NCBI RefSeq assembly: GCF_003722315.1
Contig: NZ_CP033580.1
Location: 1,611,001 to 1,675,000 of the forward strand
DNA length: 64,000 bases
Direction: 5' to 3'
Source of the DNA: Thermoanaerobacter ethanolicus JW 200
GTDB lineage: Bacteria > Bacillota > Thermoanaerobacteria > Thermoanaerobacterales > Thermoanaerobacteraceae
Shown in pieces: positions 1 through 64,000 of the stretch. The notes beneath the pieces were generated by a model, which saw nothing but the letters and a program-made list of their open reading frames with translations, was not told where the DNA came from and made no database searches. A program made the translations under genes and the position numbers. Every line of letters begins with the position of its first letter. The stretch's first letter is position 1.

Positions 1-1
1 T

Positions 2-1093
2 AGTATTTCTAATTCTCAAGGATTATATCAGTTGCATTCAGCTCTAATAAATAAAATAAATGAGATTGTAGAAGAGTTTTGTGTAAAAAATTCTATAGAC
101 AAAAGCGATATACATGAAATTGTGGCAGTAGGTAATCCTACAATGATACATTTTCTTTTAAATGTATCTTCCAAGAATATAGCAATATCTCCGTATGTGC
201 CGACTTTTACGTCAAAGATAGAAATAAAAGCAAAAGAAATTGGCATAAACATAAACAAGGAAGGATACGTAATAACATTACCGCTTATATCTTCTTATGT
301 AGGAGCAGATACTGTGGCAGCGGTTTTGGCAAACAAAATTGACCAATCTCAGGAACTATGTTTGCTTGTAGACATAGGAACCAACGGCGAAATGGTATTG
401 GGGAATAAAGATAACCTTATTGCTTCTTCGGCAGCAGCAGGCCCTGCTTTTGAAGGAGCAGGAATAACTTTTGGACTAAATGGCGCAGAAGGAGCTATAG
501 ACCATGTAGATTTTAGTAAAAGACCTTTTTATACTACAATAGGAAATAAAAAAGCTAAAGGAATATGTGGCTCCGGTATTGTAGATATTATTTCTGAACT
601 TTTGAAGTACGGCATTGTTGATATTACTGGCAGATTTTTGTCTAAAGAAGAAGTTAAAAATGTACCTGTTGATATTGCCGAAAGGATAACTCTTTACAAA
701 GATGAACCGGCATTTTTAATAGAAAATGGAATATATGTGACACAAAAAGATATAAGGCAAATACAACTGGCAAAAAGTGCCATACTTGCTGGCATTAACA
801 TCATGATAAAAGAAATGGGCATTGATGTAAATAAAATAAAAAAAGTTTTTTTGGCAGGAGGATTTGGAAATTATATTCTTCCTGCGAGTGCAATAGCAAT
901 TGGGCTTTTACCAAAGGAACTTCAAGGCAAAATCCTTCAAGTAGGCAATAGTGCTGGAGTTGGTGCGATAATGGCATTGCTTTCTGATAAAGAATTGGAA
1001 AGAGCTATACATCTACAAAGTAAAATAAGCTATATAGAACTATCAACTCATGAAGATTTTCAAAATGAATTTGTAAAAGGAATGTATTTTTAA
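2..1093 (+). CDS. DUF4445 / corrinoid-activation (RACo/RamA-like) protein, C-terminal part
   Basis: The frame is open to the left edge, so this is the 3' part of a longer gene; the TTG at 32 is only an internal codon. The sequence shows an ASKHA-type ATPase fold: NPTMIHFLL, a SSYVGADTVAAVLA stretch, LVDIGTNGEMVLG (phosphate-1 type loop), AAGPAFEGA and CGSGIVDIISELL, then a C-terminal FLAGGFGNY motif. This is the DUF4445 domain found in proteins that use an N-terminal [2Fe-2S] ferredoxin and ATP to reductively reactivate corrinoid methyltransferase proteins. The ferredoxin domain would lie outside the window and cannot be checked. The substrate corrinoid protein is unknown. Confidence 0.85.
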   Translation, partial: SISNSQGLYQLHSALINKINEIVEEFCVKNSIDKSDIHEIVAVGNPTMIHFLLNVSSKNIAISPYVPTFTSKIEIKAKEIGININKEGYVITLPLISSYVGADTVAAVLANKIDQSQELCLLVDIGTNGEMVLGNKDNLIASSAAAGPAFEGAGITFGLNGAEGAIDHVDFSKRPFYTTIGNKKAKGICGSGIVDIISELLKYGIVDITGRFLSKEEVKNVPVDIAERITLYKDEPAFLIENGIYVTQKDIRQIQLAKSAILAGINIMIKEMGIDVNKIKKVFLAGGFGNYILPASAIAIGLLPKELQGKILQVGNSAGVGAIMALLSDKELERAIHLQSKISYIELSTHEDFQNEFVKGMYF

Positions 1094-1148
1094 TAAAAGT
1101 GGAAATTAGAATAAAAAATTGGAAATTATAACAAAGGAGTGTTTGTAG

Positions 1149-2849
1149 ATGACAAAAGAAGACCTTAAGAAAAAGCTTGATAAAATAGATGGAAAGGGGT
1201 ATAAAGCTTACAAAGACCTTGAAGGAGAATATGAGTTTGAAAAATTTATACTGTATATTGACCATGTTCAGGGAGACCCTTTTGCACCTCCTTCAAGGAT
1301 AAGGGTTAAAGTGCCTCAAAATATAGCTGATTTTGAGTTTTCCATGTATAACAATCCCTCAAGGCAAGTTGCTTTAGAAGATTTTTTGACAAGGTCAGTT
1401 TTTGAAGTTATAAAAAGGTTGCCTTCTTTAAAAGGTACAGGACATAGTGGGGATATTTACATAGACAAAGGTGGTCAACAAATAATTAAAAGAAGTGCAA
1501 TGGTAGTTAACAAAGATTATGTAGAAGCAAGATTGAGCATAGGACTTCCTGCTTTTGGTAGACGAATAAATGGCAGTGGTGCCCAAAGAATATTTCTTGA
1601 ATTTTTACCTCAAATTGTAGAAAAAAGTCTTTTAAAAAAGAGCCTCAACGTACAAGATATATGGCTATGGGTTGAGACAGTGGAAGACCAAGATTACCTT
1701 AGAAGTCAACTAAAAGAGAGAGGGCTTGTGGCTTTTGTGGCTGATGGTGCGATTCTTCCTAGAGAAAGCGGCATAAGTGATAGACCTTTAAAAGGCGGTA
1801 ATGTAGTACCTTTTGAGTCGCCGGATAGTTTGAGGATTAAGTTTCAACTTCCAAATCGAGGAGAGATAACGGGGATGGGAATACCCGAAGGAGTTACGCT
1901 TATTGTGGGCGGCGGTTATCACGGCAAGTCTACCTTGTTACAAGCTATTCAAAAAGGGGTATACAATCACATACCAGGTGATGGCAGAGAGTTTGTTATA
2001 ACTGTAGCTGATGCAGTAAAAATAAGAGCAGAGGATGGCAGAAGGATAGAAAAAGTAGACATAAGTCCTTTTATAAATAATTTGCCAAATAACGTAGATA
2101 CCACAAGGTTTACTACCGAAAATGCCAGTGGCAGTACTTCTCAAGCAGCAAATATTATTGAGGCGATAGAAATAGGCACTAGCTTACTGCTTTTGGACGA
2201 AGATACTTCAGCTACTAATTTTATGATAAGGGATGCGAGGATGCAAAAACTGATTGCAAAAAAAGAAGAACCTATAATTCCTTTTATTGATAGAGTAAAA
2301 CAGCTATATAAAGATAATGGTATTTCTACGATTTTAGTTATGGGTGGCAGTGGAGATTATTTTGATGTTGCAAATTGCGTAATTAAAATGCACAACTACA
2401 GACCATACGATGTTACGCAAGAGGCAAAGAAAATTGTCAAAGAATTTAAAACAAATAGGGAAGTTGAAGGAGATGATAAACCTATAGTTATAAAACCAAG
2501 AATTCCTCTTAAAAAAGGGCTTGAGGTAAAAGGCAAAAAGATAAAGTCAAAAGATGAGGATACTATTAAATTTGGATACCAAGAGATTGAATTGGATTAT
2601 GTAGAACAATTAGTAGACAAAAGTCAAACAAATGCTATTGGGGAAATAATACGATATATTGCTGACAGATATGTAGATGAAAAAAGTACTATAAGGGAAA
2701 TATTAGAAAAAGTATATAATGATATAAATAAGAAAGGACTTGATATCGTATCGCCTTTTTATGGTAAGCATCCTGGTAATTTAGCTTTGCCGAGGCTTCA
2801 GGAAATAGCTGCTGCATTAAATAGATTGCGAAGCTTTACTGTAAAATAA
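1149..2849 (+). CDS. ABC-class P-loop ATPase (PF09818-type)
   Basis: A 566-residue soluble protein that starts at an ATG behind AAAGGAGT. It carries a Walker A motif GGGYHGKSTLL near residue 254, a Walker B-like LLLLDEDTSATNFM near residue 350, and a conserved ILVMGGSGDYFDVA segment. This is the family annotated as predicted ATPase of the ABC class. It has no membrane segments and no partner permease here, so a transport role is unlikely; the family function is poorly known. It follows the corrinoid-activator gene in the same direction by about 55 bp and may be cotranscribed with it. A stem of 10 bp follows directly. Confidence 0.85.
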   Translation: MTKEDLKKKLDKIDGKGYKAYKDLEGEYEFEKFILYIDHVQGDPFAPPSRIRVKVPQNIADFEFSMYNNPSRQVALEDFLTRSVFEVIKRLPSLKGTGHSGDIYIDKGGQQIIKRSAMVVNKDYVEARLSIGLPAFGRRINGSGAQRIFLEFLPQIVEKSLLKKSLNVQDIWLWVETVEDQDYLRSQLKERGLVAFVADGAILPRESGISDRPLKGGNVVPFESPDSLRIKFQLPNRGEITGMGIPEGVTLIVGGGYHGKSTLLQAIQKGVYNHIPGDGREFVITVADAVKIRAEDGRRIEKVDISPFINNLPNNVDTTRFTTENASGSTSQAANIIEAIEIGTSLLLLDEDTSATNFMIRDARMQKLIAKKEEPIIPFIDRVKQLYKDNGISTILVMGGSGDYFDVANCVIKMHNYRPYDVTQEAKKIVKEFKTNREVEGDDKPIVIKPRIPLKKGLEVKGKKIKSKDEDTIKFGYQEIELDYVEQLVDKSQTNAIGEIIRYIADRYVDEKSTIREILEKVYNDINKKGLDIVSPFYGKHPGNLALPRLQEIAAALNRLRSFTVK

Positions 2850-2853
2850 AAAT

Positions 2854-2890
2854 AACCTCCTCAGCAACACCGGACTCGTTTGAGGAGGTT
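2854..2890 (+). terminator. Hairpin after the ABC-class ATPase gene
   Basis: AACCTCCTCA at 2854-2863 pairs perfectly with TGAGGAGGTT at 2881-2890 around a 17-nt loop, 4 nt after the stop codon. There is no T-run after it, so it may end or stabilise the transcript rather than act as a classic Rho-independent terminator. Confidence 0.45.
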
Positions 2891-2896
2891 AATCCG

Positions 2897-3369
2897 CTAA
2901 AATACTTTATTTCTCATACTATCTGTTTTATGGAGATACTTGTAATAAGAGCTCCTTGAGACCTTTAAAACTTTGCACATTAATTTAGCATCATGATCTT
3001 TTTTGTTTTCTTCAATAAACTCAAATGTAGAGCTTATTCCTTTGCGAATATGGCCATGGTTTTTTTTTTAATACTTTGTTTTCCTACTCTAGCCTTGCCA
3101 TTTTCTTTAACATAGCCTGATATTCAGCTACTGTAATCGTTGTTCCTTTGTTGTCTATATTTATTGGCTTTGCCTTTTTTAACCAGCTTGATATTGTGGA
3201 GTTTGATATGCCATATTTACTCGAAAGTTCTGACAGATTTTTACCAGAATTATACAACTCTACTATAGTGTTTTTGAACTCTTCACTATATTTTCTTTGA
3301 CCTCTTGGCATTTTGTAGACACTTTCTCTCTTTATATTTTTATTTTAACCTGTTCGAGTTATGTCTACA
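2897..3369 (-). pseudogene. IS3-family element remnant (orfA plus start of orfB)
   Basis: On the minus strand an HTH orfA (75 residues, start at 3311, stop at 3084) begins MPRGQRKYSEEFKNTIVELY. It ends at a TAG where the second copy in this window (9691) has GAG, so it lacks the C-terminal leucine-zipper part. Past that stop the DNA still matches orfB of the second copy (a KVSRSSYYKYL-type segment) down to about 2897, where the element is cut off. The outer end TGTAGACATAACTCGAAC at about 3369 matches the other copy. The adenine run at the orfA/orfB junction is longer than in the other copy. Inactive. Confidence 0.8.
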
Positions 3370-3575
3370 ATAATATACTAACACAAAAGTAAGTTACATA
3401 TAGACAGGGCAACATATTTCAGGTGGAGAAATGAAATAGTTTTATATATGGCACTATTAGCACAAAAGTATCAGCTCATAGACATAGAAAAAGTTTCTTA
3501 AAAGTCTGTGACTTTTTTAGGGGAAATATGTGCTATAATACACAATAGAATAGTAGACAGTTTACAATATATTTT

Positions 3576-3605
3576 AAGCCCGGCACGAGAACCGGGCTTT
3601 TAGTA
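3576..3605. terminator. Probable terminator downstream of ymaF
   Basis: AAGCCCGG (3576-3583) pairs with CCGGGCTT (3592-3599) around an 8-nt loop and is followed by TTTTAG on the plus strand. It is just beyond the 3' end of the minus-strand ymaF gene and could work in both directions. Confidence 0.55.
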
Positions 3606-3631
3606 TACTCATCTTAGATATGGTATAGAAA

Positions 3632-4036
3632 TTAATAGTGTTTAAAATCAGAAATAGGATCCTGAATTAAGGTAGCAAAAACGAATTCATGGTAGTGATC
3701 CTCATCAACAGTAGTTTTTCCTTCGACAAAGTGTACATGCTTATTATCACCAACATCAATAGCGGGGCCAGTTATTACGCCTATCTCATGATGATGATCC
3801 TCATAGAAGTCAGTGCTGACCAATATTGCATGAACATGACTATCACCATCTGGTATAACTTGGCTGGTGACACCTGCAAAACGGTGATTGTGTTCTTCTT
3901 TTTCTTCTTGTTTTCGTTTTTTGTCTTCTGCAGCTAATTTGGTACTACCTAAAAACTCATGGTTATGAGTTTGACCTTCATCTTTTTTATTACTGAAATC
4001 AAAATAATTTTTAATTTCCTCGATTGATAATTCCAT
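3632..4036 (-). CDS. ymaF: YmaF family protein
   Basis: A 134-residue histidine-rich protein. The start was set at the ATG at 4036 (MELSIEEIKNYF) because GGAGGT lies 8 nt upstream; the longer open frame to 4072 has no ribosome site. The YmaF pattern is clear: THNHEFLGST, EHNHRFAGVTS, SHVHAILVSTDF, DHHHEIGVITGPAIDVGDNKHVHFVEG and HYHEFVFATLI. Four His-x-His clusters suggest metal binding, but no function is established for the family. It stands alone between IS debris. Confidence 0.85.
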   Translation of the reverse strand: MELSIEEIKNYFDFSNKKDEGQTHNHEFLGSTKLAAEDKKRKQEEKEEHNHRFAGVTSQVIPDGDSHVHAILVSTDFYEDHHHEIGVITGPAIDVGDNKHVHFVEGKTTVDEDHYHEFVFATLIQDPISDFKHY

Positions 4037-4100
4037 ATAATTCAACCTCCAATAATAAATTTTTTTGAACAATAATATTATATGTTAAGTAAAAAAATAA

Positions 4101-4502
4101 GTGCATAGAATGAAAAGATATTATAACGAGCATAGTTACAAATTGGAGGTCAGAAGGGCTCTTTTTTCATGCATATTTGAGGTTGTGAGGCGATGTGGCG
4201 AGGTACAATTGGGAAATTTTAAAAAAGAATTTATTTTAGGCGATTATGAATCAGTAAGAGATTTTGCTGCACAAAAAGGCATTAAGTATAATGGGTACTT
4301 TGCAGAGAAAACAAAAGGCTGGTCAGAAGAAAAAAGAGCAAGGCAAGAGCAAAAACAGAGCAAAATTATAGAAAAGACAATTGAAAAAATTGCAAAAAAG
4401 GACCCTGATAGAAATGTGGCTCATCCAAATGCAAAAAGAGAGTTAAAAAATGGATACAACAGGCCAAAGAAAGTGGAATCAAGGAATTTAGAAGGTGTGT
4501 AA
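4101..4502 (+). pseudogene. Phage-type small protein truncated by ISL3 DNA
   Basis: An open frame of 133 residues. The middle part (NFKKEFILGDYESVRDFAA, then KGIKYNGYFAEKTKGWSEEK) resembles the N-terminal helix-turn-helix of phage small terminase subunits or related DNA-binding phage proteins; this is a family-level guess. The last 22 or so residues are an out-of-frame reading of an ISL3 transposase remnant beginning near 4436, so the natural C-terminus is lost. The N-terminal start is unclear; a GTG or TTG near 4180-4212 is possible. Confidence 0.4.
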
Positions 4503-4672
4503 AAGTATTCAATCGATGGTTTGAAGAAATAACTAATGCATTTGATATACCATATACGAATTCTGTAACATAAGGCTACAACAATAAGATCAAGGTCCTT
4601 AAGAGAATTGCATATGGTTATAGGAATTTTCATCGATTCAGAGAGACTGTAAAAAAATTTTGCGTAAACTGA
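4436..4672 (+). pseudogene. ISL3-family transposase, C-terminal remnant
   Basis: In the frame of 4505 the translation reads RVKKWIQQAKESGIKEFRRC, then FNRWFEEITNAFDIPYTNSV, a TAA stop, then GYNNKIKVLKRIAYGYRNFH and RFRETVKKFCVN before a TGA at 4670-4672. This is the conserved end of ISL3 (DDE_Tnp_ISL3) transposases, where the stop replaces the usual catalytic-region Thr-Glu-Gly. The N-terminal two thirds are absent and the remnant abuts a phage-type ORF read in another frame. Confidence 0.8.
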
Positions 4673-4734
4673 TTAAAAACCTTTTCTTTGGTAAGAATTA
4701 GAATATATACAAAACAAAGAAGGAGGTTTTAAAA

Positions 4735-4920
4735 ATGTCACTATTGACAAAAGAACAATTAAGAAATTTCATCAGTGAAAACAACATTCAATCTATTCCA
4801 GACCTTTATACATCATTAAAAAACCTTTTTAAAGATACTATTCAAGAAATGCTTGAAGCAGAACTTTCAACAGAACTTGGCTACGAAAGATATGACAAAT
4901 TTGCTTTGTCAACAAACTGA
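4735..4920 (+). pseudogene. IS256 (Mutator) transposase, N-terminal fragment
   Basis: Sixty-one residues with a good ribosome site (AAGGAGG) and the typical IS256 opening: MSLLTKEQLRNFI, then LFKDTIQEMLEAELSTELGY. Full-length relatives are about 400 residues, so only the start survives. The frame ends at a TGA inside a 13-bp inverted repeat. It could still be translated, but no catalytic residues are present. Confidence 0.75.
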
Positions 4921-4949
4921 AATACCCTACTTTCACAGTAGGGTATTTC
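4919..4949. terminator. Strong 13-bp hairpin
   Basis: GAAATACCCTACT (4919-4931) is the exact reverse complement of AGTAGGGTATTTC (4937-4949), with a 5-nt loop. It lies between converging genes (the IS256 fragment and the minus-strand ligase gene) and probably acts as a bidirectional terminator, although T-runs are short. Confidence 0.55.
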
Positions 4950-5067
4950 TCACTTTAAATACTTATTAAACCATTCTGTTATTTCTTTAAGCCTTATTAT
5001 ATATTTAAATTCCCTATTTTTTACAATTATTATAACACATATTGGCTAAAAATAAAAAATGCATCAA

Positions 5068-5706
5068 TTATTTGAATTCCTTGTAATTTTTTATAACTAC
5101 AATAGGAGTTTGTTGTTCAGCATTACCTGATGGGTTATCGATAAACAAGCTTTCTATGAATTTTTTATCAACCCCTTTGGAGGCACCAATGCAATCAGCA
5201 CGCAGCAAATCATTTGCATCGATTATAACTGCATCAACTCCTGTTTTTTCTTTTATCCTCTCGCAAACTGCATCAGGGTCTTTAGGTCCCAACACTATGT
5301 ATCTATGATAAGGTGGCATTGTTCCTGCAATGTCGTCGATTAAAGCGACTTTTCTCCCAGCTATAATAAAAAACCACCCTTTTCTACCCAATAGCTTACC
5401 TAGCCCTCCTATAATAGAAGCAATTAAAATCCTAAAACGTCCCACTTCGTTGATAGCACATTGCATTGCTTGAGGAGAAGTAAGACTTCCATTCCTGTCG
5501 GTAAACTTACACAGTATCTTTGCAAGAATCCCTGGCTTTATATCTTCGGGAAGATATGCTCTACCTTGTGTTATAGCTACAACGCTTTCTGCAATTGATA
5601 TTAAATCTCCTGGCTCTGCTATATCTTTTGTGTAATAGTACACAACTTCTATTATATCATCCTTTTCAGTTATAATATGGGTTTTTATTGGTATTTTTCC
5701 GTGCAT
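5068..5706 (-). CDS. CofE-like gamma-glutamyl ligase family protein
   Basis: A 212-residue protein when started at the ATG at 5706, which has GGAGGC 9 nt upstream; an extra 34 codons up to 5808 lack a good site and would overlap the repeat-rich divergent promoter region. It resembles the coenzyme F420-0:L-glutamate ligase family: GDLISIAESVVAITQGRAY, LTSPQAMQCAINEVG, KVALIDDIAGTMPPYHRYIV and DAVIIDANDLLRADCIGAS. Clostridia of this type are not known to make F420, so the acceptor is probably another compound. It is transcribed away from an amidase-like gene across a shared control region. Confidence 0.75.
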   Translation of the reverse strand: MHGKIPIKTHIITEKDDIIEVVYYYTKDIAEPGDLISIAESVVAITQGRAYLPEDIKPGILAKILCKFTDRNGSLTSPQAMQCAINEVGRFRILIASIIGGLGKLLGRKGWFFIIAGRKVALIDDIAGTMPPYHRYIVLGPKDPDAVCERIKEKTGVDAVIIDANDLLRADCIGASKGVDKKFIESLFIDNPSGNAEQQTPIVVIKNYKEFK

Positions 5707-5804
5707 AAATTTTGCCTCCAAATATCCTAAAAATTGTAATAATAAAATTTTTAGTAAATATCTTTTATTTTTTTCTTGTTGTGGTAAAATATATTTGTCT
5801 TTCA

Positions 5805-5848
5805 TCACAATTATATCACAAATTCATCACAATTATTTCACAACTTAT
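5805..5848. promoter_or_regulatory. Four TCACAA repeats at exact 11-bp spacing
   Basis: TCACAA occurs at 5805, 5816, 5827 and 5838, each followed by five A/T-rich bases, which places every copy on the same face of the helix. The array lies between the two divergent genes (starts at 5706 and 5886) and is a likely binding array for a cooperative regulator. The regulator is unknown. Confidence 0.55.
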
Positions 5849-5885
5849 GTTTTTTAATGTAATTTTAACAATTGGGAGGATAAAA

Positions 5886-6743
5886 ATGTTAAACAAATTG
5901 ACAAATTTAAAAATTGATTCTACTTCTAGCAATGAATCAATAAAAAATCTTAAAAGTCTTATTGTATTTGAATTTTCACTAAAAGTGCCAACATATCATG
6001 TAAAACAGCAAAACACCTCACTACAAATCATTTTTGAAGCTACCCCTTTAAACATGCCAAAAGGGAAATATAATGTTTTAGATGGAATAATCTCTCATGT
6101 AGAAATAAAAGCCATAGAACAACAAACAGTTGCAGAAATATCACTTGACTTTCAAACAGATTTCGAAATTGAAATTATTGAAGGTATCCCAGCAAAATTT
6201 AAGCTCTATATAAGTAGAAAACCCCTATCAGAGATATTGAAAGATAAAAAAATATTGATTAATCCAGGATTTAAAGAAAAAACTACAAGTCCCACCGGGC
6301 TTCTTCAACATATACCAATGATGGCAATAGCAAAAAAGTTCCATTTTTTGCTTACCACATGTGGGGCACTAAGTAGACTTTCATGGGAAAAATCCCCTCA
6401 AGAAAAAGATTTGGAAAAATTTGAAGAAGGAATACTTATAGATATATTTACAGAAACTTCTTTAAAAAAAGAAAGTGGATTTAAGGTATATTATTCAGAT
6501 AGAAATGAAAAATCTTTAAAACTTGCAAAATACATAAACGAGTCTATGTCCCGTAAACTTCAACTTGACAATCTTGGTATTTACCCCAAGTCCTATAATT
6601 ATAAAGAGAATGTAATACCTATTGGTGTAGTACCTGCAATGGAAAATATAAGACTTGATGATGCGCATTTGAGAGATTTAGATTACAGAAATAAAGTTGC
6701 ACAAGCTATATTTAACGGCTTAGTAAAATTTTATGCTGAATAA
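5886..6743 (+). CDS. AMIN-like plus degenerate Amidase_3 protein (predicted non-catalytic)
   Basis: A 285-residue protein; the ATG at 5886 follows GGGAGGA. The first 130 residues are beta-rich and AMIN-like (LIVFEFSLKVPTYHV, then a second ISLDFQTDFEIEIIEG strand set). The rest follows the fold order of N-acetylmuramoyl-L-alanine amidases: KILINPGF, LLQHIPMMAIAKKFHFLL, GILIDIFTET, GFKVYYSDRNEKSLKLAKYI and a final YRNKVAQAIFNGLVKFY. The Zn ligands are gone: the usual PGHGG is PGFKE, the usual SIHAN is DIFTE, and the ligand Glu is not present. No signal peptide is visible with this start. It is probably a binding or regulatory pseudo-amidase. Confidence 0.65.
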   Translation: MLNKLTNLKIDSTSSNESIKNLKSLIVFEFSLKVPTYHVKQQNTSLQIIFEATPLNMPKGKYNVLDGIISHVEIKAIEQQTVAEISLDFQTDFEIEIIEGIPAKFKLYISRKPLSEILKDKKILINPGFKEKTTSPTGLLQHIPMMAIAKKFHFLLTTCGALSRLSWEKSPQEKDLEKFEEGILIDIFTETSLKKESGFKVYYSDRNEKSLKLAKYINESMSRKLQLDNLGIYPKSYNYKENVIPIGVVPAMENIRLDDAHLRDLDYRNKVAQAIFNGLVKFYAE

Positions 6744-6750
6744 AATAAAG

Positions 6751-6795
6751 GAGTTGGGATGGGTATTTTTTCTGAATGCTTACCTTTAAATTTTA
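6751..6795. repeat. 45-bp dispersed repeat, copy 1
   Basis: A stretch containing ATGGGTATTTTTTCTGAATG and ending ACCTTTAAATTTTA recurs with few changes at 44106-44149, directly after a different gene and in the same orientation. A 14-bp core also occurs inverted near 14570. Here it is joined to the mobile-like element at 6796. Likely an IS end or dispersed element. Confidence 0.5.
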
Positions 6796-6968
6796 GGTTC
6801 TATAATAAATGTTGGTGTAAATAAAAGACATTTCTAAAAGAATAGCATACTTATTGTGTGGTTTTCTTTTGTTAGATTGTTTTAACCACTTTCTATTATA
6901 GCAGTCAGAATAAATGCACTATTTTTTTGTTGAATATTTTTATCCACCTCAACATTTATTATAGAACC
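6796..6968. mobile_element. MITE-like element with 19-bp terminal inverted repeats
   Basis: GGTTCTATAATAAATGTTG begins at 6796 and its exact reverse complement ends at 6968, giving a 173-bp element with no coding capacity. The same termini bracket a 56-bp stretch at 40312-40367. The GG-start termini and the ISL3 debris in this window make an ISL3-mobilised non-autonomous element plausible; that link is inference. Confidence 0.65.
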
Positions 6969-7203
6969 AAAATTTTTACCTGCAGAATTCTGATATGGAT
7001 ATATATATAAAATTTTTATTGAAATAAGTTCACAAAACTGTTATAGTAACAGTTATAGAACTGTACATTGTAGTTAATGTACCCAAATCTATAACAATTA
7101 AAATAGAAATTAGTCGTATCTACCTATTTCCCATCCAACATATCTGTAAAAATAGAAAAATAAGTCTAATTTGTTCAATATTAATAAGGTGGGGATGTAA
7201 ACA
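6969..7203. other. Intergenic stretch before the DUF3006 gene
   Basis: A+T-rich DNA with a small palindrome ACTGTTATAGTAACAGT near 7039 and an imperfect GTACATTGTAGTTAATGTAC palindrome near 7063. No coding signal was seen. The GGTGGGG before 7204 serves as the ribosome site of the next gene. Confidence 0.4.
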
Positions 7204-7428
7204 ATGCCTAACAAAAAGTGTGAGCTCTGCATCATAGACCGCTTCGAAGGCGAATGTGCAGTGATAGAATATGGAGACAAAACCTTCAATTTTCCAAAGG
7301 AACTCCTTCCTAAAGAAGCAAAAGAAGGAGATGTACTTAAGTTTGACATCAGAATAGACAAAGAAAAAACAGAAAAGCGCAGAAAAGCTATTGAAGACCT
7401 TGCAATAGATTTGTTTGCAGAGGAATAG
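7204..7428 (+). CDS. DUF3006 family protein
   Basis: A 74-residue acidic protein: CIIDRFEGECAVIEYGDKTF, FPKELLPKEAKEGDVLKFDI, then a charged helix. This is the DUF3006 family (an IDRFEG...AVIE start with LP...EGD). Members commonly lie beside a secreted ComEC-like metallo-beta-lactamase gene, and here the remnant of exactly such a gene follows after a short broken gene. Function unknown. Confidence 0.8.
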   Translation: MPNKKCELCIIDRFEGECAVIEYGDKTFNFPKELLPKEAKEGDVLKFDIRIDKEKTEKRRKAIEDLAIDLFAEE

Positions 7429-7463
7429 ATTTGTCATACAGGTGAGGGGAGTGTTAATGTAGT

Positions 7464-7680
7464 ATGGATGAGAACTACAATGTGAAACATGAAATGAAAA
7501 AAGATTGGTGATTAATTGGGATTATCATATTGATATGGATTTTCACGTTTGCTGTTTTTGAACGCTTACCGGCTAAAATTCCAATGCATTGGAATATTTC
7601 TGTTCAAGTCGATAGATTTGGTCCCAAATAGGACATATTTCTTTTTCCGTTCATCATTACTATAATGTATTTTCACAGCA
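7464..7680 (+). pseudogene. DUF1648/SdpI-like membrane protein remnant
   Basis: From the ATG at 7464 the frame reads MDENYNVKHEMKKDW, TGA, a membrane helix (LIGIIILIWIFTFAVFE), then RLPAKIPMHWNISVQVDRFG before a TAG and DIFLFPFIITI. The PAKIPMHWN...VDRFGPK segment is the DUF1648 signature of SdpI-type immunity/membrane proteins. Two in-frame stops and loss of the remaining C-terminal part show that it is dead. Confidence 0.7.
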
Positions 7681-7699
7681 CCAGTCAAAAGGAGTTCAA

Positions 7700-8788
7700 A
7701 CACAACAAATAAAGACGTATCAACAACAATCTAATAAAATACAAATGCGTCATTAAGTAAACTTATAGTCAATTTCATAGACGTAGGGCAGGGAGACAGC
7801 ATATTCATTCAAGCACCTTCGGGCAAAACAATGCTGATAGACGCAGGAATACCCGAAATGGGAAGCAAAGTAGTGGACTACATAAAAAGCCGTGGAATTA
7901 ACAAAATAGACATAATTGTCGCAACTCACCCTCACAATGACCACATTGGAGAAATACCGGCAGTAATAAAAAACTTTCAAACAGGCAAATTTTATATGCC
8001 TAAAGTAACAACAATCACAAAAACATTTGAAAATGTCTTAAGAGCAGTAAAATCAAAAGGACTATCAATAAACGTCGCAAGAGCAGGGGTTGTACTGGAT
8101 TTAGGAAATGAAGTAAAAGCTGAAATACTGGCACCAAACAGCAGTCATTACGATAATTTAAACAATTACAGCGCGGTTATAAAAATAACTTATAGAAACA
8201 CTGCTTTTTGTTCACAGGAGATGCAGAAAAATAATCGGAACAGGAAATGCTTGATAAAGGATATAACCTAAAAGCAGATGTCTTAAAAGTAGGACACCAC
8301 GGAAACTCTTCAGCATCAACTTTGTCATTTTTAAAGGCGGTAAATCCCAAGTATGCAGTAATATCCTGTGGTAAAGGCAATGACTATGGCCATCCACATA
8401 AAGAGACAATGGAAAAGCTGAAATCGCTGGGAATAACGGTATACAGAACAGATGAATGCGGTACTGTGGTAGCAGTAAGCGATAGCAAGACAATTTCATT
8501 CAATGTTAAACCGGGAGATTACACAGCCGGCAGTAGTGGAAACAGCAGTACATCAAGTACACCTTTATCAAAGACTTTTCAAAGTCTACCATACGGCTAT
8601 TATGGAGAACCGAGTAAAGTGTATGTACACAGCAGCAGTAGGGGATTAATTAAGGGTAATATCAACAGCAAAGGAGAAAAGATATACCATATTCCTGGAG
8701 ATCCATGGTACAACAAAACAAAAGCGGAAGTATGGTTTAAAAAGAAGCAGAAGCACAAGCAGCAGGGTTTAGACCACCAAAAAGGTAA
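7700..8788 (+). pseudogene. ComEC-type secreted metallo-beta-lactamase, frameshifted
   Basis: The MBL domain is recognisable: LIVNFIDVGQGDSIFI, LIDAG, THPHNDHIGEIP (metal-binding HxHxDH), then FTGDAEK and VLKVGHHGNSSAST. A Gly/Ser linker and a C-terminal KIYHIPGDPWYNKTKAEVWF module follow. Lesions: stop codons in the N-terminal linker near 7727-7733, a missing T in the T-run near 8205 that shifts frame, an in-frame TAA at 8232, and another shift near 8740; the natural end in the right frame is the TAA at 8786-8788. The two pieces read 7831-8271 and 8247-8810 as separate open frames. It was probably a lipoprotein enzyme paired with DUF3006. Confidence 0.8.
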
Positions 8789-8888
8789 ATTAATATCTTT
8801 AGTTTTTTAACTCCCATATTTTTATAACATTGAAATTTTCTATACCATATGTACGGTATGGCAGCTTATTAAAGCTTAATTGCTTTGA

Positions 8889-9224
8889 TTATCTGTTTTT
8901 TATATCATCAGTGATGACGTTGCATTGTTTTTTATCTGCGTGTTGAACAATCACAATGCCTACTAAGATTACTAGTGTTCCAATAACTAATTGCATGGAT
9001 ATTTTTTCTGAGAGAAGAATCCATGCGAGCAAACTGGCTAGTACAGGTTTTATAAGAAATATCATGGACCCCACTCCTGCATCCATATACATAAGTCCCA
9101 TGAAGTAAGTGTAATAAGCTATACCTGTTACGAAAAATGTGAGATAAGCCATAGGCAATAATGCCTTATACGGCATGTAGAATATAGGATAATGCTTTAT
9201 TAAAAGTATTGGTAGTAAAAACAA
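8889..9224 (-). pseudogene. EamA/DMT-family transporter, C-terminal half
   Basis: 111 residues with three to four membrane helices and the typical second EamA repeat: AYYTYFMGLMYMDAGVGSMI, FLIKPVLASLLAWILLSEKI and QLVIGTLVILVGIVIV. Full-length members are near 290-300 residues, so the N-terminal half is missing; the break lies close to 9225, next to the repeat array. No start signal of its own was found. Substrate unknown. Confidence 0.7.
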
Positions 9225-9263
9225 TCATAATTTAAAATGATGAGTTTTTTGTATACTGCAACG

Positions 9264-9493
9264 AGCCTTTAATTTACTATATGGGTTGACATATGCATGA
9301 TGATAAAGGCTTTAAACATTGCATGATAAGTTTTTTTAAATTACCATATGGGTTAACATACCAGACTGTGTGATGGGAATATGCAAAATATTTTTTGTTT
9401 TTTGGACTACTATATGGGTTGACATACAACAGTAGGGATATAGAGAATTTTTGAGATGATTAAGTTTTTAGATTACTATATGGGTTGATACAG
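9264..9493. CRISPR. Decayed CRISPR-like array, four repeats and three spacers
   Basis: Four imperfect ~30-bp repeats share the core TACTATATGGGTTGACATA (C or A substitutions in some), preceded in three of them by GTTTTTT or GTTTTTA. Cores begin at 9276, 9343, 9409 and 9475, a period of 66-67 bp that leaves unrelated spacers of about 36, 36 and 37 nt. Repeat length, spacer length and the GTTTTTA...GGGTTGA pattern resemble clostridial type I-B repeats. A weaker GTTTTTTAAAGTACT at 9534 may be a fifth decayed unit. No cas gene occurs in the window. Confidence 0.55.
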
Positions 9494-9690
9494 ACAAACA
9501 GTGTAAAGAAAGTCTTTCATAGAGATATCCCCTGTTTTTTAAAGTACTTATTTTTTCAAATGCCATTTTAGTTTATTAGAGGAATGCTCGTATTTAGTTC
9601 TATTATTAAATGTGGTGTTAGTATATTATTGTAGACACTTTAACTCGAACAGGATAAAATAGAAATATAAAGAGAGGAAGTGTCTACAAA

Positions 9691-9966
9691 ATGCCAAGAG
9701 GACAAAGAAAATATAATGATGAATTCAAGAGTACTATAGTAGAGTTGTATAACCATGGTAAAAGTCTAGCAGAACTTTCAAGCGAATATGGCATTTCAAA
9801 ATCCACAATATCAGGTTGGTTAAAAAAAGCAAAACCAATAAATATAGACAACAAAGACACAACAATTACAGTAGCAGAATATCAGGCTATGTTAAAGAAG
9901 ATGGCAAGGCTTGAAGAGGAGAATGAAATATTAAAAAAAGCCATGGCCATATTCGCAAAGGAGTAA
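9691..9966 (+). CDS. IS3-family transposase orfA (HTH)
   Basis: Ninety-one residues: MPRGQRKYNDEFKSTIVELY, a helix-turn-helix YGISKSTISGWLKKAKP, then a coiled-coil tail MLKKMARLEEENEILKKAMA. It is the intact DNA-binding first ORF. The A7G run at 9933-9940 within the ILKKA codons is a typical -1 slippage site that would fuse it to orfB. With orfB broken, only orfA and a short fusion can be made. Confidence 0.85.
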   Translation: MPRGQRKYNDEFKSTIVELYNHGKSLAELSSEYGISKSTISGWLKKAKPINIDNKDTTITVAEYQAMLKKMARLEEENEILKKAMAIFAKE

Positions 9967-10262
9967 GCTCTATATTTGACTTTATTGAGGAAAATAAAAA
10001 ATATCATAATGTTAAATTAATGTGTGAGGTTTTAAAGGTTTCAAGGAGCTCCTATTATAAGTATCTTCATAAAACAGAAAGCAAGAGAAGTAGAGAAAAC
10101 AGGATGTATGAGGAAGAAATAATGAAGATATATGAAGGAAGCAAAAAGCGTTATGGAGCTCCCAAAATTCACAAAATGCTTGTAAATAAAGGATATAATA
10201 TAAGTCTCAAAAGAGTTCAAAGACTAATGAATAAGTTAGGTATAAAGTCTATAATTGTTTAG
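9933..10262 (+). pseudogene. IS3-family transposase orfB, N-terminal part
   Basis: In the -1 frame from the A7G run the reading is open as HGHIRKGVSSIFDFIEENKK, then LMCEVLKVSRSSYYKYL and KKRYGAPKIHKMLVNKGYNI (HTH_21 domain). The ATG at 10020 lies inside this. It stops at a TAG near 10260; a few missing bases then shift the continuation. The catalytic DDE domain is missing. Confidence 0.75.
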
Positions 10263-10494
10263 ACCTTACAGTTCGAGCAACAGAGTAGAAGAAAAAGAAA
10301 ACATTTTAAATAGGGATTTTTCTACCACTACGATTAATCAAAAGTTTGAAGTTTTAAAGACACTACATAGACTAACAAATTGTCTACTTCTTTATATACA
10401 ATTATTTCTTTGTTGTCGGAGTCTAAAAGCACTATATGGGTTTAAAAATCTTTTTAATACTTTTATAAACAGTCTATCAAAAGGAGTGTGGTAT

Positions 10495-10770
10495 ATGTCA
10501 AATCACAGCGGAAGCTATATGTTAAATGATGTTCTTAAGAAATTGGATGAACTTAACGTGTTTGAGTTTCTTGGCAGAGAAAAGACGGTTGATTTTTTAA
10601 AATGGGTTTGCAATTACACATATTTTACCTACGATACAAACGCTGGGGAAATTTTAGAAGAAATTGGAGCAAAACTTAAGTTCTGTTATTACTGTTGTGA
10701 AGGGAAAGATGATGTTGATGAAACAGGTTTATGTGGAGAGTGCAGAAGAGAAATGGGATACGAGAATTAA
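10495..10770 (+). CDS. Small protein with a CxxC zinc-ribbon-like C-terminus
   Basis: Ninety-one residues from the ATG at 10495, which follows AAAGGAGTGTGGTAT; the open frame upstream of it is IS3 debris. The N-terminal part is helical (YMLNDVLKKLDELNVFEFLG), and the C-terminus has CYYC and CGEC pairs spaced for one metal site. It resembles small accessory genes of phages and integrative elements, but I do not recognise the family. A good terminator follows at once, so it is a single-gene unit. Confidence 0.6.
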   Translation: MSNHSGSYMLNDVLKKLDELNVFEFLGREKTVDFLKWVCNYTYFTYDTNAGEILEEIGAKLKFCYYCCEGKDDVDETGLCGECRREMGYEN

Positions 10771-10780
10771 AAACAAAGGA

Positions 10781-10813
10781 AAACAGCGGGGCAAGTTGTA
10801 CTCCGCTGTTTTT
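10781..10813 (+). terminator. Rho-independent terminator
   Basis: AAACAGCGG (10781-10789) pairs with the CCGCTGTTT that begins at 10803 and is followed by a T-run. It is 11 nt after the stop of the small zinc-ribbon gene. Confidence 0.8.
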
Positions 10814-10837
10814 ACCGTTTAAAAATCCTGATAGAGT

Positions 10838-11032
10838 TTGCGGGGGATAGGTATAAAAAACGGGCACTATATCAATATACTGCCTAACGGGAAAATACTG
10901 AACGAACAGTGGTACAAAGACACCGAACTTCCCAGAAGAAGACGGTCCAGCAGATATCTGGTATTATACAACTACATACTGACCGCTTCCAATGCCTCGG
11001 AACTTACAGTTAGAATATCTAACTTTTATTAA
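10838..11032 (+). other. Short open frame, gene fragment of unknown origin
   Basis: The frame reads NGHYINILPNGKILNEQWYK followed by Arg-rich residues and no clear ending; the start has no ribosome site. It looks like the scar of a larger secreted or repeat protein with a changed frame near 10940. I do not recognise it and give it low weight. It overlaps the beginning of the permease remnant. Confidence 0.2.
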
Positions 11033-11440
11033 GAGTTATTTATGGTCATGTATTATTGTGATTAACTCTTTAGGGCTTATTAGTATTTTAATTATGTTCT
11101 TAGCGGGAGCATTGGAGTTTATAGGTTTTTTTTTGAATTTGCATTATTTTATAATGCCTTTGATAATTATATACATATTAATCCTAATTGCTATGATGAT
11201 CGGAAACTACCAAATCAACTCCACTGTTTTCTCAAAAGTTCATCCAAAATTTAGAACACCTTCTCTGGCTATATATTTTATAGGAATTGCAACTATGTTA
11301 GTAGCAGGATTTTTACCAATTAACATAATTGCAGAACTTGTAAATATAGGAACTATGTTGGCTTTCATACTCACTTCTATCGGTGTAATAGTATTGAGAT
11401 ATAAACAACCAGATTTAGCGATGCTCTGGAAGAAAATACA
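10992..11440 (+). pseudogene. APC cationic amino-acid permease, C-terminal remnant
   Basis: After two poorly conserved membrane helices the reading contains FSKVHPKFRTPSLAIYFIGI, VAGFLPINIIAELVNIGTML and LTSIGVIVLRYKQPDL. This is the conserved late region of YfnA/CAT-type amino-acid permeases. The first seven or so helices and the last ones are missing. The complementary N-terminal half of such a permease lies on the other strand at 39900-40310. Confidence 0.65.
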
Positions 11441-11449
11441 GCACTGTGG

Positions 11450-11504
11450 TATAATATTACTAACTCTAAAGTTAGTAACTTTAGAGTTAGTAACTTTTAA
11501 GTTA
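11450..11504 (+). promoter_or_regulatory. -10 box and tandem palindromic operator of the ATPase gene
   Basis: TATAAT at 11450-11455 is followed by three 15-bp near-copies: TAACTCTAAAGTTAG (11461), TAACTTTAGAGTTAG (11476) and TAACTTTTAAGTTA (11491). The first two form a perfect 14-bp inverted repeat with a 1-nt centre. The position, at the start of the transcript and 15 nt before the ATPase start codon, is typical of a repressor operator. Confidence 0.6.
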
Positions 11505-11518
11505 ATGAGGTGAATTTA

Positions 11519-12904
11519 ATGTTCATTGGTAGAGAGTATGAACTTGAAACATTAAACAAACTTTATAATGAAGACAAATTTCATTTTATAGTAATGTATT
11601 GGAGAAGACGTGTGGGAAAGACTACATTATTGACCGAATTTTGCAAAGATAAACCGTCAATATTTTTTGTTGCCGAAGAATACAATGATAAAATTGCTCT
11701 TGAGTCTTTTTCAGATAAAATACTATCATATTTTGGACTGGGTGGATTAGTAAGTAGGTTTGAATCATGGGAAAAAGCGTTTCTCTTTTTAGCACAGCAG
11801 GCGAAAGATAAACGATTAGTTGTTGTAATTGATGAATTCCCATATATAGTCAATTCAAACAAAAGTATTCCATCACTTTTACAAAATTTAATAGATCATC
11901 ATTTAAAAGACACTAAACTTTTTTTGATTATCTGTGGTTCTTCTGTAAGTTTTATTGAAAAAGAGATTTTAAGTTATAAAAGCCCTTTATATGGGAGAAG
12001 AACTGCTCAGTTAATAGTGGAACCTTTCAATTTTTTTGAAAGCAGAAAGTTTTTTCCTAACTATGATTTTGAAAACCAAGTTATAGCCTATGGAGTTTTA
12101 GGAGGGATTCCTCAATATTTAAATAACTTTGACAGTACAAAAGACGTATACGAAAATATTAAAACAAAGATACTGGACAAAGCATCTTATCTTTACGAAG
12201 AGCCTAAATTACTATTAAGACAGGAGGTAAGAGAACCTTCATTATATAACTCAATAATAGAAGCAATAGCAAGTGGAAGCAGTAAATTAAACGAAATATC
12301 TACAAAGGTAGGAGTTGATACTGATAAATGCTCGAAGTATATTTCTACGCTAATAGACTTAAAAATTCTTGAAAAAATTACTCCTGTTGAATTGAAAGAT
12401 AAAAGCAGAAAAAGTATTTATAAAATTAAAGATAATTTTTTCAGGTTCTGGTATAGATTTGTCTTCACTAACAAAGCTTTAATTGAGCAAGGTTTGATTG
12501 ACGAAGTTCTGGAAAACAAGATTAAACCCTTCATAAATGAGTTTATAGGGGAAGTTTATGAGGAAATATGCATGGACTATCTTAAGATTTTAAACAAAAA
12601 GAAGAAATTACCTTTCATTTTCGAAAAGATAGGTAAGTGGTGGGGAAATAATCCTTATAAAAGGCGTGAAGAAGAAATTGACATAGTGGCCCTTGACAAA
12701 AATAACATAATATTTGGGGAATGCAAATGGCAAAACAAGAAAGTGGATATAAGTGTTTTGAACAGTTTGATAGAAAAAAGTGCTTTGTTTAATTATCAAA
12801 ATAAGTATTATATATTATTTTCAAAAAGCGGTTTTACAGATGATGTGATAAATTTTGCAAAGAACAATAGCAATGTTTTTTTGATTGAAAAATTTGATAA
12901 GTGA
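11519..12904 (+). CDS. Archaeal-type AAA ATPase with DUF234 nuclease-like C-terminus
   Basis: 461 residues from the ATG at 11519, placed 7 nt after GAGGTG. The N-terminal ATPase_2 domain has MFIGREYELETLNKLY, a P-loop written WRRRVGKTTLL where the family has GRRRVGKT, and Walker B LVVVIDEFPYI. A winged-helix region follows. The C-terminal DUF234 domain has a PD-(D/E)xK-like EEIDIVALDK ... GECKW. Such proteins are poorly characterised and often sit in mobile or toxin-like contexts. The Gly-to-Trp change at the first P-loop position may reduce ATP binding. The gene stands alone behind an operator array. Confidence 0.8.
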   Translation: MFIGREYELETLNKLYNEDKFHFIVMYWRRRVGKTTLLTEFCKDKPSIFFVAEEYNDKIALESFSDKILSYFGLGGLVSRFESWEKAFLFLAQQAKDKRLVVVIDEFPYIVNSNKSIPSLLQNLIDHHLKDTKLFLIICGSSVSFIEKEILSYKSPLYGRRTAQLIVEPFNFFESRKFFPNYDFENQVIAYGVLGGIPQYLNNFDSTKDVYENIKTKILDKASYLYEEPKLLLRQEVREPSLYNSIIEAIASGSSKLNEISTKVGVDTDKCSKYISTLIDLKILEKITPVELKDKSRKSIYKIKDNFFRFWYRFVFTNKALIEQGLIDEVLENKIKPFINEFIGEVYEEICMDYLKILNKKKKLPFIFEKIGKWWGNNPYKRREEEIDIVALDKNNIIFGECKWQNKKVDISVLNSLIEKSALFNYQNKYYILFSKSGFTDDVINFAKNNSNVFLIEKFDK

Positions 12905-12999
12905 AAGCTATTGCTTAATGTACCTTAAAACGGTTGATACTGTACACAAAAAAATTTAAAATGTAATTAAAAAGAGTCAAAAGAGGCAGGGAGCTAATA

Positions 13000-14163
13000 A
13001 TGAGAAAAATAGTAAACAGAAAAGACAAGATTATAATTAACTATTCTCAATCCAAGGGCGGAAAACAGCGCAGTTTTAATCTGGTTTTTCCTTACATAAA
13101 TGATACCGAAATTGATGTTGTATTAGTTGCTGAAGAGAGCGATTCAGGAGAATGGAATCCTCTGAAGGCATTCATCGATAAAGAAGAGACAACAGCCGAT
13201 GAAGAAGAAGCAGCAAAAGATCTTGCGGATTTAACATGGCACATATATTCGAGAAAAGAACGAAAAAAACTGCTGCCTCCCGTTGTAAACTTATGGGAAG
13301 AAGGGAATTTAATAATAGCAGCCTGCTTAAGTGAAAAATACGGAGAAAAGTTCTTTACAGCAAAGCAGCAGGAGAATTTAGAAAAAGAGGTACTAAATTC
13401 GGACAGGTTAATATGCTGGTGGCCAGATCCAGTAATATGGGAAAGTGCAAAAAAGCTTAAAGAGTCCTTTAATTTATTACCTTTTAATGAAATAGCTGTA
13501 CCTTTCTACACATTTAAAGAGTATTTTAAGCGCCCAGACATACAAGCAGAAATGCAGAAATACTGGGATGAACTAGAAGAAATATCAGAGAGTCCACAGG
13601 AATTTGCTGTAATTGGAAAAAATATAAAAGTAGATGAATACGCAAAGTATTTGCGCGGTTTAAAAACGACACTGCTTTTTTTAAAGAAGAATAACATTCC
13701 CTTTAAATTAACACTTGGCAATGTTGATCAGGCAGAAGAATTTTTTAAGAAAGAAAATCTTGATCCTTTTCAGCTGGATTCATGGATAATTGCTGCTCCA
13801 ATATTTGAGCCTATGTCTGATTTCTTAATAGAAGAACAAATATTAACCGGCCCAAGCAGTGTAATTACCGGGAAAGAAGAAATAAAAGCGTGTTTATCTT
13901 TTTTAAGTCACTTCCCATACACTGCACCTGTTCCAGATGCAATTGGAGCAGTTGTCTATGCAGGAGATAAGCATATTTCAAGCACAGTTTTTTGGTTTAA
14001 TCCAGCAACAACCATAGAAATTGTGAACAAAACAATGGAGGAAGCTTTGGAAGAGTTAAATAAACGTGGTGCAGAAAAAATCATAATGATAGAAGAAATG
14101 GTTCCTTTTGAGACTTCATGGGAAGGCGAGGGACTTCTACTACAGATACCTGAGGGGTGGTAA
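13000..14163 (+). CDS. Hypothetical protein, 387 residues
   Basis: Starts at ATG after GGGAGC. It is an acidic soluble protein with no signal peptide or membrane segment. The N-terminal 70 residues look like a small beta domain (KIIINYSQSKGGKQRSFNLV, then FPYINDTEIDVVLVAEE). Later segments include LICWWPDPVIWESAKKLKES and SWIIAAPIFEPMSDFLIEEQ. I do not recognise the family. It precedes a broken PspC gene and the glycosyltransferase operon, all in one direction, which may hint at an envelope-related role, but that is weak. Confidence 0.6.
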   Translation: MRKIVNRKDKIIINYSQSKGGKQRSFNLVFPYINDTEIDVVLVAEESDSGEWNPLKAFIDKEETTADEEEAAKDLADLTWHIYSRKERKKLLPPVVNLWEEGNLIIAACLSEKYGEKFFTAKQQENLEKEVLNSDRLICWWPDPVIWESAKKLKESFNLLPFNEIAVPFYTFKEYFKRPDIQAEMQKYWDELEEISESPQEFAVIGKNIKVDEYAKYLRGLKTTLLFLKKNNIPFKLTLGNVDQAEEFFKKENLDPFQLDSWIIAAPIFEPMSDFLIEEQILTGPSSVITGKEEIKACLSFLSHFPYTAPVPDAIGAVVYAGDKHISSTVFWFNPATTIEIVNKTMEEALEELNKRGAEKIIMIEEMVPFETSWEGEGLLLQIPEGW

Positions 14164-14220
14164 ATAAGAACTGATGAAGCGGATTTCAAAAAAGTAAAGA
14201 AGGAGAAAAAATTATACTGA

Positions 14221-14387
14221 ATGAAAAAAGGGAAAATGTTTGGTGGGGTATGTGGAGGTATAGGAAAATATAGCCCACATTGGTAAGATTAATTTGGGCA
14301 TTCGCAACACTTTTTTGGGGAACAGGACTTATAGTACATCTAGTTGCATGGTGGATAAGCCCTGAAGAACCCCAGAACACAGAATAA
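14221..14387 (+). pseudogene. PspC-domain protein, frameshifted
   Basis: The reading MKKGKMFGGVCGGIGKY from 14221 runs into a stop. In the next frame it continues LVRLIWAFATLFWGTGLIVH, then LVAWWISPEEPQNTE to a TAA at 14385-14387. Together these are a whole PspC domain (GVCGGIA...RLIW...GTGLIVYLVAW), broken by loss of one base near 14275 and a few codons. The 14388-14705 stretch after it holds nothing recognisable except an inverted 14-bp core of the dispersed repeat near 14570. Confidence 0.75.
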
Positions 14388-14705
14388 ATGATGAAATACA
14401 AAAAAAGAAGATAAATTAGATGGAATTTTAGAACAATTCCTCATTCCTCCAGTTAGATCTCTGCCTTGCTTCTATTCTTATTTTAACTAGAAGATGGGGA
14501 GTCTTTTAACCTCTTTTTTAGACAAATAAGACTTGACTTATTCTAAATGAAGCATATGTTCGAAAAAATACCCATTCAAACTCTTGACGAAAATCCTTAT
14601 TTGTAAGCAAAGAATAATTATTATCTATTTGTGGGAGTTATTGATTTCTGAAAAACGATATGCTATACTCAAACCGACGGTGTTGGAAAGAAAGAAGAAG
14701 AGTTT

Positions 14706-15362
14706 ATGGGGAATAATAATTTTGAAAGTAGAACAAAAGGCAATTTTAAAGGTTTGATAGGCTTTTTTAAAAGCATAGGACTGATAATTTTCACTTTAGG
14801 TGTATGGTCGTGGATTATAGGAGCTTTTATCTGGATTTTAGGTGCATTCGGCTGGTTTTTGATTGCATATGTCTGGAGAAAAAATCTTTTTATACCGCAG
14901 GCTGTGTATTCTACAGCATTTGCTTTTGTTTTGTCTCTTGGGTGGGCTGTTATTATTTGGACAATTATGTTTGTATGGGCACAATATCATTATTACAGGC
15001 ATTACAGGAAAAACAAAAGAAAATTAAAAATGCCGGTTTTTGAAGCGCCGATATTAGCATGGAAAGAACTTTCTTTAGAATCTACAGATATAGAAAAGAT
15101 CATTGAAGAAAAGTGCATACATCGGGAGACCAATGAAAGCCTGTTTAGAAGTTTTGCTTCTGTAAAAGGAAAGGATTATTTAACCTCCTTTCCTCCGTTG
15201 ATTATGAAAAAGAATTTTTGCACTCCAAGTGGAGATGTTGTTATTTCTGAAGGTGAAGAAATTACACCAGAAGTTATAAAAAGAATAGCAGAGGAAGGCC
15301 TGTACTGGGACTTTATTCATGAAATTTCTGAATACATACCTAAAGAGGAGGAAAGCAAATGA
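14706..15362 (+). CDS. Membrane accessory protein of the glycosyltransferase operon
   Basis: 218 residues. Three hydrophobic segments occupy roughly residues 20-105 (IGLIIFTLGVWSWIIGAFIW; FGWFLIAYVW; AVIIWTIMFVWAQY), followed by a basic stretch and a soluble C-terminal domain ending SEYIPKEEESK. Its stop overlaps the glycosyltransferase start by four bases (ATGA). Position and topology recall PgaD, the small partner of the PgaC poly-N-acetylglucosamine synthase, but it is longer and I see no direct similarity, so the comparison is functional inference only. Confidence 0.65.
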   Translation: MGNNNFESRTKGNFKGLIGFFKSIGLIIFTLGVWSWIIGAFIWILGAFGWFLIAYVWRKNLFIPQAVYSTAFAFVLSLGWAVIIWTIMFVWAQYHYYRHYRKNKRKLKMPVFEAPILAWKELSLESTDIEKIIEEKCIHRETNESLFRSFASVKGKDYLTSFPPLIMKKNFCTPSGDVVISEGEEITPEVIKRIAEEGLYWDFIHEISEYIPKEEESK

Positions 15363-16618
15363 CAGTATGGAAAGTCATAGGATGGTATGTATTTACTTAT
15401 CCTCTTGCAATGAGCATAATCTGGACATCTGCAGGGATATATTTCTGGTGGAGGAGTGAGAAAAGTTATTCAAGAAAACCCAGTCAATGGCCGGAAAATT
15501 GGCCGTCAGTCACTGTTCTTGTGCCCTGCCATAATGAAGAGGTAAGTATTGCAGCAACATGCACGGCTTTACAATTTTTAAACTACCCGGATTACAGAGT
15601 AGTATTTATAGATGATGCATCCAGCGATAACACAGCGAATATTATTAGAAGATTTGTTGACTTAAATCCCAATTTTCATCTCCTGCGACTTTCTGAAAAT
15701 CAGGGAAAGGCCAGTGCTTTAAATATTGCCCTGTCGGTTGCGGTAACAACATCTATTACCGTGGTAATAGATGCTGATACAATTCTTTTACCAGATACAC
15801 TGAAGTACCTGGTTTATCCCTTTTTAAAACAGCCAAGACTGGGAACAGTCACTGGCAATCCTATATCTGTCAACAGGAAAAATCTTATTGAAAAGCTGCA
15901 GGCAGCTGAATTTTCCTCTATTATTGGACTTATAAAAAGATCTCAGAGAGTGCTGGGAAGGGTGTTAACTGTATCAGGATGTGTTGTAGCATTTCGAACA
16001 GAAGTTTTGAAGGAAGTTGGCGGTTTTTCACCATATACTGCGACTGAAGATATTGATATAACCTGGAAGATTCAAAAGAACTTTTACGAAGTTTGGCTTG
16101 TGCCTCAAGCAGTGGCATTAATACAGTCTCCAACGACACTGAGGGAATACTGGAAACAGCGCAAGCGTTGGGCACTTGGAGGCTGGCATTTATTGCGAAC
16201 TCATAAAGATATTTTTAAAAGCTGGCACTGGCGCTATCTTTATCCTGTCTATTTTGACTTTGTACTGGGATACTTATGGGCATTTTGTTTTGTCTTTGGC
16301 ACACTTTTGTGGGCTATAAGCAGTATATTTTTCCATTATCCTCTGGGAATTAGTCCAATTCCAGCCTGGTATGGGGCACTTCTTTCCGTTGCAGGGGTGG
16401 TGCAGATGTCAGTTGCTGCCTTTTTGAATTATGACTACGACAGAAACTTATGGAAAACACTTTTCTGGGTTCCCTGGTATTTTGTGTTTCTCTTTGCATT
16501 TGGTGCCCTTACTGTAGTGTGGACGGCTCCAAAAGGACTTTTTGGAAGTTTAGCTGGGGCTGGCAAGTGGAAGAGTCCAAAAAGACTTAAAATGGAGAAA
16601 CCGGATATTCGAGGATGA
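15359..16618 (+). CDS. Family 2 processive glycosyltransferase (PgaC/IcaA-like)
   Basis: 419 residues: an N-terminal membrane helix, a GT-A catalytic domain and three or more C-terminal helices. Motifs: TVLVPCHNEEVSIAATC, VVFIDDASSDNT, VVIDADTILLPD (DxD), ATEDIDITWKIQ (catalytic ED) and QRKRWALGGW (QxxRW). This set defines processive beta-glycan synthases that polymerise and export an exopolysaccharide through the membrane. The best match in layout is the poly-beta-1,6-GlcNAc synthase group. No deacetylase or export gene is adjacent. Two c-di-GMP-type signalling genes follow, which suits a c-di-GMP-controlled biofilm polymer. Confidence 0.8.
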   Translation: MTVWKVIGWYVFTYPLAMSIIWTSAGIYFWWRSEKSYSRKPSQWPENWPSVTVLVPCHNEEVSIAATCTALQFLNYPDYRVVFIDDASSDNTANIIRRFVDLNPNFHLLRLSENQGKASALNIALSVAVTTSITVVIDADTILLPDTLKYLVYPFLKQPRLGTVTGNPISVNRKNLIEKLQAAEFSSIIGLIKRSQRVLGRVLTVSGCVVAFRTEVLKEVGGFSPYTATEDIDITWKIQKNFYEVWLVPQAVALIQSPTTLREYWKQRKRWALGGWHLLRTHKDIFKSWHWRYLYPVYFDFVLGYLWAFCFVFGTLLWAISSIFFHYPLGISPIPAWYGALLSVAGVVQMSVAAFLNYDYDRNLWKTLFWVPWYFVFLFAFGALTVVWTAPKGLFGSLAGAGKWKSPKRLKMEKPDIRG

Positions 16619-16786
16619 AAGTGGGACATATAAAAAGGTGGCAGACTTTTTAACCGGGAGAAAATAAACACTATGACAGGAAAATTTTATTGCACTTTTC
16701 AAGTGATAAGAGTACAATAGTACTTTGGAAAATAAAAATCATAAATAATTTTTCAAAGGTACTTGCAAAAAGGTTGGAGGTACCAG

Positions 16787-18688
16787 ATGATGAACGCTTT
16801 TTACCTGAAGAAGGTCCTCATTGTAGAAGATAGCAGACTCAATGCGCAGATAACAGCGGATATTCTGACCAGGCATGGATATGAAACAGAGATAGTCACA
16901 TCAGGTGAAGAGGCTGTTGAAAAAGCACTAAATAACATCAAAAGCCCGGACTTAATTCTTATGGACATAGAACTTAAAGGAGCAATCGATGGGATAGATG
17001 CAGCAAGAATAATTCAGCAGCATAAAGATATCCCAATTTTATTTCTAACTGCCAATGCCAGCAAAGAAATAATGGAAAAAATAAAGTCAGTTTCAGCTTA
17101 CGGGTATGTTCCTAAGGGTGTAGATGAGTATGTACTCATATCTCAAATAGAAATGGCTTTTAAGCTCTATGAGGCTAAAATGAAATTAACGCAAAATGAG
17201 GCTTTGTTCCGCAATATGTTTGAAAATCATGACGTAGCAATGATACTTATTGATCCACAAGCCGGTCAAAAGTGTTCGGAAGCTTTAAAGAAGGGTTGTA
17301 ATCCCTGCCTTTGCTTCCAGCGGTTAGCTAACGGAGAAGAGAGATTAGTAGAAGTATATTCATCCCCTATAGATTATCAAGGAATAACATTGATGCATCT
17401 GATTATTTTTGACATTACTGAACAATGGAAAGCAAAGAGAGAGCTTGAATTTTATAAAAATCTTTTTGAAGACTCACTTAATGAAATTTACATATTCCAT
17501 CCGCAGACGCTGAAGTTCATTGCAGTAAACCGTGGAGCAAGGGAAAATTTGGGATATAGTCAGGAGGAGCTCAAAGAAAAGACACTACTTGATTTAACAC
17601 CAGATTTTACCCTGCAAAGCTTTAAAGAACTTCTTGAGCCCCTTTTAAGAGGTCAACAGAAGCAGCTCATCTTTGACACAATGCACCGCAGAAAAGACGG
17701 TTCTTTATATCCAGCAGAAATCCATTTAGAACTTATGGAATTTGATAAAGAAAAAGTGTATACAGCACTTGTGATTGATATAACGGAGCGCAGAAAAATA
17801 GAAAAAGAACTGAAGGAGAGGAATGAGATTTTAAGCACCATAATGGAATCGGCAGGAGATGCTATTATTATGCTTGATGACAAAGGGAAAGTAACCTTCT
17901 GGAATCCTGCAGCAGAACGCATACTTGGTTATTCAGAAGAAGAAATAATAGGTAAAGATTTGCACATGTTTATGATACAAGATATGCGGCTGTACGAAGC
18001 ATATAGAGAAGCATTTAAAAGATTCCGTTCAACCGGAAAAGGAAGTGTTGTAGGCAAGACTGTTGAGATGAAGACAAGGCACAAAAACGGCTATGAAATT
18101 GATGTAGAACTTTCACTTTCTGCTGTAAAAATTAAAGATGCATGGCATGCAATAGGCATAATTCGCGACATAAGCGAGCGCAAGAGATTTGAGGAACTCC
18201 TTTACCGCCAGTCCATTACCGATCCTCTTACAAATATCTACAACAGGCGTTTTTTCATGCAGATGCTGGAGCAGGAAATAGAGCGAACAAAAAGGAATAA
18301 AAAGCCCTTTTCACTTGTTATGTTTGACTTAGATCACTTCAAAAACATAAATGACCGTTTCGGTCATGCAGCGGGAGATATTGTTCTTAGAAGTGTTGCC
18401 GATACAGTAAAGGGAAGGATACGAAAAACAGATTATTTTGCGCGCTGGGGAGGAGAAGAATTTATAATCCTGCTGCCAGAAACTTCTCTAGACGATGCAG
18501 TTGCTCTGGCTGAAGAGCTTAGAAAACAGATAAGTATGATGGAATTAGAAGGAATAGACAAGATAACAGCAAGCTTTGGAGTAACTGAATACAGTGACAC
18601 CGATACTATTGACACAGTTCTTATTCGGGTAGACAACATGCTTTATGAAGCAAAGGGTGAAGGAAGAAATTGTGTAAAGAGCGAATAA
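16787..18688 (+). CDS. Response regulator with PAS domains and active GGDEF domain
   Basis: 633 residues from the ATG at 16787 behind GGAGG. Domains in order: receiver (LIVEDSRL, acceptor Asp in LILMDIELKG, Lys in YVPKG), a shortened PAS with Cys-rich CSEALKKGCNPCLCF, two full PAS domains (about 215-465), then GGDEF (about 470-633). The active site reads ARWGGEEFIILLPET, and RKTD lies five residues before GGEEF, which is the RxxD product-inhibition site. It should therefore make c-di-GMP and be feedback-regulated. Cytoplasmic. It lies about 170 bp after the glycosyltransferase, whose polymer is the likely output. Confidence 0.85.
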   Translation: MMNAFYLKKVLIVEDSRLNAQITADILTRHGYETEIVTSGEEAVEKALNNIKSPDLILMDIELKGAIDGIDAARIIQQHKDIPILFLTANASKEIMEKIKSVSAYGYVPKGVDEYVLISQIEMAFKLYEAKMKLTQNEALFRNMFENHDVAMILIDPQAGQKCSEALKKGCNPCLCFQRLANGEERLVEVYSSPIDYQGITLMHLIIFDITEQWKAKRELEFYKNLFEDSLNEIYIFHPQTLKFIAVNRGARENLGYSQEELKEKTLLDLTPDFTLQSFKELLEPLLRGQQKQLIFDTMHRRKDGSLYPAEIHLELMEFDKEKVYTALVIDITERRKIEKELKERNEILSTIMESAGDAIIMLDDKGKVTFWNPAAERILGYSEEEIIGKDLHMFMIQDMRLYEAYREAFKRFRSTGKGSVVGKTVEMKTRHKNGYEIDVELSLSAVKIKDAWHAIGIIRDISERKRFEELLYRQSITDPLTNIYNRRFFMQMLEQEIERTKRNKKPFSLVMFDLDHFKNINDRFGHAAGDIVLRSVADTVKGRIRKTDYFARWGGEEFIILLPETSLDDAVALAEELRKQISMMELEGIDKITASFGVTEYSDTDTIDTVLIRVDNMLYEAKGEGRNCVKSE

Positions 18689-18762
18689 AAAAATGGAAAT
18701 AAAATATAAAGTGGGAGGAGGATAAAAAGAGAGGCTTGTAATAGAGCCTCACTAAAAGAACT

Positions 18763-19563
18763 ATGGAGGAAAGGGAAAATAAAAAGAATATTCTAGTAGT
18801 AGATGATTCTGTATTAATACGGCTTATGGCTAAAAATATATTAGAGGCAGAAGGATATGACGTTGAAACTGCAGCTACTGCTGAAGAAGCAATATTTAAA
18901 GTAAAAAATAGAGAGAAATTATTTGATTTAGTAATTGTAGACATTAATCTGCCGAATCAGAATGGTTTTGAATTTATACAGAAACTAAAATCGCAGGCGG
19001 AATACAAAAACATTCCGGTGATGATATTAAGTGGAGATGCTACACCAGTTTCAATTAAAGAGGCAGTAGAAGTTGGTGCAGTAGAATATCTCATTAAGCC
19101 CTTTAAAGCAGCTGAGCTTGTAAAACGTGTAGTAAAACTAATAGGATACATTAAAGAAGAAGATCACTATCCGGAACTTAAAGAGCTGCTAAAAAAAGAA
19201 ATAAACCGGGCCAAGAGAAGCAATGTAAATCTTTCTTTAGTTCTGGCACAATGCGAAGGAAAAATCAGAGTAGAAATTTCAAAAATAGCAAAACAGGTAA
19301 AGAACAGACTTCGAGACATAGATACAGTATTTGAGATTGATAAAAATACTTTGGCTTTAGTTCTTCCTGTTACAGGAGCTAATGGCGCAGTGGTTGTAAT
19401 AAAAAAAGTTAAAGGTAAACTGCCGGGTAAATGGTATTTTGGTATAAGTACATATCCCGATAACGGCAAAGATGAAGAGGAGCTAATTAATTTTGCAAAA
19501 GAAAGCTTAATGAAAGAAATATCGAATTTAAAACAAGAGACGGCAGAAAGAAAAGAAATATAG
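18763..19563 (+). CDS. Response regulator with degenerate GGDEF-like domain
   Basis: 266 residues. Receiver domain: NILVVDDSVLIRLMAKNIL, acceptor Asp in LVIVDINLPNQNG, and YLIKPFKAAEL. The remaining 140 residues follow a GGDEF fold with RDIDTVFEIDKNTLALVLPV, where RDID looks like the RxxD site but the GGDEF loop is replaced by DKNTL, so no cyclase activity is expected. It may act as a c-di-GMP sensor or phosphorylation-dependent adaptor. A small GAGGC/GCCTC hairpin lies between it and the upstream cyclase. The ribosome site is weak. Confidence 0.75.
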   Translation: MEERENKKNILVVDDSVLIRLMAKNILEAEGYDVETAATAEEAIFKVKNREKLFDLVIVDINLPNQNGFEFIQKLKSQAEYKNIPVMILSGDATPVSIKEAVEVGAVEYLIKPFKAAELVKRVVKLIGYIKEEDHYPELKELLKKEINRAKRSNVNLSLVLAQCEGKIRVEISKIAKQVKNRLRDIDTVFEIDKNTLALVLPVTGANGAVVVIKKVKGKLPGKWYFGISTYPDNGKDEEELINFAKESLMKEISNLKQETAERKEI

Positions 19564-19673
19564 GAGTTATACAGACAGTAATTTTTTGGTATTATATTTT
19601 TAGACAAAAAAATAATAAAATTGCTATTGCAAAGGAAATGTAAAAAAAAGCTGCTAAATTAAATACTCTGAAG

Positions 19674-19710
19674 ATAGGCGGGCCAAGGCTTTTCTTGACC
19701 TATTTTATTT
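19674..19710. terminator. Possible terminator
   Basis: GATAGGCGGGCCAAGGC can pair imperfectly with CTTGACCTATT across a TTTT loop, and TTTATTT follows. It lies after the signalling genes and before the acyltransferase promoter region. Confidence 0.35.
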
Positions 19711-19825
19711 ACCCCTTTATTTACAAAACATTTTTATTGGGAAAATTTAAAAAGTATTATAATATAAAGTGAAATTCAAAAGATGGACTTATATAACAAC
19801 ACATAAGTTTATCGGGTGAAGATCT

Positions 19826-20470
19826 ATGAAGATTATAGGAAAATTTTTTTACTTTTTAGGAAAGTGGATATTTTATTTTTTATTTAAAATATTTATCAAA
19901 ATTGAAGTTGAAGGAAAGAAAAACCTTCCTGAAAAAGGGCCTCTTATAATCGCATCAAATCATAAAAGCATATTGGATCCATTAATACTAATGGTTATAT
20001 TACCTTATTATATAACTTTTCTTGCTGCTTCATACCTATTTAAAATACCCTTTTTAAATATAATTTTAAAGCTTGTGGGTGTGCTTCCTGTAAAAGAAAA
20101 AAAGCAAGATTTAAGGACATTAAAACGAGCAATAGATTTGCTAAAAAACGGCAATATAGTCGGCGTTTTTCCGGAAGGCGGGGTGAGCGTAAATGGAAAT
20201 GTTAAAGAATTTAAACCTGGTTTTGGTTTCCTTTCGGTTAAAACAAATGCACCTATCCTTCCTATAGCGATAATAGGGACGGAAAGAGTGCTTCCTCCAG
20301 GAAAATGGATTCCAAAAAGGGCAAAAGTTAAAATTTGCATTGGGGAACCCATATTTTTAGAAAAAGTAAATATAAAGGATAAAAAAGAAATTTACAGTTA
20401 TTTAGTAAATTATACAAGGGCAATGATTTTAAAGTTCATATCAAAATTTAGCACTCCTGTAATAAATTAA
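19826..20470 (+). CDS. plsC: 1-acyl-sn-glycerol-3-phosphate acyltransferase (PlsC family)
   Basis: 214 residues with an N-terminal hydrophobic stretch. The acyltransferase motifs are present: NHKSILD near residue 45 (HX4D, catalytic His and Asp), VLPVKEKK, VGVFPEGGVS near residue 114 (phosphate-binding FPEG) and APILPIAIIG. It transfers an acyl chain to lysophosphatidic acid, at the membrane, in phospholipid synthesis. It has its own start region after a spacer of about 260 bp and is followed by IS30 debris. Many clostridia carry several paralogues, so it need not be the main PlsC. Confidence 0.85.
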   Translation: MKIIGKFFYFLGKWIFYFLFKIFIKIEVEGKKNLPEKGPLIIASNHKSILDPLILMVILPYYITFLAASYLFKIPFLNIILKLVGVLPVKEKKQDLRTLKRAIDLLKNGNIVGVFPEGGVSVNGNVKEFKPGFGFLSVKTNAPILPIAIIGTERVLPPGKWIPKRAKVKICIGEPIFLEKVNIKDKKEIYSYLVNYTRAMILKFISKFSTPVIN

Positions 20471-20493
20471 AAGGTTGTAATATTTTCCAAAAA

Positions 20494-21163
<670 letters not shown>

Positions 21164-21236
21164 AATAACAAATGGGAGCAAAAAATTTAAAACAGAAGTT
21201 ATTGCAGATTTAGTTAATATGTAAAATTATGGAACT

Positions 21237-21260
21237 GTACTTCCCCTATAGGGGAAGTAC
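21237..21260. repeat. Perfect 24-bp palindrome
   Basis: GTACTTCCCCTA at 21237-21248 is followed directly by its exact reverse complement TAGGGGAAGTAC (21249-21260). It lies about 75 bp beyond the IS30 remnant and 200 bp before the permease gene. It could be a terminator stem, an operator or a palindromic target of an IS30 element. No T-run follows. Confidence 0.5.
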
Positions 21261-21372
21261 ATATAAGTATCATACATGGTTATGAAATAATAGCATTTAA
21301 TGTAAATAAATGTTGCGTTTAATATTGCAATTTACACTACAAAATCTTGACACGGATGAACTACGTTAGTAA

Positions 21373-21401
21373 TTGAATTTGTTGCAATAAGGTAATATAA
21401 T
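21373..21401 (+). promoter_or_regulatory. Putative promoter of the KimA-like permease gene
   Basis: TTGAAT at 21373-21378 and TATAAT at 21396-21401 are separated by 17 bp, a good match to a housekeeping promoter, about 60 bp before the TTG start. I saw no ydaO-type c-di-AMP riboswitch in the leader. Confidence 0.5.
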
Positions 21402-21461
21402 AATATAGTTGACTGTAAAACCATTTAATACTTCAAATTATCGGCAAAGGAGAGGATTTCC

Positions 21462-23351
21462 TTGCTCGAAAAAATTAAAAGGGTTTTAATTGGACAACCA
21501 TTGCCAAATGAAGTTGAAAAATCAGAAAAATACGGTGTTTTATGGGGTTTGCCGATTTTGTCAAGCGATGCTATATCATCCGTTGGATATGCAGGGCAAG
21601 AAATGCTATATGCATTACTTCCTGCTGTAGGAATTTTAGCGTTTGAAAAAATCCCTATTCTTTCACTAGCTATAATTGTATTACTTTTTATTCTTATGAT
21701 TTCATACAGTCAAACCATCGATAACTATCCAAACGGTGGTGGAGCCTTTATTGTTGCCAAGGACAATCTTGGAGTTTTAGCAGGAATCATTGCTGGTGCT
21801 GCTTTATCAGTTGATTATATACTTACTGTTGCTGTTTCTATATCATCTGGTGTTGATCAAATTGTAACTGCTATCAGTGTGTTAAGACCATATAAATTGG
21901 AGATATGCTTGCTTTTAGTCTTATTATTGATGATAGGAAACTTAAGGGGAATAAGAGAATCTTCACGTATATTTGGTATTCCGGCTTATGCTTTTATGTT
22001 GGCGATAGTTTCACTAATAATCGCGGGATTTTTCAAGCTCAAAACTGGTTATATACCGCCTGAACCAAAAATAAATTATCCAATACACCCTGTTACAATG
22101 ATTTTGCTTTTGAAAGCATTTGGAAGTGGATGTACTGCCTTAACAGGTGTTGAGGCAGTTGCTAATGCTGTTCCCAACTTTAAAGAGCCTGCTACAAAAC
22201 ATGCAAAAATGGTTCTTATGCTTTTATCTTTGATAATTTTTATATTATTTGGTGGGACATCTTTACTGGCGACTTACTATCGAGTAAATCCTGAAAAAGG
22301 TGCAATGCTTGTTTTAATGGCTCAAGAAGTTTTTGGCAAAACTTTTATGTATTATTTCGTTGCTGCAACAACATTTATAATTCTTATATTTGCTGCAAAT
22401 ACAGCTTTTGCAGGTTTTCCAATGCTTGTAGCTGTCATGGCAAAGGAAGAATTTGTTCCAAGACAACTAAGTATGAAAGGAGACAGATTGAGCTATTCAA
22501 ATGGAATAATAATTCTTTCATTAATATCTGCTTTATTAATTGTCATTTTTAAAGGCAATGTTTCGGCCTTAATTGGTCTTTATGCTATTGGTGTATTTAT
22601 ATCATTTACATTGTCTCAAAGTGGCATGTTTGTAAGATGGCTCAAACATAAAGGTAATAGCTGGCACATAAAAGCTTTTATAAACGGGTTTGGAGCTCTT
22701 ACTACCTTTGTTGTTGTCATTATAATTGCAATAACCAAATTCAAAGAAGGCGCTTGGATTGTTGTTCTTTTAATACCTGTACTTGTTCTTGCAATGGTAA
22801 AAGTAAAACTTCATTATATTGCTGTTGCTGACCAGCTCAGAATAACACCTGCTGATAAAGAATTGTTAGATATTGAACACAATATCTATAGAAATAGAGT
22901 AATTGTTCCAATAGAAAGTTTAAACAAAGCAAGTGTAAGAGCATTAAGGTTTGCAAGGACTATATCTGATAATGTAATTGCATTCAATGTTTCTATAAGC
23001 GAGGAGCAAGCAAAGAAATTGCAAGAAAGATATAAAATGTTAAATTGTTCTATTCCTTTAGTTATCAGATACTCACCTTACAGAAAAATCATCGAACCAC
23101 TTTTAGAATATATAAAGTCAGAAGAGTATAACTATCAAAAGGGAGATATAATAACTGTAATTATACCAAAATTTACTGCACCAAAGTGGTGGCAAAAGCT
23201 ATTGCACAATCATACATGGTTGTTTATTGAAAAAGAGCTGTTAAAAGAAAAGCACATTGTTGTGTCTGTTATGCCCCTTCAACTAAAAGATGATGAAATT
23301 GTTTTGAAGAATAAAAAGCAATCTTTGTGGAATGTGTTAGAGAAAGATTAG
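21462..23351 (+). CDS. KimA/YdaO-like APC-superfamily permease
   Basis: 629 residues starting at a TTG with AAAGGAGAGG upstream. About twelve membrane helices (residues 25-460) are followed by a cytoplasmic domain of roughly 160 residues. Conserved parts: LSSDAISSVGYAGQEMLYAL, NYPNGGGAFIVAKDNLG and GSGCTALTGVEAVANAVPNF. Length, layout and motifs match the KimA potassium importer group, which moves K+ with protons and is inhibited by c-di-AMP in Bacillus. Transport of K+ here is inferred from the family. It is a single-gene unit with its own promoter and a downstream hairpin. Confidence 0.75.
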   Translation: MLEKIKRVLIGQPLPNEVEKSEKYGVLWGLPILSSDAISSVGYAGQEMLYALLPAVGILAFEKIPILSLAIIVLLFILMISYSQTIDNYPNGGGAFIVAKDNLGVLAGIIAGAALSVDYILTVAVSISSGVDQIVTAISVLRPYKLEICLLLVLLLMIGNLRGIRESSRIFGIPAYAFMLAIVSLIIAGFFKLKTGYIPPEPKINYPIHPVTMILLLKAFGSGCTALTGVEAVANAVPNFKEPATKHAKMVLMLLSLIIFILFGGTSLLATYYRVNPEKGAMLVLMAQEVFGKTFMYYFVAATTFIILIFAANTAFAGFPMLVAVMAKEEFVPRQLSMKGDRLSYSNGIIILSLISALLIVIFKGNVSALIGLYAIGVFISFTLSQSGMFVRWLKHKGNSWHIKAFINGFGALTTFVVVIIIAITKFKEGAWIVVLLIPVLVLAMVKVKLHYIAVADQLRITPADKELLDIEHNIYRNRVIVPIESLNKASVRALRFARTISDNVIAFNVSISEEQAKKLQERYKMLNCSIPLVIRYSPYRKIIEPLLEYIKSEEYNYQKGDIITVIIPKFTAPKWWQKLLHNHTWLFIEKELLKEKHIVVSVMPLQLKDDEIVLKNKKQSLWNVLEKD

Positions 23352-23414
23352 ATTTTTGTGATTATCAAGTATTTACAGATTTTAATATAAGAAAAATTAA
23401 TGTGTTATCTTGGA

Positions 23415-23453
23415 AAGAGCAATGCCAGGGCAGTGGTTAATTGCTCTTTTTTA
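23415..23453 (+). terminator. Rho-independent terminator of the KimA-like gene
   Basis: AAGAGCAAT (23415-23423) pairs with ATTGCTCTT (23440-23448), then TTTT. It lies about 65 bp after the stop codon. Confidence 0.8.
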
Positions 23454-23539
23454 ATTAACCCTCCATGCTTAACAAAGCACAACCATAGATGAAAATAAAT
23501 TTTCAAGTTGCAAGAAACTAGTTTTTTGGTAAACTAAAA

Positions 23540-23705
23540 TTAACAGGGTCAAAGGTTGATTTAATGCTGATGGATTAATACCTCGTGAATTAACCTAACT
23601 TGATTACCTTTGAGCACAACCAATTGTCGCCCCATATTAAGGCAATATGGGAACAGCACGGGTGTTAAGTTTCTTATTTTTCTCAGGTAATCAACCCTGT
23701 AATAA
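23540..23705 (+). ncRNA. Candidate IS110 bridge RNA region (5' leader of the element)
   Basis: The non-coding leader directly upstream of the IS110 transposase is rich in nested inverted repeats. ACAGGGT near 23540 faces ACCCTGT near 23697. TTGATTACCT (23600-23609) faces AGGTAATCAA (23685-23694). A perfect CCCATATT/AATATGGG hairpin (23631-23651) lies inside. IS110 elements are known to encode a bridge RNA in this position that pairs with donor and target DNA. The structure and position fit; expression and loop sequences are not shown here. Confidence 0.5.
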
Positions 23706-23725
23706 ATTTAACAGGAGTGAAGAAA

Positions 23726-24969
23726 ATGCAGGATTTACTAGAAGTTTGCTGTGGACTAGATGTTCACAAAGAAACAATAGTGGCTTGTTTGCTTAAAGGT
23801 TCTGTCAATGATGAAAAGCCGGAAAAAACGATAAGAACATTTTCCACTTTATTAAAAGACCTTGAAGAATTAAAAACATGGCTTGAAACAGAAAACTGTC
23901 ATCATGTTGCCATGGAGAGTACAGGGATATACTGGCAACCCGTATATAACGTACTCGAAAGTGCTTTTGATGGTAACATATCAATCATAGTAGCTAATGC
24001 AAAACATATGAAGAATGTACCCGGTAAAAAAACTGATATGAAAGATGCAGAATGGATTGCTACTTTATTAAGAGCTGGTCTTTTAAGTGGAAGCTTTATT
24101 CCTCCGCAAGAAATTCGAGAATTACGCAACCTTACGAGATATCGCAAAAGCATAATTGAAGAGATATCTTCTCAAAAAAATCGTATAGAGAAGCATTTAC
24201 AAAGCTGTGGATTTAAGCTTTCAAATTTTTTGACAGATATATTTGGCGTATCAGGTAGAGCGATAATAGACCATATAGCAGAGCATGGAAGTATAACAGC
24301 TAAAGAAGTTGAAAATTATGTAAGAGGGAGAGCACGCAGTAAAATAGAAGACATAAAGCTATCAATTAATGGTAGAATGAATAAGCATCAAAGAGAATTT
24401 TTAAAGCTTTTACTCAATCATTTAGATGAAACGTATAAACATCTTTATGAGATAGAAGAGAGTATTAATGCTGAGATTGAAAAATACAAGAGACAGATTG
24501 AACAGCTAGATGGAATACCTGGCATAGATGTAACGGCAGCTGCTGCAATAATTGCTGAAATAGGTACAGATATGGATAAATTCAAGACTGCAGAGCACAT
24601 TTGCTCATGGGCAGGATTAAGTCCCGGTAATAATGAAAGTGCGGGAAAAAAAAGTCCACTCGAGTAACAAAAGGAAACACTTATATAAAGAGGATACTGT
24701 GTGAAGTAGCATGGAGTATAACCCGCATAAGGGATTCATATCTTGCCACATGGTATTGGAAAGTAAAGCAGCGCCGTGGTACAAAAAAAGCGGTAGTAGC
24801 ACTTGCCAGGAAAATATTAGTTATCATTTATACTATGCTTAAAAATAACACTGACTATGATGAAAGAATTTTCGATGAAGTGCGAAAGAAACAGGAAATA
24901 ATTCGCGTTAAACGGATTATTAACGAAGCTCGCAAGTTGGGTTTAGAAGTAACAGTGTCCCAAATTTAA
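23726..24969 (+). pseudogene. IS110-family transposase (DEDD), one-base frameshift
   Basis: The ATG at 23726 follows ACAGGAG. The N-terminal DEDD domain is intact: CGLDVHKETIVACLL, AMESTGIYWQPVYNV and GKKTDMKDAEWIA. The C-terminal Tnp_20 domain has LDGIPGIDVTAAAAIIAEIG and CSWAGLSPGNNESAGK. At 24645-24652 a run of eight A's puts the frame out and the reading stops at 24667. With nine A's it would go on STRVTKGNTYIKRILCEVAW to RKLGLEVTVSQI and the TAA at 24967. It is either a recent homopolymer mutation or rescued by slippage on the A8 run. Confidence 0.8.
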
Positions 24970-25305
24970 GTAGTATAATTAGATAACTTTACAAAAATTC
25001 CCAGCTGATGCTTTTAAAGCATTGGTTTAATATTTATTACCTTTTTTCTGGCTGGATGTTTAAGCCTATGCAGTTGTCAATGTTCAAAATTCTCCTTTTA
25101 GATAGTCTATTTTCGTGTTAACTTTTTAATTAAAAAGAAAAAGCTTAAAAGTTTTGCCACAGTCAGCCATTATCTCATCGAATAATAAAATTTAAAATGT
25201 TAACAAAAATAAGCTACCTTAAAACTTTAAAAAGCCTTTAAAGTAGCTTTATATTGATTCTTTTTGATTTATTTATAAATTCATAACATTTCTACACAAC
25301 AAAAA
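24970..25305. other. Intergenic region between IS110 and the SEC-C gene, with terminator
   Basis: The right end of the IS110 element must lie here but has no inverted repeat to mark it. AAGCTAC (25211-25217) and GTAGCTT (25243-25249) form the ends of a long A/T-rich hairpin downstream of the minus-strand SEC-C gene and probably end its transcript. No other coding signal was seen. Confidence 0.5.
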
Positions 25306-26655
25306 TCAAAAACCTTTTAATGCATTTACAATCGCATTCATATTATCATATATAATTGCTTTTTGTTCTTCAATTTTATTGTAAAGCTGTTTTAAGTATT
25401 GCACTTCTTCAAAATCCTTTGACTCTAAATAGGCTATATATTCATTAAAAAATTTTCTTGATAATAGCTGTTCTAGATTTTCTAAAATCATATTGCTATC
25501 ATCTATTCTTTGAGGTAAAGTATTAACATAGTTAGATAGGGATATAACAAATCTTATCTTTATTAAACTAATCTGGAATGTTGTTGGTATAGTTAAAAAT
25601 TCTAATATGTTTTGAAGCTTTTCTTTGAGGTCATTATCTTTTGTAGTTTTTTCTATTTTTACTATTTTGTCTAATATAGAAAAATACACTTTTTCTGCAA
25701 CTATATCTTCATCAAAAATTTCATCTATCACTTCATCAAATATAGAATCAAAAAGTTCTTGTTGTTCTGTGTTTTTCTTTTTAAAGAATTCAGCAGCTTT
25801 TGTAAGGAACTTTAAATAAAATATATAAAATACATAAAATGGTATTTCAATTTCCATTTCAGGGTCTAAAATATAATTTAATTCATCTTCCATTTCCATA
25901 AGCATATTGGCACTTAAATATTCGGCAAATATAGGATATTTATAGAATATTTCCATCACTTTCTCCTTCACTAAGTCATGAGGTAATTTTTCTGCATCAT
26001 TTATAACTTTTTCTAATTCATCTTCTCCATCCACAAGGTCAAATTCCGTTGCTTCTAAGATAGGTGTTGTAAATATCTTATAAGTTTTATCTATAACTGC
26101 TATTGAAAGCCAGATAAAGATATTTTTCATTTCTTCTTCGGTAAATTTTTCTGTACGTAGAGAATAGGCTAAATTCAATAAATAGTTTTCTAAAAAAGAT
26201 GTATTAGATATTTCATCTAAAACTCTTTCCATTTCTTCCTCATTATCAAGATCTACATTCATTATAAAAGTAACCGGGATCCTTAAGTCTTTCAACCCTT
26301 CATTTTTTCTGAATATATTTACAATTTTTCTAAATAATTCTTCGGTTATTTCATCTTCATTTTCTTCATTAAGTTCTTCTAGTTGTTGTTTTCTTTCTCT
26401 CAATGATTCTATTAGTAATACTTTTAATTTTTCCACATTTACAGCTTCATTTTTACTATCCAGCTTAATTCCATACATTACACTTAATATTCGTATAAAT
26501 TCATAATCATAAGGTAAAAATACGTCATCTTTTTCTATTTCTTTTAAGAGGGTTTTCTCAATTTTTTCTATGTTAGGAAGACAGCATTTTTTATATTTTT
26601 TTCCACTTCCACAAATGCATTCATCATTTCTATCAATATCAAAAATTTTACTCAT
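25306..26655 (-). CDS. SEC-C motif protein of unknown function
   Basis: 449 residues; the ATG at 26655 follows GGAGGG. Residues 13-25 form the SEC-C zinc motif (CICGSGKKYKKCC), here at the N-terminus, while SecA carries it at the C-terminus. The rest is a very acidic, mostly helical domain with many Glu-Glu runs (LEELNEENEDEITEELF; AMIN or nuclease motifs were not found). SEC-C proteins may bind ribosomes or act in protein handling. It faces away from a marR gene. I cannot name a more exact function. Confidence 0.7.
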   Translation of the reverse strand: MSKIFDIDRNDECICGSGKKYKKCCLPNIEKIEKTLLKEIEKDDVFLPYDYEFIRILSVMYGIKLDSKNEAVNVEKLKVLLIESLRERKQQLEELNEENEDEITEELFRKIVNIFRKNEGLKDLRIPVTFIMNVDLDNEEEMERVLDEISNTSFLENYLLNLAYSLRTEKFTEEEMKNIFIWLSIAVIDKTYKIFTTPILEATEFDLVDGEDELEKVINDAEKLPHDLVKEKVMEIFYKYPIFAEYLSANMLMEMEDELNYILDPEMEIEIPFYVFYIFYLKFLTKAAEFFKKKNTEQQELFDSIFDEVIDEIFDEDIVAEKVYFSILDKIVKIEKTTKDNDLKEKLQNILEFLTIPTTFQISLIKIRFVISLSNYVNTLPQRIDDSNMILENLEQLLSRKFFNEYIAYLESKDFEEVQYLKQLYNKIEEQKAIIYDNMNAIVNALKGF

Positions 26656-26806
26656 TTAACGCCCTCCAAATTGATTTTTACTTTCTTTTTATAGATTACC
26701 ACACTGTTTTCTTCTTGTCTATTATTTTTAAGGATACTTATCTCATTGTTCACGCATTTATTTATGTCTTTATCTATCATTTTTATAATAAAATGTTTAC
26801 ACCCTA

Positions 26807-26852
26807 TTGACTTTGTAAAAATAATGTTATAATATAATTTGGAAACCAAAAT
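26807..26852 (+). promoter_or_regulatory. Promoter and candidate operator of the marR-efflux unit
   Basis: TTGACT at 26807-26812 and overlapping TATAAT boxes at 26828 and 26833 (spacers 15 or 20 bp) precede the marR gene. The partial palindrome AATTTGGAAACCAAAAT at 26836-26852 overlaps the likely transcription start and would suit autorepression by the MarR protein. Confidence 0.4.
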
Positions 26853-26869
26853 ATTAGGGAGGCAAATTG

Positions 26870-27310
26870 ATGAAACTAGGGTATATAGACAATTTAGAAA
26901 TGTTTTTACGAGAGATAAACCACATATTAAATTTATATACTCGAAGCTATCTCAACGAAAAAAATATAACAATGGCGAGGTTTTGGGTTATGAATAAGTT
27001 GTCGGCTGACAACCCAATAACCATGAAAGAATTGCAAAGAAGGTTGCTGCTGGCTCCTGGCACTCTGACAGGGCTTGTTGACAATCTTGTAAGTGATGGG
27101 CTCGTTGAAAGATGGCGAGATGAAACTGACAGAAGGCTTGTTTATCTTAAATTAACCCAAGCAGGTGATAAACTATTAAAAGAGATCTTACAATATCGTA
27201 CATCAATACTCGCAAATATTTTGAAAAAAATTGATGGACTTGACGTAGAACGTCTAAACAGGGATTTGAGGTTAATTTGGAATCAATTGAAAGAATGTGA
27301 GACTTGCTAA
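26870..27310 (+). CDS. MarR family transcriptional regulator
   Basis: 146 residues; ATG at 26870 after AGGGAGGC. It has the winged-helix core: MARFWVMNKLSADNPITMKE, LLLAPGTLTGLVDNLVSDGL and the wing ERWRDETDRRLVYLKLTQAG (Asp-Arg-Arg of the MarR wing). MarR proteins are dimeric repressors released by small phenolic or drug-like ligands. The broken ABC gene and the DHA2 efflux pump follow in the same direction, so it likely controls efflux. Confidence 0.85.
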   Translation: MKLGYIDNLEMFLREINHILNLYTRSYLNEKNITMARFWVMNKLSADNPITMKELQRRLLLAPGTLTGLVDNLVSDGLVERWRDETDRRLVYLKLTQAGDKLLKEILQYRTSILANILKKIDGLDVERLNRDLRLIWNQLKECETC

Positions 27311-27336
27311 ATTTTAATTTGGAAGCAGGTGTTTAT

Positions 27337-27843
27337 ATGCCTTTTTCTGTTGAAGTTAAAAATCTAAGGAAGCTTTTTGGAAAGTATGAAGCAGTTGCAG
27401 GTATAAGTTTTACCATAAACGAAGGAGAAGTTTTTGGTTTATTGGGACCTAATGGAGCAGGAAAAACAACTACAATTCGTATGATAACTACGCTTTTGCC
27501 TCCGACATCAGGCGAAATCAAAATAGAGGGAATAAATGTTATAAAAAATGGAGGTTATATTCGAAATTTAATAGGATATGTACCGCAAGCCTTATCAGCC
27601 GATTCAACTTTAACAGGGTATGAAAATCTTCTAATTGTTGCAAAATTATTGCGCTTACCTAAAAAAGAGAGAGAAGAAAGGATTAATCATATTCTTGACA
27701 TATTAAATTTAAGTGAAGCAGCAAACAGGATTGTCAAAGAGTACTCTGGTGGTATGGTTAGGAAACTGGAAATCGGCCAGGCATTAATACATAAATCCTC
27801 TGAGTTATATTGTAGAACTTTTAAGAGGATATTTATTAAATAG
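27337..27843 (+). pseudogene. ABC transporter ATPase, truncated by internal deletion
   Basis: The ABC domain starts normally after an ATG at 27337: GEVFGLLGPNGAGKTTTIRM (Walker A), a Q-loop in IGYVPQALSADSTLTGYENL and the signature YSGGMVRKLEIGQALI. Right after QALIH the sequence changes to KSSELYCRTFKRIFIK, so Walker B, the D-loop and the switch His are missing. The altered tail is an out-of-frame reading of the permease gene described next. It cannot be a working ATPase. Confidence 0.8.
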
Positions 27844-27943
27844 TCCTATACCAAATGCAGGCTTGGATTGGCTAATAATAATATTCATAACTGTTATTTT
27901 GCAATTGTGTGCCGCATTATTATATCCAAGAATCGTTGTATGA
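27795..27943 (+). pseudogene. ABC-2 permease, C-terminal remnant
   Basis: Shifted by one frame from the ATPase tail, the DNA reads PLSYIVELLRGYLLNSPIPN, then AGLDWLIIIFITVILQLCAA and LLYPRIVV to a TGA at 27941-27943. This is the last helix of a DrrB-type ABC-2 permease. A deletion removed the end of the ATPase gene and most of the permease gene and joined the ends near 27797. Confidence 0.7.
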
Positions 27944-27958
27944 AAGGAGATGCATACT

Positions 27959-29407
27959 GTGAAAAAATTGGAATACAAATGGATTGCACTTTCATGCACT
28001 ACAATAGGTGCTCTTTTTTCTGTTCTTAATGGAAGTATGCTTTTAATTGCTTTGCCTGATATTATGAAAGCTTTACATGCTGATATGACTATAATCATGT
28101 GGGTTGTCATGAGTTACATGCTTTCTATTACAATACTTGTACCGACAATAGGGAGAATTGCAGATATGATTGGAAGAAAGAAATTATATGTTACAGGTTT
28201 TGCGATATTTACTCTCAGTTCTTTACTATCTGGAATGTCAAATTCGGGTATTCAATTGCTTTTGTTTAGAATTATTCAATCTATTGGTGGCGCCTTAATG
28301 ATGGCTAATAGTACAGTGATTGTAACAGACGCTTTTCCTAAAAACGAATTAGGGAAAGCTTTAGGTATAAACAGCATGGTTATAAGCATTGCAAATGTCA
28401 TAGGACCTATTTTAGGAGGATTTTTGCTTAAATTTGGCTGGAGAAGCATCTTCTACATCAATGTGCCATTTGGGATTATTGGCACGCTGTGGGCAGCACT
28501 ACAACTTAGGGAAGTAGAGGCTCTTCCTGAGCATCAAAAATTTGATTATGCTGGTACTTTAGTATTTACCGTTGCTATGATAATACTTTTAATTGCCCTG
28601 TCTTTTGGAGGATTTGCAGGATGGGGGAATCCACACATTATTACTCTCTTTGTTGTCTCAATAGCCTTGTTTGTTTTATTCGTTTATATTGAAAATACCG
28701 TAGACCAGCCAATGCTTGATTTAAATCTTTTTAAAACGAGAATATTAGCTTTTGCCTATACGAGTAATCTTCTAAACGGAATAGCAAGAGGAGCCGTTAC
28801 TTTTCTTTTGATTTTTTATTTGCAGGGTATTAAAGCAATGGATCCATTGACTGCAGGTATTTTATTGACACCATTTGCTCTTGCAATGATGGTAGTTTCT
28901 CCAATTAGCGGTTGGCTATCTGATAGGTATGGGTCACGAGAGTTAAGTAGTATAGGGCTACTTATATCTGCAGTAGGACTTGTAGGTTTTATGGGAATAA
29001 ATGCTACAACGTCAATTACAAAGTTAATACTGTGGATGGCTATAATGGGTTTTGGCTCCGGACTATTTATATCTCCTAATACCAATGCTATAATGAGTAA
29101 TGTTCCGGTCGACAAAAGAGGAATAGCGGCAGGAGTAAGGACAATGATGAACAATGCCGGAACAGTAATAAGTATAGCTTTGGCTATGGGAATAATTTCT
29201 TCAAGCATAGATCCGCAAGCAATGCAAGCACTTTTTGTAGGAACCCAAGTTGGGGCAAAAGGGATAGCAGTTGCTCAATTTATTAAGGGCTTAAGGTCTA
29301 CTTTTGGGATATCTTTTGCAATAAGCTTGGTTGCAGCTTTTATATCCTATCTAAGAGGACCACAGCCCAAATGGGAATCAGAATATAGTGCTAATAAAAG
29401 AATGTAA
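27959..29407 (+). CDS. DHA2-family MFS drug efflux transporter (EmrB/QacA type)
   Basis: 482 residues from a GTG at 27959, 9 nt after AAAGGAG; the ATG at 27950 sits too close to that site. About fourteen membrane helices. Motifs: LDxxxxN-like positions replaced by SVLNGSMLLIALPDIMKALH, motif A GRIADMIGRKKLYVTGFAIF, and GWRSIFYINVPFGIIG (family signature). It should export hydrophobic drugs or metabolites by proton antiport. It lies directly behind the MarR gene and the dead ABC genes and may have become the sole functional pump of this unit. Confidence 0.85.
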   Translation: MKKLEYKWIALSCTTIGALFSVLNGSMLLIALPDIMKALHADMTIIMWVVMSYMLSITILVPTIGRIADMIGRKKLYVTGFAIFTLSSLLSGMSNSGIQLLLFRIIQSIGGALMMANSTVIVTDAFPKNELGKALGINSMVISIANVIGPILGGFLLKFGWRSIFYINVPFGIIGTLWAALQLREVEALPEHQKFDYAGTLVFTVAMIILLIALSFGGFAGWGNPHIITLFVVSIALFVLFVYIENTVDQPMLDLNLFKTRILAFAYTSNLLNGIARGAVTFLLIFYLQGIKAMDPLTAGILLTPFALAMMVVSPISGWLSDRYGSRELSSIGLLISAVGLVGFMGINATTSITKLILWMAIMGFGSGLFISPNTNAIMSNVPVDKRGIAAGVRTMMNNAGTVISIALAMGIISSSIDPQAMQALFVGTQVGAKGIAVAQFIKGLRSTFGISFAISLVAAFISYLRGPQPKWESEYSANKRM

Positions 29408-29491
29408 GTAAGTTAAGATAATAAAAAACACCAGTAGCAGAAAGATGGATTGCAACGCAGAGAGAAAATATTGCTTTTGATAAAATCTAAG

Positions 29492-29520
29492 GAACCCTTT
29501 ACAGCAGAAGGGTTCTTTAC
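29492..29520 (+). terminator. Rho-independent terminator of the efflux gene
   Basis: GAACCCTT (29492-29499) pairs with AAGGGTTC (29508-29515), then TTTACTTTT. Confidence 0.75.
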
Positions 29521-29637
29521 TTTTATAGCATAACAACTAAAACAAAAAAGTAGATAAATGCAATTTCTCAAATTGTTTTATCCTAAGACTAATCATAGTG
29601 CAAAATTATCGTAGGATTTTTAGATGATAAAAAATAA

Positions 29638-29837
29638 GAGACAACCCCTGTGATAAAATAGATTGTGGAAAACCAAAAAACATGAAAGGGGTGTCTCTTG
29701 TGAAAAAAATTAAGTTTGAAGATATTATACTACAAAATGCAACTACTTACATCAATAATGTGAGGGAAATTTTTAAAAAGTTATTAGATATAAATTGCAA
29801 TAGGTCAAGTTCAAATTTTTGTATAAAATCCCTCTAG
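29638..29837 (+). mobile_element. 5' end of an IS element, possibly ISLre2-like
   Basis: GAGACAACCCCT (29638-29649) faces AGGGGTGTCTC (29687-29697) around a 37-nt loop. A GTG at 29700 then opens a 45-codon frame: VKKIKFEDIILQNATTYINN, then REIFKKLLDIN, stop at 29835. The N-terminus resembles UPF0236 (ISLre2) transposases, which is tentative. The reading runs into the IS256 end at about 29806, so the element is cut. Confidence 0.35.
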
Positions 29838-30430
29838 TTAGAATTTGTTCCTTCTTTTCTTTATCACCATCGTTCAATTCATCGTACCCCCTCCGACCCT
29901 TGGTGTCAAGGACGGACGAAAGCCTGGCGATAGCGTATCCTTGACACCAAGGGTCTACAGCAGTTACTAAAAACTGCTGGTGGTGATAAAGGTCATTTTA
30001 TTGGAATAACCTTGTCCTTCGATTTTGTTGAAACTTTTTTTGCTACTCAAAATACTCAGTCGTGTCCAAATACTCTCTTCCTGAGGCCCATTTTTCATCT
30101 TGTTCCATTAATGAGGCTCCAATTAGGCAAATAGAAGATTCTCGACTGGGAAATATCCTTATTACTCTTTCACATCAACGAATTTCTTCATTTAACCGTT
30201 CTAACATATTAGTAGTACGAAGCCTTCTCCGATAAGGTTCAGGAAGTTCTAAGACCGCTATCGCATCTTTAAACCCCTCTTCTAAAACTTGTATTGCCTT
30301 AGTTACTTTATTTCAATTTCGTCCACACTACTTTATTAAAGCATAATAGTGCGGCAAAAAGGTGAATATCCTTAAGGCATTAGGAATATAGGGAAAAACC
30401 AGGTCACAACATAGAGAAGCCGCTAATGTA
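29806..30430 (-). pseudogene. IS256-family element remnant, C-terminal transposase and end
   Basis: On the minus strand a broken reading near 30300-30050 gives AIAVLELPEPYRRRLRTTNM, LERLNEEIR, a stop, then CERVIRIFPSRESS and LMEQDEKWASGREYL. This is the conserved end of IS256 (Mutator) transposases (RTTNMLERLNEEIRRRERV...IFP). Its downstream end carries a 16-bp perfect hairpin (29897-29912 with 29938-29953, CCCTTGGTGTCAAGGA) and the terminal stretch near 29806. The same end, with small changes, is at 40813-40965 in the opposite orientation. Several stops; inactive. Confidence 0.75.
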
Positions 30431-30434
30431 ATAA

Positions 30435-31646
30435 TTATAATTGCAATGAACTTGACTCTTTTAGACCCACTTTTAAGATTGTATGATTAAAAGTTAAATA
30501 ACGAATAGGAGTTTCTTGATAAAAAACTACAGGCTTTTCCAGAAAATTATGCTTTTTATTAATAAGGTGTAAATTTTTTAATAAATTTTTTTTGTTTTCA
30601 TATAGTTCTTCTTGTTTGCAGATGGTAAGAGATGTTAAAACCGCTGGAGCTGTAAGAAAACCGATATAACGGAGTAATTTTGAAAAAGCAAGCTGATAAA
30701 ATCGGTATGGATAAGAATCAGAAAAATAGTAACTGGAAAAATTAAAAATAGGAATTATGCCATGCACATTTTCAGGAAGGTGGTATTTAAGGCTGGCAAG
30801 TAAAGGTTGCACTGACGAGGCGCTAATGAAACTAAAAGGTGGAGATAATTCGCTGACTTCTAAAGAATTTTTCACTTGAAAAAGTTTAAATGTAGAACCG
30901 ACTTTAAAAAGAGCTAAAGAATAACGGTAACCAAATAAAACGGCAGCACCTCGGGCTATTTGTAACAAAGGAGCAAATTCGTAAATTTTACCGCAAGTTT
31001 GTGGTAAAAAATCTTCGGTTAAGCAGACGGCTTCGTTTTCAACCCAATATATTCCTGGGGAGTAAGGAGCAAAAAAATCTCTAAGTTGCTTAATATAAGG
31101 ATATACTGTAACCATAAAATTATTAGCTATTAGCAAAGCTTTTTCTCGTTCATAAAAGCCAAGCTGGGGATAATCCTGAGATTTTAAGATTGTTGCCGAA
31201 GTAAGTTTTTTAAGTATACGAATAGCTTTGTCTTCTTTTTCAGGGTAGACTAGACCAAAAGGCGCAATGATGGAGATTACATTGGCTTTTTTAATCCGCT
31301 CTTTATTTTCTTCTAATTTTTGTAAAAGTTTTTCTGGGGTTACTTGAAAGATTGTTACTAGTTTTTGTAAATTTTGGGATTTGGTAAAAAAAGCACTAAA
31401 TTGCTCTGGTACTAGGCGAAGATGAAAGATTGGCTTAATATCACTTTTTGCTGAAGAAGAAAGAGGTGGAGTAAAATAGACTTTAATTACATCTTTTCTA
31501 GATAAACCTAGTATGGAAAGGCAGTGCTCTAATTCATCTAAAAAAGTCTGCCAAGAAAATTTTCCTTCATAAAGAAGGTACTTACCTGAGCCAGCGATAA
31601 GAGTTCCAGATTGACCATTCAAAAAAATTCCAAGTGCAAGTTTCAA
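30435..31646 (-). CDS. Diverged hydantoinase A/oxoprolinase-like protein (predicted non-catalytic)
   Basis: 403 residues. It follows the order of hydantoinase A but key loops are lost. The N-terminal GIDVGGTNTD of the intact paralogue (37307) is GIFLNGQSGT; the second loop LDVGGTTSDIGV is FKVGSTFKLFQV. Shared landmarks are NVISIIAPFGLVYPEKED, the GFYEREKALLIANNF stretch (intact: GLLERENATVLNAAL) and ARGAAVLFG (intact: IRGAAFLSK). It is also about 110 residues shorter. Its start overlaps the stop of the DUF917 gene by four bases, so the two are translationally coupled, downstream of the sigma-54 regulator. A regulatory or chaperone-like role is inference. Confidence 0.65.
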   Translation of the reverse strand: MKLALGIFLNGQSGTLIAGSGKYLLYEGKFSWQTFLDELEHCLSILGLSRKDVIKVYFTPPLSSSAKSDIKPIFHLRLVPEQFSAFFTKSQNLQKLVTIFQVTPEKLLQKLEENKERIKKANVISIIAPFGLVYPEKEDKAIRILKKLTSATILKSQDYPQLGFYEREKALLIANNFMVTVYPYIKQLRDFFAPYSPGIYWVENEAVCLTEDFLPQTCGKIYEFAPLLQIARGAAVLFGYRYSLALFKVGSTFKLFQVKNSLEVSELSPPFSFISASSVQPLLASLKYHLPENVHGIIPIFNFSSYYFSDSYPYRFYQLAFSKLLRYIGFLTAPAVLTSLTICKQEELYENKKNLLKNLHLINKKHNFLEKPVVFYQETPIRYLTFNHTILKVGLKESSSLQL

Positions 31647-32752
31647 GAAAATACCTCCTTTTTATGGTAGTAGTCCCAATATAGCTTTTCCAGTGGCACG
31701 TAAGTAGTTCGGTAGCCAAAACATTGAGGGCCAACGACATCTAGAGCTTTGCTGATTCTGAGTCGAAGCGGTGCTGGAAGGCCCAGAAGTGCCAGCTGTT
31801 GTCCTTCATAAATTTCGTTGTTGTTTACTGGTTTAAGTTTATTTAAATCAATTGCAGAAATTAAATCAGGCACGCTAGCAACCATATTACCGTTTTTAAA
31901 AGCGAGCAGGTTTTCATATTGAAAAAGAAGTTGTAATTTTTCACCTTTTGGCGAAATTAATGTTGCAGCTTTCCATTTAGTAATTTCATATGTGGAGATG
32001 CTTGTTACGGTACCTTGGAAAATTTCCACTACTGGCCCGTAGAAAGAGTTAGAAGTTACTTCTAAAAGCAAGCTAAACAATTCACGATAATTATCAGCTT
32101 GTAGAAAGCATTCACCTATTTCTCGAGCAAAAGTTAACGTGCCTGGAAGAAGAACTCTTTTTAGCACAGAACCAGGATAAGGAAAACCAGCAAAATAACC
32201 TACTCCTCCCTGCTGGGAAATAATCTGGCGAGTATTCAATTCTAAAAGGAAGGTATCTTGCTTATCAAGAAACGAATGCAAATTATAGTTGCTGTCAATT
32301 AACACTAAAGGAGTAGCAGTTAAATTTTCAAGATGATAGGTGGTCATTTGCAATTCGGGAAAAGCTCGCCCCATAGCATCGCCATCAGTAACTGGTAAGC
32401 CTGTTTGAAGCGCAGTTAAGAGTGGGTAAAAAATATTAACCCCTGCTCCTTCAACGATTGAGATCCCCTTAAACTTAGCACCAGTATATTTTTCTAACTC
32501 CTCAATAATAATACGTGCTTCCATTCCCGAAGGTAGGCTTTCTTCACTTAATTCCGGTGAGCCTAGAAGACCTACGCCGCAAAAAAAATTGTTTTCTGGC
32601 AATTCATCAAGGGTTAGTAATGGAATAGCACGGTTTTGTAAAACTTTATGAAGCTCAGATGCTAAAAGATAGCTTTTCCCGCCACCACCCGAACCGAGGA
32701 AGATACTGCCATACCAAAGTGGTTCAATCCAATCAATGGTAATTTCTTGCAT
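31643..32752 (-). CDS. DUF917 family protein (regulator-linked copy)
   Basis: 369 residues. The DUF917 pattern is clear: GSIFLGSGGGGKSYLLASEL, SIVEGAGVNIFYPLLTALQ, LPVTDGDAMGRAFPELQMTT and SVPDLISAIDLN. DUF917 domains pair with hydantoinase A-like domains in ATP-dependent or related hydrolases (now linked to thiohydantoin desulfurases). The catalytic-looking glycine-rich and DGDAMGRAFPE regions are kept. It lies 8 bp after the regulator and is coupled to a degenerate HyuA partner. The paralogue at 36187 shares the same landmarks but is clearly divergent. Confidence 0.8.
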   Translation of the reverse strand: MQEITIDWIEPLWYGSIFLGSGGGGKSYLLASELHKVLQNRAIPLLTLDELPENNFFCGVGLLGSPELSEESLPSGMEARIIIEELEKYTGAKFKGISIVEGAGVNIFYPLLTALQTGLPVTDGDAMGRAFPELQMTTYHLENLTATPLVLIDSNYNLHSFLDKQDTFLLELNTRQIISQQGGVGYFAGFPYPGSVLKRVLLPGTLTFAREIGECFLQADNYRELFSLLLEVTSNSFYGPVVEIFQGTVTSISTYEITKWKAATLISPKGEKLQLLFQYENLLAFKNGNMVASVPDLISAIDLNKLKPVNNNEIYEGQQLALLGLPAPLRLRISKALDVVGPQCFGYRTTYVPLEKLYWDYYHKKEVFS

Positions 32753-32760
32753 AGTTACAC

Positions 32761-34341
32761 CTACCTTAGATGGTATTTTCTAAGCCAACGATAGAGAGTT
32801 GCCAGACTAATGCCTAACTCTTGAGCAATTAACTTTTTGGACTGGGTAGAATTACCGTATTTAGCTAATAGAATTTCTAACTGATCTTTTAATTGATCGA
32901 CCTGGATAATTGGATGGGTGGTTTTAACTTCACCAAACTGGGATTTACTAGAGGAAAAACCGTTTTGTAAGTACTTTGGTAGATAATGCGGAGTAATTTT
33001 ATCACCTTTACAAATAGAGACGGCGTAAGTAACTACGTTTTTTAATTCTCGTATATTTCCTGGCCAATTATAATTCTGAAGTATTTGAATAGCTTCGGGG
33101 CTAAAGACTTTAAATGGCTTATCTTGTTCAAGACAAACATTTTTTAAATAAAAATCCAAAAGCAGAGGTATATCATCTCGACGCTCACGTAGTGGTGGTA
33201 TGAAAACTGGAAAAACATTTAAGCGGAAGAATAGGTCTTCTCTGAAGAGTTTAGCATCAATTAATTCTTTTAAATCTTTATTAGTTGCCGCAATAATTCT
33301 TACATCAATTGGACGGGAAACAGTAGCTCCAATTCTTTCTACTTGTCGGTTCTCCAAAACCCGTAAAAGTTTTGCTTGTAATTGGATGGGCATGTCACCA
33401 ATTTCATCAAGAAAAATTGTTCCACCATTAGCAAGTTCAAATTTACCAGGCTTGCCGCCACGACGAGCACCTGTAAATGAGCCGTCTTCGTAGCCGAAAA
33501 GTTCGCTTTCAAGAAGGTTATCGGGAATTGCAGCACAGTTTATTGCAATAAAAGGATGGTTTTTCCGAGGACTTAAGTAGTGAATATAGCGGGCAAAGAG
33601 TTCTTTACCAGTGCCACTTTCACCTTGAAGTAGTACTGTGCTGTCGGTTACTGCGATTTGTCGTACAAGGTCTTTTATTTCTAAAAAACGAGGGTTTTTA
33701 CCTGGAATAGTAAAAAAAGAATCGTCGTGAAAAAGGAATTTGTTTTCTTCCTGCTTGGTTGGTTCTGTTTTCCAGACTATCGAACCCGTTGTTATTCCAT
33801 CTTTTGTAAAAATACGATAATAAAAGTTTCCCCATCTGGTTTTTATAAAACCTTCTGGCTCACCTGTCTGACTTACCTTTTCCCAAAGGGTAAAGGTAGA
33901 AAGTTGGATAGGCGAATGAGTTTGACTTAAAATTAGTTGTCCTTTATTGTCAAAAAGGAAAAACTCTATATTAAATTGATTTGCCAAAAATTGCAATGCT
34001 TCCGCGATTAACAAATTATCGGATTTTTGTTCAGGAATATATAACATTTCCAATACAGTCAAAAGAAATTTAACAAGGAATGCGGGTGTTAGCTTTAAAT
34101 CTCTATCAATGTTTTTAGGCAATGCAACCACAAAAATATCTTCTTCTAGTTTAAAGGAAAGTATTAGCTCATAAGGGCAAGCAGTGCCTTCCGGGCAAGT
34201 GGGCGTACAGGGTGGTGCCCAAACACGATAGCCTGTTTTCGGAAGTGAAATAAATGAGAAACATTTTTCCGGAAGATTGGTCATAACGCCAAAAGTTTCT
34301 TTAAGAGAATCAATAAAAGAATCAATAAAAGCTTTTCTCAT
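32761..34341 (-). CDS. Sigma-54-dependent enhancer-binding regulator
   Basis: 526 residues from the ATG at 34341 (a GTG at 34356 is possible). The N-terminal 200 residues form a sensory domain, with a Cys-containing PPCTPTCPEGTACPYE stretch near residue 45 and a PAS-like part. The AAA+ domain has GESGTGKELFARYIH (Walker A near residue 240), ELFGYEDGSFTGARRGG (GAFTGA loop as GSFTGA), GGTIFLDEIGDMP (Walker B) and the RIIAATNKDL and FREDLFFRLNVF segments. A Fis-type HTH (IAQELGISLATLYRWLRKY) ends it. It should activate the divergent permease operon, which has a -24/-12 promoter, through the repeats at 34362-34430. Confidence 0.9.
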   Translation of the reverse strand: MRKAFIDSFIDSLKETFGVMTNLPEKCFSFISLPKTGYRVWAPPCTPTCPEGTACPYELILSFKLEEDIFVVALPKNIDRDLKLTPAFLVKFLLTVLEMLYIPEQKSDNLLIAEALQFLANQFNIEFFLFDNKGQLILSQTHSPIQLSTFTLWEKVSQTGEPEGFIKTRWGNFYYRIFTKDGITTGSIVWKTEPTKQEENKFLFHDDSFFTIPGKNPRFLEIKDLVRQIAVTDSTVLLQGESGTGKELFARYIHYLSPRKNHPFIAINCAAIPDNLLESELFGYEDGSFTGARRGGKPGKFELANGGTIFLDEIGDMPIQLQAKLLRVLENRQVERIGATVSRPIDVRIIAATNKDLKELIDAKLFREDLFFRLNVFPVFIPPLRERRDDIPLLLDFYLKNVCLEQDKPFKVFSPEAIQILQNYNWPGNIRELKNVVTYAVSICKGDKITPHYLPKYLQNGFSSSKSQFGEVKTTHPIIQVDQLKDQLEILLAKYGNSTQSKKLIAQELGISLATLYRWLRKYHLR

Positions 34342-34361
34342 AAATTTTATCACCACTTAAA

Positions 34362-34430
34362 ATGAGAAATTTTAATAGCCATGAGAAAACATGATAAAAA
34401 ATGAGAAATTTTGAGAATAAATGAGAAAAT
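34362..34430. promoter_or_regulatory. Phased ATGAGAAA array, candidate enhancer (UAS)
   Basis: ATGAGAAA occurs at 34362, 34381, 34401 and 34421. Between them, related ATGATAAAAA (34391) and TTGAGAATAA (34411) fill the intermediate 10-bp steps. The array is just upstream of the regulator gene and about 270-340 bp before the sigma-54 promoter, the usual range for enhancer-binding proteins. Confidence 0.6.
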
Positions 34431-34698
34431 AAAATAAAATATAAAAAATATAAGTTAATTTTTATTATATTTTAATTCAAAAGAAATTCTGCGTCAATAG
34501 TTTTTTCTTAGCTATAAAATTTTTAAACGTTTTAATTTTGCTTACAATTGGCATTTTAAGATTAAGAAAATTTTTTTAACACATCTCACTTTTTTTTTTT
34601 TTACCTTTCAAAATGGAATTCTACTTATTATCAAGAACTTTCCCATCGTATAACTTTACACATCCTTAGTTAAAATCATAAAAGTTTGGCGAAGAAAT

Positions 34699-34714
34699 TG
34701 GCATGATTTTTGCT
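34699..34714 (+). promoter_or_regulatory. Sigma-54 (-24/-12) promoter of the permease-hydantoinase operon
   Basis: TGGCAT (34699-34704), five bases, then TTGCT (34710-34714), closely matching TGGCAC-N5-TTGCW. It lies 70 bp before the permease start codon and is the obvious target of the divergent regulator. Confidence 0.8.
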
Positions 34715-34783
34715 AAACTATTGCTTCACAGAATTAACTTTTTAAACTTTAAAAAATTAACTTTTTAAAGAGGAGGAGCCAAA

Positions 34784-36103
34784 ATGGCTTTTAAGACTGC
34801 TGATGACTATTCTTTAAGTCGTGTTCCATTAAATGCACGACGTCCTATGTGGGAGGTTTTCATGATTCGTTTTGGCAGTGTGGTTTGTTTGCCTTTACTT
34901 ATGACTGGTGCCACTATAGGCTATGGCATGACAATGAAAGATGTAATTATTGCTACTTTATTGGGTGTTACAATTATGGAAATTGTCAGTTTTTTAACTG
35001 GAGTAGCTGGAGCTTTAGAAGGAATGTCTACTAGTTTTCTTTCTCGCTGGGCAGGCTTTGGTCAACTAGGTTCGAGTCTTATTGGACTTGTAATTTCAAT
35101 TACGGCTACGGGTTGGTTTGGTATTCAAAATTCTGTTTTTGCTGAGGGACTTTATAGTGCTTTTAGGGGTAAGGTTAATATTCAGTTATTAATGCTTATA
35201 AGTGGTATTGCAATTACATTAATTGTAGTTTATGGTTATAAAATGCTTAGCTATACAGCAAATATTGCTGTTCCTGCTTTTATAGCCGGAGTATTGTGGG
35301 CTACATTTAAAATGTTAGGTAACTACAATATGAGCGAAATTCTTTCATCTCCCCCTCCGGGTCCGCATCTTACTATTGGTGTTGCTGCAACTATGATAGC
35401 GGGTGGCTTTATGGTAGGTTCGGTTATAACGCCTGATCTGAGTAGGTTTAACAGAAACGCCAAAGATGTTTTTTGGATGACTTTACTAAGTCTACTTTTA
35501 GGAGAAATATTACTAAACTTTATAGGAGCCACGATGGCACATGCAGCAAGTACAAGCGATGTTGTTAAGATAATGTATAATCTAGGTGGTTGGTTTGCTG
35601 CATTGTTGGTTATTTTTTCAACTATAAAAATTAATGATTTAAATCTTTATGCTGCTTCATTGGGTGTTACTAATTTTTTAGATGCTGCCTTTAATGTAAA
35701 AGTTAACCGGGGAATAGTTACATTGATTATTGGAATAATAGGAACAGCACTTTCTATGATGGGAATATTAGAGAAATTTACAAGTTTTTTGATGATATTA
35801 GGAATTGCAATACCACCTATTGCAGGAATCATGGTTGTTGATTATTTTATCTTAAGGCGTTTCAAAAAAGAACTTGAGGAAAGTCGTGCAGAGGGCAAAT
35901 TACCGGAGATTGTGGAGCATATCAATCCTATTGCATTATTAGCTTGGTTAATTGGAGCTTTAATAGGTTATTATGTTCAGTGGGGTATTCCAGCATTAAA
36001 TTCTTTAGTGGCTGCTGGTTTAGCACACTGGTTAATATCGAAAATGTGGGCTATAACCACAGGCTGTAAAATGATTCGTTTTGTAAAAGGTGAGAATGCA
36101 TGA
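34784..36103 (+). CDS. NCS1-type purine-cytosine/hydantoin permease
   Basis: 439 residues, about twelve membrane helices, strong ribosome site GAGGAGG. Conserved CodB/NCS1 parts: the VCLPLLMTGATIGYGM helix, WFGIQNSVFAEGLYSAF, GGFMVGSVITPDLSRFNR and DLNLYAASLGVTNF. The family imports cytosine, purines, allantoin or hydantoins with Na+ or H+. The neighbours (DUF917, hydantoinase A, hydantoin racemase) favour a hydantoin-like or thiohydantoin-like substrate. First gene behind the sigma-54 promoter. Confidence 0.85.
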   Translation: MAFKTADDYSLSRVPLNARRPMWEVFMIRFGSVVCLPLLMTGATIGYGMTMKDVIIATLLGVTIMEIVSFLTGVAGALEGMSTSFLSRWAGFGQLGSSLIGLVISITATGWFGIQNSVFAEGLYSAFRGKVNIQLLMLISGIAITLIVVYGYKMLSYTANIAVPAFIAGVLWATFKMLGNYNMSEILSSPPPGPHLTIGVAATMIAGGFMVGSVITPDLSRFNRNAKDVFWMTLLSLLLGEILLNFIGATMAHAASTSDVVKIMYNLGGWFAALLVIFSTIKINDLNLYAASLGVTNFLDAAFNVKVNRGIVTLIIGIIGTALSMMGILEKFTSFLMILGIAIPPIAGIMVVDYFILRRFKKELEESRAEGKLPEIVEHINPIALLAWLIGALIGYYVQWGIPALNSLVAAGLAHWLISKMWAITTGCKMIRFVKGENA

Positions 36104-36186
36104 AAAGGATGGTAGTAAAATATAACTTTTTTAGGAAAATTTACAAAAAATCTATTAAAAATGTTTAGAAGGAGGTACAACAAAAA

Positions 36187-37290
36187 ATGAAAAAGGATAT
36201 AGAAAAAATTAAGAAAATCGATGTGCAAGTAGTCGAAGACATTGCGGTTGGAGCTGCTCTTCTCGGAACTGGGGGAGGAGGAGACCCTTATGTAGGCAAA
36301 CTCATGGCTATTCAAGCTCTACAAAAAAATGGTCCAGTAGAACTTATTGATGTTGACGATATCCCCGATGATGCATTAGTTGTTCCTGTAGCAATGATGG
36401 GAGCGCCGACAGTATTAGTAGAAAAAGTACCCTCAGGAAAAGAGATTTTCAAGGCTTTTGATAGTCTCCAAAGTTTCCTTGGGAAGGAAGTATATGCGGT
36501 TCTTCCTATTGAAGCTGGTGGAGTTAATTCAATGATACCTATTATGGTTGCAGCTGAGAAGAAACTACCACTGGTAGACGTAGATGGCATGGGAAGGGCT
36601 TTCCCGGAGCTGCAAATGGTGACATATCACCTTTATGGAGTTTCTGCAACACCTATGGTTTTAGCAGATGAAAAAGGTAATTCTATACTTTTACACACAA
36701 TCAGTAATTTCTGGACGGAAAGTCTTGCTAGAAATGCTACGGTAGTTATGGGTGGATCAGTTATGATAGCAATTTATCCGATGACTGGAAAAGATTTAAA
36801 ACGAGCAGGAATAAGAAATGTTATTTCTTATTCGGCTCAAATTGGAAGAGCGATACGCGAAGCCCACAAGAAAGGTGAAGATCCTATAGAGGCACTTTTA
36901 GAAGTGACAGGTGGATACATGCTTTTCAAAGGCAAAATTTCTGATGTGCAAAGGCGTACTACTGGTGGATTTGTCCGCGGGGAAGCTCATATTGATGGAA
37001 TTGACCAATATAAAGGGGAAGCCATGACTATTAATTTCCAAAATGAAAATTTAATAGCTCGCCGCAATGGAAAAGTTGTAGCTACCGTACCTGACTTGAT
37101 TTGTACCGTTGACGCCCATACAGCTTTACCTATAACCACCGAAGGATTACGTTATGGACAGAGAGTATTTATTATAGGAATTCCGTGTGATAAGAAGTGG
37201 AGAACTGAAAAAGGCATTGAAACTGTTGGTCCGCGTTACTTTGGATATGATGTTGATTATATACCTTTAGAAGAACTCAATAGAGGTTAA
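36187..37290 (+). CDS. DUF917 family protein (enzymatic copy)
   Basis: 367 residues after GAAGGAGG. Conserved: DIAVGAALLGTGGGGDPYVG, AVLPIEAGGVNSMIPIMVAA, LPLVDVDGMGRAFPELQMVT and ATVPDLICTVDAHTALPITT, ending YFGYDVDYIPLEEL. It should form the partner subunit of the hydantoinase A-like protein encoded 16 bp downstream. Together such pairs act on five-membered cyclic amides (hydantoins, oxoproline-like rings, S-methyl-thiohydantoins). The exact substrate is unknown. Confidence 0.85.
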   Translation: MKKDIEKIKKIDVQVVEDIAVGAALLGTGGGGDPYVGKLMAIQALQKNGPVELIDVDDIPDDALVVPVAMMGAPTVLVEKVPSGKEIFKAFDSLQSFLGKEVYAVLPIEAGGVNSMIPIMVAAEKKLPLVDVDGMGRAFPELQMVTYHLYGVSATPMVLADEKGNSILLHTISNFWTESLARNATVVMGGSVMIAIYPMTGKDLKRAGIRNVISYSAQIGRAIREAHKKGEDPIEALLEVTGGYMLFKGKISDVQRRTTGGFVRGEAHIDGIDQYKGEAMTINFQNENLIARRNGKVVATVPDLICTVDAHTALPITTEGLRYGQRVFIIGIPCDKKWRTEKGIETVGPRYFGYDVDYIPLEELNRG

Positions 37291-37306
37291 AAGGAGGTAG
37301 AAAAAG

Positions 37307-38857
37307 ATGGAATATCGTATTGGAATTGATGTTGGTGGGACCAATACTGACGCAGTCTTAGTAAATGAAAATATGGAACTAATAGAGAGTGTTAAAGTAC
37401 CGACTACTAAAGATGTTTCAAGCGGTATATTTGAAGCATTGAATAAGGTATTAGATAAAAGTAACATAGATCGCAAAAAGATAAAATATGCAATGTTAGG
37501 AACAACCCATGCTACAAATGCCATTGCTGAGCGCAAAAGGCTTTGTAAGACTGCAATTATTCGAATTGGTAAACCCGCAACCGAAGCAATTGCTCCGCTA
37601 GTTGGTTGGCCTAAGGATTTGGTTGAGGCGATAGGGAATCATTATTACCTAATTGCCGGTGGAAATGAATTTGATGGCAGAGAAATAAGTCCACTAGATG
37701 AAGATGAGCTTCGTAAAATCGCCAAGGAAATTAAAGGCAAAGTAGAAAGTGTTGCGGTAATATCTGTATTTTCTCCGGTTAGCAATAAACATGAATTAAG
37801 AGCAAAAGAAATATTGCAAGAAGTTCTTGGGGAAATACCAATATCTCTATCTCATGAAATTGGTTCCCTTGGCCTACTTGAGAGGGAAAATGCTACTGTT
37901 TTAAACGCCGCTTTAGTTGAAGTTGCTCGGACAACTGCTAATAGTTTTAAAGATGCTTTGAAACGAGAAGGTCTTACAGAGGCTACCGTATATCTTTGTC
38001 AAAACGATGGAACTTTAATGTCGATTGATTATGCGATGCGTTATCCTATCTTAACAATTGCTTGTGGTCCTACAAACAGTATTCGTGGAGCAGCTTTTCT
38101 TAGTAAGCTAGAAAATGCATTAGTGCTTGACGTTGGTGGAACTACAAGTGACATTGGAGTTATTTCTCAGGGATTTCCTAGAGAATCTTCCATTGCAGTA
38201 GAAATTGGCGGGGTGCGGACAAACTTTAGAATGCCTGACTTAATTTCACTCGCACTTGGCGGTGGTACAATTATTCGTGAAGAGAACGGCGAAATTAAAG
38301 TAGGTCCTGAAAGTGTAGGGTATAGAATTACCGAAGAGGCTTTGGTATTTGGAGGGAAAACCATAACTGCTACTGACATTGCAGTTCGTTTAGGATTGGC
38401 AGAAGTAGGTTCTAAGGAAAAAGTAAAAGATATACCTTTAGAATTTGCTAAGCGAGCACATGCCAAAATGCAAGAAATGATTAATGAAGCCATTGACAAA
38501 ATGAAAACCAGTAAAGAACCACAACCTCTTGTATTGGTTGGCGGAGGAAGTATTATTGTTGCCGATGAAGTACACGGTGTAAATGAAATAGTAAGGCCGA
38601 AAAATTTTGGAGTAGCCAATGCTTTAGGTGCTGCTATAGCTCAGGTTAGTGGTGAAATAGATCGCATTTATTCTTTGAGTGATATGAGCAGAGAGGCAGC
38701 ATTAAACGATGCAAAGCAACGGGCAATAAATGAAGCAATAAAAGCAGGGGCTAATCCTGAATCAGTGGATGTCGTTTATGTTGAAGATATACCTTTAGCT
38801 TATCTTCCCGGAAATGCAGTTAGAATTAGAGTTAAAGCAGCAGGAAATTTAATTTAA
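37307..38857 (+). CDS. Hydantoinase A/oxoprolinase family protein
   Basis: 516 residues after AAGGAGG. ASKHA-type fold with GIDVGGTNTDAVLVNE at the N-terminus, LGTTHATNAIAERK, SHEIGSLGLLERENATVLNA, LCQNDGTLMS, IACGPTNSIRGAAFLSK, LVLDVGGTTSDIGVISQG near residue 270 and LVLVGGGSIIVADE near the end. All expected nucleotide and metal-binding loops are present, unlike the diverged copy at 30435. A ring-opening amidohydrolase, cytosolic, paired with DUF917. Confidence 0.9.
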   Translation: MEYRIGIDVGGTNTDAVLVNENMELIESVKVPTTKDVSSGIFEALNKVLDKSNIDRKKIKYAMLGTTHATNAIAERKRLCKTAIIRIGKPATEAIAPLVGWPKDLVEAIGNHYYLIAGGNEFDGREISPLDEDELRKIAKEIKGKVESVAVISVFSPVSNKHELRAKEILQEVLGEIPISLSHEIGSLGLLERENATVLNAALVEVARTTANSFKDALKREGLTEATVYLCQNDGTLMSIDYAMRYPILTIACGPTNSIRGAAFLSKLENALVLDVGGTTSDIGVISQGFPRESSIAVEIGGVRTNFRMPDLISLALGGGTIIREENGEIKVGPESVGYRITEEALVFGGKTITATDIAVRLGLAEVGSKEKVKDIPLEFAKRAHAKMQEMINEAIDKMKTSKEPQPLVLVGGGSIIVADEVHGVNEIVRPKNFGVANALGAAIAQVSGEIDRIYSLSDMSREAALNDAKQRAINEAIKAGANPESVDVVYVEDIPLAYLPGNAVRIRVKAAGNLI

Positions 38858-38929
38858 CAGACTTTAGTAATTTACTTCCATCTTCTATAAAATGGAGATG
38901 AATTAGAGTATAAATGGAAACCAAATCTG

Positions 38930-39030
38930 GGGAGGCATTTACCTTACGAGTAGTAGGTGAGCACGACATGAACTAGTGTCTGTGGAGGATGCGATAGCAT
39001 TCTATGAAGCAGGGAGCCACTGCCTAATAT
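38930..39030 (+). mobile_element. Remnant of an IS200/IS605 tnpB 3' end (possible omega-RNA scaffold)
   Basis: Between the hydantoinase and racemase genes, frame pieces read GEAFTLRVVGEHDMN and, in another frame, LVSVEDAIAFYEAGSHC. These resemble the variable C-terminal tail of TnpB, whose 3' end overlaps the guide RNA scaffold. The DNA GAAGCAGGGAGCCACTGCCT is the typical end, but the second arm of the closing hairpin is missing. No tnpB core remains. Identification rests on remembered family sequence. Confidence 0.45.
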
Positions 39031-39077
39031 AGATGGAAGGCAATTCATTTAATTTTAAAAAACAAGGAGGGTTACTT

Positions 39078-39806
39078 ATGAAACTAAAAATTATTGTACC
39101 GATTACCTCGGAGGCATTTAATGAAGAAGTTAAAAGGGAAATCAAGCACTATGTAGATCCTGATGATTATGTTGATGTTGAAAATTTGGATTATGGTCCA
39201 GCATCCATTGAATGCGAATATGATGAAGCTATGGCTGTACCAGATATCTTAAATAAGGTAAAGAAAGCTCAAGAAGAAGGATTTGAGGGTATAGTTATTG
39301 ATTGTTTTGGGGATCCGGGGGTACATGCTGCACGGGAACTTGTTGATATACCCGTTTGCGGTGGTTTTGAACCTTCTATGCAAATTGCTTTAGGACTTGG
39401 TCAAAACATTGGTGTTGTTACAGTTTTGCCCAATGTTATTCCAATGTTACACGATTTAGTTGCCAAGATGGGAATAGAAAAGCGAATAAAAGCACTACGA
39501 TATGTTAACATTCCAGTATTAGATTTGGGCGATAAGAAAAAATTAGAAGATGCCTTATTCAAGGAAAGCTTAGATGCAATTCAAAAAGAAAATGTTCATG
39601 TTATTGTATTAGGTTGTACTGGCATGATGGGAGTGGCTAATAATCTAATGAACAGGTTAAAAGAAGCTGGTTATGATGTTCCAGTAATAGACCCGGCCTT
39701 TGCTGCGGTAAGAATGGTTAAAACTTATATACGCATGGGATTGAAGCATAGCCGGTTGACTTACATGACTCCTCCTGCAAAACCATATACTTGGTGGGGA
39801 AAATAG
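39078..39806 (+). CDS. Aspartate/glutamate/hydantoin racemase family protein
   Basis: 242 residues; the ATG at 39078 has AAGGAGGG upstream, while the longer frame to 39033 does not. Two catalytic Cys are visible in the usual places: GIVIDCFGDPGVHAAR and VIVLGCTGMMGVANN, with VCGGFEPSMQIAL between. It likely inverts the chiral centre of a 5-substituted hydantoin or related ring so that the stereospecific hydrolase can use both forms. Last gene of the sigma-54 operon, although a 220-bp gap with IS debris now separates it from the hydantoinase. Confidence 0.85.
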   Translation: MKLKIIVPITSEAFNEEVKREIKHYVDPDDYVDVENLDYGPASIECEYDEAMAVPDILNKVKKAQEEGFEGIVIDCFGDPGVHAARELVDIPVCGGFEPSMQIALGLGQNIGVVTVLPNVIPMLHDLVAKMGIEKRIKALRYVNIPVLDLGDKKKLEDALFKESLDAIQKENVHVIVLGCTGMMGVANNLMNRLKEAGYDVPVIDPAFAAVRMVKTYIRMGLKHSRLTYMTPPAKPYTWWGK

Positions 39807-39914
39807 TAAAAAACTTTTGCTTATAATGGCCAGGTAAACTTTCCTTTTACATGCGTAAAAGATAAATTATATCATAAGATAAAAATATTACCAATTAGCT
39901 GGTTTTACATGTGG

Positions 39915-40310
39915 TTTATCGACTAAGACAAAAAAGAGAAGTACAAATGCTTTAAAAGCAGCACTAATATTTAGGTTAGTGAAATAATAACCAAACCAGC
40001 CCAAAGAGATTGCCAGAAGAGCAAATACGTAATCAAGTATTAAGTCCTATCCTATTGTCCAAGCAATAAGTTTTTTCATTAGCATATAGGTGTAGTTATA
40101 GGTAGAACCTATAATTGGAAATATGTATGCCAATTCTGCATAGAAATTGCCGCAAAAGCACAAGCTAATCTTGCCAGAATATATGAGAACACAACTGCAA
40201 GACAAAATTTTTCAGTTGTAGCAACACCAGTAATTACAAATATACCTGTACCTATAATTGTGCTTATTCCAATTACTATTAAGTCAATGGCACTTAAGAC
40301 TTCTTTAATT
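39915..40310 (-). pseudogene. APC cationic amino-acid permease, N-terminal remnant
   Basis: Reading leftwards from 40310: IKEVLSAIDLIVIGISTIIG, TGIFVITGVATTEKF, then an altered stretch, then YNYTYMLMKKLIAWTIG with a stop, DLILDYVFALLAISLGWFGY and KPANW before a final stop. This is the first third of a YfnA/CAT-type permease with several lesions. It ends at the MITE-like termini at 40312. Its missing C-terminal half resembles the plus-strand piece at 10992-11440. Confidence 0.7.
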
Positions 40311-40311
40311 T

Positions 40312-40367
40312 GGTTCTATAATAAATGTTGATGTAATCCCTAGCCACGTCAACATTTATATAGAACC
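40312..40367. mobile_element. Collapsed MITE-like element (56 bp)
   Basis: It opens with GGTTCTATAATAAATGTTG, the same 19-bp terminus as the element at 6796, and closes with a nearly complete inverted copy (one T missing). Almost all of the interior is gone. It lies exactly at the start of the permease remnant. Confidence 0.65.
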
Positions 40368-40468
40368 GTTATTTTTATAATTTATAAACCATAATTAAAA
40401 TTTTTTGCAGGAATCTCCCTATTAATAGAGAATTAAGCACTATAAACTAAAAAGATCTGACTGTGTAG

Positions 40469-40816
40469 ATGAGAAGAGAAAGAAGAATAATAGAAGCAAA
40501 GTATATGCGACTACTTCTCATTACTAGCAGGGTGTGCACTTCGGCAAATGAAGCGAAGAATACTTCAATTTTCCACACTAAATTTTGCTCTTACTCTGCC
40601 GCGCTTGCTGCGCTATGTCCCTACCCCGATGCAGAAGTCAAGATTGTTGATGATCAAATAGAAGATATACCTTACCATGATCCTGTTAACCTCGTCGGGC
40701 TCACTGCTGAAACTCCTCATGCGCCAAGAGCTTATGAAATTGCTGAAGAGTTTCAACGCCAAGGGGTTCCCACTATCATGGGCTGAGCTCATGCAATACT
40801 TTTAGTGACTGCCGAA
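40469..40816 (+). pseudogene. B12-binding radical SAM protein, N-terminal fragment
   Basis: The reading AEVKIVDDQIEDIPYHDPVN, LVGLTAETPHAPRAYEIAEE and FQRQGVPTIMG (stop) AHAILLVTAEG matches the cobalamin-binding-like N-terminal domain that precedes radical SAM cores. It ends where the IS256 end begins (about 40813). The radical SAM core with its CxxxCxxC motif is missing. Confidence 0.6.
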
Positions 40817-40965
40817 GGCCCTTGGTGTCAAGAACGGGTAAAAGCCCGGTGATAGTTTATCCTTGATGCCAAAAGGGCTGGAGGTGGTATAATAAGCCGA
40901 ACGGTGGTGATAGAGAGAAATCAGATTCTAACCAGAGGAATTTTACACAAAAATTTGGACTTGAC
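40813..40965 (+). mobile_element. IS256 end remnant, second copy
   Basis: CCCTTGGTGTCAAGAACGGG near 40820, the imperfect hairpin partner near 40860, and AAAAATTTGGACTTGAC at the outer edge match the end of the IS256 remnant at 29806 in inverted orientation. No transposase sequence remains. The 40966-41290 stretch that follows has no recognisable feature. Confidence 0.6.
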
Positions 40966-41295
40966 TAAATAGAACCTTGTTTTTTATAAAGATTTTGATG
41001 TAAATAGAGAAGGAATTTGAGAATATGTGTAGAAATTAAAAATTTAAAAGTATAAAACAGTAGCTATTGCAGAGGAAGATTGTTAAAATTTAGACATTAA
41101 ATAAAGTTATCAAAAGCTAAAAATTTTAATTGGTTTTCATTACATCAAAAAAGCTGTATCCTTTCTTTCTTGGAATATAGGTGTAAAATAAGAATGTATA
41201 ATTATTTATCTTAGCAGAAGGGAAGAGAACACTGATGAATTTTGTGGTGTTTGCAATTTAGATAATACCTATTTTGAGGCGAGAAGGTGAGAAAA

Positions 41296-42540
41296 ATGGG
41301 AGAAGTTAAGTTAAGAGATGTAATTGACGTAAAAAAAGTAGAAGAAATATTACAAAATTTCTCGGATGTTACAGGACTTGGTGCCATTATCGCAACACCA
41401 GATGGAGAAAGTATTACAAAACCTAGTAATTTTACAGAACATTGTTTACTCGTAAGAGATACTTTGCATGGAAAAAAAGGATGTTTTAGATCTGATGCAG
41501 AATTAGGTAGGCTTTCTTTACAAAAAGGGGGGGTAGCTATTTCACTTTGCCATTGTGAGATAATTGACTTGGCAGCTCCATTACTGGTAGATGGGAAATG
41601 TTGGGGATATGTATTATGTGGACAAGTATTTTTATCTCCTCCTACAGAAGAAATGGTTAAAAGAGCAATAGATCGGGCAAAGAATTTCGGCATAGCTCCT
41701 GAAGTATATCTTGAAAAATTTTTAAAGATAAAAGTAGTGCCCCAAGATTACATTATAGCAGCTGGGAATATGCTCCAGATTATTGCTAGTTACTTAATAG
41801 AACTTGGCCTTAATAAACTTATGCAAGAAAAACTTCTTGAGGAAACTAAACGGAGGTCCGAATATGAAAATATTATTAAAACTTTAGAGCTAAAAACTCT
41901 TCAGTCTCAAGTAAATCCTCATTTTTTATTCAATACCCTCAATACGGCTGCTCGATTAGCCTATTTAGAAAATGCGCCACGAACAGCGGAAATTATCTAT
42001 TCTCTTGCTAGTCTTCTTAGGTATTCACTTCGAAATCTAGACCAACTTGTTGCCTTAAAAGAAGAGATATCGTACTTAAAACACTACCTTCATATCCAAG
42101 AAATAAGATATAAAGACCATATAAAATCGCAAATTGATGTTCCAACTGAAATCGAAAACGTACTTCTTCCGGTCATGAGTCTACAACCCATAGTAGAAAA
42201 TGCTATAATTCACGGTCTGGAAGAAAAAGAAGAAGGGGGAGTAATTAATATAAAAGCTTATCAAAAGGATGAAACAATATTCATTGAAGTAAAGGACAAT
42301 GGAGTGGGAATAGATAAGAAAATGCTTGAAGTAATTAAGAATGATATCGAAAAAGGTAAAGGACATACAACGGCACTAGGCCTACAAAATGTTGATAGAC
42401 GAATAAAAATGTACTTTGGAAAAGAATATGGGTTAGAAATAAGGAGCGAAAAAGGAAATGGCACTTTAGTTGTTTTAAAAATACCGATAATTAAGAAAGA
42501 GGTGGGAAAATATAATGAAATACAAAGCAATGATTTGTGA
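41296..42540 (+). CDS. PocR-domain sensor histidine kinase (LytS-like core)
   Basis: 414 residues; ATG at 41296 with AAGGTGA upstream. Residues 10-120 form a PocR ligand-binding domain: FSDVTGLGAIIATPDGESIT, ISLCHCEIIDLAAPLLVDGK and YVLCGQVFLSPP, rich in Cys/His. The HisKA_7TM-free core has QVNPHFLFNTLNTA (phospho-His), VENAIIHGLE (N-box) and VKDNGVGID (G1). No membrane segment is visible, so it senses a cytoplasmic ligand. In enteric bacteria PocR responds to 1,2-propanediol, so this kinase probably senses propanediol or glycerol for the microcompartment operon downstream. It overlaps the regulator gene by 26 bp. Confidence 0.85.
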   Translation: MGEVKLRDVIDVKKVEEILQNFSDVTGLGAIIATPDGESITKPSNFTEHCLLVRDTLHGKKGCFRSDAELGRLSLQKGGVAISLCHCEIIDLAAPLLVDGKCWGYVLCGQVFLSPPTEEMVKRAIDRAKNFGIAPEVYLEKFLKIKVVPQDYIIAAGNMLQIIASYLIELGLNKLMQEKLLEETKRRSEYENIIKTLELKTLQSQVNPHFLFNTLNTAARLAYLENAPRTAEIIYSLASLLRYSLRNLDQLVALKEEISYLKHYLHIQEIRYKDHIKSQIDVPTEIENVLLPVMSLQPIVENAIIHGLEEKEEGGVINIKAYQKDETIFIEVKDNGVGIDKKMLEVIKNDIEKGKGHTTALGLQNVDRRIKMYFGKEYGLEIRSEKGNGTLVVLKIPIIKKEVGKYNEIQSNDL

Positions 42541-44107
42541 TGATGAGCCTTTAGAAAGAGAAGTACTTTCTATGATTGTTGATAAAACAGGTTTGCCAAT
42601 TGAAGTAATATGCGATGCCAAAAATGGAAATGATGCAATTAATAAAGCTAAAGAATTTCAACCTGATATAATCTTTATGGATGTTAAAATGCCAGGAATT
42701 GACGGAATAACTGCTGCAAAGGAGATAATAACTTTTCTTCCCAACGTGAAGTTAATAATAATAACTGCTTATGATGAATTTGAATATCTCAAAGAAGCTT
42801 TAAAATTGGGTGTTATTGAATATCTTTTAAAACCTGTAACTCCAGAAGAGGTTGAGACGGTTGCCCGAAAAGTAATAGAAATCTTTGAGAATGAAAGGTT
42901 AAATGAAAAAAGAGAAGAAGAAACAAGGAAGATTATACAAGATATGAGTAAAATTATAAAAACAGGAATATTAGCGGCAAAAATTCTGGGGTGCTTTTTT
43001 GAAGAAGAAGTATCTGATATAGAAATGAAATATTTAGGAATACAATCACTCCCCAACTCCGTATTAATAATTGTTCCAGAAATTGAAACTCAAAGCAAAA
43101 AAATAATACACAATAAATATGCTGTGTACCATACAATTGAAAAAATTACAAGAAAACATTCAGACATTTTTGTACTTGCTTTAGGAGAAAAAATAGTTAT
43201 TGGATTTAATGGTAGTAAATACGATAGATATGAGCTAGCAATTAAATTGAAAGAAGAAGTGGAAACAAAGACAGGAATTATTACTACAATTGGAATAAGT
43301 GATATAGGAGAATTTAATAATTTAAAAAAGTTATTTGAAGAAACAGATGAAATGGTGAAATTAGGAAAATTTTTTCTAGGAGAAGGAAATATAATAAAGA
43401 AGGAAGATATAGAAGTATTTCTAAAGCCTCACTTTGTTTCTTTAAATACCAAAAGGAAGCAAGAAGAAATGATAGAATTTTTACAATTAGGGGATAGTCA
43501 AAAAGCGCTCCAACTTCTAAAGGAGGTTGTAGGGGAAATTCTAACAACAACTAAAAACAATTTATTGGAATGCCAAATAAATCTTATAGAGATAATGATG
43601 AGAATAGTCAAAACAATAAGTGAAGTAGGAATGCTAACTGGTGAAGAAGGCAGAGTATTTCAATTTTGCTTTAGTCATTTGCAAAAACTTATGAGGACTC
43701 AAAATTATAGAGGTATTACCTTGTGGGCTACATCATTTTTAGAAGAAATTAGCGATCTTTTTGCTGGTGCCAAAAGGAATGAGAATAATATAGTCGAACG
43801 AGTAGTAAAGTATATAAATGAGAATTTTGAAAAAGAAATAAGGTTAAAAGAACTTTCTCAAACAATATATCTTAATCCTGAATATTTTAGTAGACTTTTT
43901 AAGAAAGAGGTTGGATGCACCTATGCTGAATATCTTACACGAATAAGAATTGAGGCAGCGAAAAAATATCTAGCTAATCCTTCGTTAACAATTTCTGAAA
44001 TTGCAAGAAAGGTTGGCTATCAAGATGCTAATTATTTCAGTAAAGTATTTAAAAAAGTTGTTGGAATTTCTCCTAGTGAGTTTAGAAAATTGGCTCTTTG
44101 TCAATAG
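42515..44107 (+). CDS. AraC-type response regulator (YesN-like)
   Basis: 530 residues after GAGGTGGG. Receiver domain at the N-terminus: AMICDDEPLEREVLS, acceptor Asp in DIIFMDVKMPGIDG, LIIITAYDEFEYLKEALKLG and YLLKPVTPEE. A long middle region follows, then two HTH AraC motifs: IRLKELSQTIYLNPEYFSRL and ISEIARKVGYQDANYFSKVF. It should be phosphorylated by the kinase encoded just upstream and bind paired direct repeats. The pdu promoter region at 47464-47513 carries such repeats. Confidence 0.9.
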   Translation: MKYKAMICDDEPLEREVLSMIVDKTGLPIEVICDAKNGNDAINKAKEFQPDIIFMDVKMPGIDGITAAKEIITFLPNVKLIIITAYDEFEYLKEALKLGVIEYLLKPVTPEEVETVARKVIEIFENERLNEKREEETRKIIQDMSKIIKTGILAAKILGCFFEEEVSDIEMKYLGIQSLPNSVLIIVPEIETQSKKIIHNKYAVYHTIEKITRKHSDIFVLALGEKIVIGFNGSKYDRYELAIKLKEEVETKTGIITTIGISDIGEFNNLKKLFEETDEMVKLGKFFLGEGNIIKKEDIEVFLKPHFVSLNTKRKQEEMIEFLQLGDSQKALQLLKEVVGEILTTTKNNLLECQINLIEIMMRIVKTISEVGMLTGEEGRVFQFCFSHLQKLMRTQNYRGITLWATSFLEEISDLFAGAKRNENNIVERVVKYINENFEKEIRLKELSQTIYLNPEYFSRLFKKEVGCTYAEYLTRIRIEAAKKYLANPSLTISEIARKVGYQDANYFSKVFKKVVGISPSEFRKLALCQ

Positions 44108-44149
44108 TTGGGGTGGGTATTTTTTCTGAATGCCAACCTTTAAATTTTA
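44106..44149. repeat. 45-bp dispersed repeat, copy 2
   Basis: GTGGGTATTTTTTCTGAATG followed by a CCAACCTTTAAATTTTA stretch matches 6751-6795 in the same orientation. It begins right at the stop codon of the response-regulator gene. The rest of 44150-44633 holds a weaker GTGGGTATTTATCC copy near 44215 and an ISL3 scrap, with no coding signal. Confidence 0.5.
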
Positions 44150-44355
44150 TCACATAATATGGTAATGATTGTTAGTTATTAGTTATAATAAGAGAGAGAG
44201 AGTTAGAAGTATGAGTGGGTATTTATCCATGCTTTTCCATTCAGGCTTCATAATGATTGAAATATCTTTTGTTTACAAAAATATTTATGCCTTTTATCAC
44301 TAAAAATAGCATTAAATTTGAATATCAAGCATTACAATATAATATTCTTTTTCTG

Positions 44356-44400
44356 AATCGATGGAAGTTTCTATAACCATATGCAATTCTCTTAATGAAA
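44356..44400 (-). mobile_element. Short ISL3 transposase scrap
   Basis: The reverse complement reads AAGAGAATTGCATATGGTTA and continues TAGAAACTTCCATCGATTCA, matching the end of the ISL3 remnant at 4600-4645 over about 40 bp. Only this scrap remains. Confidence 0.6.
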
Positions 44401-44633
44401 AAGTCAATATATTTTTGTACAAAAAGTGGAATATAATTTTGTTAAAAGTTTCAGAGAAAAAATAGAAAGCTTTTAAAAGATGAAAATGAAAAATTTCATA
44501 TTAAAATAAATTATTTCCAAAATTTATAATTTTATCAAGATAAAAACCAGGAGTATCTTAAAAATAACCATTTTTAATGTTAATCAACAGTGCCATTTTT
44601 TAAATTAATTCGATAGAAAGGAATGTATAAAAT

Positions 44634-45257
44634 ATGAAATGGCTAATTATTTTAGGCTTTGCAATATCAGCAAGCATAGACAACTTTGGTGTAGGCCTTT
44701 CTTATGGCATACGAAATATACGAATAAGTTTTTTCTCTAATGCTATTATCGCAATAATAGCTTTTTTGTTCAGTATATCTGGGATTATCTTTGGCAAATG
44801 GTTAAATTCAGTACTGCCTGGGTCACTTTCTATTTTTGTAGGGGCTTTTTTGCTGTTTATAATCGGACTTAGAATTATTTTACTAGCCGTACCTCGCAAG
44901 TCAGTTAACAAAAAGGTAAGACAGTCAAAATATAATTCTATAAAAGACATTTTAGAAAGTCCCGAAATTGTAGATTTGGATAAATCAGGAGAAATCAGTT
45001 TGATTGAAGCAATTCTTTTAGGAATAGCCCTTTCAGCAAATGCTCTTACCAACGGTTTGGGTGCAGGCATTTTAAGCTTTTCTCCTTTTACTATATCATT
45101 AACTACATCAATTGGAAGCTTTATTTCTGTTTGGGTAGGTGTAAAATTAGGAAAAAGAGTTGCGGAAATACGGATAGGTTCTTTTACACTTAGTCAGTTT
45201 GGAACACTGATAAGTGGTATTATTTTACTATTTATAGCAATTAGTACTTTGTTTTAA
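44634..45257 (+). CDS. ytaF: Sporulation membrane protein YtaF / MntP-like
   Basis: 207 residues, about six membrane helices, ribosome site GAAAGGAATG. It has the duplicated MntP-type helices: ISASIDNFGVGLSYGIRNI and LGIALSANALTNGLGAGILS, with acidic residues in the repeats, and a central polar loop (DILESPEIVDLDKSGEISL) typical of YtaF. YtaF is placed among sporulation membrane proteins; MntP relatives export Mn2+. It is unrelated to the microcompartment and separates the two-component genes from the pdu operon. Confidence 0.85.
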   Translation: MKWLIILGFAISASIDNFGVGLSYGIRNIRISFFSNAIIAIIAFLFSISGIIFGKWLNSVLPGSLSIFVGAFLLFIIGLRIILLAVPRKSVNKKVRQSKYNSIKDILESPEIVDLDKSGEISLIEAILLGIALSANALTNGLGAGILSFSPFTISLTTSIGSFISVWVGVKLGKRVAEIRIGSFTLSQFGTLISGIILLFIAISTLF

Positions 45258-45345
45258 TTGACCATATTAAATTAACGTTATTCCATTAATATTAATAATT
45301 TTTTAATAAATGAAATAAGATGTTTTTTAGTGCTTTTTTCTTATG

Positions 45346-45370
45346 TCCCTTATTACAAAGGGATTTTTTT
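45346..45370 (+). terminator. Rho-independent terminator of ytaF, intron insertion point
   Basis: TCCCTT (45346-45351) pairs with AAGGGA (45358-45363), then seven T's. The group II intron begins three bases later, which is the insertion preference of group IIC introns. Confidence 0.85.
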
Positions 45371-45372
45371 AC

Positions 45373-47284
45373 GTGCGCCCGGCATGGGCGATAGCTAGGC
45401 GGTGAAAGTCCGCTGTGGGCTTGGTAGTGGGAACCACTAGCCAAGAGCAAGGGTGTCCATCGTGAGGTGGAATCTGAAGGAAGCTTAAGGCAAAATCTCG
45501 GTCTGATGAACAAGAACCAGATAAGAGGCTGAATTGGGGTGGATGAGTTTGCGTAACAAAACGAAGTCCAACACTACCCGAATCCCATACAGTAAATCTG
45601 GCAGATATATGAGATGAAAGTTATCGTTCTTACCCGGGGAGGTCTCAAGGATAAGTCATGGAAGTAAAATCTGAAGTGACAACCCATGCAGTGATGTATG
45701 GCTGAACCTTGAGAAGTCAGCAGAGGTCATAGTACTTATCTAGACATGAATAGATAAGGAAGGACCGAACGTTAGGAGGTTTTGGAAATCTTATGGACTC
45801 GAAAGATATGCAGAGACTGCAGACAACTCAACAAAGAGGCTATCCGTTGAATAGAGAAATGGAATTTCAAAAGACAACGGAAGTGCATAGTATATCATCG
45901 GCGTCGGAAGATGGAAGAAACGAGGTACAAAGATATACCGGCAAGATGCTTGAAATGATAGTAGAACGAGGGAACATGAGAGCAGCATACAAGCGCGTTG
46001 TTGCAAATAAAGGAAGCCATGGAGTCGATGGGATGGAAGTAGATGAACTTCTACCGTATCTCAAAGAAAACTGGCCAACCATAAAACAACAACTGCTGGA
46101 GGGGAAATACAAACCACAACCAGTGCGAAGAGTAGAAATTCCCAAACCAGATGGAGGAGTAAGACTCCTAGGAATACCTACAGTACTAGACAGACTAATA
46201 CAACAAGCAATAGCCCAAATACTAAATAAAGTCTACAACCATACATTTTCAGATAGCAGTTATGGATTCAGACCAGGACGCAGTGCAAAAGACGCAATAA
46301 AAGCCGCAGAAGCATACATAAATGAAGGATACACATGGGTTGTAGATATGGACTTAGAAAAGTTCTTTGACAGAGTAAACCACGACATAATAATGTCCAA
46401 ACTAGAAAAGCGGATAGGAGATAAAAGGGTACTAAAGTTAATACGAAGATACCTAGAATCAGGAGTAATGATAAACGGAATCAAAGTATCAACAGAAGAA
46501 GGGACACCCCAAGGAGGGCCATTAAGTCCCCTATTAGCAAACATAATGTTGGACGAACTAGACAAAGAACTTGAGAAACGAGGGCATAAATTCTGCCGAT
46601 ATGCAGATGACTGCAACATATATGTAAAAAGCAGGTCTGCAGGAAACAGAGTAATGAAGAGCATAAAGAAATTCATAGAAAGCAAATTAAAACTAAAAGT
46701 CAACGAAGCAAAAAGTGCTGTAGATAGACCATGGAGAAGAAAATTTCTTGGATTTTCATTCTATACAAAAGAAAACGAAGTAAGAATAAGAATCCATGAA
46801 AAATCCATCAAAAGGTTTAAGGAAAAAGTAAGAGAAATAACCAATCGGAACAAGGGAATAAGCATGGAAAACAGAATAAAAAGACTAAATCAAATAACAA
46901 CAGGATGGGTCAACTATTTTGGATTAGCAGACGCGAAAAGCATAATGAAAACCCTTGACGAATGGATAAGGCGAAGACTAAGGGCATGTATATGGAAACA
47001 ATGGAAGAAGATAAAAACGAAGCATGATAACTTAGTAAAACTAGGAGTAGAAGAACAAAAAGCCTGGGAATACGCCAATACAAGGAAAGGCTACTGGAGA
47101 ATATCCAATAGCCCAATCCTAAATAAGACTCTTACAAATAAATACTTTGAAAGCATAGGTTATAAGAGTTTATCCCAAAGATATCTAATTGTACACAATT
47201 CCTAATGAACCGCCGTATACCGAACGGTACGTACGGTGGTGTGAGAGGACGCTGAATAAAATAATTATTCAGCTCCTACTCGAT
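45373..47284 (+). mobile_element. Group II intron with maturase ORF
   Basis: The 5' end GTGCGCCCGGCATGGGCG and GGCGGTGAAAGTCCGCTG are typical of bacterial group II introns; the ribozyme 5' domains run to about 45790. Domain V is at about 47207-47242: ACCGCCGTA pairs with TACGGTGGT around CCGAACGGT. Domain VI follows (GCTGAATAA / TTATTCAGC), with a 3' end near CTACTCGAT at 47284. It lies directly behind a terminator hairpin. It appears complete. The exact 3' boundary is an estimate. Confidence 0.85.
45793..47205 (+). CDS. ltrA: Group II intron reverse transcriptase/maturase
   Basis: 470 residues after AGGAGG. RT motifs are present in order: VRRVEIPKPDGGVRLLGIPT, DSSYGFRPGRSAKDAIKAA, WVVDMDLEKFFDRVNHD, GTPQGGPLSPLLANIMLDEL, FCRYADDCNIYV (YADD catalytic centre) and RKFLGFSFY, then the maturase X domain (ITTGWVNYFGLAD). 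There is no HNH endonuclease domain after it. It splices and mobilises its own intron. Intact, so probably active. Confidence 0.95.
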   Translation: MDSKDMQRLQTTQQRGYPLNREMEFQKTTEVHSISSASEDGRNEVQRYTGKMLEMIVERGNMRAAYKRVVANKGSHGVDGMEVDELLPYLKENWPTIKQQLLEGKYKPQPVRRVEIPKPDGGVRLLGIPTVLDRLIQQAIAQILNKVYNHTFSDSSYGFRPGRSAKDAIKAAEAYINEGYTWVVDMDLEKFFDRVNHDIIMSKLEKRIGDKRVLKLIRRYLESGVMINGIKVSTEEGTPQGGPLSPLLANIMLDELDKELEKRGHKFCRYADDCNIYVKSRSAGNRVMKSIKKFIESKLKLKVNEAKSAVDRPWRRKFLGFSFYTKENEVRIRIHEKSIKRFKEKVREITNRNKGISMENRIKRLNQITTGWVNYFGLADAKSIMKTLDEWIRRRLRACIWKQWKKIKTKHDNLVKLGVEEQKAWEYANTRKGYWRISNSPILNKTLTNKYFESIGYKSLSQRYLIVHNS

Positions 47285-47463
47285 ATTTAATATATATATT
47301 TTTTCATTAAAATAATGCGAGGACGCCAATTAATAGTCAAAGAGATCTATTAGATACCAGTTATAAAGTTTCTAGTTTTTAATAAATATATAATTTTATG
47401 TATAATTTCTGTTAACGCGATGTTAAATTTCTATGCAAAAGATTAGAACTCATTCTGGTGGGA

Positions 47464-47513
47464 TGTCAAAAAAGAACATCTAGAAGTCAAAAAAATTCTA
47501 TTACAGTTATAAT
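47464..47513 (+). promoter_or_regulatory. Candidate pdu promoter with AraC-type direct repeats
   Basis: GTCAAAAAA occurs at 47464 and 47486, 22 bp apart (two helical turns), and TATAAT lies at 47508-47513. The second repeat overlaps where the -35 box would be (17 bp upstream), and no good -35 is present, as expected for an activated promoter. The leader to pduA is about 150 nt. I saw no cobalamin riboswitch in it. Confidence 0.5.
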
Positions 47514-47665
47514 ACTTAATTAGTAATTTTTTCTATAAAATTAATTCATCTATTTATTACAGTGGATATGTCATTTTTATTAAGAGGTAATTTTGTTATT
47601 AAAGCGAATTATAAATAAAGAAAAATAAAATATTAAAAAACAAACTATTATGGAGGTGTCTTTTA

Positions 47666-47947
47666 ATGACAGGTGAAGCATTAGGAATGGTAGAAACAAG
47701 AGGATTAGTACCAGCAATTGAAGCTGCAGATGCGATGGTAAAGGCAGCAAACGTAAAACTAGTTGGTTATGAAAAAATAGGGTCAGGATTAGTAACTGTA
47801 ATGGTAAGAGGAGATGTAGGGGCGACTAAGGCTGCTACTGACGCAGGGGCAGCAGCAGCAAGAAAAGTTGGTGAGGTTGTATCTGTCCATGTAATTCCAA
47901 GACCTCACGCAGATGTTGAGAAGATTCTTCCTAAAGCTGAAGAGTAA
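47666..47947 (+). CDS. pduA: Microcompartment shell protein PduA (BMC-H)
   Basis: 93 residues after GGAGGTG. Single BMC domain: [20 protein letters not shown], the pore segment [30 protein letters not shown] and the end [19 protein letters not shown]. It forms the flat hexamers of the shell, with the pore that admits the diol. It opens the operon. No separate PduJ is found later, so this protein probably covers both roles. Confidence 0.95.
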
Positions 47948-47983
47948 AAATTTTATGTGAAAGAAAGGAGGTACTAGGATAAT

Positions 47984-48781
47984 ATGGATGAACAAGTAAT
48001 CAAAAAAGTAGTCGAAGATGTATTGAAAAAAGTAGGAATAGAGCAAAAAGAAGAAAATAAAGCAAATAGAGGAGAGCCAGTAATTACAAATCCAGGCTTG
48101 ACTGAATTTGTAGGTACTGCACTAGGTGACACAATTGGATTGGTAATTGCAAATGTGGATGCTTCTTTGCATGAGAAAATGGGAATTGACCCAAAGTATC
48201 GTTCTATAGGAATAATTGGTGGTCGTACAGGAGCAGGACCACAAATAATGGCTGCGGATGAAGCAGTAAAAGCTACAAACACAGAAGTAGTTGCTATTGA
48301 ATTGCCAAGGGATACGAAAGGTGGCGCTGGACATGGGAACCTTATCATCTTCGGTGCAGAAGAAGTCTCGGATGCAAGAAGAGCAGTAGAGGTTGCATTG
48401 AAAGAGCTGAGACGCACCTTTGGCGATGTATATGTAAACGAAGCTGGACATTTAGAATTCCAGTATACTGCAAGAGCAAGCTATGCATTGCAAAAAGCAT
48501 TTGGAGCTCCGTTAGGAAAGGCATTTGGATTGATTGTGGGAGCACCAGCTGCAATTGGAGTATTATGCTGTGATACTGCTGTAAAGGCAGCAGAAGTAGA
48601 AGTTATTGGCTATGCTAGTCCAGCAAAAGGTACCAGTATGACAAATGAGGCGATATTATTTATTTCAGGAGATTCTGGAGCAGTGAGACAAGCTATTATT
48701 GCTGCAAGAGAAGTGGGATTGAAGCTTCTAAGTACACTTGGAGAGGCACCAAAATCTCTGAGTGGTGAACCTTATATTTAA
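47984..48781 (+). CDS. pduB: Microcompartment shell protein PduB (BMC-T)
   Basis: 265 residues with two BMC domains (GLTEFVGTALGDTIGLVIAN; ASYALQKAFGAPLGKAFGLI). The N-terminal helix MDEQVIKKVVEDVLKKVG is of the kind that ties enzyme cores to the shell. It forms shell trimers with a gated pore. It lies 36 bp after pduA with GAAAGGAGG. Confidence 0.9.
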   Translation: MDEQVIKKVVEDVLKKVGIEQKEENKANRGEPVITNPGLTEFVGTALGDTIGLVIANVDASLHEKMGIDPKYRSIGIIGGRTGAGPQIMAADEAVKATNTEVVAIELPRDTKGGAGHGNLIIFGAEEVSDARRAVEVALKELRRTFGDVYVNEAGHLEFQYTARASYALQKAFGAPLGKAFGLIVGAPAAIGVLCCDTAVKAAEVEVIGYASPAKGTSMTNEAILFISGDSGAVRQAIIAAREVGLKLLSTLGEAPKSLSGEPYI

Positions 48782-48844
48782 CTCATCCATATATCTAACT
48801 TCGCACGATAGCGAAACAAATTTGAAAGAAAAGAGGGAGTGAGA

Positions 48845-50509
48845 ATGAGGTCTAAGCGATTTGAAGTATTAGCTAAAAGACCTGTGAATCAAGACGGTAT
48901 TATAGCAGAATGGCCAGAAGTAGGCTTGATTGCTGTAAACAGCCCTAATGATCCTAAACCAAGCATTAAAATAGAAAATGGTAAAATTGTTGAAATGGAT
49001 GGTAAAAAACGCGAAGAATTTGATATGATTGAGCAGTTTATCGCAGATTACGCAATCAACATAGAAATGGCTGAAAAGGCTATGGGGATGGATAGCCTAG
49101 AAATTGCAAGGATGTTGGTAGATATAAACGTTCCAAGAGAAGAAATAGTAAAGATTGTATCAGGCTTAACACCTGCAAAAGTAGTGGAAGTTGTCAACCA
49201 CTTGAATGTTGTTGAGATTATGATGGCTATACAAAAGATGAGAGCAAGAAAGAGACCAGGTAACCAGGCACATGTTACAAATTTACGCGATAATCCAGTG
49301 CTTATTGCAGCAGATGCAGCAGAAGCAGCATTACGTGGATTTGATGAGCTAGAAACGACAGTAGGAATAACAAGATATGCACCTTTCAACGCCTTAGCAC
49401 TACTAGTTGGTTCTCAAACAGGACGTGGTGGAGTGCTTACACAAGATGCGTTAGAGGAATCATTTGAGTTAACGATTGGTATGAGAGGCTTTACTTCCTA
49501 TGCGGAAACCATTTCTGTGTATGGCACAGAGCAAGTATTCGTAGATGGCGATGATACTCCATGGTCAAAAGCATTTCTTGCTTCTGCATATGCTTCAAGA
49601 GGGTTGAAGATGAGATTCACTTCAGGAACAGGTTCTGAGTGTCAAATGGGATTCGCAGAAGGGAAATCAATGCTTTACCTTGAAGCACGCTGTGTGATGA
49701 TAGCAAAAGGTGCAGGAGTTCAAGGATTACAAAATGGTTCTATAAGTTGCATTGGTGTTCCAGGTGCCGTACCAGGGGGCATTAGAGCTGTTGCTGCTGA
49801 GAACCTTATCACAATGATGGAGGATTTAGAAGTTGCATCTGGTAATGACCAGACATTCTCTCATTCTGATATCAGAAGAACGGCAAGAACATTATTGCTA
49901 ATGTTGCCAGGTACCGACCTTATCTTCTCAGGATATAGTGCTGTACCAAACTATGATAATATGTTTGCAGGTTCTAATTTTGATGCAGAGGACTTTGACG
50001 ATTATCTCATGTTGCAGAGAGATCTGATGGTAGAAGGTGGAGTAAGTCCTGTGACAGAAGATGAGGTTATTGCTGTAAGGAACAAGGCAGCAAGAGCTTT
50101 ACAATCGGTATTCAAGAAGTTGAATCTGCCGCCTATTACAGATGAAGAAGTGGAAGCAGCAACATATGCGCATGGTTCAAAAGATATGCCTCCAAGAGAT
50201 GTCAATGCAGATCTCAAAGCTGCAACAGAACTCATGGAGAAAGGGCTAACAGGTCTTGACGTTGTAAAGGCATTAGCGGAAAGTGGATTTACAGATGTAG
50301 CAGAAAATGTGTTGAACATGCTCAAACAGAGGATAGCAGGTGATTATTTGCAGACGTCAGCTGTTTTGGATAAAGACTTTAACATAGATTCGGCTGTAAA
50401 TAATCCAAATGACTATAAAGGCCCTGGTACAGGCTTCAGGCTTTCAAAAGAGAGATGGGAGCGAATCAAGAATGTACCACAAGCGCTTAAGCCAGAAGAT
50501 CTAGCCTGA
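48845..50509 (+). CDS. pduC: B12-dependent diol/glycerol dehydratase, large subunit
   Basis: 554 residues, the same length as Salmonella PduC, from the ATG at 48845 behind GAGGGAG. Conserved segments: RFEVLAKRPVNQDGIIAEWP, KMRARKRPGNQAHVTNLRDN, GYSAVPNYDNMFAGSNFDAE and SGTGSECQMGFAEGKSMLYL. It binds adenosylcobalamin and K+/Ca2+ and converts 1,2-propanediol to propionaldehyde (or glycerol to 3-hydroxypropionaldehyde). The microcompartment setting favours propanediol, but the sequence alone does not separate the two. Confidence 0.95.
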   Translation: MRSKRFEVLAKRPVNQDGIIAEWPEVGLIAVNSPNDPKPSIKIENGKIVEMDGKKREEFDMIEQFIADYAINIEMAEKAMGMDSLEIARMLVDINVPREEIVKIVSGLTPAKVVEVVNHLNVVEIMMAIQKMRARKRPGNQAHVTNLRDNPVLIAADAAEAALRGFDELETTVGITRYAPFNALALLVGSQTGRGGVLTQDALEESFELTIGMRGFTSYAETISVYGTEQVFVDGDDTPWSKAFLASAYASRGLKMRFTSGTGSECQMGFAEGKSMLYLEARCVMIAKGAGVQGLQNGSISCIGVPGAVPGGIRAVAAENLITMMEDLEVASGNDQTFSHSDIRRTARTLLLMLPGTDLIFSGYSAVPNYDNMFAGSNFDAEDFDDYLMLQRDLMVEGGVSPVTEDEVIAVRNKAARALQSVFKKLNLPPITDEEVEAATYAHGSKDMPPRDVNADLKAATELMEKGLTGLDVVKALAESGFTDVAENVLNMLKQRIAGDYLQTSAVLDKDFNIDSAVNNPNDYKGPGTGFRLSKERWERIKNVPQALKPEDLA

Positions 50510-50542
50510 AGAGTTTGATAAATAAAGGGGGATAGTGTAAGA

Positions 50543-51232
50543 ATGGTTAAAACAGAATCATTGGTTGAGCAAATTGTAAAGGAAGTTTTGAAAAAGTTGG
50601 AAAATGTTGAAATTGCAGCTCCAGCGACACAATCATCAGATGATGCAAATCAAGAATGGGAAATGATAATTGAGGAGATAGGGGAAGCAAAACAAGGTGT
50701 AAATGTGGATGAGGTTGTAATAGGGGTTTCTCCTGGCTTTTATATAAAATTTAAGAAAAATATCATTGGTATACCACTGGGTAATATCCTTCGCGAAATA
50801 ATATCAGGAATTACAGAACAAGGATTAAAAGCACGAATAGTAAGAGTGAAACACACAGCTGATGTTGGGTTCATTGCCCACACAGCTGCAAAACTTTCGG
50901 GGTCGGGAATTGGAATTGGTATTCAATCACGAGGTACGGTTGTTATTCATCAGAAAGACTTACAACCTTTGAACAACCTAGAACTTTTCCCACAATGTCC
51001 AGTTTTGACTCTAGAAACGTATAGAGCAATTGGAAGAAATGCTGCACTGTATGCCAAAGGCGAATCTCCTACACCAGTTCCTGTACAAAACGATCAAATG
51101 GCAAGGCCTAAATACCAGGCAATAGCTGCAGTAATGCATAATTTTGAAACCAAATATGTGCAAACTGGTGCTAAACCAGTAGAGTTAAAGGTGTCTTTTG
51201 CTAGAAAAGGGGGGAATAAGAGTGATAGATGA
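50543..51232 (+). CDS. pduD: Diol dehydratase medium subunit
   Basis: 229 residues. The N-terminal helix [20 protein letters not shown] is an encapsulation-type tail. The core has [40 protein letters not shown] and [20 protein letters not shown]. It supports cobalamin binding in the (alpha-beta-gamma)2 enzyme. It overlaps the pduE start by 11 bases. Confidence 0.95.
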
Positions 51233-51746
51233 AAAGACCCTTGAAATAATAGTACGAGAAGTATTAACCAACTTGACAAGTGATAAAGGAACACAAAATC
51301 AGCAAAAAACGGCAAGCTCTTCTTTGCCAAAGTTAGATCCTAAGAGAGATTATCCACTTGCGAAAAATAAACCTGAATTAGCGAAAAGTATAACAGGCAA
51401 GACAATAAATGAAATAACACTTCAAGCTGTAAGAGAAGGCAAAGTATTACCAGATGATCTTAAGATTTCACCAGAAACCTTGTTAGCTCAAGCAGAAATA
51501 GCTGAAGCAGCAGGGAGAAAGCAACTAGCAAATAACTTTAGACGTGCAGCCGAGCTTACAAAAGTGCCTGACAAAAGAATTCTTGAAATTTACAATGCGC
51601 TGAGGCCTTATCGTTCTACTAAAGAAGAATTGTTAGCGATAGCTGATGAACTTGATAATGCATATGGGGCGAAGGTGTGTGCAGCCTTTGTAAGAGAAGC
51701 TGCGGAGGTGTATGAGAGACGTGGTAGGTTAAAAGGTATGGAATAA
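51222..51746 (+). CDS. pduE: Diol dehydratase small subunit
   Basis: 174 residues from a GTG at 51222 with AAGGGGGG upstream; the longer frame to 51198 lies inside pduD without a site. The N-terminal helix [18 protein letters not shown] is again shell-targeting in type. The core has [40 protein letters not shown] and [20 protein letters not shown]. Length matches Salmonella PduE (173). Confidence 0.95.
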
Positions 51747-51766
51747 CATGGGTGGAGGAGACAAAT

Positions 51767-53581
51767 ATGATCATTGCAGGTGTAGACATAGGGAATAGCA
51801 CTACTGAGGTAGCGTTAGCAAAAGTGAACGGGGACGAAATAAGGTTTTTAGCGAGTGGTATTTCAAACACGACGGGTATTAAAGGAACGCCTCAAAATGT
51901 TGAAGGTGTTCGACATGCTTTAGAAGATGCTGTAAGAAAGGCCAATTTAACTATTAAAGATATAGATTTGCTGAGAATAAATGAAGCTACACCCGTTATT
52001 TCAGATATTGCGATGGAAGCTATTACTGAAACAATAATCACAGAATCTACAATGATAGGTCACAATCCCACAACTCCGGGAGGGGTGGGGCTGGGGATAG
52101 GTATTACTATCCCCATCTTTGAATTAGAAAAATGTAAACACGGGGAAGAAGTAATTGTAGTGATCCCTAAAAATGTTGATTATGAAGATGCTGCAAAGAT
52201 TATAAATAATGCTTTTTCCAAAGGAGTAGAAGTAAAAGGAGCAATTGCACAAAAGGATGACGGAGTTTTAATTGCCACTAGACTTCAAAGAAGGATTCCA
52301 ATTGTTGATGAAGTAAAACAAATAGAGAAAGTTCCAATAGGAATGTTAGCATGTGTGGAAGTGGCGGAACCTGGATACACAATTAAAACTCTTTCAAATC
52401 CCTATGGAATAGCATCGGTTTTTAATTTGACGGCAGAGGAAACCAAAAATATTGTACCGGTAGCAAGAGCTTTGATAGGTAACCGATCAGCAGTAGTTAT
52501 AAGGACTCCAAAAGGAGAAGTTCAGGAAAGGAAAATACCGGCAGGAACCCTAATTATAAAGGGAAACAACAGAACCTTTACTGTAGACATTGAAGAAGGT
52601 GCAGAGGCAATCATGAGTGCAGTAGAAAGCACATGGCCACTTGTAGATGCGGAAGGGACTCCGGGTACTAACGTTGGAGGCTTAATTGCAAGGATAAAAG
52701 AAACCATGGCAGATGTGACAGGGCAAGACAGTTCTAATATTCAAATTCAAGATGTGCTTGCAGTAGATACCTTAGTGCGGCAAAAAGTAAAAGGCGGAAT
52801 TGCAGAGGAATTTTCATCTGAAAATGCAGTGGCACTTGCTGCAATGGTAAAAAGTTCAAAATTACCAATGGAAAAGGTTGCTCAAAAAATAGAACAGGAA
52901 ATTGGCATTGCTGTTGAAATAGCAGGAATTGAAGCAAATATGGCCATCATAGGTGCACTTACTACACCGGGTACAGAGTTGCCATTAGCAATACTTGATT
53001 TAGGAGGAGGTTCTACTGATGCGGCTTTAATGACTAAAAACGGGGAAGTGAAAAGCGTTCATATGGCAGGCGCAGGAGAAATGGTTAATATGTTAATAAA
53101 AACAGAACTAGGGATAGAAGATAAATATTTGGTAGAAGATATAAAGAAATATCCGGTATGTAGAGTAGAAAGCTTGTTTTCCATTCGTTTAGAAGATGGA
53201 ACAGTAAGATTTTTCAAAGAACCATTAGATCCAAGAACATTTGCAAGAGTGTGCTTATTAAGAGAAGATGGGCTTTTACCATTACCACCAGAGTTGAACA
53301 TGGAAAAGGTAATAAATGTCCGACGAAATGCAAAAAGAAAAGTTTTTGTTACTAACGCATTACGTGCTCTTTCAAAAGTAGCTCCTGCAGGTAATATTCG
53401 ACTAATAGACTTTGTGGTAATGGTGGGAGGATCAGCATTAGATTTTGAAATCCCAGAAATGATTTCTGATACATTAGCAGGCTATGGTATTGTAGCGGGA
53501 AGGGGTAATATAAGAAATGTAGAAGGACCACGAAATGCGGTAGCAACAGGATTGGTTTTGTCGAGGTGTAAAAGGAAATGA
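51767..53581 (+). CDS. pduG: Diol dehydratase reactivase, large subunit
   Basis: 604 residues from the ATG at 51767 after GGTGGAGGAG. Hsp70-like ATPase: MIIAGVDIGNSTTEVALAKV, LDLGGGSTDAAL and VVMVGGSALDFEIPEM. It exchanges damaged cobalamin out of the dehydratase using ATP. It is coupled to pduH through an ATGA overlap. Confidence 0.95.
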   Translation: MIIAGVDIGNSTTEVALAKVNGDEIRFLASGISNTTGIKGTPQNVEGVRHALEDAVRKANLTIKDIDLLRINEATPVISDIAMEAITETIITESTMIGHNPTTPGGVGLGIGITIPIFELEKCKHGEEVIVVIPKNVDYEDAAKIINNAFSKGVEVKGAIAQKDDGVLIATRLQRRIPIVDEVKQIEKVPIGMLACVEVAEPGYTIKTLSNPYGIASVFNLTAEETKNIVPVARALIGNRSAVVIRTPKGEVQERKIPAGTLIIKGNNRTFTVDIEEGAEAIMSAVESTWPLVDAEGTPGTNVGGLIARIKETMADVTGQDSSNIQIQDVLAVDTLVRQKVKGGIAEEFSSENAVALAAMVKSSKLPMEKVAQKIEQEIGIAVEIAGIEANMAIIGALTTPGTELPLAILDLGGGSTDAALMTKNGEVKSVHMAGAGEMVNMLIKTELGIEDKYLVEDIKKYPVCRVESLFSIRLEDGTVRFFKEPLDPRTFARVCLLREDGLLPLPPELNMEKVINVRRNAKRKVFVTNALRALSKVAPAGNIRLIDFVVMVGGSALDFEIPEMISDTLAGYGIVAGRGNIRNVEGPRNAVATGLVLSRCKRK

Positions 53582-53943
53582 GTAAGGATGAAATAAAAAA
53601 ACCTGTAGTACTTATATATTGTGATACAATAGAAGGAACAAACATATATTTAAAGAAAATTTGCGAAGGTTTAGAAGAAGAAGGCGTACCCTTTCAAATC
53701 CAACAAGTAGAAAAGGTTGAAGATTCTGTAGAGGTTTTAGCACAAAACGCTTCAAGAAATTCTAACTTAGGAATTGGGATTGGGGTTTTGAAAAATGGAG
53801 ATTGTGCATTGCTGCAGAGACGTTTACCACCCAACTTGCCTATTCAGACGCTGAGAGGAGAAAAGTACGATCCCAATTTGTATAGAAATATTGGTATAAA
53901 TGCAGCTAGGTTAGCCAAAAATTTACCATTAGTTTTTGCGTAA
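53578..53943 (+). CDS. pduH: Diol dehydratase reactivase, small subunit
   Basis: 121 residues: [35 protein letters not shown] and [20 protein letters not shown]. It resembles the dehydratase beta-subunit fold and swaps with it during reactivation. The start overlaps the pduG stop. Confidence 0.9.
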
Positions 53944-53965
53944 GAAAGTGAGGTGGAGAGGTGGT

Positions 53966-54532
53966 ATGAGTGAAGCCATAGGATTAATAGAAACAGTAGG
54001 GCTTGTTGCAGCAATTGAAGCCGCTGATGCAGCAGTTAAAGCAGCCAATGTAAAACTAATAGGTTACGAATTAGCTAGAGGTAGTGGTCTTACAACAGTA
54101 AAGATAAAAGGAGATGTCGGAGCTGTGAAAGCAGCAGTAGAAGCTGGCAAAGCAGCGGCTTTAAGGGTAGGCAAAGTTTATGCAGTTCATATAATACCTC
54201 GGCCTGATAAGCAGGTAGGATTTATTGTGGGAGAAGAAAAAAACCTTACTTTATTGATGCCAGTTATCGAGAAAGAGGAAAAAGAGAAAAACGATTCTGA
54301 GCCAAAGATAAAAGTAACAGAAGGAGAGACAATAGAGAAAAGAGAAATAGAACAGAAATTTGAGAAAGAGGATAAAAGTGAGGCTAAAGAAGAAACTGGA
54401 GAAGTAGAGGAAGAAGATGATAAGGAAGGAATGGCATATACGTGCAATCTCTGCAAAGATCCTGCATGTCCACGTAAAAAAGGTGAACCACGTACACTGT
54501 GCATTCATTACAACGAGCTAAAAATGAGGTGA
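53966..54532 (+). CDS. pduK: Microcompartment protein PduK (BMC-H with Cys-rich tail)
   Basis: 188 residues from the ATG at 53966. Residues 1-90 form a BMC domain ([35 protein letters not shown]). A very acidic, Lys/Glu-rich linker of about 60 residues follows, then a tail with [20 protein letters not shown], which has four Cys for a metal or Fe-S site, as in PduK. The role of the tail is unknown. The linker is longer than in enteric PduK. Confidence 0.85.
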
Positions 54533-54536
54533 TATG

Positions 54537-55196
54537 ATGGACTGCCTCAATATTGAAGAACTTACCCGGATTATAATAAAAGAAATTAGGGATTATGAAG
54601 AAAAAGAAGGAGTTAAAAGTAGAAGGAAAATAGAAGTACCAATAAATGTATCAGCAAGACATGTTCATTTAAGCGAAGAACACATGGAAGCTTTATTTGG
54701 CAAGGGTTATACTCTTACTCCCATAAGAGACTTAATGCAGCCTGGTGAATTTGCTGCAAAAGAAACGGTTATAATAGTAGGACCTAAGGGTATTTTGCCA
54801 AGCGTGAGAATTTTAGGGCCAGCACGGAAGAGAACACAGGTTGAAGTTTCCAAAACAGATTGTTATACATTGGGAATAGAAGCTCAGGTGCGAGATTCAG
54901 GGAATCATGAAGGTACTCCTGGATGTATCATTGTAGGGCCAATGGGTGCGGTTAAACTTGAAGAAGGTGTAATTGTTGCCATGAGACATGTTCATATGCC
55001 AAAAAATTTAGCAGAAAAGATAGGAATAAAAGATAAAAACTTGTTAAAGGTAGAAGTAGGTGAGGAAAGGAAATTGATATTTGAAAACGTCCTTGCACGA
55101 GTTTCAGAAAAATTCGTATTAGAAATGCACGTAGATACTGATGAAGCAAACGCAGCAGGAATTAAGAACCAAGCAAAAGGGTATATCTTACTATAA
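54537..55196 (+). CDS. pduL: Phosphate propanoyltransferase PduL
   Basis: 219 residues (a second ATG at 54534 is closer to the ribosome site). The N-terminal helix CLNIEELTRIIIKEIRDYEE is shell-targeting in type. Domain motifs: VSARHVHLSEEHMEALFG (metal-binding His pair), LMQPGEFAAKETVIIVGP and VIVAMRHVHMPKNLAEKIGI. It converts propionyl-CoA and phosphate to propionyl-phosphate inside the compartment and recycles CoA. Confidence 0.95.
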   Translation: MDCLNIEELTRIIIKEIRDYEEKEGVKSRRKIEVPINVSARHVHLSEEHMEALFGKGYTLTPIRDLMQPGEFAAKETVIIVGPKGILPSVRILGPARKRTQVEVSKTDCYTLGIEAQVRDSGNHEGTPGCIIVGPMGAVKLEEGVIVAMRHVHMPKNLAEKIGIKDKNLLKVEVGEERKLIFENVLARVSEKFVLEMHVDTDEANAAGIKNQAKGYILL

Positions 55197-55231
55197 GGAG
55201 GAAAACTGATTTAAAAGGGAGCATTAAAGAG

Positions 55232-56068
55232 ATGGATACAAAAGTTGTACCTAAAATATCTGAAAAGATATGTGAGAAATTTGCAAATATTATAAACAAA
55301 AAGCCTCAAAAAAAAGGTAAAGAATACAAGATAGGGGTTGATTTAGGAACAGCAAATGTAGTTGTAGCAGTGCTAAATGAGAATAATGAACCAGTTGCAG
55401 GGGCAATGAAGAGTGCCCAGGTTGTAAAAGATGGTGTAGTAGTAGATTTTGTGGGGGCAAAAGAGATAGTGAAGAGAATGGTAGATTTCCTGAATGAAGA
55501 GTTAGAAGGGAAACTTAGAGTTGCGGCATGTGCTATTCCTCCTGGGACAGGGGAAGGAGTGTCAAAAGCAACAAAATATGTCGTAGAAGAAGCTGGTTTA
55601 GAAGTAATAAAGGTGGTAGATGAACCAACCGCAGCTGCAAAACTGCTAGAAATTATGGATGGTATAGTGGTGGATATAGGAGGAGGCACAACAGGAATTT
55701 CTGTATTGAAGGATGGGAAGGTCGTATATGTTGCAGATGAGCCTACGGGAGGTACGCATTTTACACTTGTACTTGCGGGACATTTCAACATCAGTTTTGA
55801 AGAGGCAGAGAAAATAAAACTAGATGTCCAAAGGCAGAAATTGCTGACTCCTATTTTAAAACCATGCATGGAGAAAGTAGCTGAAATTATAAAAAGGCAT
55901 ACTTTTTCTTTTGACAATATAGATACTATTTATCTAGTAGGAGGAGCAAGTGCATTGCATGGTTTGAAAGAAGTAGTAGAAAATACGACAAGGAAAAAAG
56001 TGATAGTCCCTCAGTATCCTATTTTTATAACTCCATTAGGCATAGCTCTTTCCTGTGAAAAGGGGTGA
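55232..56068 (+). CDS. eutJ: EutJ-like Hsp70-fold protein
   Basis: 278 residues. YKIGVDLGTANVVVAVLNEN, ACAIPPGTGEG, VVDEPTAAAKLLEIMDGIVV and DIGGGTTGISVLKDGKVVYV, then IYLVGGASALHGLKEVV. This is the EutJ chaperone-like ATPase of ethanolamine loci, found here within a pdu operon as in several Firmicutes. Its N-terminus (KISEKICEKFANIINKK) also looks amphipathic. A role in assembly or in protecting B12 enzymes is inferred. Confidence 0.85.
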   Translation: MDTKVVPKISEKICEKFANIINKKPQKKGKEYKIGVDLGTANVVVAVLNENNEPVAGAMKSAQVVKDGVVVDFVGAKEIVKRMVDFLNEELEGKLRVAACAIPPGTGEGVSKATKYVVEEAGLEVIKVVDEPTAAAKLLEIMDGIVVDIGGGTTGISVLKDGKVVYVADEPTGGTHFTLVLAGHFNISFEEAEKIKLDVQRQKLLTPILKPCMEKVAEIIKRHTFSFDNIDTIYLVGGASALHGLKEVVENTTRKKVIVPQYPIFITPLGIALSCEKG

Positions 56069-56074
56069 ATTTAA

Positions 56075-56890
56075 ATGAGTGATATTTCAATTGAAATGAT
56101 AAAAAGAATAGTAGAGGAAGTTGTAAAAAAGTTTCTTTCAAAAAAAATTCTTGTAGTTTTTACTGGTGGAAAAGTAAATTTTGATATATCGCTAGACGAG
56201 CTGAAAAAAATAAAAGAAAACAGTATGGTAGAATATACTCTTGTATTTTCTAGGGCAGCGTCGCAAATTTTTAACAAAAAAATGATCTCTGACCAGCTTG
56301 AGAGTGTGGAGGTTATTGAAGAAGGTGAAGCTATAAACGCAAGAGAATGTGTTCAAAAACATAACATGGTCATTTTTGCAACCTTGACAAGAAATACTGC
56401 TTCAAAAATATCCCATCTTATTTTAGATACCCTTCCAACTCAAATTGCAATTAATTGTGTATTATCAGACGTTCCAATAGTGGCAGTAAGGGATGCTGCA
56501 GATCTAAACGTAGAGACGTGGAGAGAGTTAGGTTTTTCGAATTTCCCACCTGCTTTAAAAAATTCTTACGACAAGATTTTCAAAGACATTGAAAGCTATG
56601 GGATAGAACTTTGTAATTCATTTGAGCTGGCAAAAAAAGTACTAGGTTATCTTAATAGTAATAGCTTTTCAATTGCAGAAAAAATAAATAAAGAAGAAAA
56701 AAGCAAAAGGGAAAATTCTTACTATAATGGAGCGAAAAATATCAGATTAGAAAAGAAAATAATAACTCGAGAAGATATAATAGGGTTAAAAGGGAAGATA
56801 GATACAATTGAGATAGCAAAAGACTCAATAATAACACCGTTGGCAATGGACTTTATCCGTGACAACCAATTAAAAGTTATAAAAACATAA
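56075..56890 (+). CDS. pduM: PduM-like microcompartment protein with flavoprotein-like middle domain
   Basis: 271 residues. The N-terminus (ISIEMIKRIVEEVVKKFL) and C-terminus (KDSIITPLAMDFIRDNQLKV) match the two ends of enteric PduM (about 163 residues). The 180 residues between look like a phosphopantothenoylcysteine-decarboxylase-type flavoprotein fold: KILVVFTGGKVNFDISLDEL, VFSRAASQIFN and MVIFATLTRNTASKIS. PduM is needed for proper shell assembly. Whether a flavin is bound is unknown. Confidence 0.65.
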   Translation: MSDISIEMIKRIVEEVVKKFLSKKILVVFTGGKVNFDISLDELKKIKENSMVEYTLVFSRAASQIFNKKMISDQLESVEVIEEGEAINARECVQKHNMVIFATLTRNTASKISHLILDTLPTQIAINCVLSDVPIVAVRDAADLNVETWRELGFSNFPPALKNSYDKIFKDIESYGIELCNSFELAKKVLGYLNSNSFSIAEKINKEEKSKRENSYYNGAKNIRLEKKIITREDIIGLKGKIDTIEIAKDSIITPLAMDFIRDNQLKVIKT

Positions 56891-56928
56891 TCTAAAAAGT
56901 AAGTAAAAAGTAAGGCGGTGTGGGTAAA

Positions 56929-57231
56929 GTGCAATTAGCAAAGGTAGTAGGAAATGTAGTTGCAACAAAAAAGAATGACTTTTTAATAGGGACAAAATTA
57001 TTAATAGTACAGCCTATGAAGTTTATTAACAAAGCAGATGAAAAAGAAGAAAGTAAAAATGGTGAACTATTAGTAGCAGTAGATACAGTAGGTGCTGGAA
57101 TTGGGGAGACAGTTTTGATTGTAAGAGGAAGTACTGCAACGAGAGTTGCAGCGAATGAAAGTGTTCCTATAGATGCGGCTATAGTGGGAATTGTAGATAA
57201 TATTGAAATAGAAGAGGCGAGCTTGAAATGA
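56929..57231 (+). CDS. pduN: Microcompartment vertex protein PduN (EutN/CcmL type)
   Basis: 100 residues from a GTG at 56929, chosen because the family begins MxLAxVxGxVVAT: here VQLAKVVGNVVATKKN. It continues LIGTKLLIVQP, VAVDTVGAGIGETVLIVRGS and DAAIVGIVDNIEI. It forms the pentamers that close the shell corners. It overlaps pduO by four bases. Confidence 0.9.
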   Translation: MQLAKVVGNVVATKKNDFLIGTKLLIVQPMKFINKADEKEESKNGELLVAVDTVGAGIGETVLIVRGSTATRVAANESVPIDAAIVGIVDNIEIEEASLK

Positions 57232-58229
57232 GGATATATACCAGAGTGGGGGATAAGGGAGAAACATCTCTAATTGGAGGCAGGAAGGTAGAAAAGTGTG
57301 ACCAACGAGTTGAAACCTATGGGACAGTTGATGAGGCTATAAGTGCAATCTCGCTGGCAAGGTCGTGTGTAAAAAGCGAACAAGTAAGGGGCTATTTGCA
57401 AAAAATAGAAGAAGACTTGTTTATTCTTAACAGTGAACTGGCAACATTAGAGCCTGAAAAACTAGAAGTACGGCTTACTCAAGAAGAAGTTAAATGGGTG
57501 GAAAAGAAAATAGATGAAATTACTGAAAATATTAAATTGCCTAGGGATTTTATTTTACCTGGACCTTATTTGTCTTCCTCGTCTTTACATCTTGCGAGAA
57601 CAGTTGTAAGAAGGGCAGAAAGGGAAGCTGTAAAACTTAAGAGGAGCCAAAATATAAGAGAAGAAATTTTAATGTATCTCAACAGATTATCTGATTTTCT
57701 ATACTGTTGTGCCTTATTTGAAGAAACAGAAGAAATTATTAAACAGGCAGTAACTGAAATTTCAAAAAGTGTAAAAGAAAAGGTGAGCAATGAAATGAAA
57801 GAGGAAAAGATTCTATTTAAGATTGTGAAAGACATTATTCAGAAAGCTCAGGAAAAAGCAGAAGAAATAAGAAAACCTATGTGTATTGCAGTAGTAGATG
57901 AATATGGTTATTTAATAGCATTTGAGCGTATGGAAGGTGCCCTGCTAGGAAGTATTGAACTTGCTATTAACAAGGCAAAAACAGCAGTTTTGTTAAAGAT
58001 GGAAACTTCTGAGCTGCATGAATTAGCTCAACCAAGTGGTGAATTATATGGGATAAATAATGCTAGTAGTTTAAATTTTGTAACATTTGGTGGCGGGATA
58101 CCATTAAGGTGGGGAGGACGGTTAATAGGCGGGATAGGAGTTAGTGGAGGAAGTGTGGAGGAAGATATTGCTGTAGCAACTTCTTGTGTAAAAGAAATGG
58201 AGCACATTTTAGAAATTTTATATAAGTGA
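57228..58229 (+). CDS. pduO: ATP:cob(I)alamin adenosyltransferase PduO, two-domain form
   Basis: 333 residues. The N-terminal adenosyltransferase domain has YTRVGDKGETSLIGGRKVEK, VDEAISAISLAR, FILPGPYLSSSSLHLARTVV and LMYLNRLSDFLYCCALFEE. From about residue 200 a GlcG/HbpS-like domain follows (MCIAVVDEYGYLIAFERMEG; IPLRWGGRLIGGIGVSGGS). It makes adenosylcobalamin for the dehydratase inside the compartment; the second domain binds haem in some homologues. Confidence 0.95.
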   Translation: MRIYTRVGDKGETSLIGGRKVEKCDQRVETYGTVDEAISAISLARSCVKSEQVRGYLQKIEEDLFILNSELATLEPEKLEVRLTQEEVKWVEKKIDEITENIKLPRDFILPGPYLSSSSLHLARTVVRRAEREAVKLKRSQNIREEILMYLNRLSDFLYCCALFEETEEIIKQAVTEISKSVKEKVSNEMKEEKILFKIVKDIIQKAQEKAEEIRKPMCIAVVDEYGYLIAFERMEGALLGSIELAINKAKTAVLLKMETSELHELAQPSGELYGINNASSLNFVTFGGGIPLRWGGRLIGGIGVSGGSVEEDIAVATSCVKEMEHILEILYK

Positions 58230-58243
58230 GGAGGTCTTGCAAA

Positions 58244-59644
58244 ATGATTGATGAAAATTTGGTAGTTACTATTACAAAAAAAATATTAAATGAAATAAAT
58301 TTAAAAGAAGCAGAAGAAAAAAAGGAAAAGGATAATCCGGATCTTGGGATTTTTAATGATGTTAACGAAGCAGTAGAATGTGCAAAAGAAGCACAGAAGA
58401 AATTTGCACTTATGGACTTGGAAAAAAGGGAAGAAATAATAGCGGCAATAAGAGAAGCGTGTGTAAACAATGCCCGACTATTAGCTGAGATAGCATGTAG
58501 TGAAACTGGGAGAGGTAGAGTAGAAGATAAGGTAGCGAAGAATATATTAGCTGCTAAGAAAACGCCTGGTACAGAAGACTTAAAACCAACAGCATGGACG
58601 GGGGATAGAGGGCTAACCTTAGTTGAAATGGCGCCAGTAGGAGTTATAGCATCTATAACTCCAGTGACTAATCCAACAGCTACCATTATTAACAATACAA
58701 TTAGTATGCTTGCAGCTGGGAATGCAGTTGTGTTCAATCCTCATCCAAGTGCTAAAAAGACTTCAAACAAGGCAGTGGAAATAATAAATGAAGCAATTTT
58801 AAAAGTAGGGGCACCAAACGGATTAGTTTGCAGTATAAATAACCCCACAATACAGACGGCACAAAAATTAATGGAGCATCCTGAAGTAAATATGGTAGTT
58901 GTAACAGGAGGAAAAGCAGTCGTTCAGACAGCTTTGCGATGTGGTAAAAAGGTGATTGGCGCGGGAGCAGGTAATCCACCAGTAGTAGTTGATGAAACTG
59001 CAGATATAGTAAAGGCAGCACATGATATTGCATGTGGTGCAAGCTTTGACAACAATTTACCATGTATTGCGGAAAAGGAGATAATCGCTGTTGAGAGAAT
59101 CGCTGATACGTTGCTTGAAAGAATGAAAAGAGAAGGTGCATATGTATTACACGGTAAAGATATTGACAGAATGACAGAACTAATATTCCAAGGAGGGGCT
59201 ATAAATAAAGATTTAATAGGAAGAGATGCTCATTTTATCCTATCGCAGATAGGTATCGAAACAGGTAAGGACATAAGATTAGTAGTAATGCCAGTTGATG
59301 TTTCACATCCCCTTGTATACCACGAACAGCTCATGCCAGTAATCCCTTTTGTAACAGTACCTACTGTAGAAGAAGCTATAAATCTTGCTGTAAAAGCAGA
59401 AGGTGGTAATAGACATACTGCAATGATGCATTCAAAGAATGTAGAAAACATGACTGCATTTGCAAGAGCTATCCAAACTACCATCTTTGTTAAAAATGCT
59501 CCTTCATATGCGGGGATAGGGTTTGGAGGAGAAGGATATACAACATTTACCATTGCAGGACCTACGGGTGAGGGTTTGACTTCAGCAAGAACATTTACCA
59601 GACAAAGAAGATGTGTGTTAGTTGATGCTTTTAGGATAGTTTAA
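58244..59644 (+). CDS. pduP: CoA-acylating propionaldehyde dehydrogenase PduP
   Basis: 466 residues from the ATG at 58244 after GTGAGGAGG. The N-terminal targeting helix MIDENLVVTITKKILNEINL precedes the aldehyde dehydrogenase domain: VIASITPVTNPTATIINNTI, VVTGGKAVVQTAL and the catalytic Cys in FDNNLPCIAEKE near residue 272. It turns propionaldehyde and CoA into propionyl-CoA with NAD+. The end of the gene is followed by one arm of a long inverted repeat. Confidence 0.95.
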   Translation: MIDENLVVTITKKILNEINLKEAEEKKEKDNPDLGIFNDVNEAVECAKEAQKKFALMDLEKREEIIAAIREACVNNARLLAEIACSETGRGRVEDKVAKNILAAKKTPGTEDLKPTAWTGDRGLTLVEMAPVGVIASITPVTNPTATIINNTISMLAAGNAVVFNPHPSAKKTSNKAVEIINEAILKVGAPNGLVCSINNPTIQTAQKLMEHPEVNMVVVTGGKAVVQTALRCGKKVIGAGAGNPPVVVDETADIVKAAHDIACGASFDNNLPCIAEKEIIAVERIADTLLERMKREGAYVLHGKDIDRMTELIFQGGAINKDLIGRDAHFILSQIGIETGKDIRLVVMPVDVSHPLVYHEQLMPVIPFVTVPTVEEAINLAVKAEGGNRHTAMMHSKNVENMTAFARAIQTTIFVKNAPSYAGIGFGGEGYTTFTIAGPTGEGLTSARTFTRQRRCVLVDAFRIV

Positions 59645-59674
59645 AGTATAGGCGAAAAATTGAGAGGGGGGAGA

Positions 59675-59693
59675 AAAACGGTCTCATCTTCCA
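59675..59693. repeat. 19-bp inverted repeat around pduF, left arm
   Basis: AAAACGGTCTCATCTTCCA here is the exact reverse complement of 60616-60634. The two arms bracket the pduF gene at a distance of about 920 bp and lie in the leader and trailer of that gene. Confidence 0.7.
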
Positions 59694-59788
59694 ACTGGTT
59701 AAGAAACTTGCAGATAAGATTGTAAAAATGATTATTTAATTCTAAAAACAACAAAAAATAAATTATCGTAGGGAGGGAGAAATAATTT

Positions 59789-60592
59789 ATGAAAAGAGAA
59801 AATTTAAAAGGGGAGGTTTTATCAGAATTTTTAGGAACCTTGTTGTTGATTATGCTAGGTTGTGGAGTTGTGGCTAATGTTCTTTTTGCACCACGGCTAA
59901 ATGGTTTTGGAATTTTCAAAACAGGTGCAGGTTACGATTGGAATGTGATAGCTTTTGGGTGGGCAATGGCAGTGACGATAGCAGTATACGTAGCAGGAGG
60001 CGTAACTGGTGCACATCTTAATCCAGCAGTAACATTAGCAGCAGTAGTAAGGAGGGGCTTTCCGCTAGGAAAAGCGATAGCATATATGATAGTTCAAGTA
60101 GCAGGAGCATTCTGCGGTGCTGGTTTAGCATATGTAATATATAGAGGCAATTTTATAAAAGATGGATATATGAATATATTCTATACAGGAGCTGCTAACG
60201 ACAGCTATACACTTGCTAATTCGTTCTTAGTCGAGATGATAGCTACTGCAGTCCTGGTATTAGGAATATATGCAGTAACTGATGTACAGTATAATATAGG
60301 TATGGCAGCAAACCTTTGGCCAGTAGGAGTAGGCTTTATAATACTGATGATAGGATTATGTTTAGGTGGGCCAACTGGTTATGCGATTAATCCAGCCCGT
60401 GATTTTGGTCCAAGAGTATTTGCAGCATTAATAGGAGACAAGGCAGCATTTTCTGGAGCTTATTGGCTACTTGTTCCAATAATAGGACCATTAGTAGGTG
60501 GTGTATTGGGAGCAATTATTTATGATTACTGCATAGCTCCAAATCTGCCGAAGAAAAGAGAAGAATTAGCGGAAAAAGAAAGTGTAAATTAG
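59789..60592 (+). CDS. pduF: Glycerol/propanediol facilitator (aquaglyceroporin) PduF
   Basis: 267 residues, six membrane helices. Both NPA boxes are present: GAHLNPAVTLAAVV and GYAINPARDFGPRVFAAL, the Asp after the second box being typical of glycerol facilitators (GlpF type) rather than water channels. It should let 1,2-propanediol or glycerol enter the cell. In enteric bacteria pduF lies outside and divergent; here it sits inside the operon between pduP and pduT. Confidence 0.9.
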   Translation: MKRENLKGEVLSEFLGTLLLIMLGCGVVANVLFAPRLNGFGIFKTGAGYDWNVIAFGWAMAVTIAVYVAGGVTGAHLNPAVTLAAVVRRGFPLGKAIAYMIVQVAGAFCGAGLAYVIYRGNFIKDGYMNIFYTGAANDSYTLANSFLVEMIATAVLVLGIYAVTDVQYNIGMAANLWPVGVGFIILMIGLCLGGPTGYAINPARDFGPRVFAALIGDKAAFSGAYWLLVPIIGPLVGGVLGAIIYDYCIAPNLPKKREELAEKESVN

Positions 60593-60615
60593 AAAAAACC
60601 CAAATTTACATTTGA

Positions 60616-60634
60616 TGGAAGATGAGACCGTTTT
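60616..60634. repeat. 19-bp inverted repeat around pduF, right arm
   Basis: TGGAAGATGAGACCGTTTT, exact reverse complement of the left arm at 59675. It ends just before the AAAGGAGG of pduT, so pairing in the mRNA could affect pduT translation. Confidence 0.7.
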
Positions 60635-60650
60635 AAAAGGAGGATTTTTT

Positions 60651-61199
60651 ATGCGGGCGATTGGATTGTTAGAGTTTAAAGAAATAACGAGAGGAGTATA
60701 CGCAGCTGACGTGATGCTAAAAGCTACTCCTGTAGAATTACTATTAATTGATAATATATGTCCTGGAAAGCTGATTGTGTTGATTGAGGGAGAGGTAAGC
60801 GCGGTAAAAAATGCAATATCTAGAGGTAAAGAAGTGTTTAGTGAAGGAGTAATAGAAGAAGTTGTTTTAACAAATCCTCATCCGTCTTTAAGTACGGTAT
60901 TCCCACGAAAAAAGCAATCAAAAAAGTTGAACTATAATTCAATAGGAATTATTGAAACATTGTCAGTTTCTTCGGCTATAAAAGCTGCAGATAAGGCAGC
61001 AAAAGGAGCAAACGTTGAGATAATTGATATTAAAATAGCAAGATTTTTAGGAGGAAAAGCTATAGTTGTTTTAGGTGGTGAAATAAGTGCAGTTAAAGTA
61101 GCAATAGATGCAGGAATAAGTGCTGTGCAAAAGGGAAAATTGGTTTCCTCAACTGTTGTTGCTAATATTAACGAAAAGTTATTAGAAATGTGGGTGTAA
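60651..61199 (+). CDS. pduT: Microcompartment shell protein PduT (BMC-T, Fe-S)
   Basis: 182 residues from the ATG at 60651 after AAAGGAGG; the longer frame to 60612 includes the repeat arm. Two BMC domains: AIGLLEFKEITRGVYAADVM and SIGIIETLSVSSAIKAADKA. The Cys of NICPGKLIV (residue 37) matches the pore Cys that holds a [4Fe-4S] cluster in PduT trimers. That cluster usually exchanges electrons with PduS, which is not in the visible operon. Confidence 0.9.
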   Translation: MRAIGLLEFKEITRGVYAADVMLKATPVELLLIDNICPGKLIVLIEGEVSAVKNAISRGKEVFSEGVIEEVVLTNPHPSLSTVFPRKKQSKKLNYNSIGIIETLSVSSAIKAADKAAKGANVEIIDIKIARFLGGKAIVVLGGEISAVKVAIDAGISAVQKGKLVSSTVVANINEKLLEMWV

Positions 61200-61203
61200 A
61201 TAA

Positions 61204-61545
61204 ATGATGGAAGAAAAACAGAGAATCATTCAGGAGTATGTTCCTGGCAAACAGATTACACTTGCTCATATAATTGCAAGCCCTCAAATAGAGTTGTGCG
61301 AAAAACTAGGAATAGAGAAAAAAGAAGCGATTGGAATTATGACAATTACTCCAGCGGAAGGTGCAATAATTGCAGCCGATATTGCTCTGAAAACTTCCAC
61401 AGTAAAGATAGGTTTTTTAGACCGTTTTAGTGGTTCTTTGGTAATTATAGGTAATATTTCAGCAGTGGATGAAGCAATTCATCGAATAATGAATACTCTT
61501 GTGAGAGTTTTGAACTTTTCTCCGTGCCCTATAACAAAAAGTTAA
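61204..61545 (+). CDS. pduU: Microcompartment shell protein PduU (permuted BMC-H)
   Basis: 113 residues: RIIQEYVPGKQITLAHIIAS, AIGIMTITPAEGAIIAADIA and GFLDRFSGSLVIIGNISAVD. This is the circularly permuted BMC fold of PduU/EutS, whose N-terminal strand forms a plug over the pore. It lies 4 bp after pduT. The ribosome site is weak, which suggests coupling. Confidence 0.9.
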   Translation: MMEEKQRIIQEYVPGKQITLAHIIASPQIELCEKLGIEKKEAIGIMTITPAEGAIIAADIALKTSTVKIGFLDRFSGSLVIIGNISAVDEAIHRIMNTLVRVLNFSPCPITKS

Positions 61546-61557
61546 AGGTAGAGAGTA

Positions 61558-62007
61558 ATGAGTAAGAAAATAGTATTTGTAGGACCAGTAGGTGCAGGCA
61601 AATCTACATTGATAGCAAATCTTAGAAAAAGCGAAAATCATGTTTTAAAGACACAAACTATAACTTATATGGGAGAATTTGTAGATATTCCCGGTGAATA
61701 TATAGAGATACGAAAATTCAATTATGCAGTTATAAATGAAATCTTAAGTGCCAAAGCAGTGGTTATTGTTCAGGATGCGACAAGCAGTAAAATGGCAGTA
61801 CCACCTGGTTTTTGCAGTACATTTGAAGGCAAAAAAATCTTTGGAGTAGTAAATAAAATAGATATAAAAGGAGCTAATCCTTTAAAGGGAAAAAAGCTAT
61901 TACTTGAAAGCGGAGTTAAAATGGAAAATATTATTTTCGTTTCAGCAATAACGGGTGAAGGGATGAAGAAACTGGAAGAAACAATTAACAAAATATTGAA
62001 GGAATGA
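61558..62007 (+). CDS. pduV: EutP/PduV family small GTPase-like protein
   Basis: 149 residues. P-loop KIVFVGPVGAGKSTLIANL, FVDIPGEYIE (switch II, G3-like) and VVNKIDIKGANP (NKxD, G4). Length matches Salmonella PduV (150). PduV is reported to link the compartment to filaments and cell position; EutP relatives have acetate-kinase activity reported, so catalysis is also possible. Confidence 0.9.
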   Translation: MSKKIVFVGPVGAGKSTLIANLRKSENHVLKTQTITYMGEFVDIPGEYIEIRKFNYAVINEILSAKAVVIVQDATSSKMAVPPGFCSTFEGKKIFGVVNKIDIKGANPLKGKKLLLESGVKMENIIFVSAITGEGMKKLEETINKILKE

Positions 62008-62022
62008 ATGGAGGAAGCTTTG

Positions 62023-62631
62023 ATGAAGATATTGGTCCTTAACTGTGGAAGTTCATCTGTAAAATACCAACTAATTGAAACAGATAATGAGTTGGCATTA
62101 GCAAAAGGAATTATTGATAGAATAGGTTTGAATGACTCAACGGTAAAATATAGTTCATTAAATGGAGAATGTGCAACTACTGAGCAGATCCAAAATCATG
62201 AAGAAGCGATTCAAAAAGTTTTGCAACTTATTACAGATCAATCAATAGGAGTATTAGGCAGCTTGGATGAAATTGATGCTATTGGCCATCGCATTGCTCA
62301 TGGAGGAGAATACTTTACAAAACCCACCCTTATTGATGAAACATCGAAAAGATTACTTAAAAAGTGCATAGATTTAGCCCCATTGCATAACCCTGCTAAT
62401 ATAAGGGGGATAGAAGCCTGTGAACACAAGATACCTGGCAAACCCAATATAGGAGTTTTTGATACCGCATTTCATCAAACTATCCCAGAATATGCATATT
62501 TATACCCTTTACCGTATGAACTGTATGAAAAACACAAGATAAGAAGATATGGATTTCATGGAACTTCGCATAAGTATGTAGCATTAAAAGCTGCAGAATA
62601 CTTGAATAAAAGTAGGGATGTGCAAAATTAA
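62023..62631 (+). pseudogene. Acetate/propionate kinase, 3' part removed by IS insertion
   Basis: The ATG at 62023 follows GGAGG. The reading shows MKILVLNCGSSSVKYQLIET, IGHRIAHGGEYF, LAPLHNPANIRGIEACEHKI, IGVFDTAFHQTIPEYAYLYP and RRYGFHGTSHKYVALKAAEY, all acetate-kinase motifs. After about residue 198 it turns into foreign sequence and stops at residue 203; full-length enzymes are near 400. The second ASKHA half is absent here. In the operon it takes the place of pduW, which makes ATP from propionyl-phosphate. Confidence 0.85.
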
Positions 62632-64000
62632 TTAAAATAATCACGAACAAAAACCAAAATATGTATGACATACAATATATAGTAATCAACACTGACAATC
62701 AAACATAAAGGAAGTGGTAAGGGAAAAGAAAAGGCAAAAAGAGGAGCTAAAAAAGGGCATAAATATCCTGTAGAAGTCAAATGTTAAAAAATGGCATGAA
62801 CTAAATTCAGCAAAAGTTAAGCCGATTGCATCAGAGCACTAAGAGACTTAAACTCATCAAATTTACCCAGTTTAATAGCTACAATAGCGACAGTAAGCAA
62901 AGTAATATGGCCAAAAGTATTAAGGTTGCTGACAGAATTAATATTTCTAACATAAGCCTTTTCAAAATCTAGAGCTTTAAATCGAGAATTATATCTTTCT
63001 GATTCTACTCTTAGTCTATAGACAGCCTTAAAATATAGGGAGTCTCTATTAATAGAAGACCTATAATCAGAAGATATAATAGCATACTTAGTACAGCCTC
63101 TATGCTTTTTGCCATTAAAATATTTAGGATGCTTTATAGGGCAGGCAGAGTCATCTTTAGAATTACAGAACTTGCAAACAAATTTTTGCTTAATAAAACC
63201 ATCAAAATACTGCTTGCCGTCTTTGAGCATTTTAATACCTGCTTCACAAACCATATAACCATCATCAGTCAGTGGGGGACTTTTAGAATTACGCTTGTTA
63301 AGAGGAATAAAACAATGACCATGGAGAGTATCTCTAACAAAATTATAAACTCTCTTAACATCATACCCCTTATCGGCAATAAAATTAACATACTTAAGGT
63401 TAAACCACTTATTAGTCTTTTCAAGTAAAGACAAAGCAACTTCAAAATCGGGGACATCAGCGGGAGTAGTAGTTTCAGCGATAGGTAATCCAGAGATAGC
63501 ATCAACAATAATATGATTTTTATAGCCCCAATAAAACTTATAACGTTTATTAGAAGAATCATTAGAAGCAGAATAAACGCCTAATTTACAATCCTTATCA
63601 GACTTAGGCTGATTATCTTTAGAGAATTTATTTTTAGAAAAAGACTTAGGGTTATTTAACTTAGTGTTAGCTTTAATAGGGGTAGAGTCCATGGAAATAA
63701 ACTCACCAGAGATAATGCCCATATTTTTGAGGATATTGACTTGATTTTGAAAGATAGAGGTCAAATAATCATGAGAGAACTCATTAATAAAACGGCGGAA
63801 AGTCCAATAAGAAGGAAGAGGTTTAAGGATGTTAAAGCCACAAAGATGAGCAATGATAAGATTATTGCGGAGATAATCTAAAAGGTCAGAAATTGTACCG
63901 AATCTTTCAGCTTTCATAACAATAAAAGCTCTAAACATTGCATGATGAGAATAACCCTTACGGCCAGGACTAGAGGAAGGGAATTCAGGTATTGAAGACA
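62620..64000 (-). mobile_element. IS element interrupting the kinase gene
   Basis: From about 62615 the DNA no longer matches acetate kinase. The stretch 62632-62816 is a non-coding IS end, and the transposase follows on the minus strand. The other end of the element, and any rest of the kinase gene, lie beyond the window. The exact terminus could not be fixed because no inverted partner is visible. Confidence 0.7.
62817..64000 (-). CDS. DDE transposase of IS4/IS5-like type, partial
   Basis: The frame is open to the right edge: upstream of the ATG at 63938 it reads SIPEFPSSSPGRKGYSHHA, so the true start is outside. Catalytic-type segments: FISMDSTPIKANTKLNN (first Asp), YKNHIIVDAISGLPIAETTT, FIADKGYDVKRVYNF (second Asp) and RVESERYNSRFKALDFEKAY (Glu with YREK-like spacing). 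A Cys-rich insert (CKFCNSKDDSACPIKH) lies between the second Asp and the Glu. No internal lesion is visible. Family placement is uncertain (IS4/IS5 superfamily or IS1182-like). Confidence 0.8.
   Translation of the reverse strand, partial: SSIPEFPSSSPGRKGYSHHAMFRAFIVMKAERFGTISDLLDYLRNNLIIAHLCGFNILKPLPSYWTFRRFINEFSHDYLTSIFQNQVNILKNMGIISGEFISMDSTPIKANTKLNNPKSFSKNKFSKDNQPKSDKDCKLGVYSASNDSSNKRYKFYWGYKNHIIVDAISGLPIAETTTPADVPDFEVALSLLEKTNKWFNLKYVNFIADKGYDVKRVYNFVRDTLHGHCFIPLNKRNSKSPPLTDDGYMVCEAGIKMLKDGKQYFDGFIKQKFVCKFCNSKDDSACPIKHPKYFNGKKHRGCTKYAIISSDYRSSINRDSLYFKAVYRLRVESERYNSRFKALDFEKAYVRNINSVSNLNTFGHITLLTVAIVAIKLGKFDEFKSLSALMQSA

Follow-up and report, generated by a model that had tools for sequence, protein, structure and literature searches.

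A probable relic of a cas-less CRISPR array with transposon-derived spacers in Thermoanaerobacter ethanolicus JW 200

Are a few worn, regularly spaced repeats beside a broken insertion sequence the remains of a CRISPR array and, if so, what did that array once record? We addressed this question for a locus of Thermoanaerobacter ethanolicus JW 200. It lies in a stretch of 64,000 nucleotides (the window, G000:C1:1611001-1675000) of the complete 2.91-Mb chromosome. The original prediction, made from the letters of this stretch, described an orphan and decaying CRISPR-like array. Our analyses support that interpretation of the locus as a genuine CRISPR relic, and we consider it probable that the array is a decayed, cas-less member of the type I-B kind with spacers derived from transposons. 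Beyond the first reading, they show where the spacers came from and that the repeats are kin to those of the resident type I-B system, provide evidence of decay in one lineage, and reveal a fifth repeat along with similar arrays scattered over the genus.

Layout and surroundings of the array

Four degenerate 30-nt repeats lie on the + strand with starts at 9265, 9332, 9398 and 9464 (periods of 67, 66 and 66 nt). The spacers between them (37, 36 and 36 nt) are mutually unrelated in sequence, so the arrangement of four ~30-bp repeats 66-67 bp apart with unrelated spacers of 36-37 nt was described correctly. Repeat R1 (9265..9294, GCCTTTAATTTACTATATGGGTTGACATAT) is worn at its 5' end and is followed by spacer S1 (9295..9331), repeat R2 (9332..9361), spacer S2 (9362..9397), repeat R3 (9398..9427), spacer S3 (9428..9463) and repeat R4 (9464..9493, GTTTTTAGATTACTATATGGGTTGATACAG). 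The count of four holds for 9265-9493, but it overlooked a fifth, half-preserved repeat on the same strand, R5 (10420..10449, ACTATATGGGTTTAAAAAT), past the IS3 remnant. The 29-nt repeat consensus was matched three times in the window with at most three mismatches, and never in 100 dinucleotide shuffles, while the 17-nt repeat core had five matches against 0.15 expected from shuffles. A possible extra relic repeat at 9534 was rejected, as the repeat model gave it no support.

Direct repeats of ~23-50 nt, regular spacing and unique spacers of like length are features of CRISPR arrays, and all are present here. CRISPR repeats should also be near-identical, but R1-R4 are only 77-83% identical to the reference copy, and we therefore class the array as decayed and not active. 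No leader was recognised when this was checked, as the original prediction had proposed: the left side is occupied by an EamA fragment, promoter matches at the array did not rise above chance and no terminator was found. Rfam models gave zero matches on the locus.

Pfam confirmed the two broken genes that had been reported to border the array. To the left is a truncated EamA transporter gene (8889..9224, - strand), which is missing from the copy of the locus in genome G004. To the right is an IS3-type remnant (9613..10262, + strand) with an HTH_Tnp_1 ORF (9691-9966) and a truncated HTH_21 ORF (10020-10262); its left end is inferred from sequence common to other copies, and its right end was not found. 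Stranded between array and remnant is the 3' end of a short gene (9548-9594, - strand; as in G003:C4, ...FVKEYEHSCNKLKWHLQK), of which the final 30 bases are multicopy in genomes G025 and G032. Of the 47 window ORFs of at least 170 aa, 44 were scanned with PADLOC models and none was identified as a cas gene; within this scope the earlier claim that the 64 kb contain no cas gene is correct. A reverse transcriptase gene at 45793-47205 matched the PADLOC Cas1-RT fusion models through its RT part only. This 470-aa ORF, of the group II intron type by reading, is one of several near-identical copies in the genome (others at L009:7957-11266 and L010:17247-18659). An ATPase-like protein encoded at 11510-12904 (+ strand) matched PDC-S27, a model of a candidate defence system (4e-61). 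The label 'orphan' is right locally, but a type I-B locus that looks complete and includes a long array is present on the same chromosome.

Spacers from insertion sequences

The original prediction proposed a search of the spacers against phage, plasmid and IS sequences. We combined a DNA search of relatives with a direct scan of sequences, and all three spacers matched transposase genes of insertion sequences. Each match spans the exact bounds of the spacer, and no repeat is present at the match site. S1 matched at 30/37 positions in G003 and G007 and at 27/37 in its own genome. S2 matched at 30/36 in its own genome (six places) and in G004, and at 29/36 in G001 and G002. S3 matched at 31/36 in G001, G003, G004 and G006, and at 30/36 in G007 and at a second place in G003. 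The maxima from 60 dinucleotide shuffles per spacer against 404 kb of DNA were 28, 25 and 26 for S1, S2 and S3, respectively. All the match sites fall within transposase genes. These genes belong to three different IS families of the genus, with DUF772 and DDE_Tnp_1 domains, and each spacer is antisense to its gene. Because the matches respect the spacer bounds and lie far above those of shuffled sequences, S1-S3 are genuine CRISPR spacers derived from transposons, and one of the targeted families is resident in six copies. Changes were too few for the codon positions of the mismatches to tell decay of the spacers from divergence of the source IS.

Searches of plasmids and phages for the array returned nothing or matches at chance level, and neither the host repeat nor the exact repeat consensus was found in viral contigs. 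The repeat-pair pattern had two matches in viral contigs, both of which were set aside as coding sequence or another repeat by reading, with no CRISPR layout. We also searched 72 spacers of the intact resident array against the genus (E <= 1e-4) and obtained no protospacer, the single match being a spacer in another array; this query was longer and less sensitive, and S1 and S3 would miss the same cut, hence the control does not prove that the targeting of insertion sequences is special.

Kinship with the resident type I-B system and decay in one lineage

In the resident type I-B locus, the cas genes that were looked for and the array have the order cas6, cas8b, cas7, cas5, cas3, a 74-repeat array, cas4 and cas1. 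Its cas genes are at about C1:261-278 kb, including the genome's sole cas1 (C1:261242-262081), and its array is at about C1 263055-269610. The 74 repeats are intact and 30 nt long, with spacers of 35-39 nt and a period of 66-67 nt. A transposase gene, IS110-type by reading, interrupts the array (L009:17678-19290). Another, from the family targeted by S1, lies between cas8b and cas7 in the opposite direction (L010:7908-9242; C1 about 273.9-275.2 kb) and carries a 27/37 match to S1. The flanking cas ORFs look complete, and the insertion may interrupt transcription. In another species (G003 C15, L115:1500-1530), an array with the repeat GTTTTTAGCCTACCTAAGAGGGATTGAAAC contains a spacer that shares 93% identity with the resident array's second spacer over 30 nt.

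Comparison of the window repeats with those elsewhere in the genome had been suggested, and it was the host's own type I-B repeat (GTTTTTAGCCTACCTATAAGGAATTGAAAC) that aligned with the window consensus (z 5.4, p <= 2e-4). The two have GTTTTTAG..TA.CTATA.GG..TTGA..AC in common. Judged by this alignment, the window repeats are of the same general kind as the host repeat, yet form a distinct subfamily with the core CTATATGGGTTGA. The window array resembles the resident array in its 30-nt repeats, spacer range and 66-67-nt period, and these I-B dimensions support the reading as a decayed I-B array. It differs in having four to five worn repeats instead of 74 intact ones, and cas genes are present in the same genome but none was found near the window array. 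The I-B array of T. kivui (repeat GATTTAATCCAACCATACTGGAATTGAAAG; PMC12044746) likewise combines a 30-nt repeat with 36-37-nt spacers, but similarity to its repeat is weak (z 2.6-4.0), and it is intact and functional.

Comparison with another species, G004, revealed how the window copy has changed. Contig C13 of that genome carries a copy that spans R2 to the IS3 start. Identity between the two genomes is 97.5% over R2-R4, 96.3% over the non-array debris after the array and 97.3% over the IS3 start; the neighbouring MBL-fold gene reaches 84%. Judging from these identities, the block from the array to the IS3 start travelled or was inherited as one, and the array is no better kept than the debris. 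Four changes could be polarised, two in the core of R2 and two adjacent ones in S2. All were derived in the T. ethanolicus JW 200 genome, because G004 has the bases that are common to the other repeats and to the IS. Together with the lack of extra conservation, these changes indicate that the window copy is decaying, in line with the original reading of an abandoned array, although this evidence amounts to a handful of substitutions between a single pair of genomes. A search of G061, a genome of the same species, did not find the array.

A scattered repeat family and competing readings

The original prediction suggested an abandoned array, but the case is not an isolated one, as the same degenerate repeat kind was found at several unlinked loci of the genus. 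G061 has six repeats at spacings of 59-81 (G061:C1:1973643-1974005; L060:5330-6400, - strand), with a promoter match (TTGATT-16-TATAAT with TG) and a terminator-like hairpin past the last repeat. This array is directly before a PhdYefM antitoxin gene, for which no toxin partner was recognised, and it is absent from the JW 200 genome. Three repeats are present in G003 (C3:139784-139919; L089:3284-3450), where the first spacer is only ~17 nt; by eye, TTGATA-17-TATAAA is upstream and a long perfect hairpin is right after the last repeat, neither of which was flagged by the scan. Four repeats were found on G004:C78, two on G003:C18 (L032:9290-9420) and one on G004 C25 (L091:2670-2710). A solitary repeat in G007 (C1:643340-643363; L090:2040-2063) is just past a putative toxin-antitoxin pair, which we take to be UPF0175/DUF3368. 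Past the last repeat, G004 C25 and G003 C18 share a sequence (GAAAAATTTTTCTC.CAATTTTC...) that may mark the end of a mobile element; G003 C18 has two occurrences of part of this sequence.

Matches were confined to this genus both when 398 genomes of the phylum were searched with a paired-repeat pattern and when the repeat was searched for across the class, and neither search yielded an intact array of the CTATATGGGTTGA subfamily. Among genome contigs, the exact 18-nt core occurred only in the G004 genome and at a single, isolated site in GC-rich Chloroflexi DNA. When five degenerate repeats were folded singly, a clear central stem was predicted only for the G004:C78 repeat. The spacers of the other degenerate arrays yielded a single good seed match, in which 24/25 nt of G061 spacer 3 agreed with a gene found in both G004 and G006. 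The remaining candidate targets were discarded as at or near chance level, among them a cas6-like gene (E 0.07) and a conserved gene similar to those for ribosomal proteins. A single decayed array does not predict such scattered repeats without an intact parent, nor that two other arrays of the family keep promoter-like and terminator-like ends. Both observations count against our preferred reading.

The promoter- and terminator-like ends of the G061 and G003 mini-arrays are among the observations that speak for a functional ectopic array, similar to CreA/CreR in working principle, as a reading of the window locus, which we regard as unlikely. Host Cas6 would process its transcript, and Cascade loaded with imperfect spacers would bind without cutting and damp the transposases. 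The host has cas6, cas8b, cas7, cas5 and cas3, and degeneration is known in functional ectopic repeats (PMC9458426, PMC8501985). Wear is concentrated at the 5' end in first repeats and at the 3' handle in last repeats, a pattern that fits guide RNA use, although few repeats are involved and ordinary arrays normally have worn trailer repeats too. The three antisense spacers have 5-7 mismatches to their transposase genes, and the first 13 nt of S3 are identical to the target, which leaves an intact seed. However, S1 has seed mismatches and S2 has one at position 4. The 5' flanks of the targets are CTT/CCT (S1), TCG (S2) and TTG (S3), whereas the T. kivui I-B system uses the PAM CCN, with TTG as an inactive control (PMC12044746). 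Given these flanks and the diversity of I-B PAMs, with CCN, TCN, TTN and TTG among them (PMC8482600), no single PAM is established. The window copy also has neither promoter nor terminator, is under no constraint relative to debris, carries the derived changes in R2 and S2 and is not shared with G061.

CreA itself (CreTA; PMC9458426, PMC8501985) resembles the window array in that degenerate repeats outside a CRISPR array flank a guide with a partial target match in a type I host. It has one or two repeats and targets the promoter of an adjoining RNA toxin, whereas the window array has four to five repeats and targets the coding regions of three dispersed transposases instead of a linked creT promoter. 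No creT-like partner of the window array was recognised. Self-targeting spacers (reviewed in PMC6990116) can likewise match host-integrated transposons and be tolerated through inactivation; unlike in the reviewed cases, all three spacers are of this sort here, and the repeats are worn and distinct from those of the active array. The scattered loci could also be a dispersed Thermoanaerobacter family of stand-alone mini-CRISPR transcription units (a promoter, two to six worn repeats and a terminator), with Cascade repressing without cutting, here transposases in a piRNA-like manner, and the window copy as a dying member. We consider this improbable.

Could the array instead derive from a type III system or another I-B system that is not kin to the resident one? 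The three antisense spacers would suit type III, which needs guides antisense to mRNA (one in eight by chance), a type III system and two I-B systems have been reported for T. kivui (PMC12044746), and no intact parent of the CTATATGGGTTGA subfamily turned up. The best alignment was nevertheless with the resident I-B repeat, and the second T. kivui I-B repeat scored lower, so we hold this origin to be distinctly unlikely. Some repeat families include type III as well as I-A and I-B members (PMC8482600), which makes the two readings hard to separate. Finally, the original prediction stated that conservation of spacers and repeats together as one unit in other genomes would indicate a tandem repeat or an iteron set and not CRISPR; such conservation does occur in one relative, G004, at 97%, but a non-CRISPR periodic element is scarcely credible, as a repeated 66-bp unit is contradicted by the unlike spacers, Tandem Repeats Finder did not report the array in the window, and the same repeat accompanies different spacers at other loci. 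Since each spacer matches a transposase gene elsewhere without a repeat, we interpret the conservation in G004 as shared descent or transfer of the locus.

For the preferred reading, a decayed array of the I-B kind, we propose the following history. The array once stored spacers captured from three transposase genes, as their matches show. In its live stage, by analogy with the family, it would have been transcribed from the + strand, Cas6 would have cut within the repeats and the crRNAs would have guided Cascade to transposase DNA. A likely cause of abandonment is that the targets turned into resident multicopy transposons, which would have made an active array useless or self-damaging. The remnant now lies far from any cas operon, with an IS3 insertion within or next to its right part and the EamA fragment on its left, and, in the one comparison made, its repeats and spacers accumulate changes as fast as the debris around them.

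The window copy itself is thus best seen as a relic. Its three spacers show that the CRISPR memory of the genus was aimed at insertion sequences, which remain resident to this day; an element of one targeted transposon family has since invaded the resident cas operon. By analogy with CreA (PMC9458426, PMC8501985), some members of the repeat family, perhaps once including the window copy, may act as guides for Cascade-mediated repression. With scattered degenerate repeats for which no intact parent was found, the choice between debris and reuse as regulators becomes testable for worn ectopic arrays distant from cas loci.
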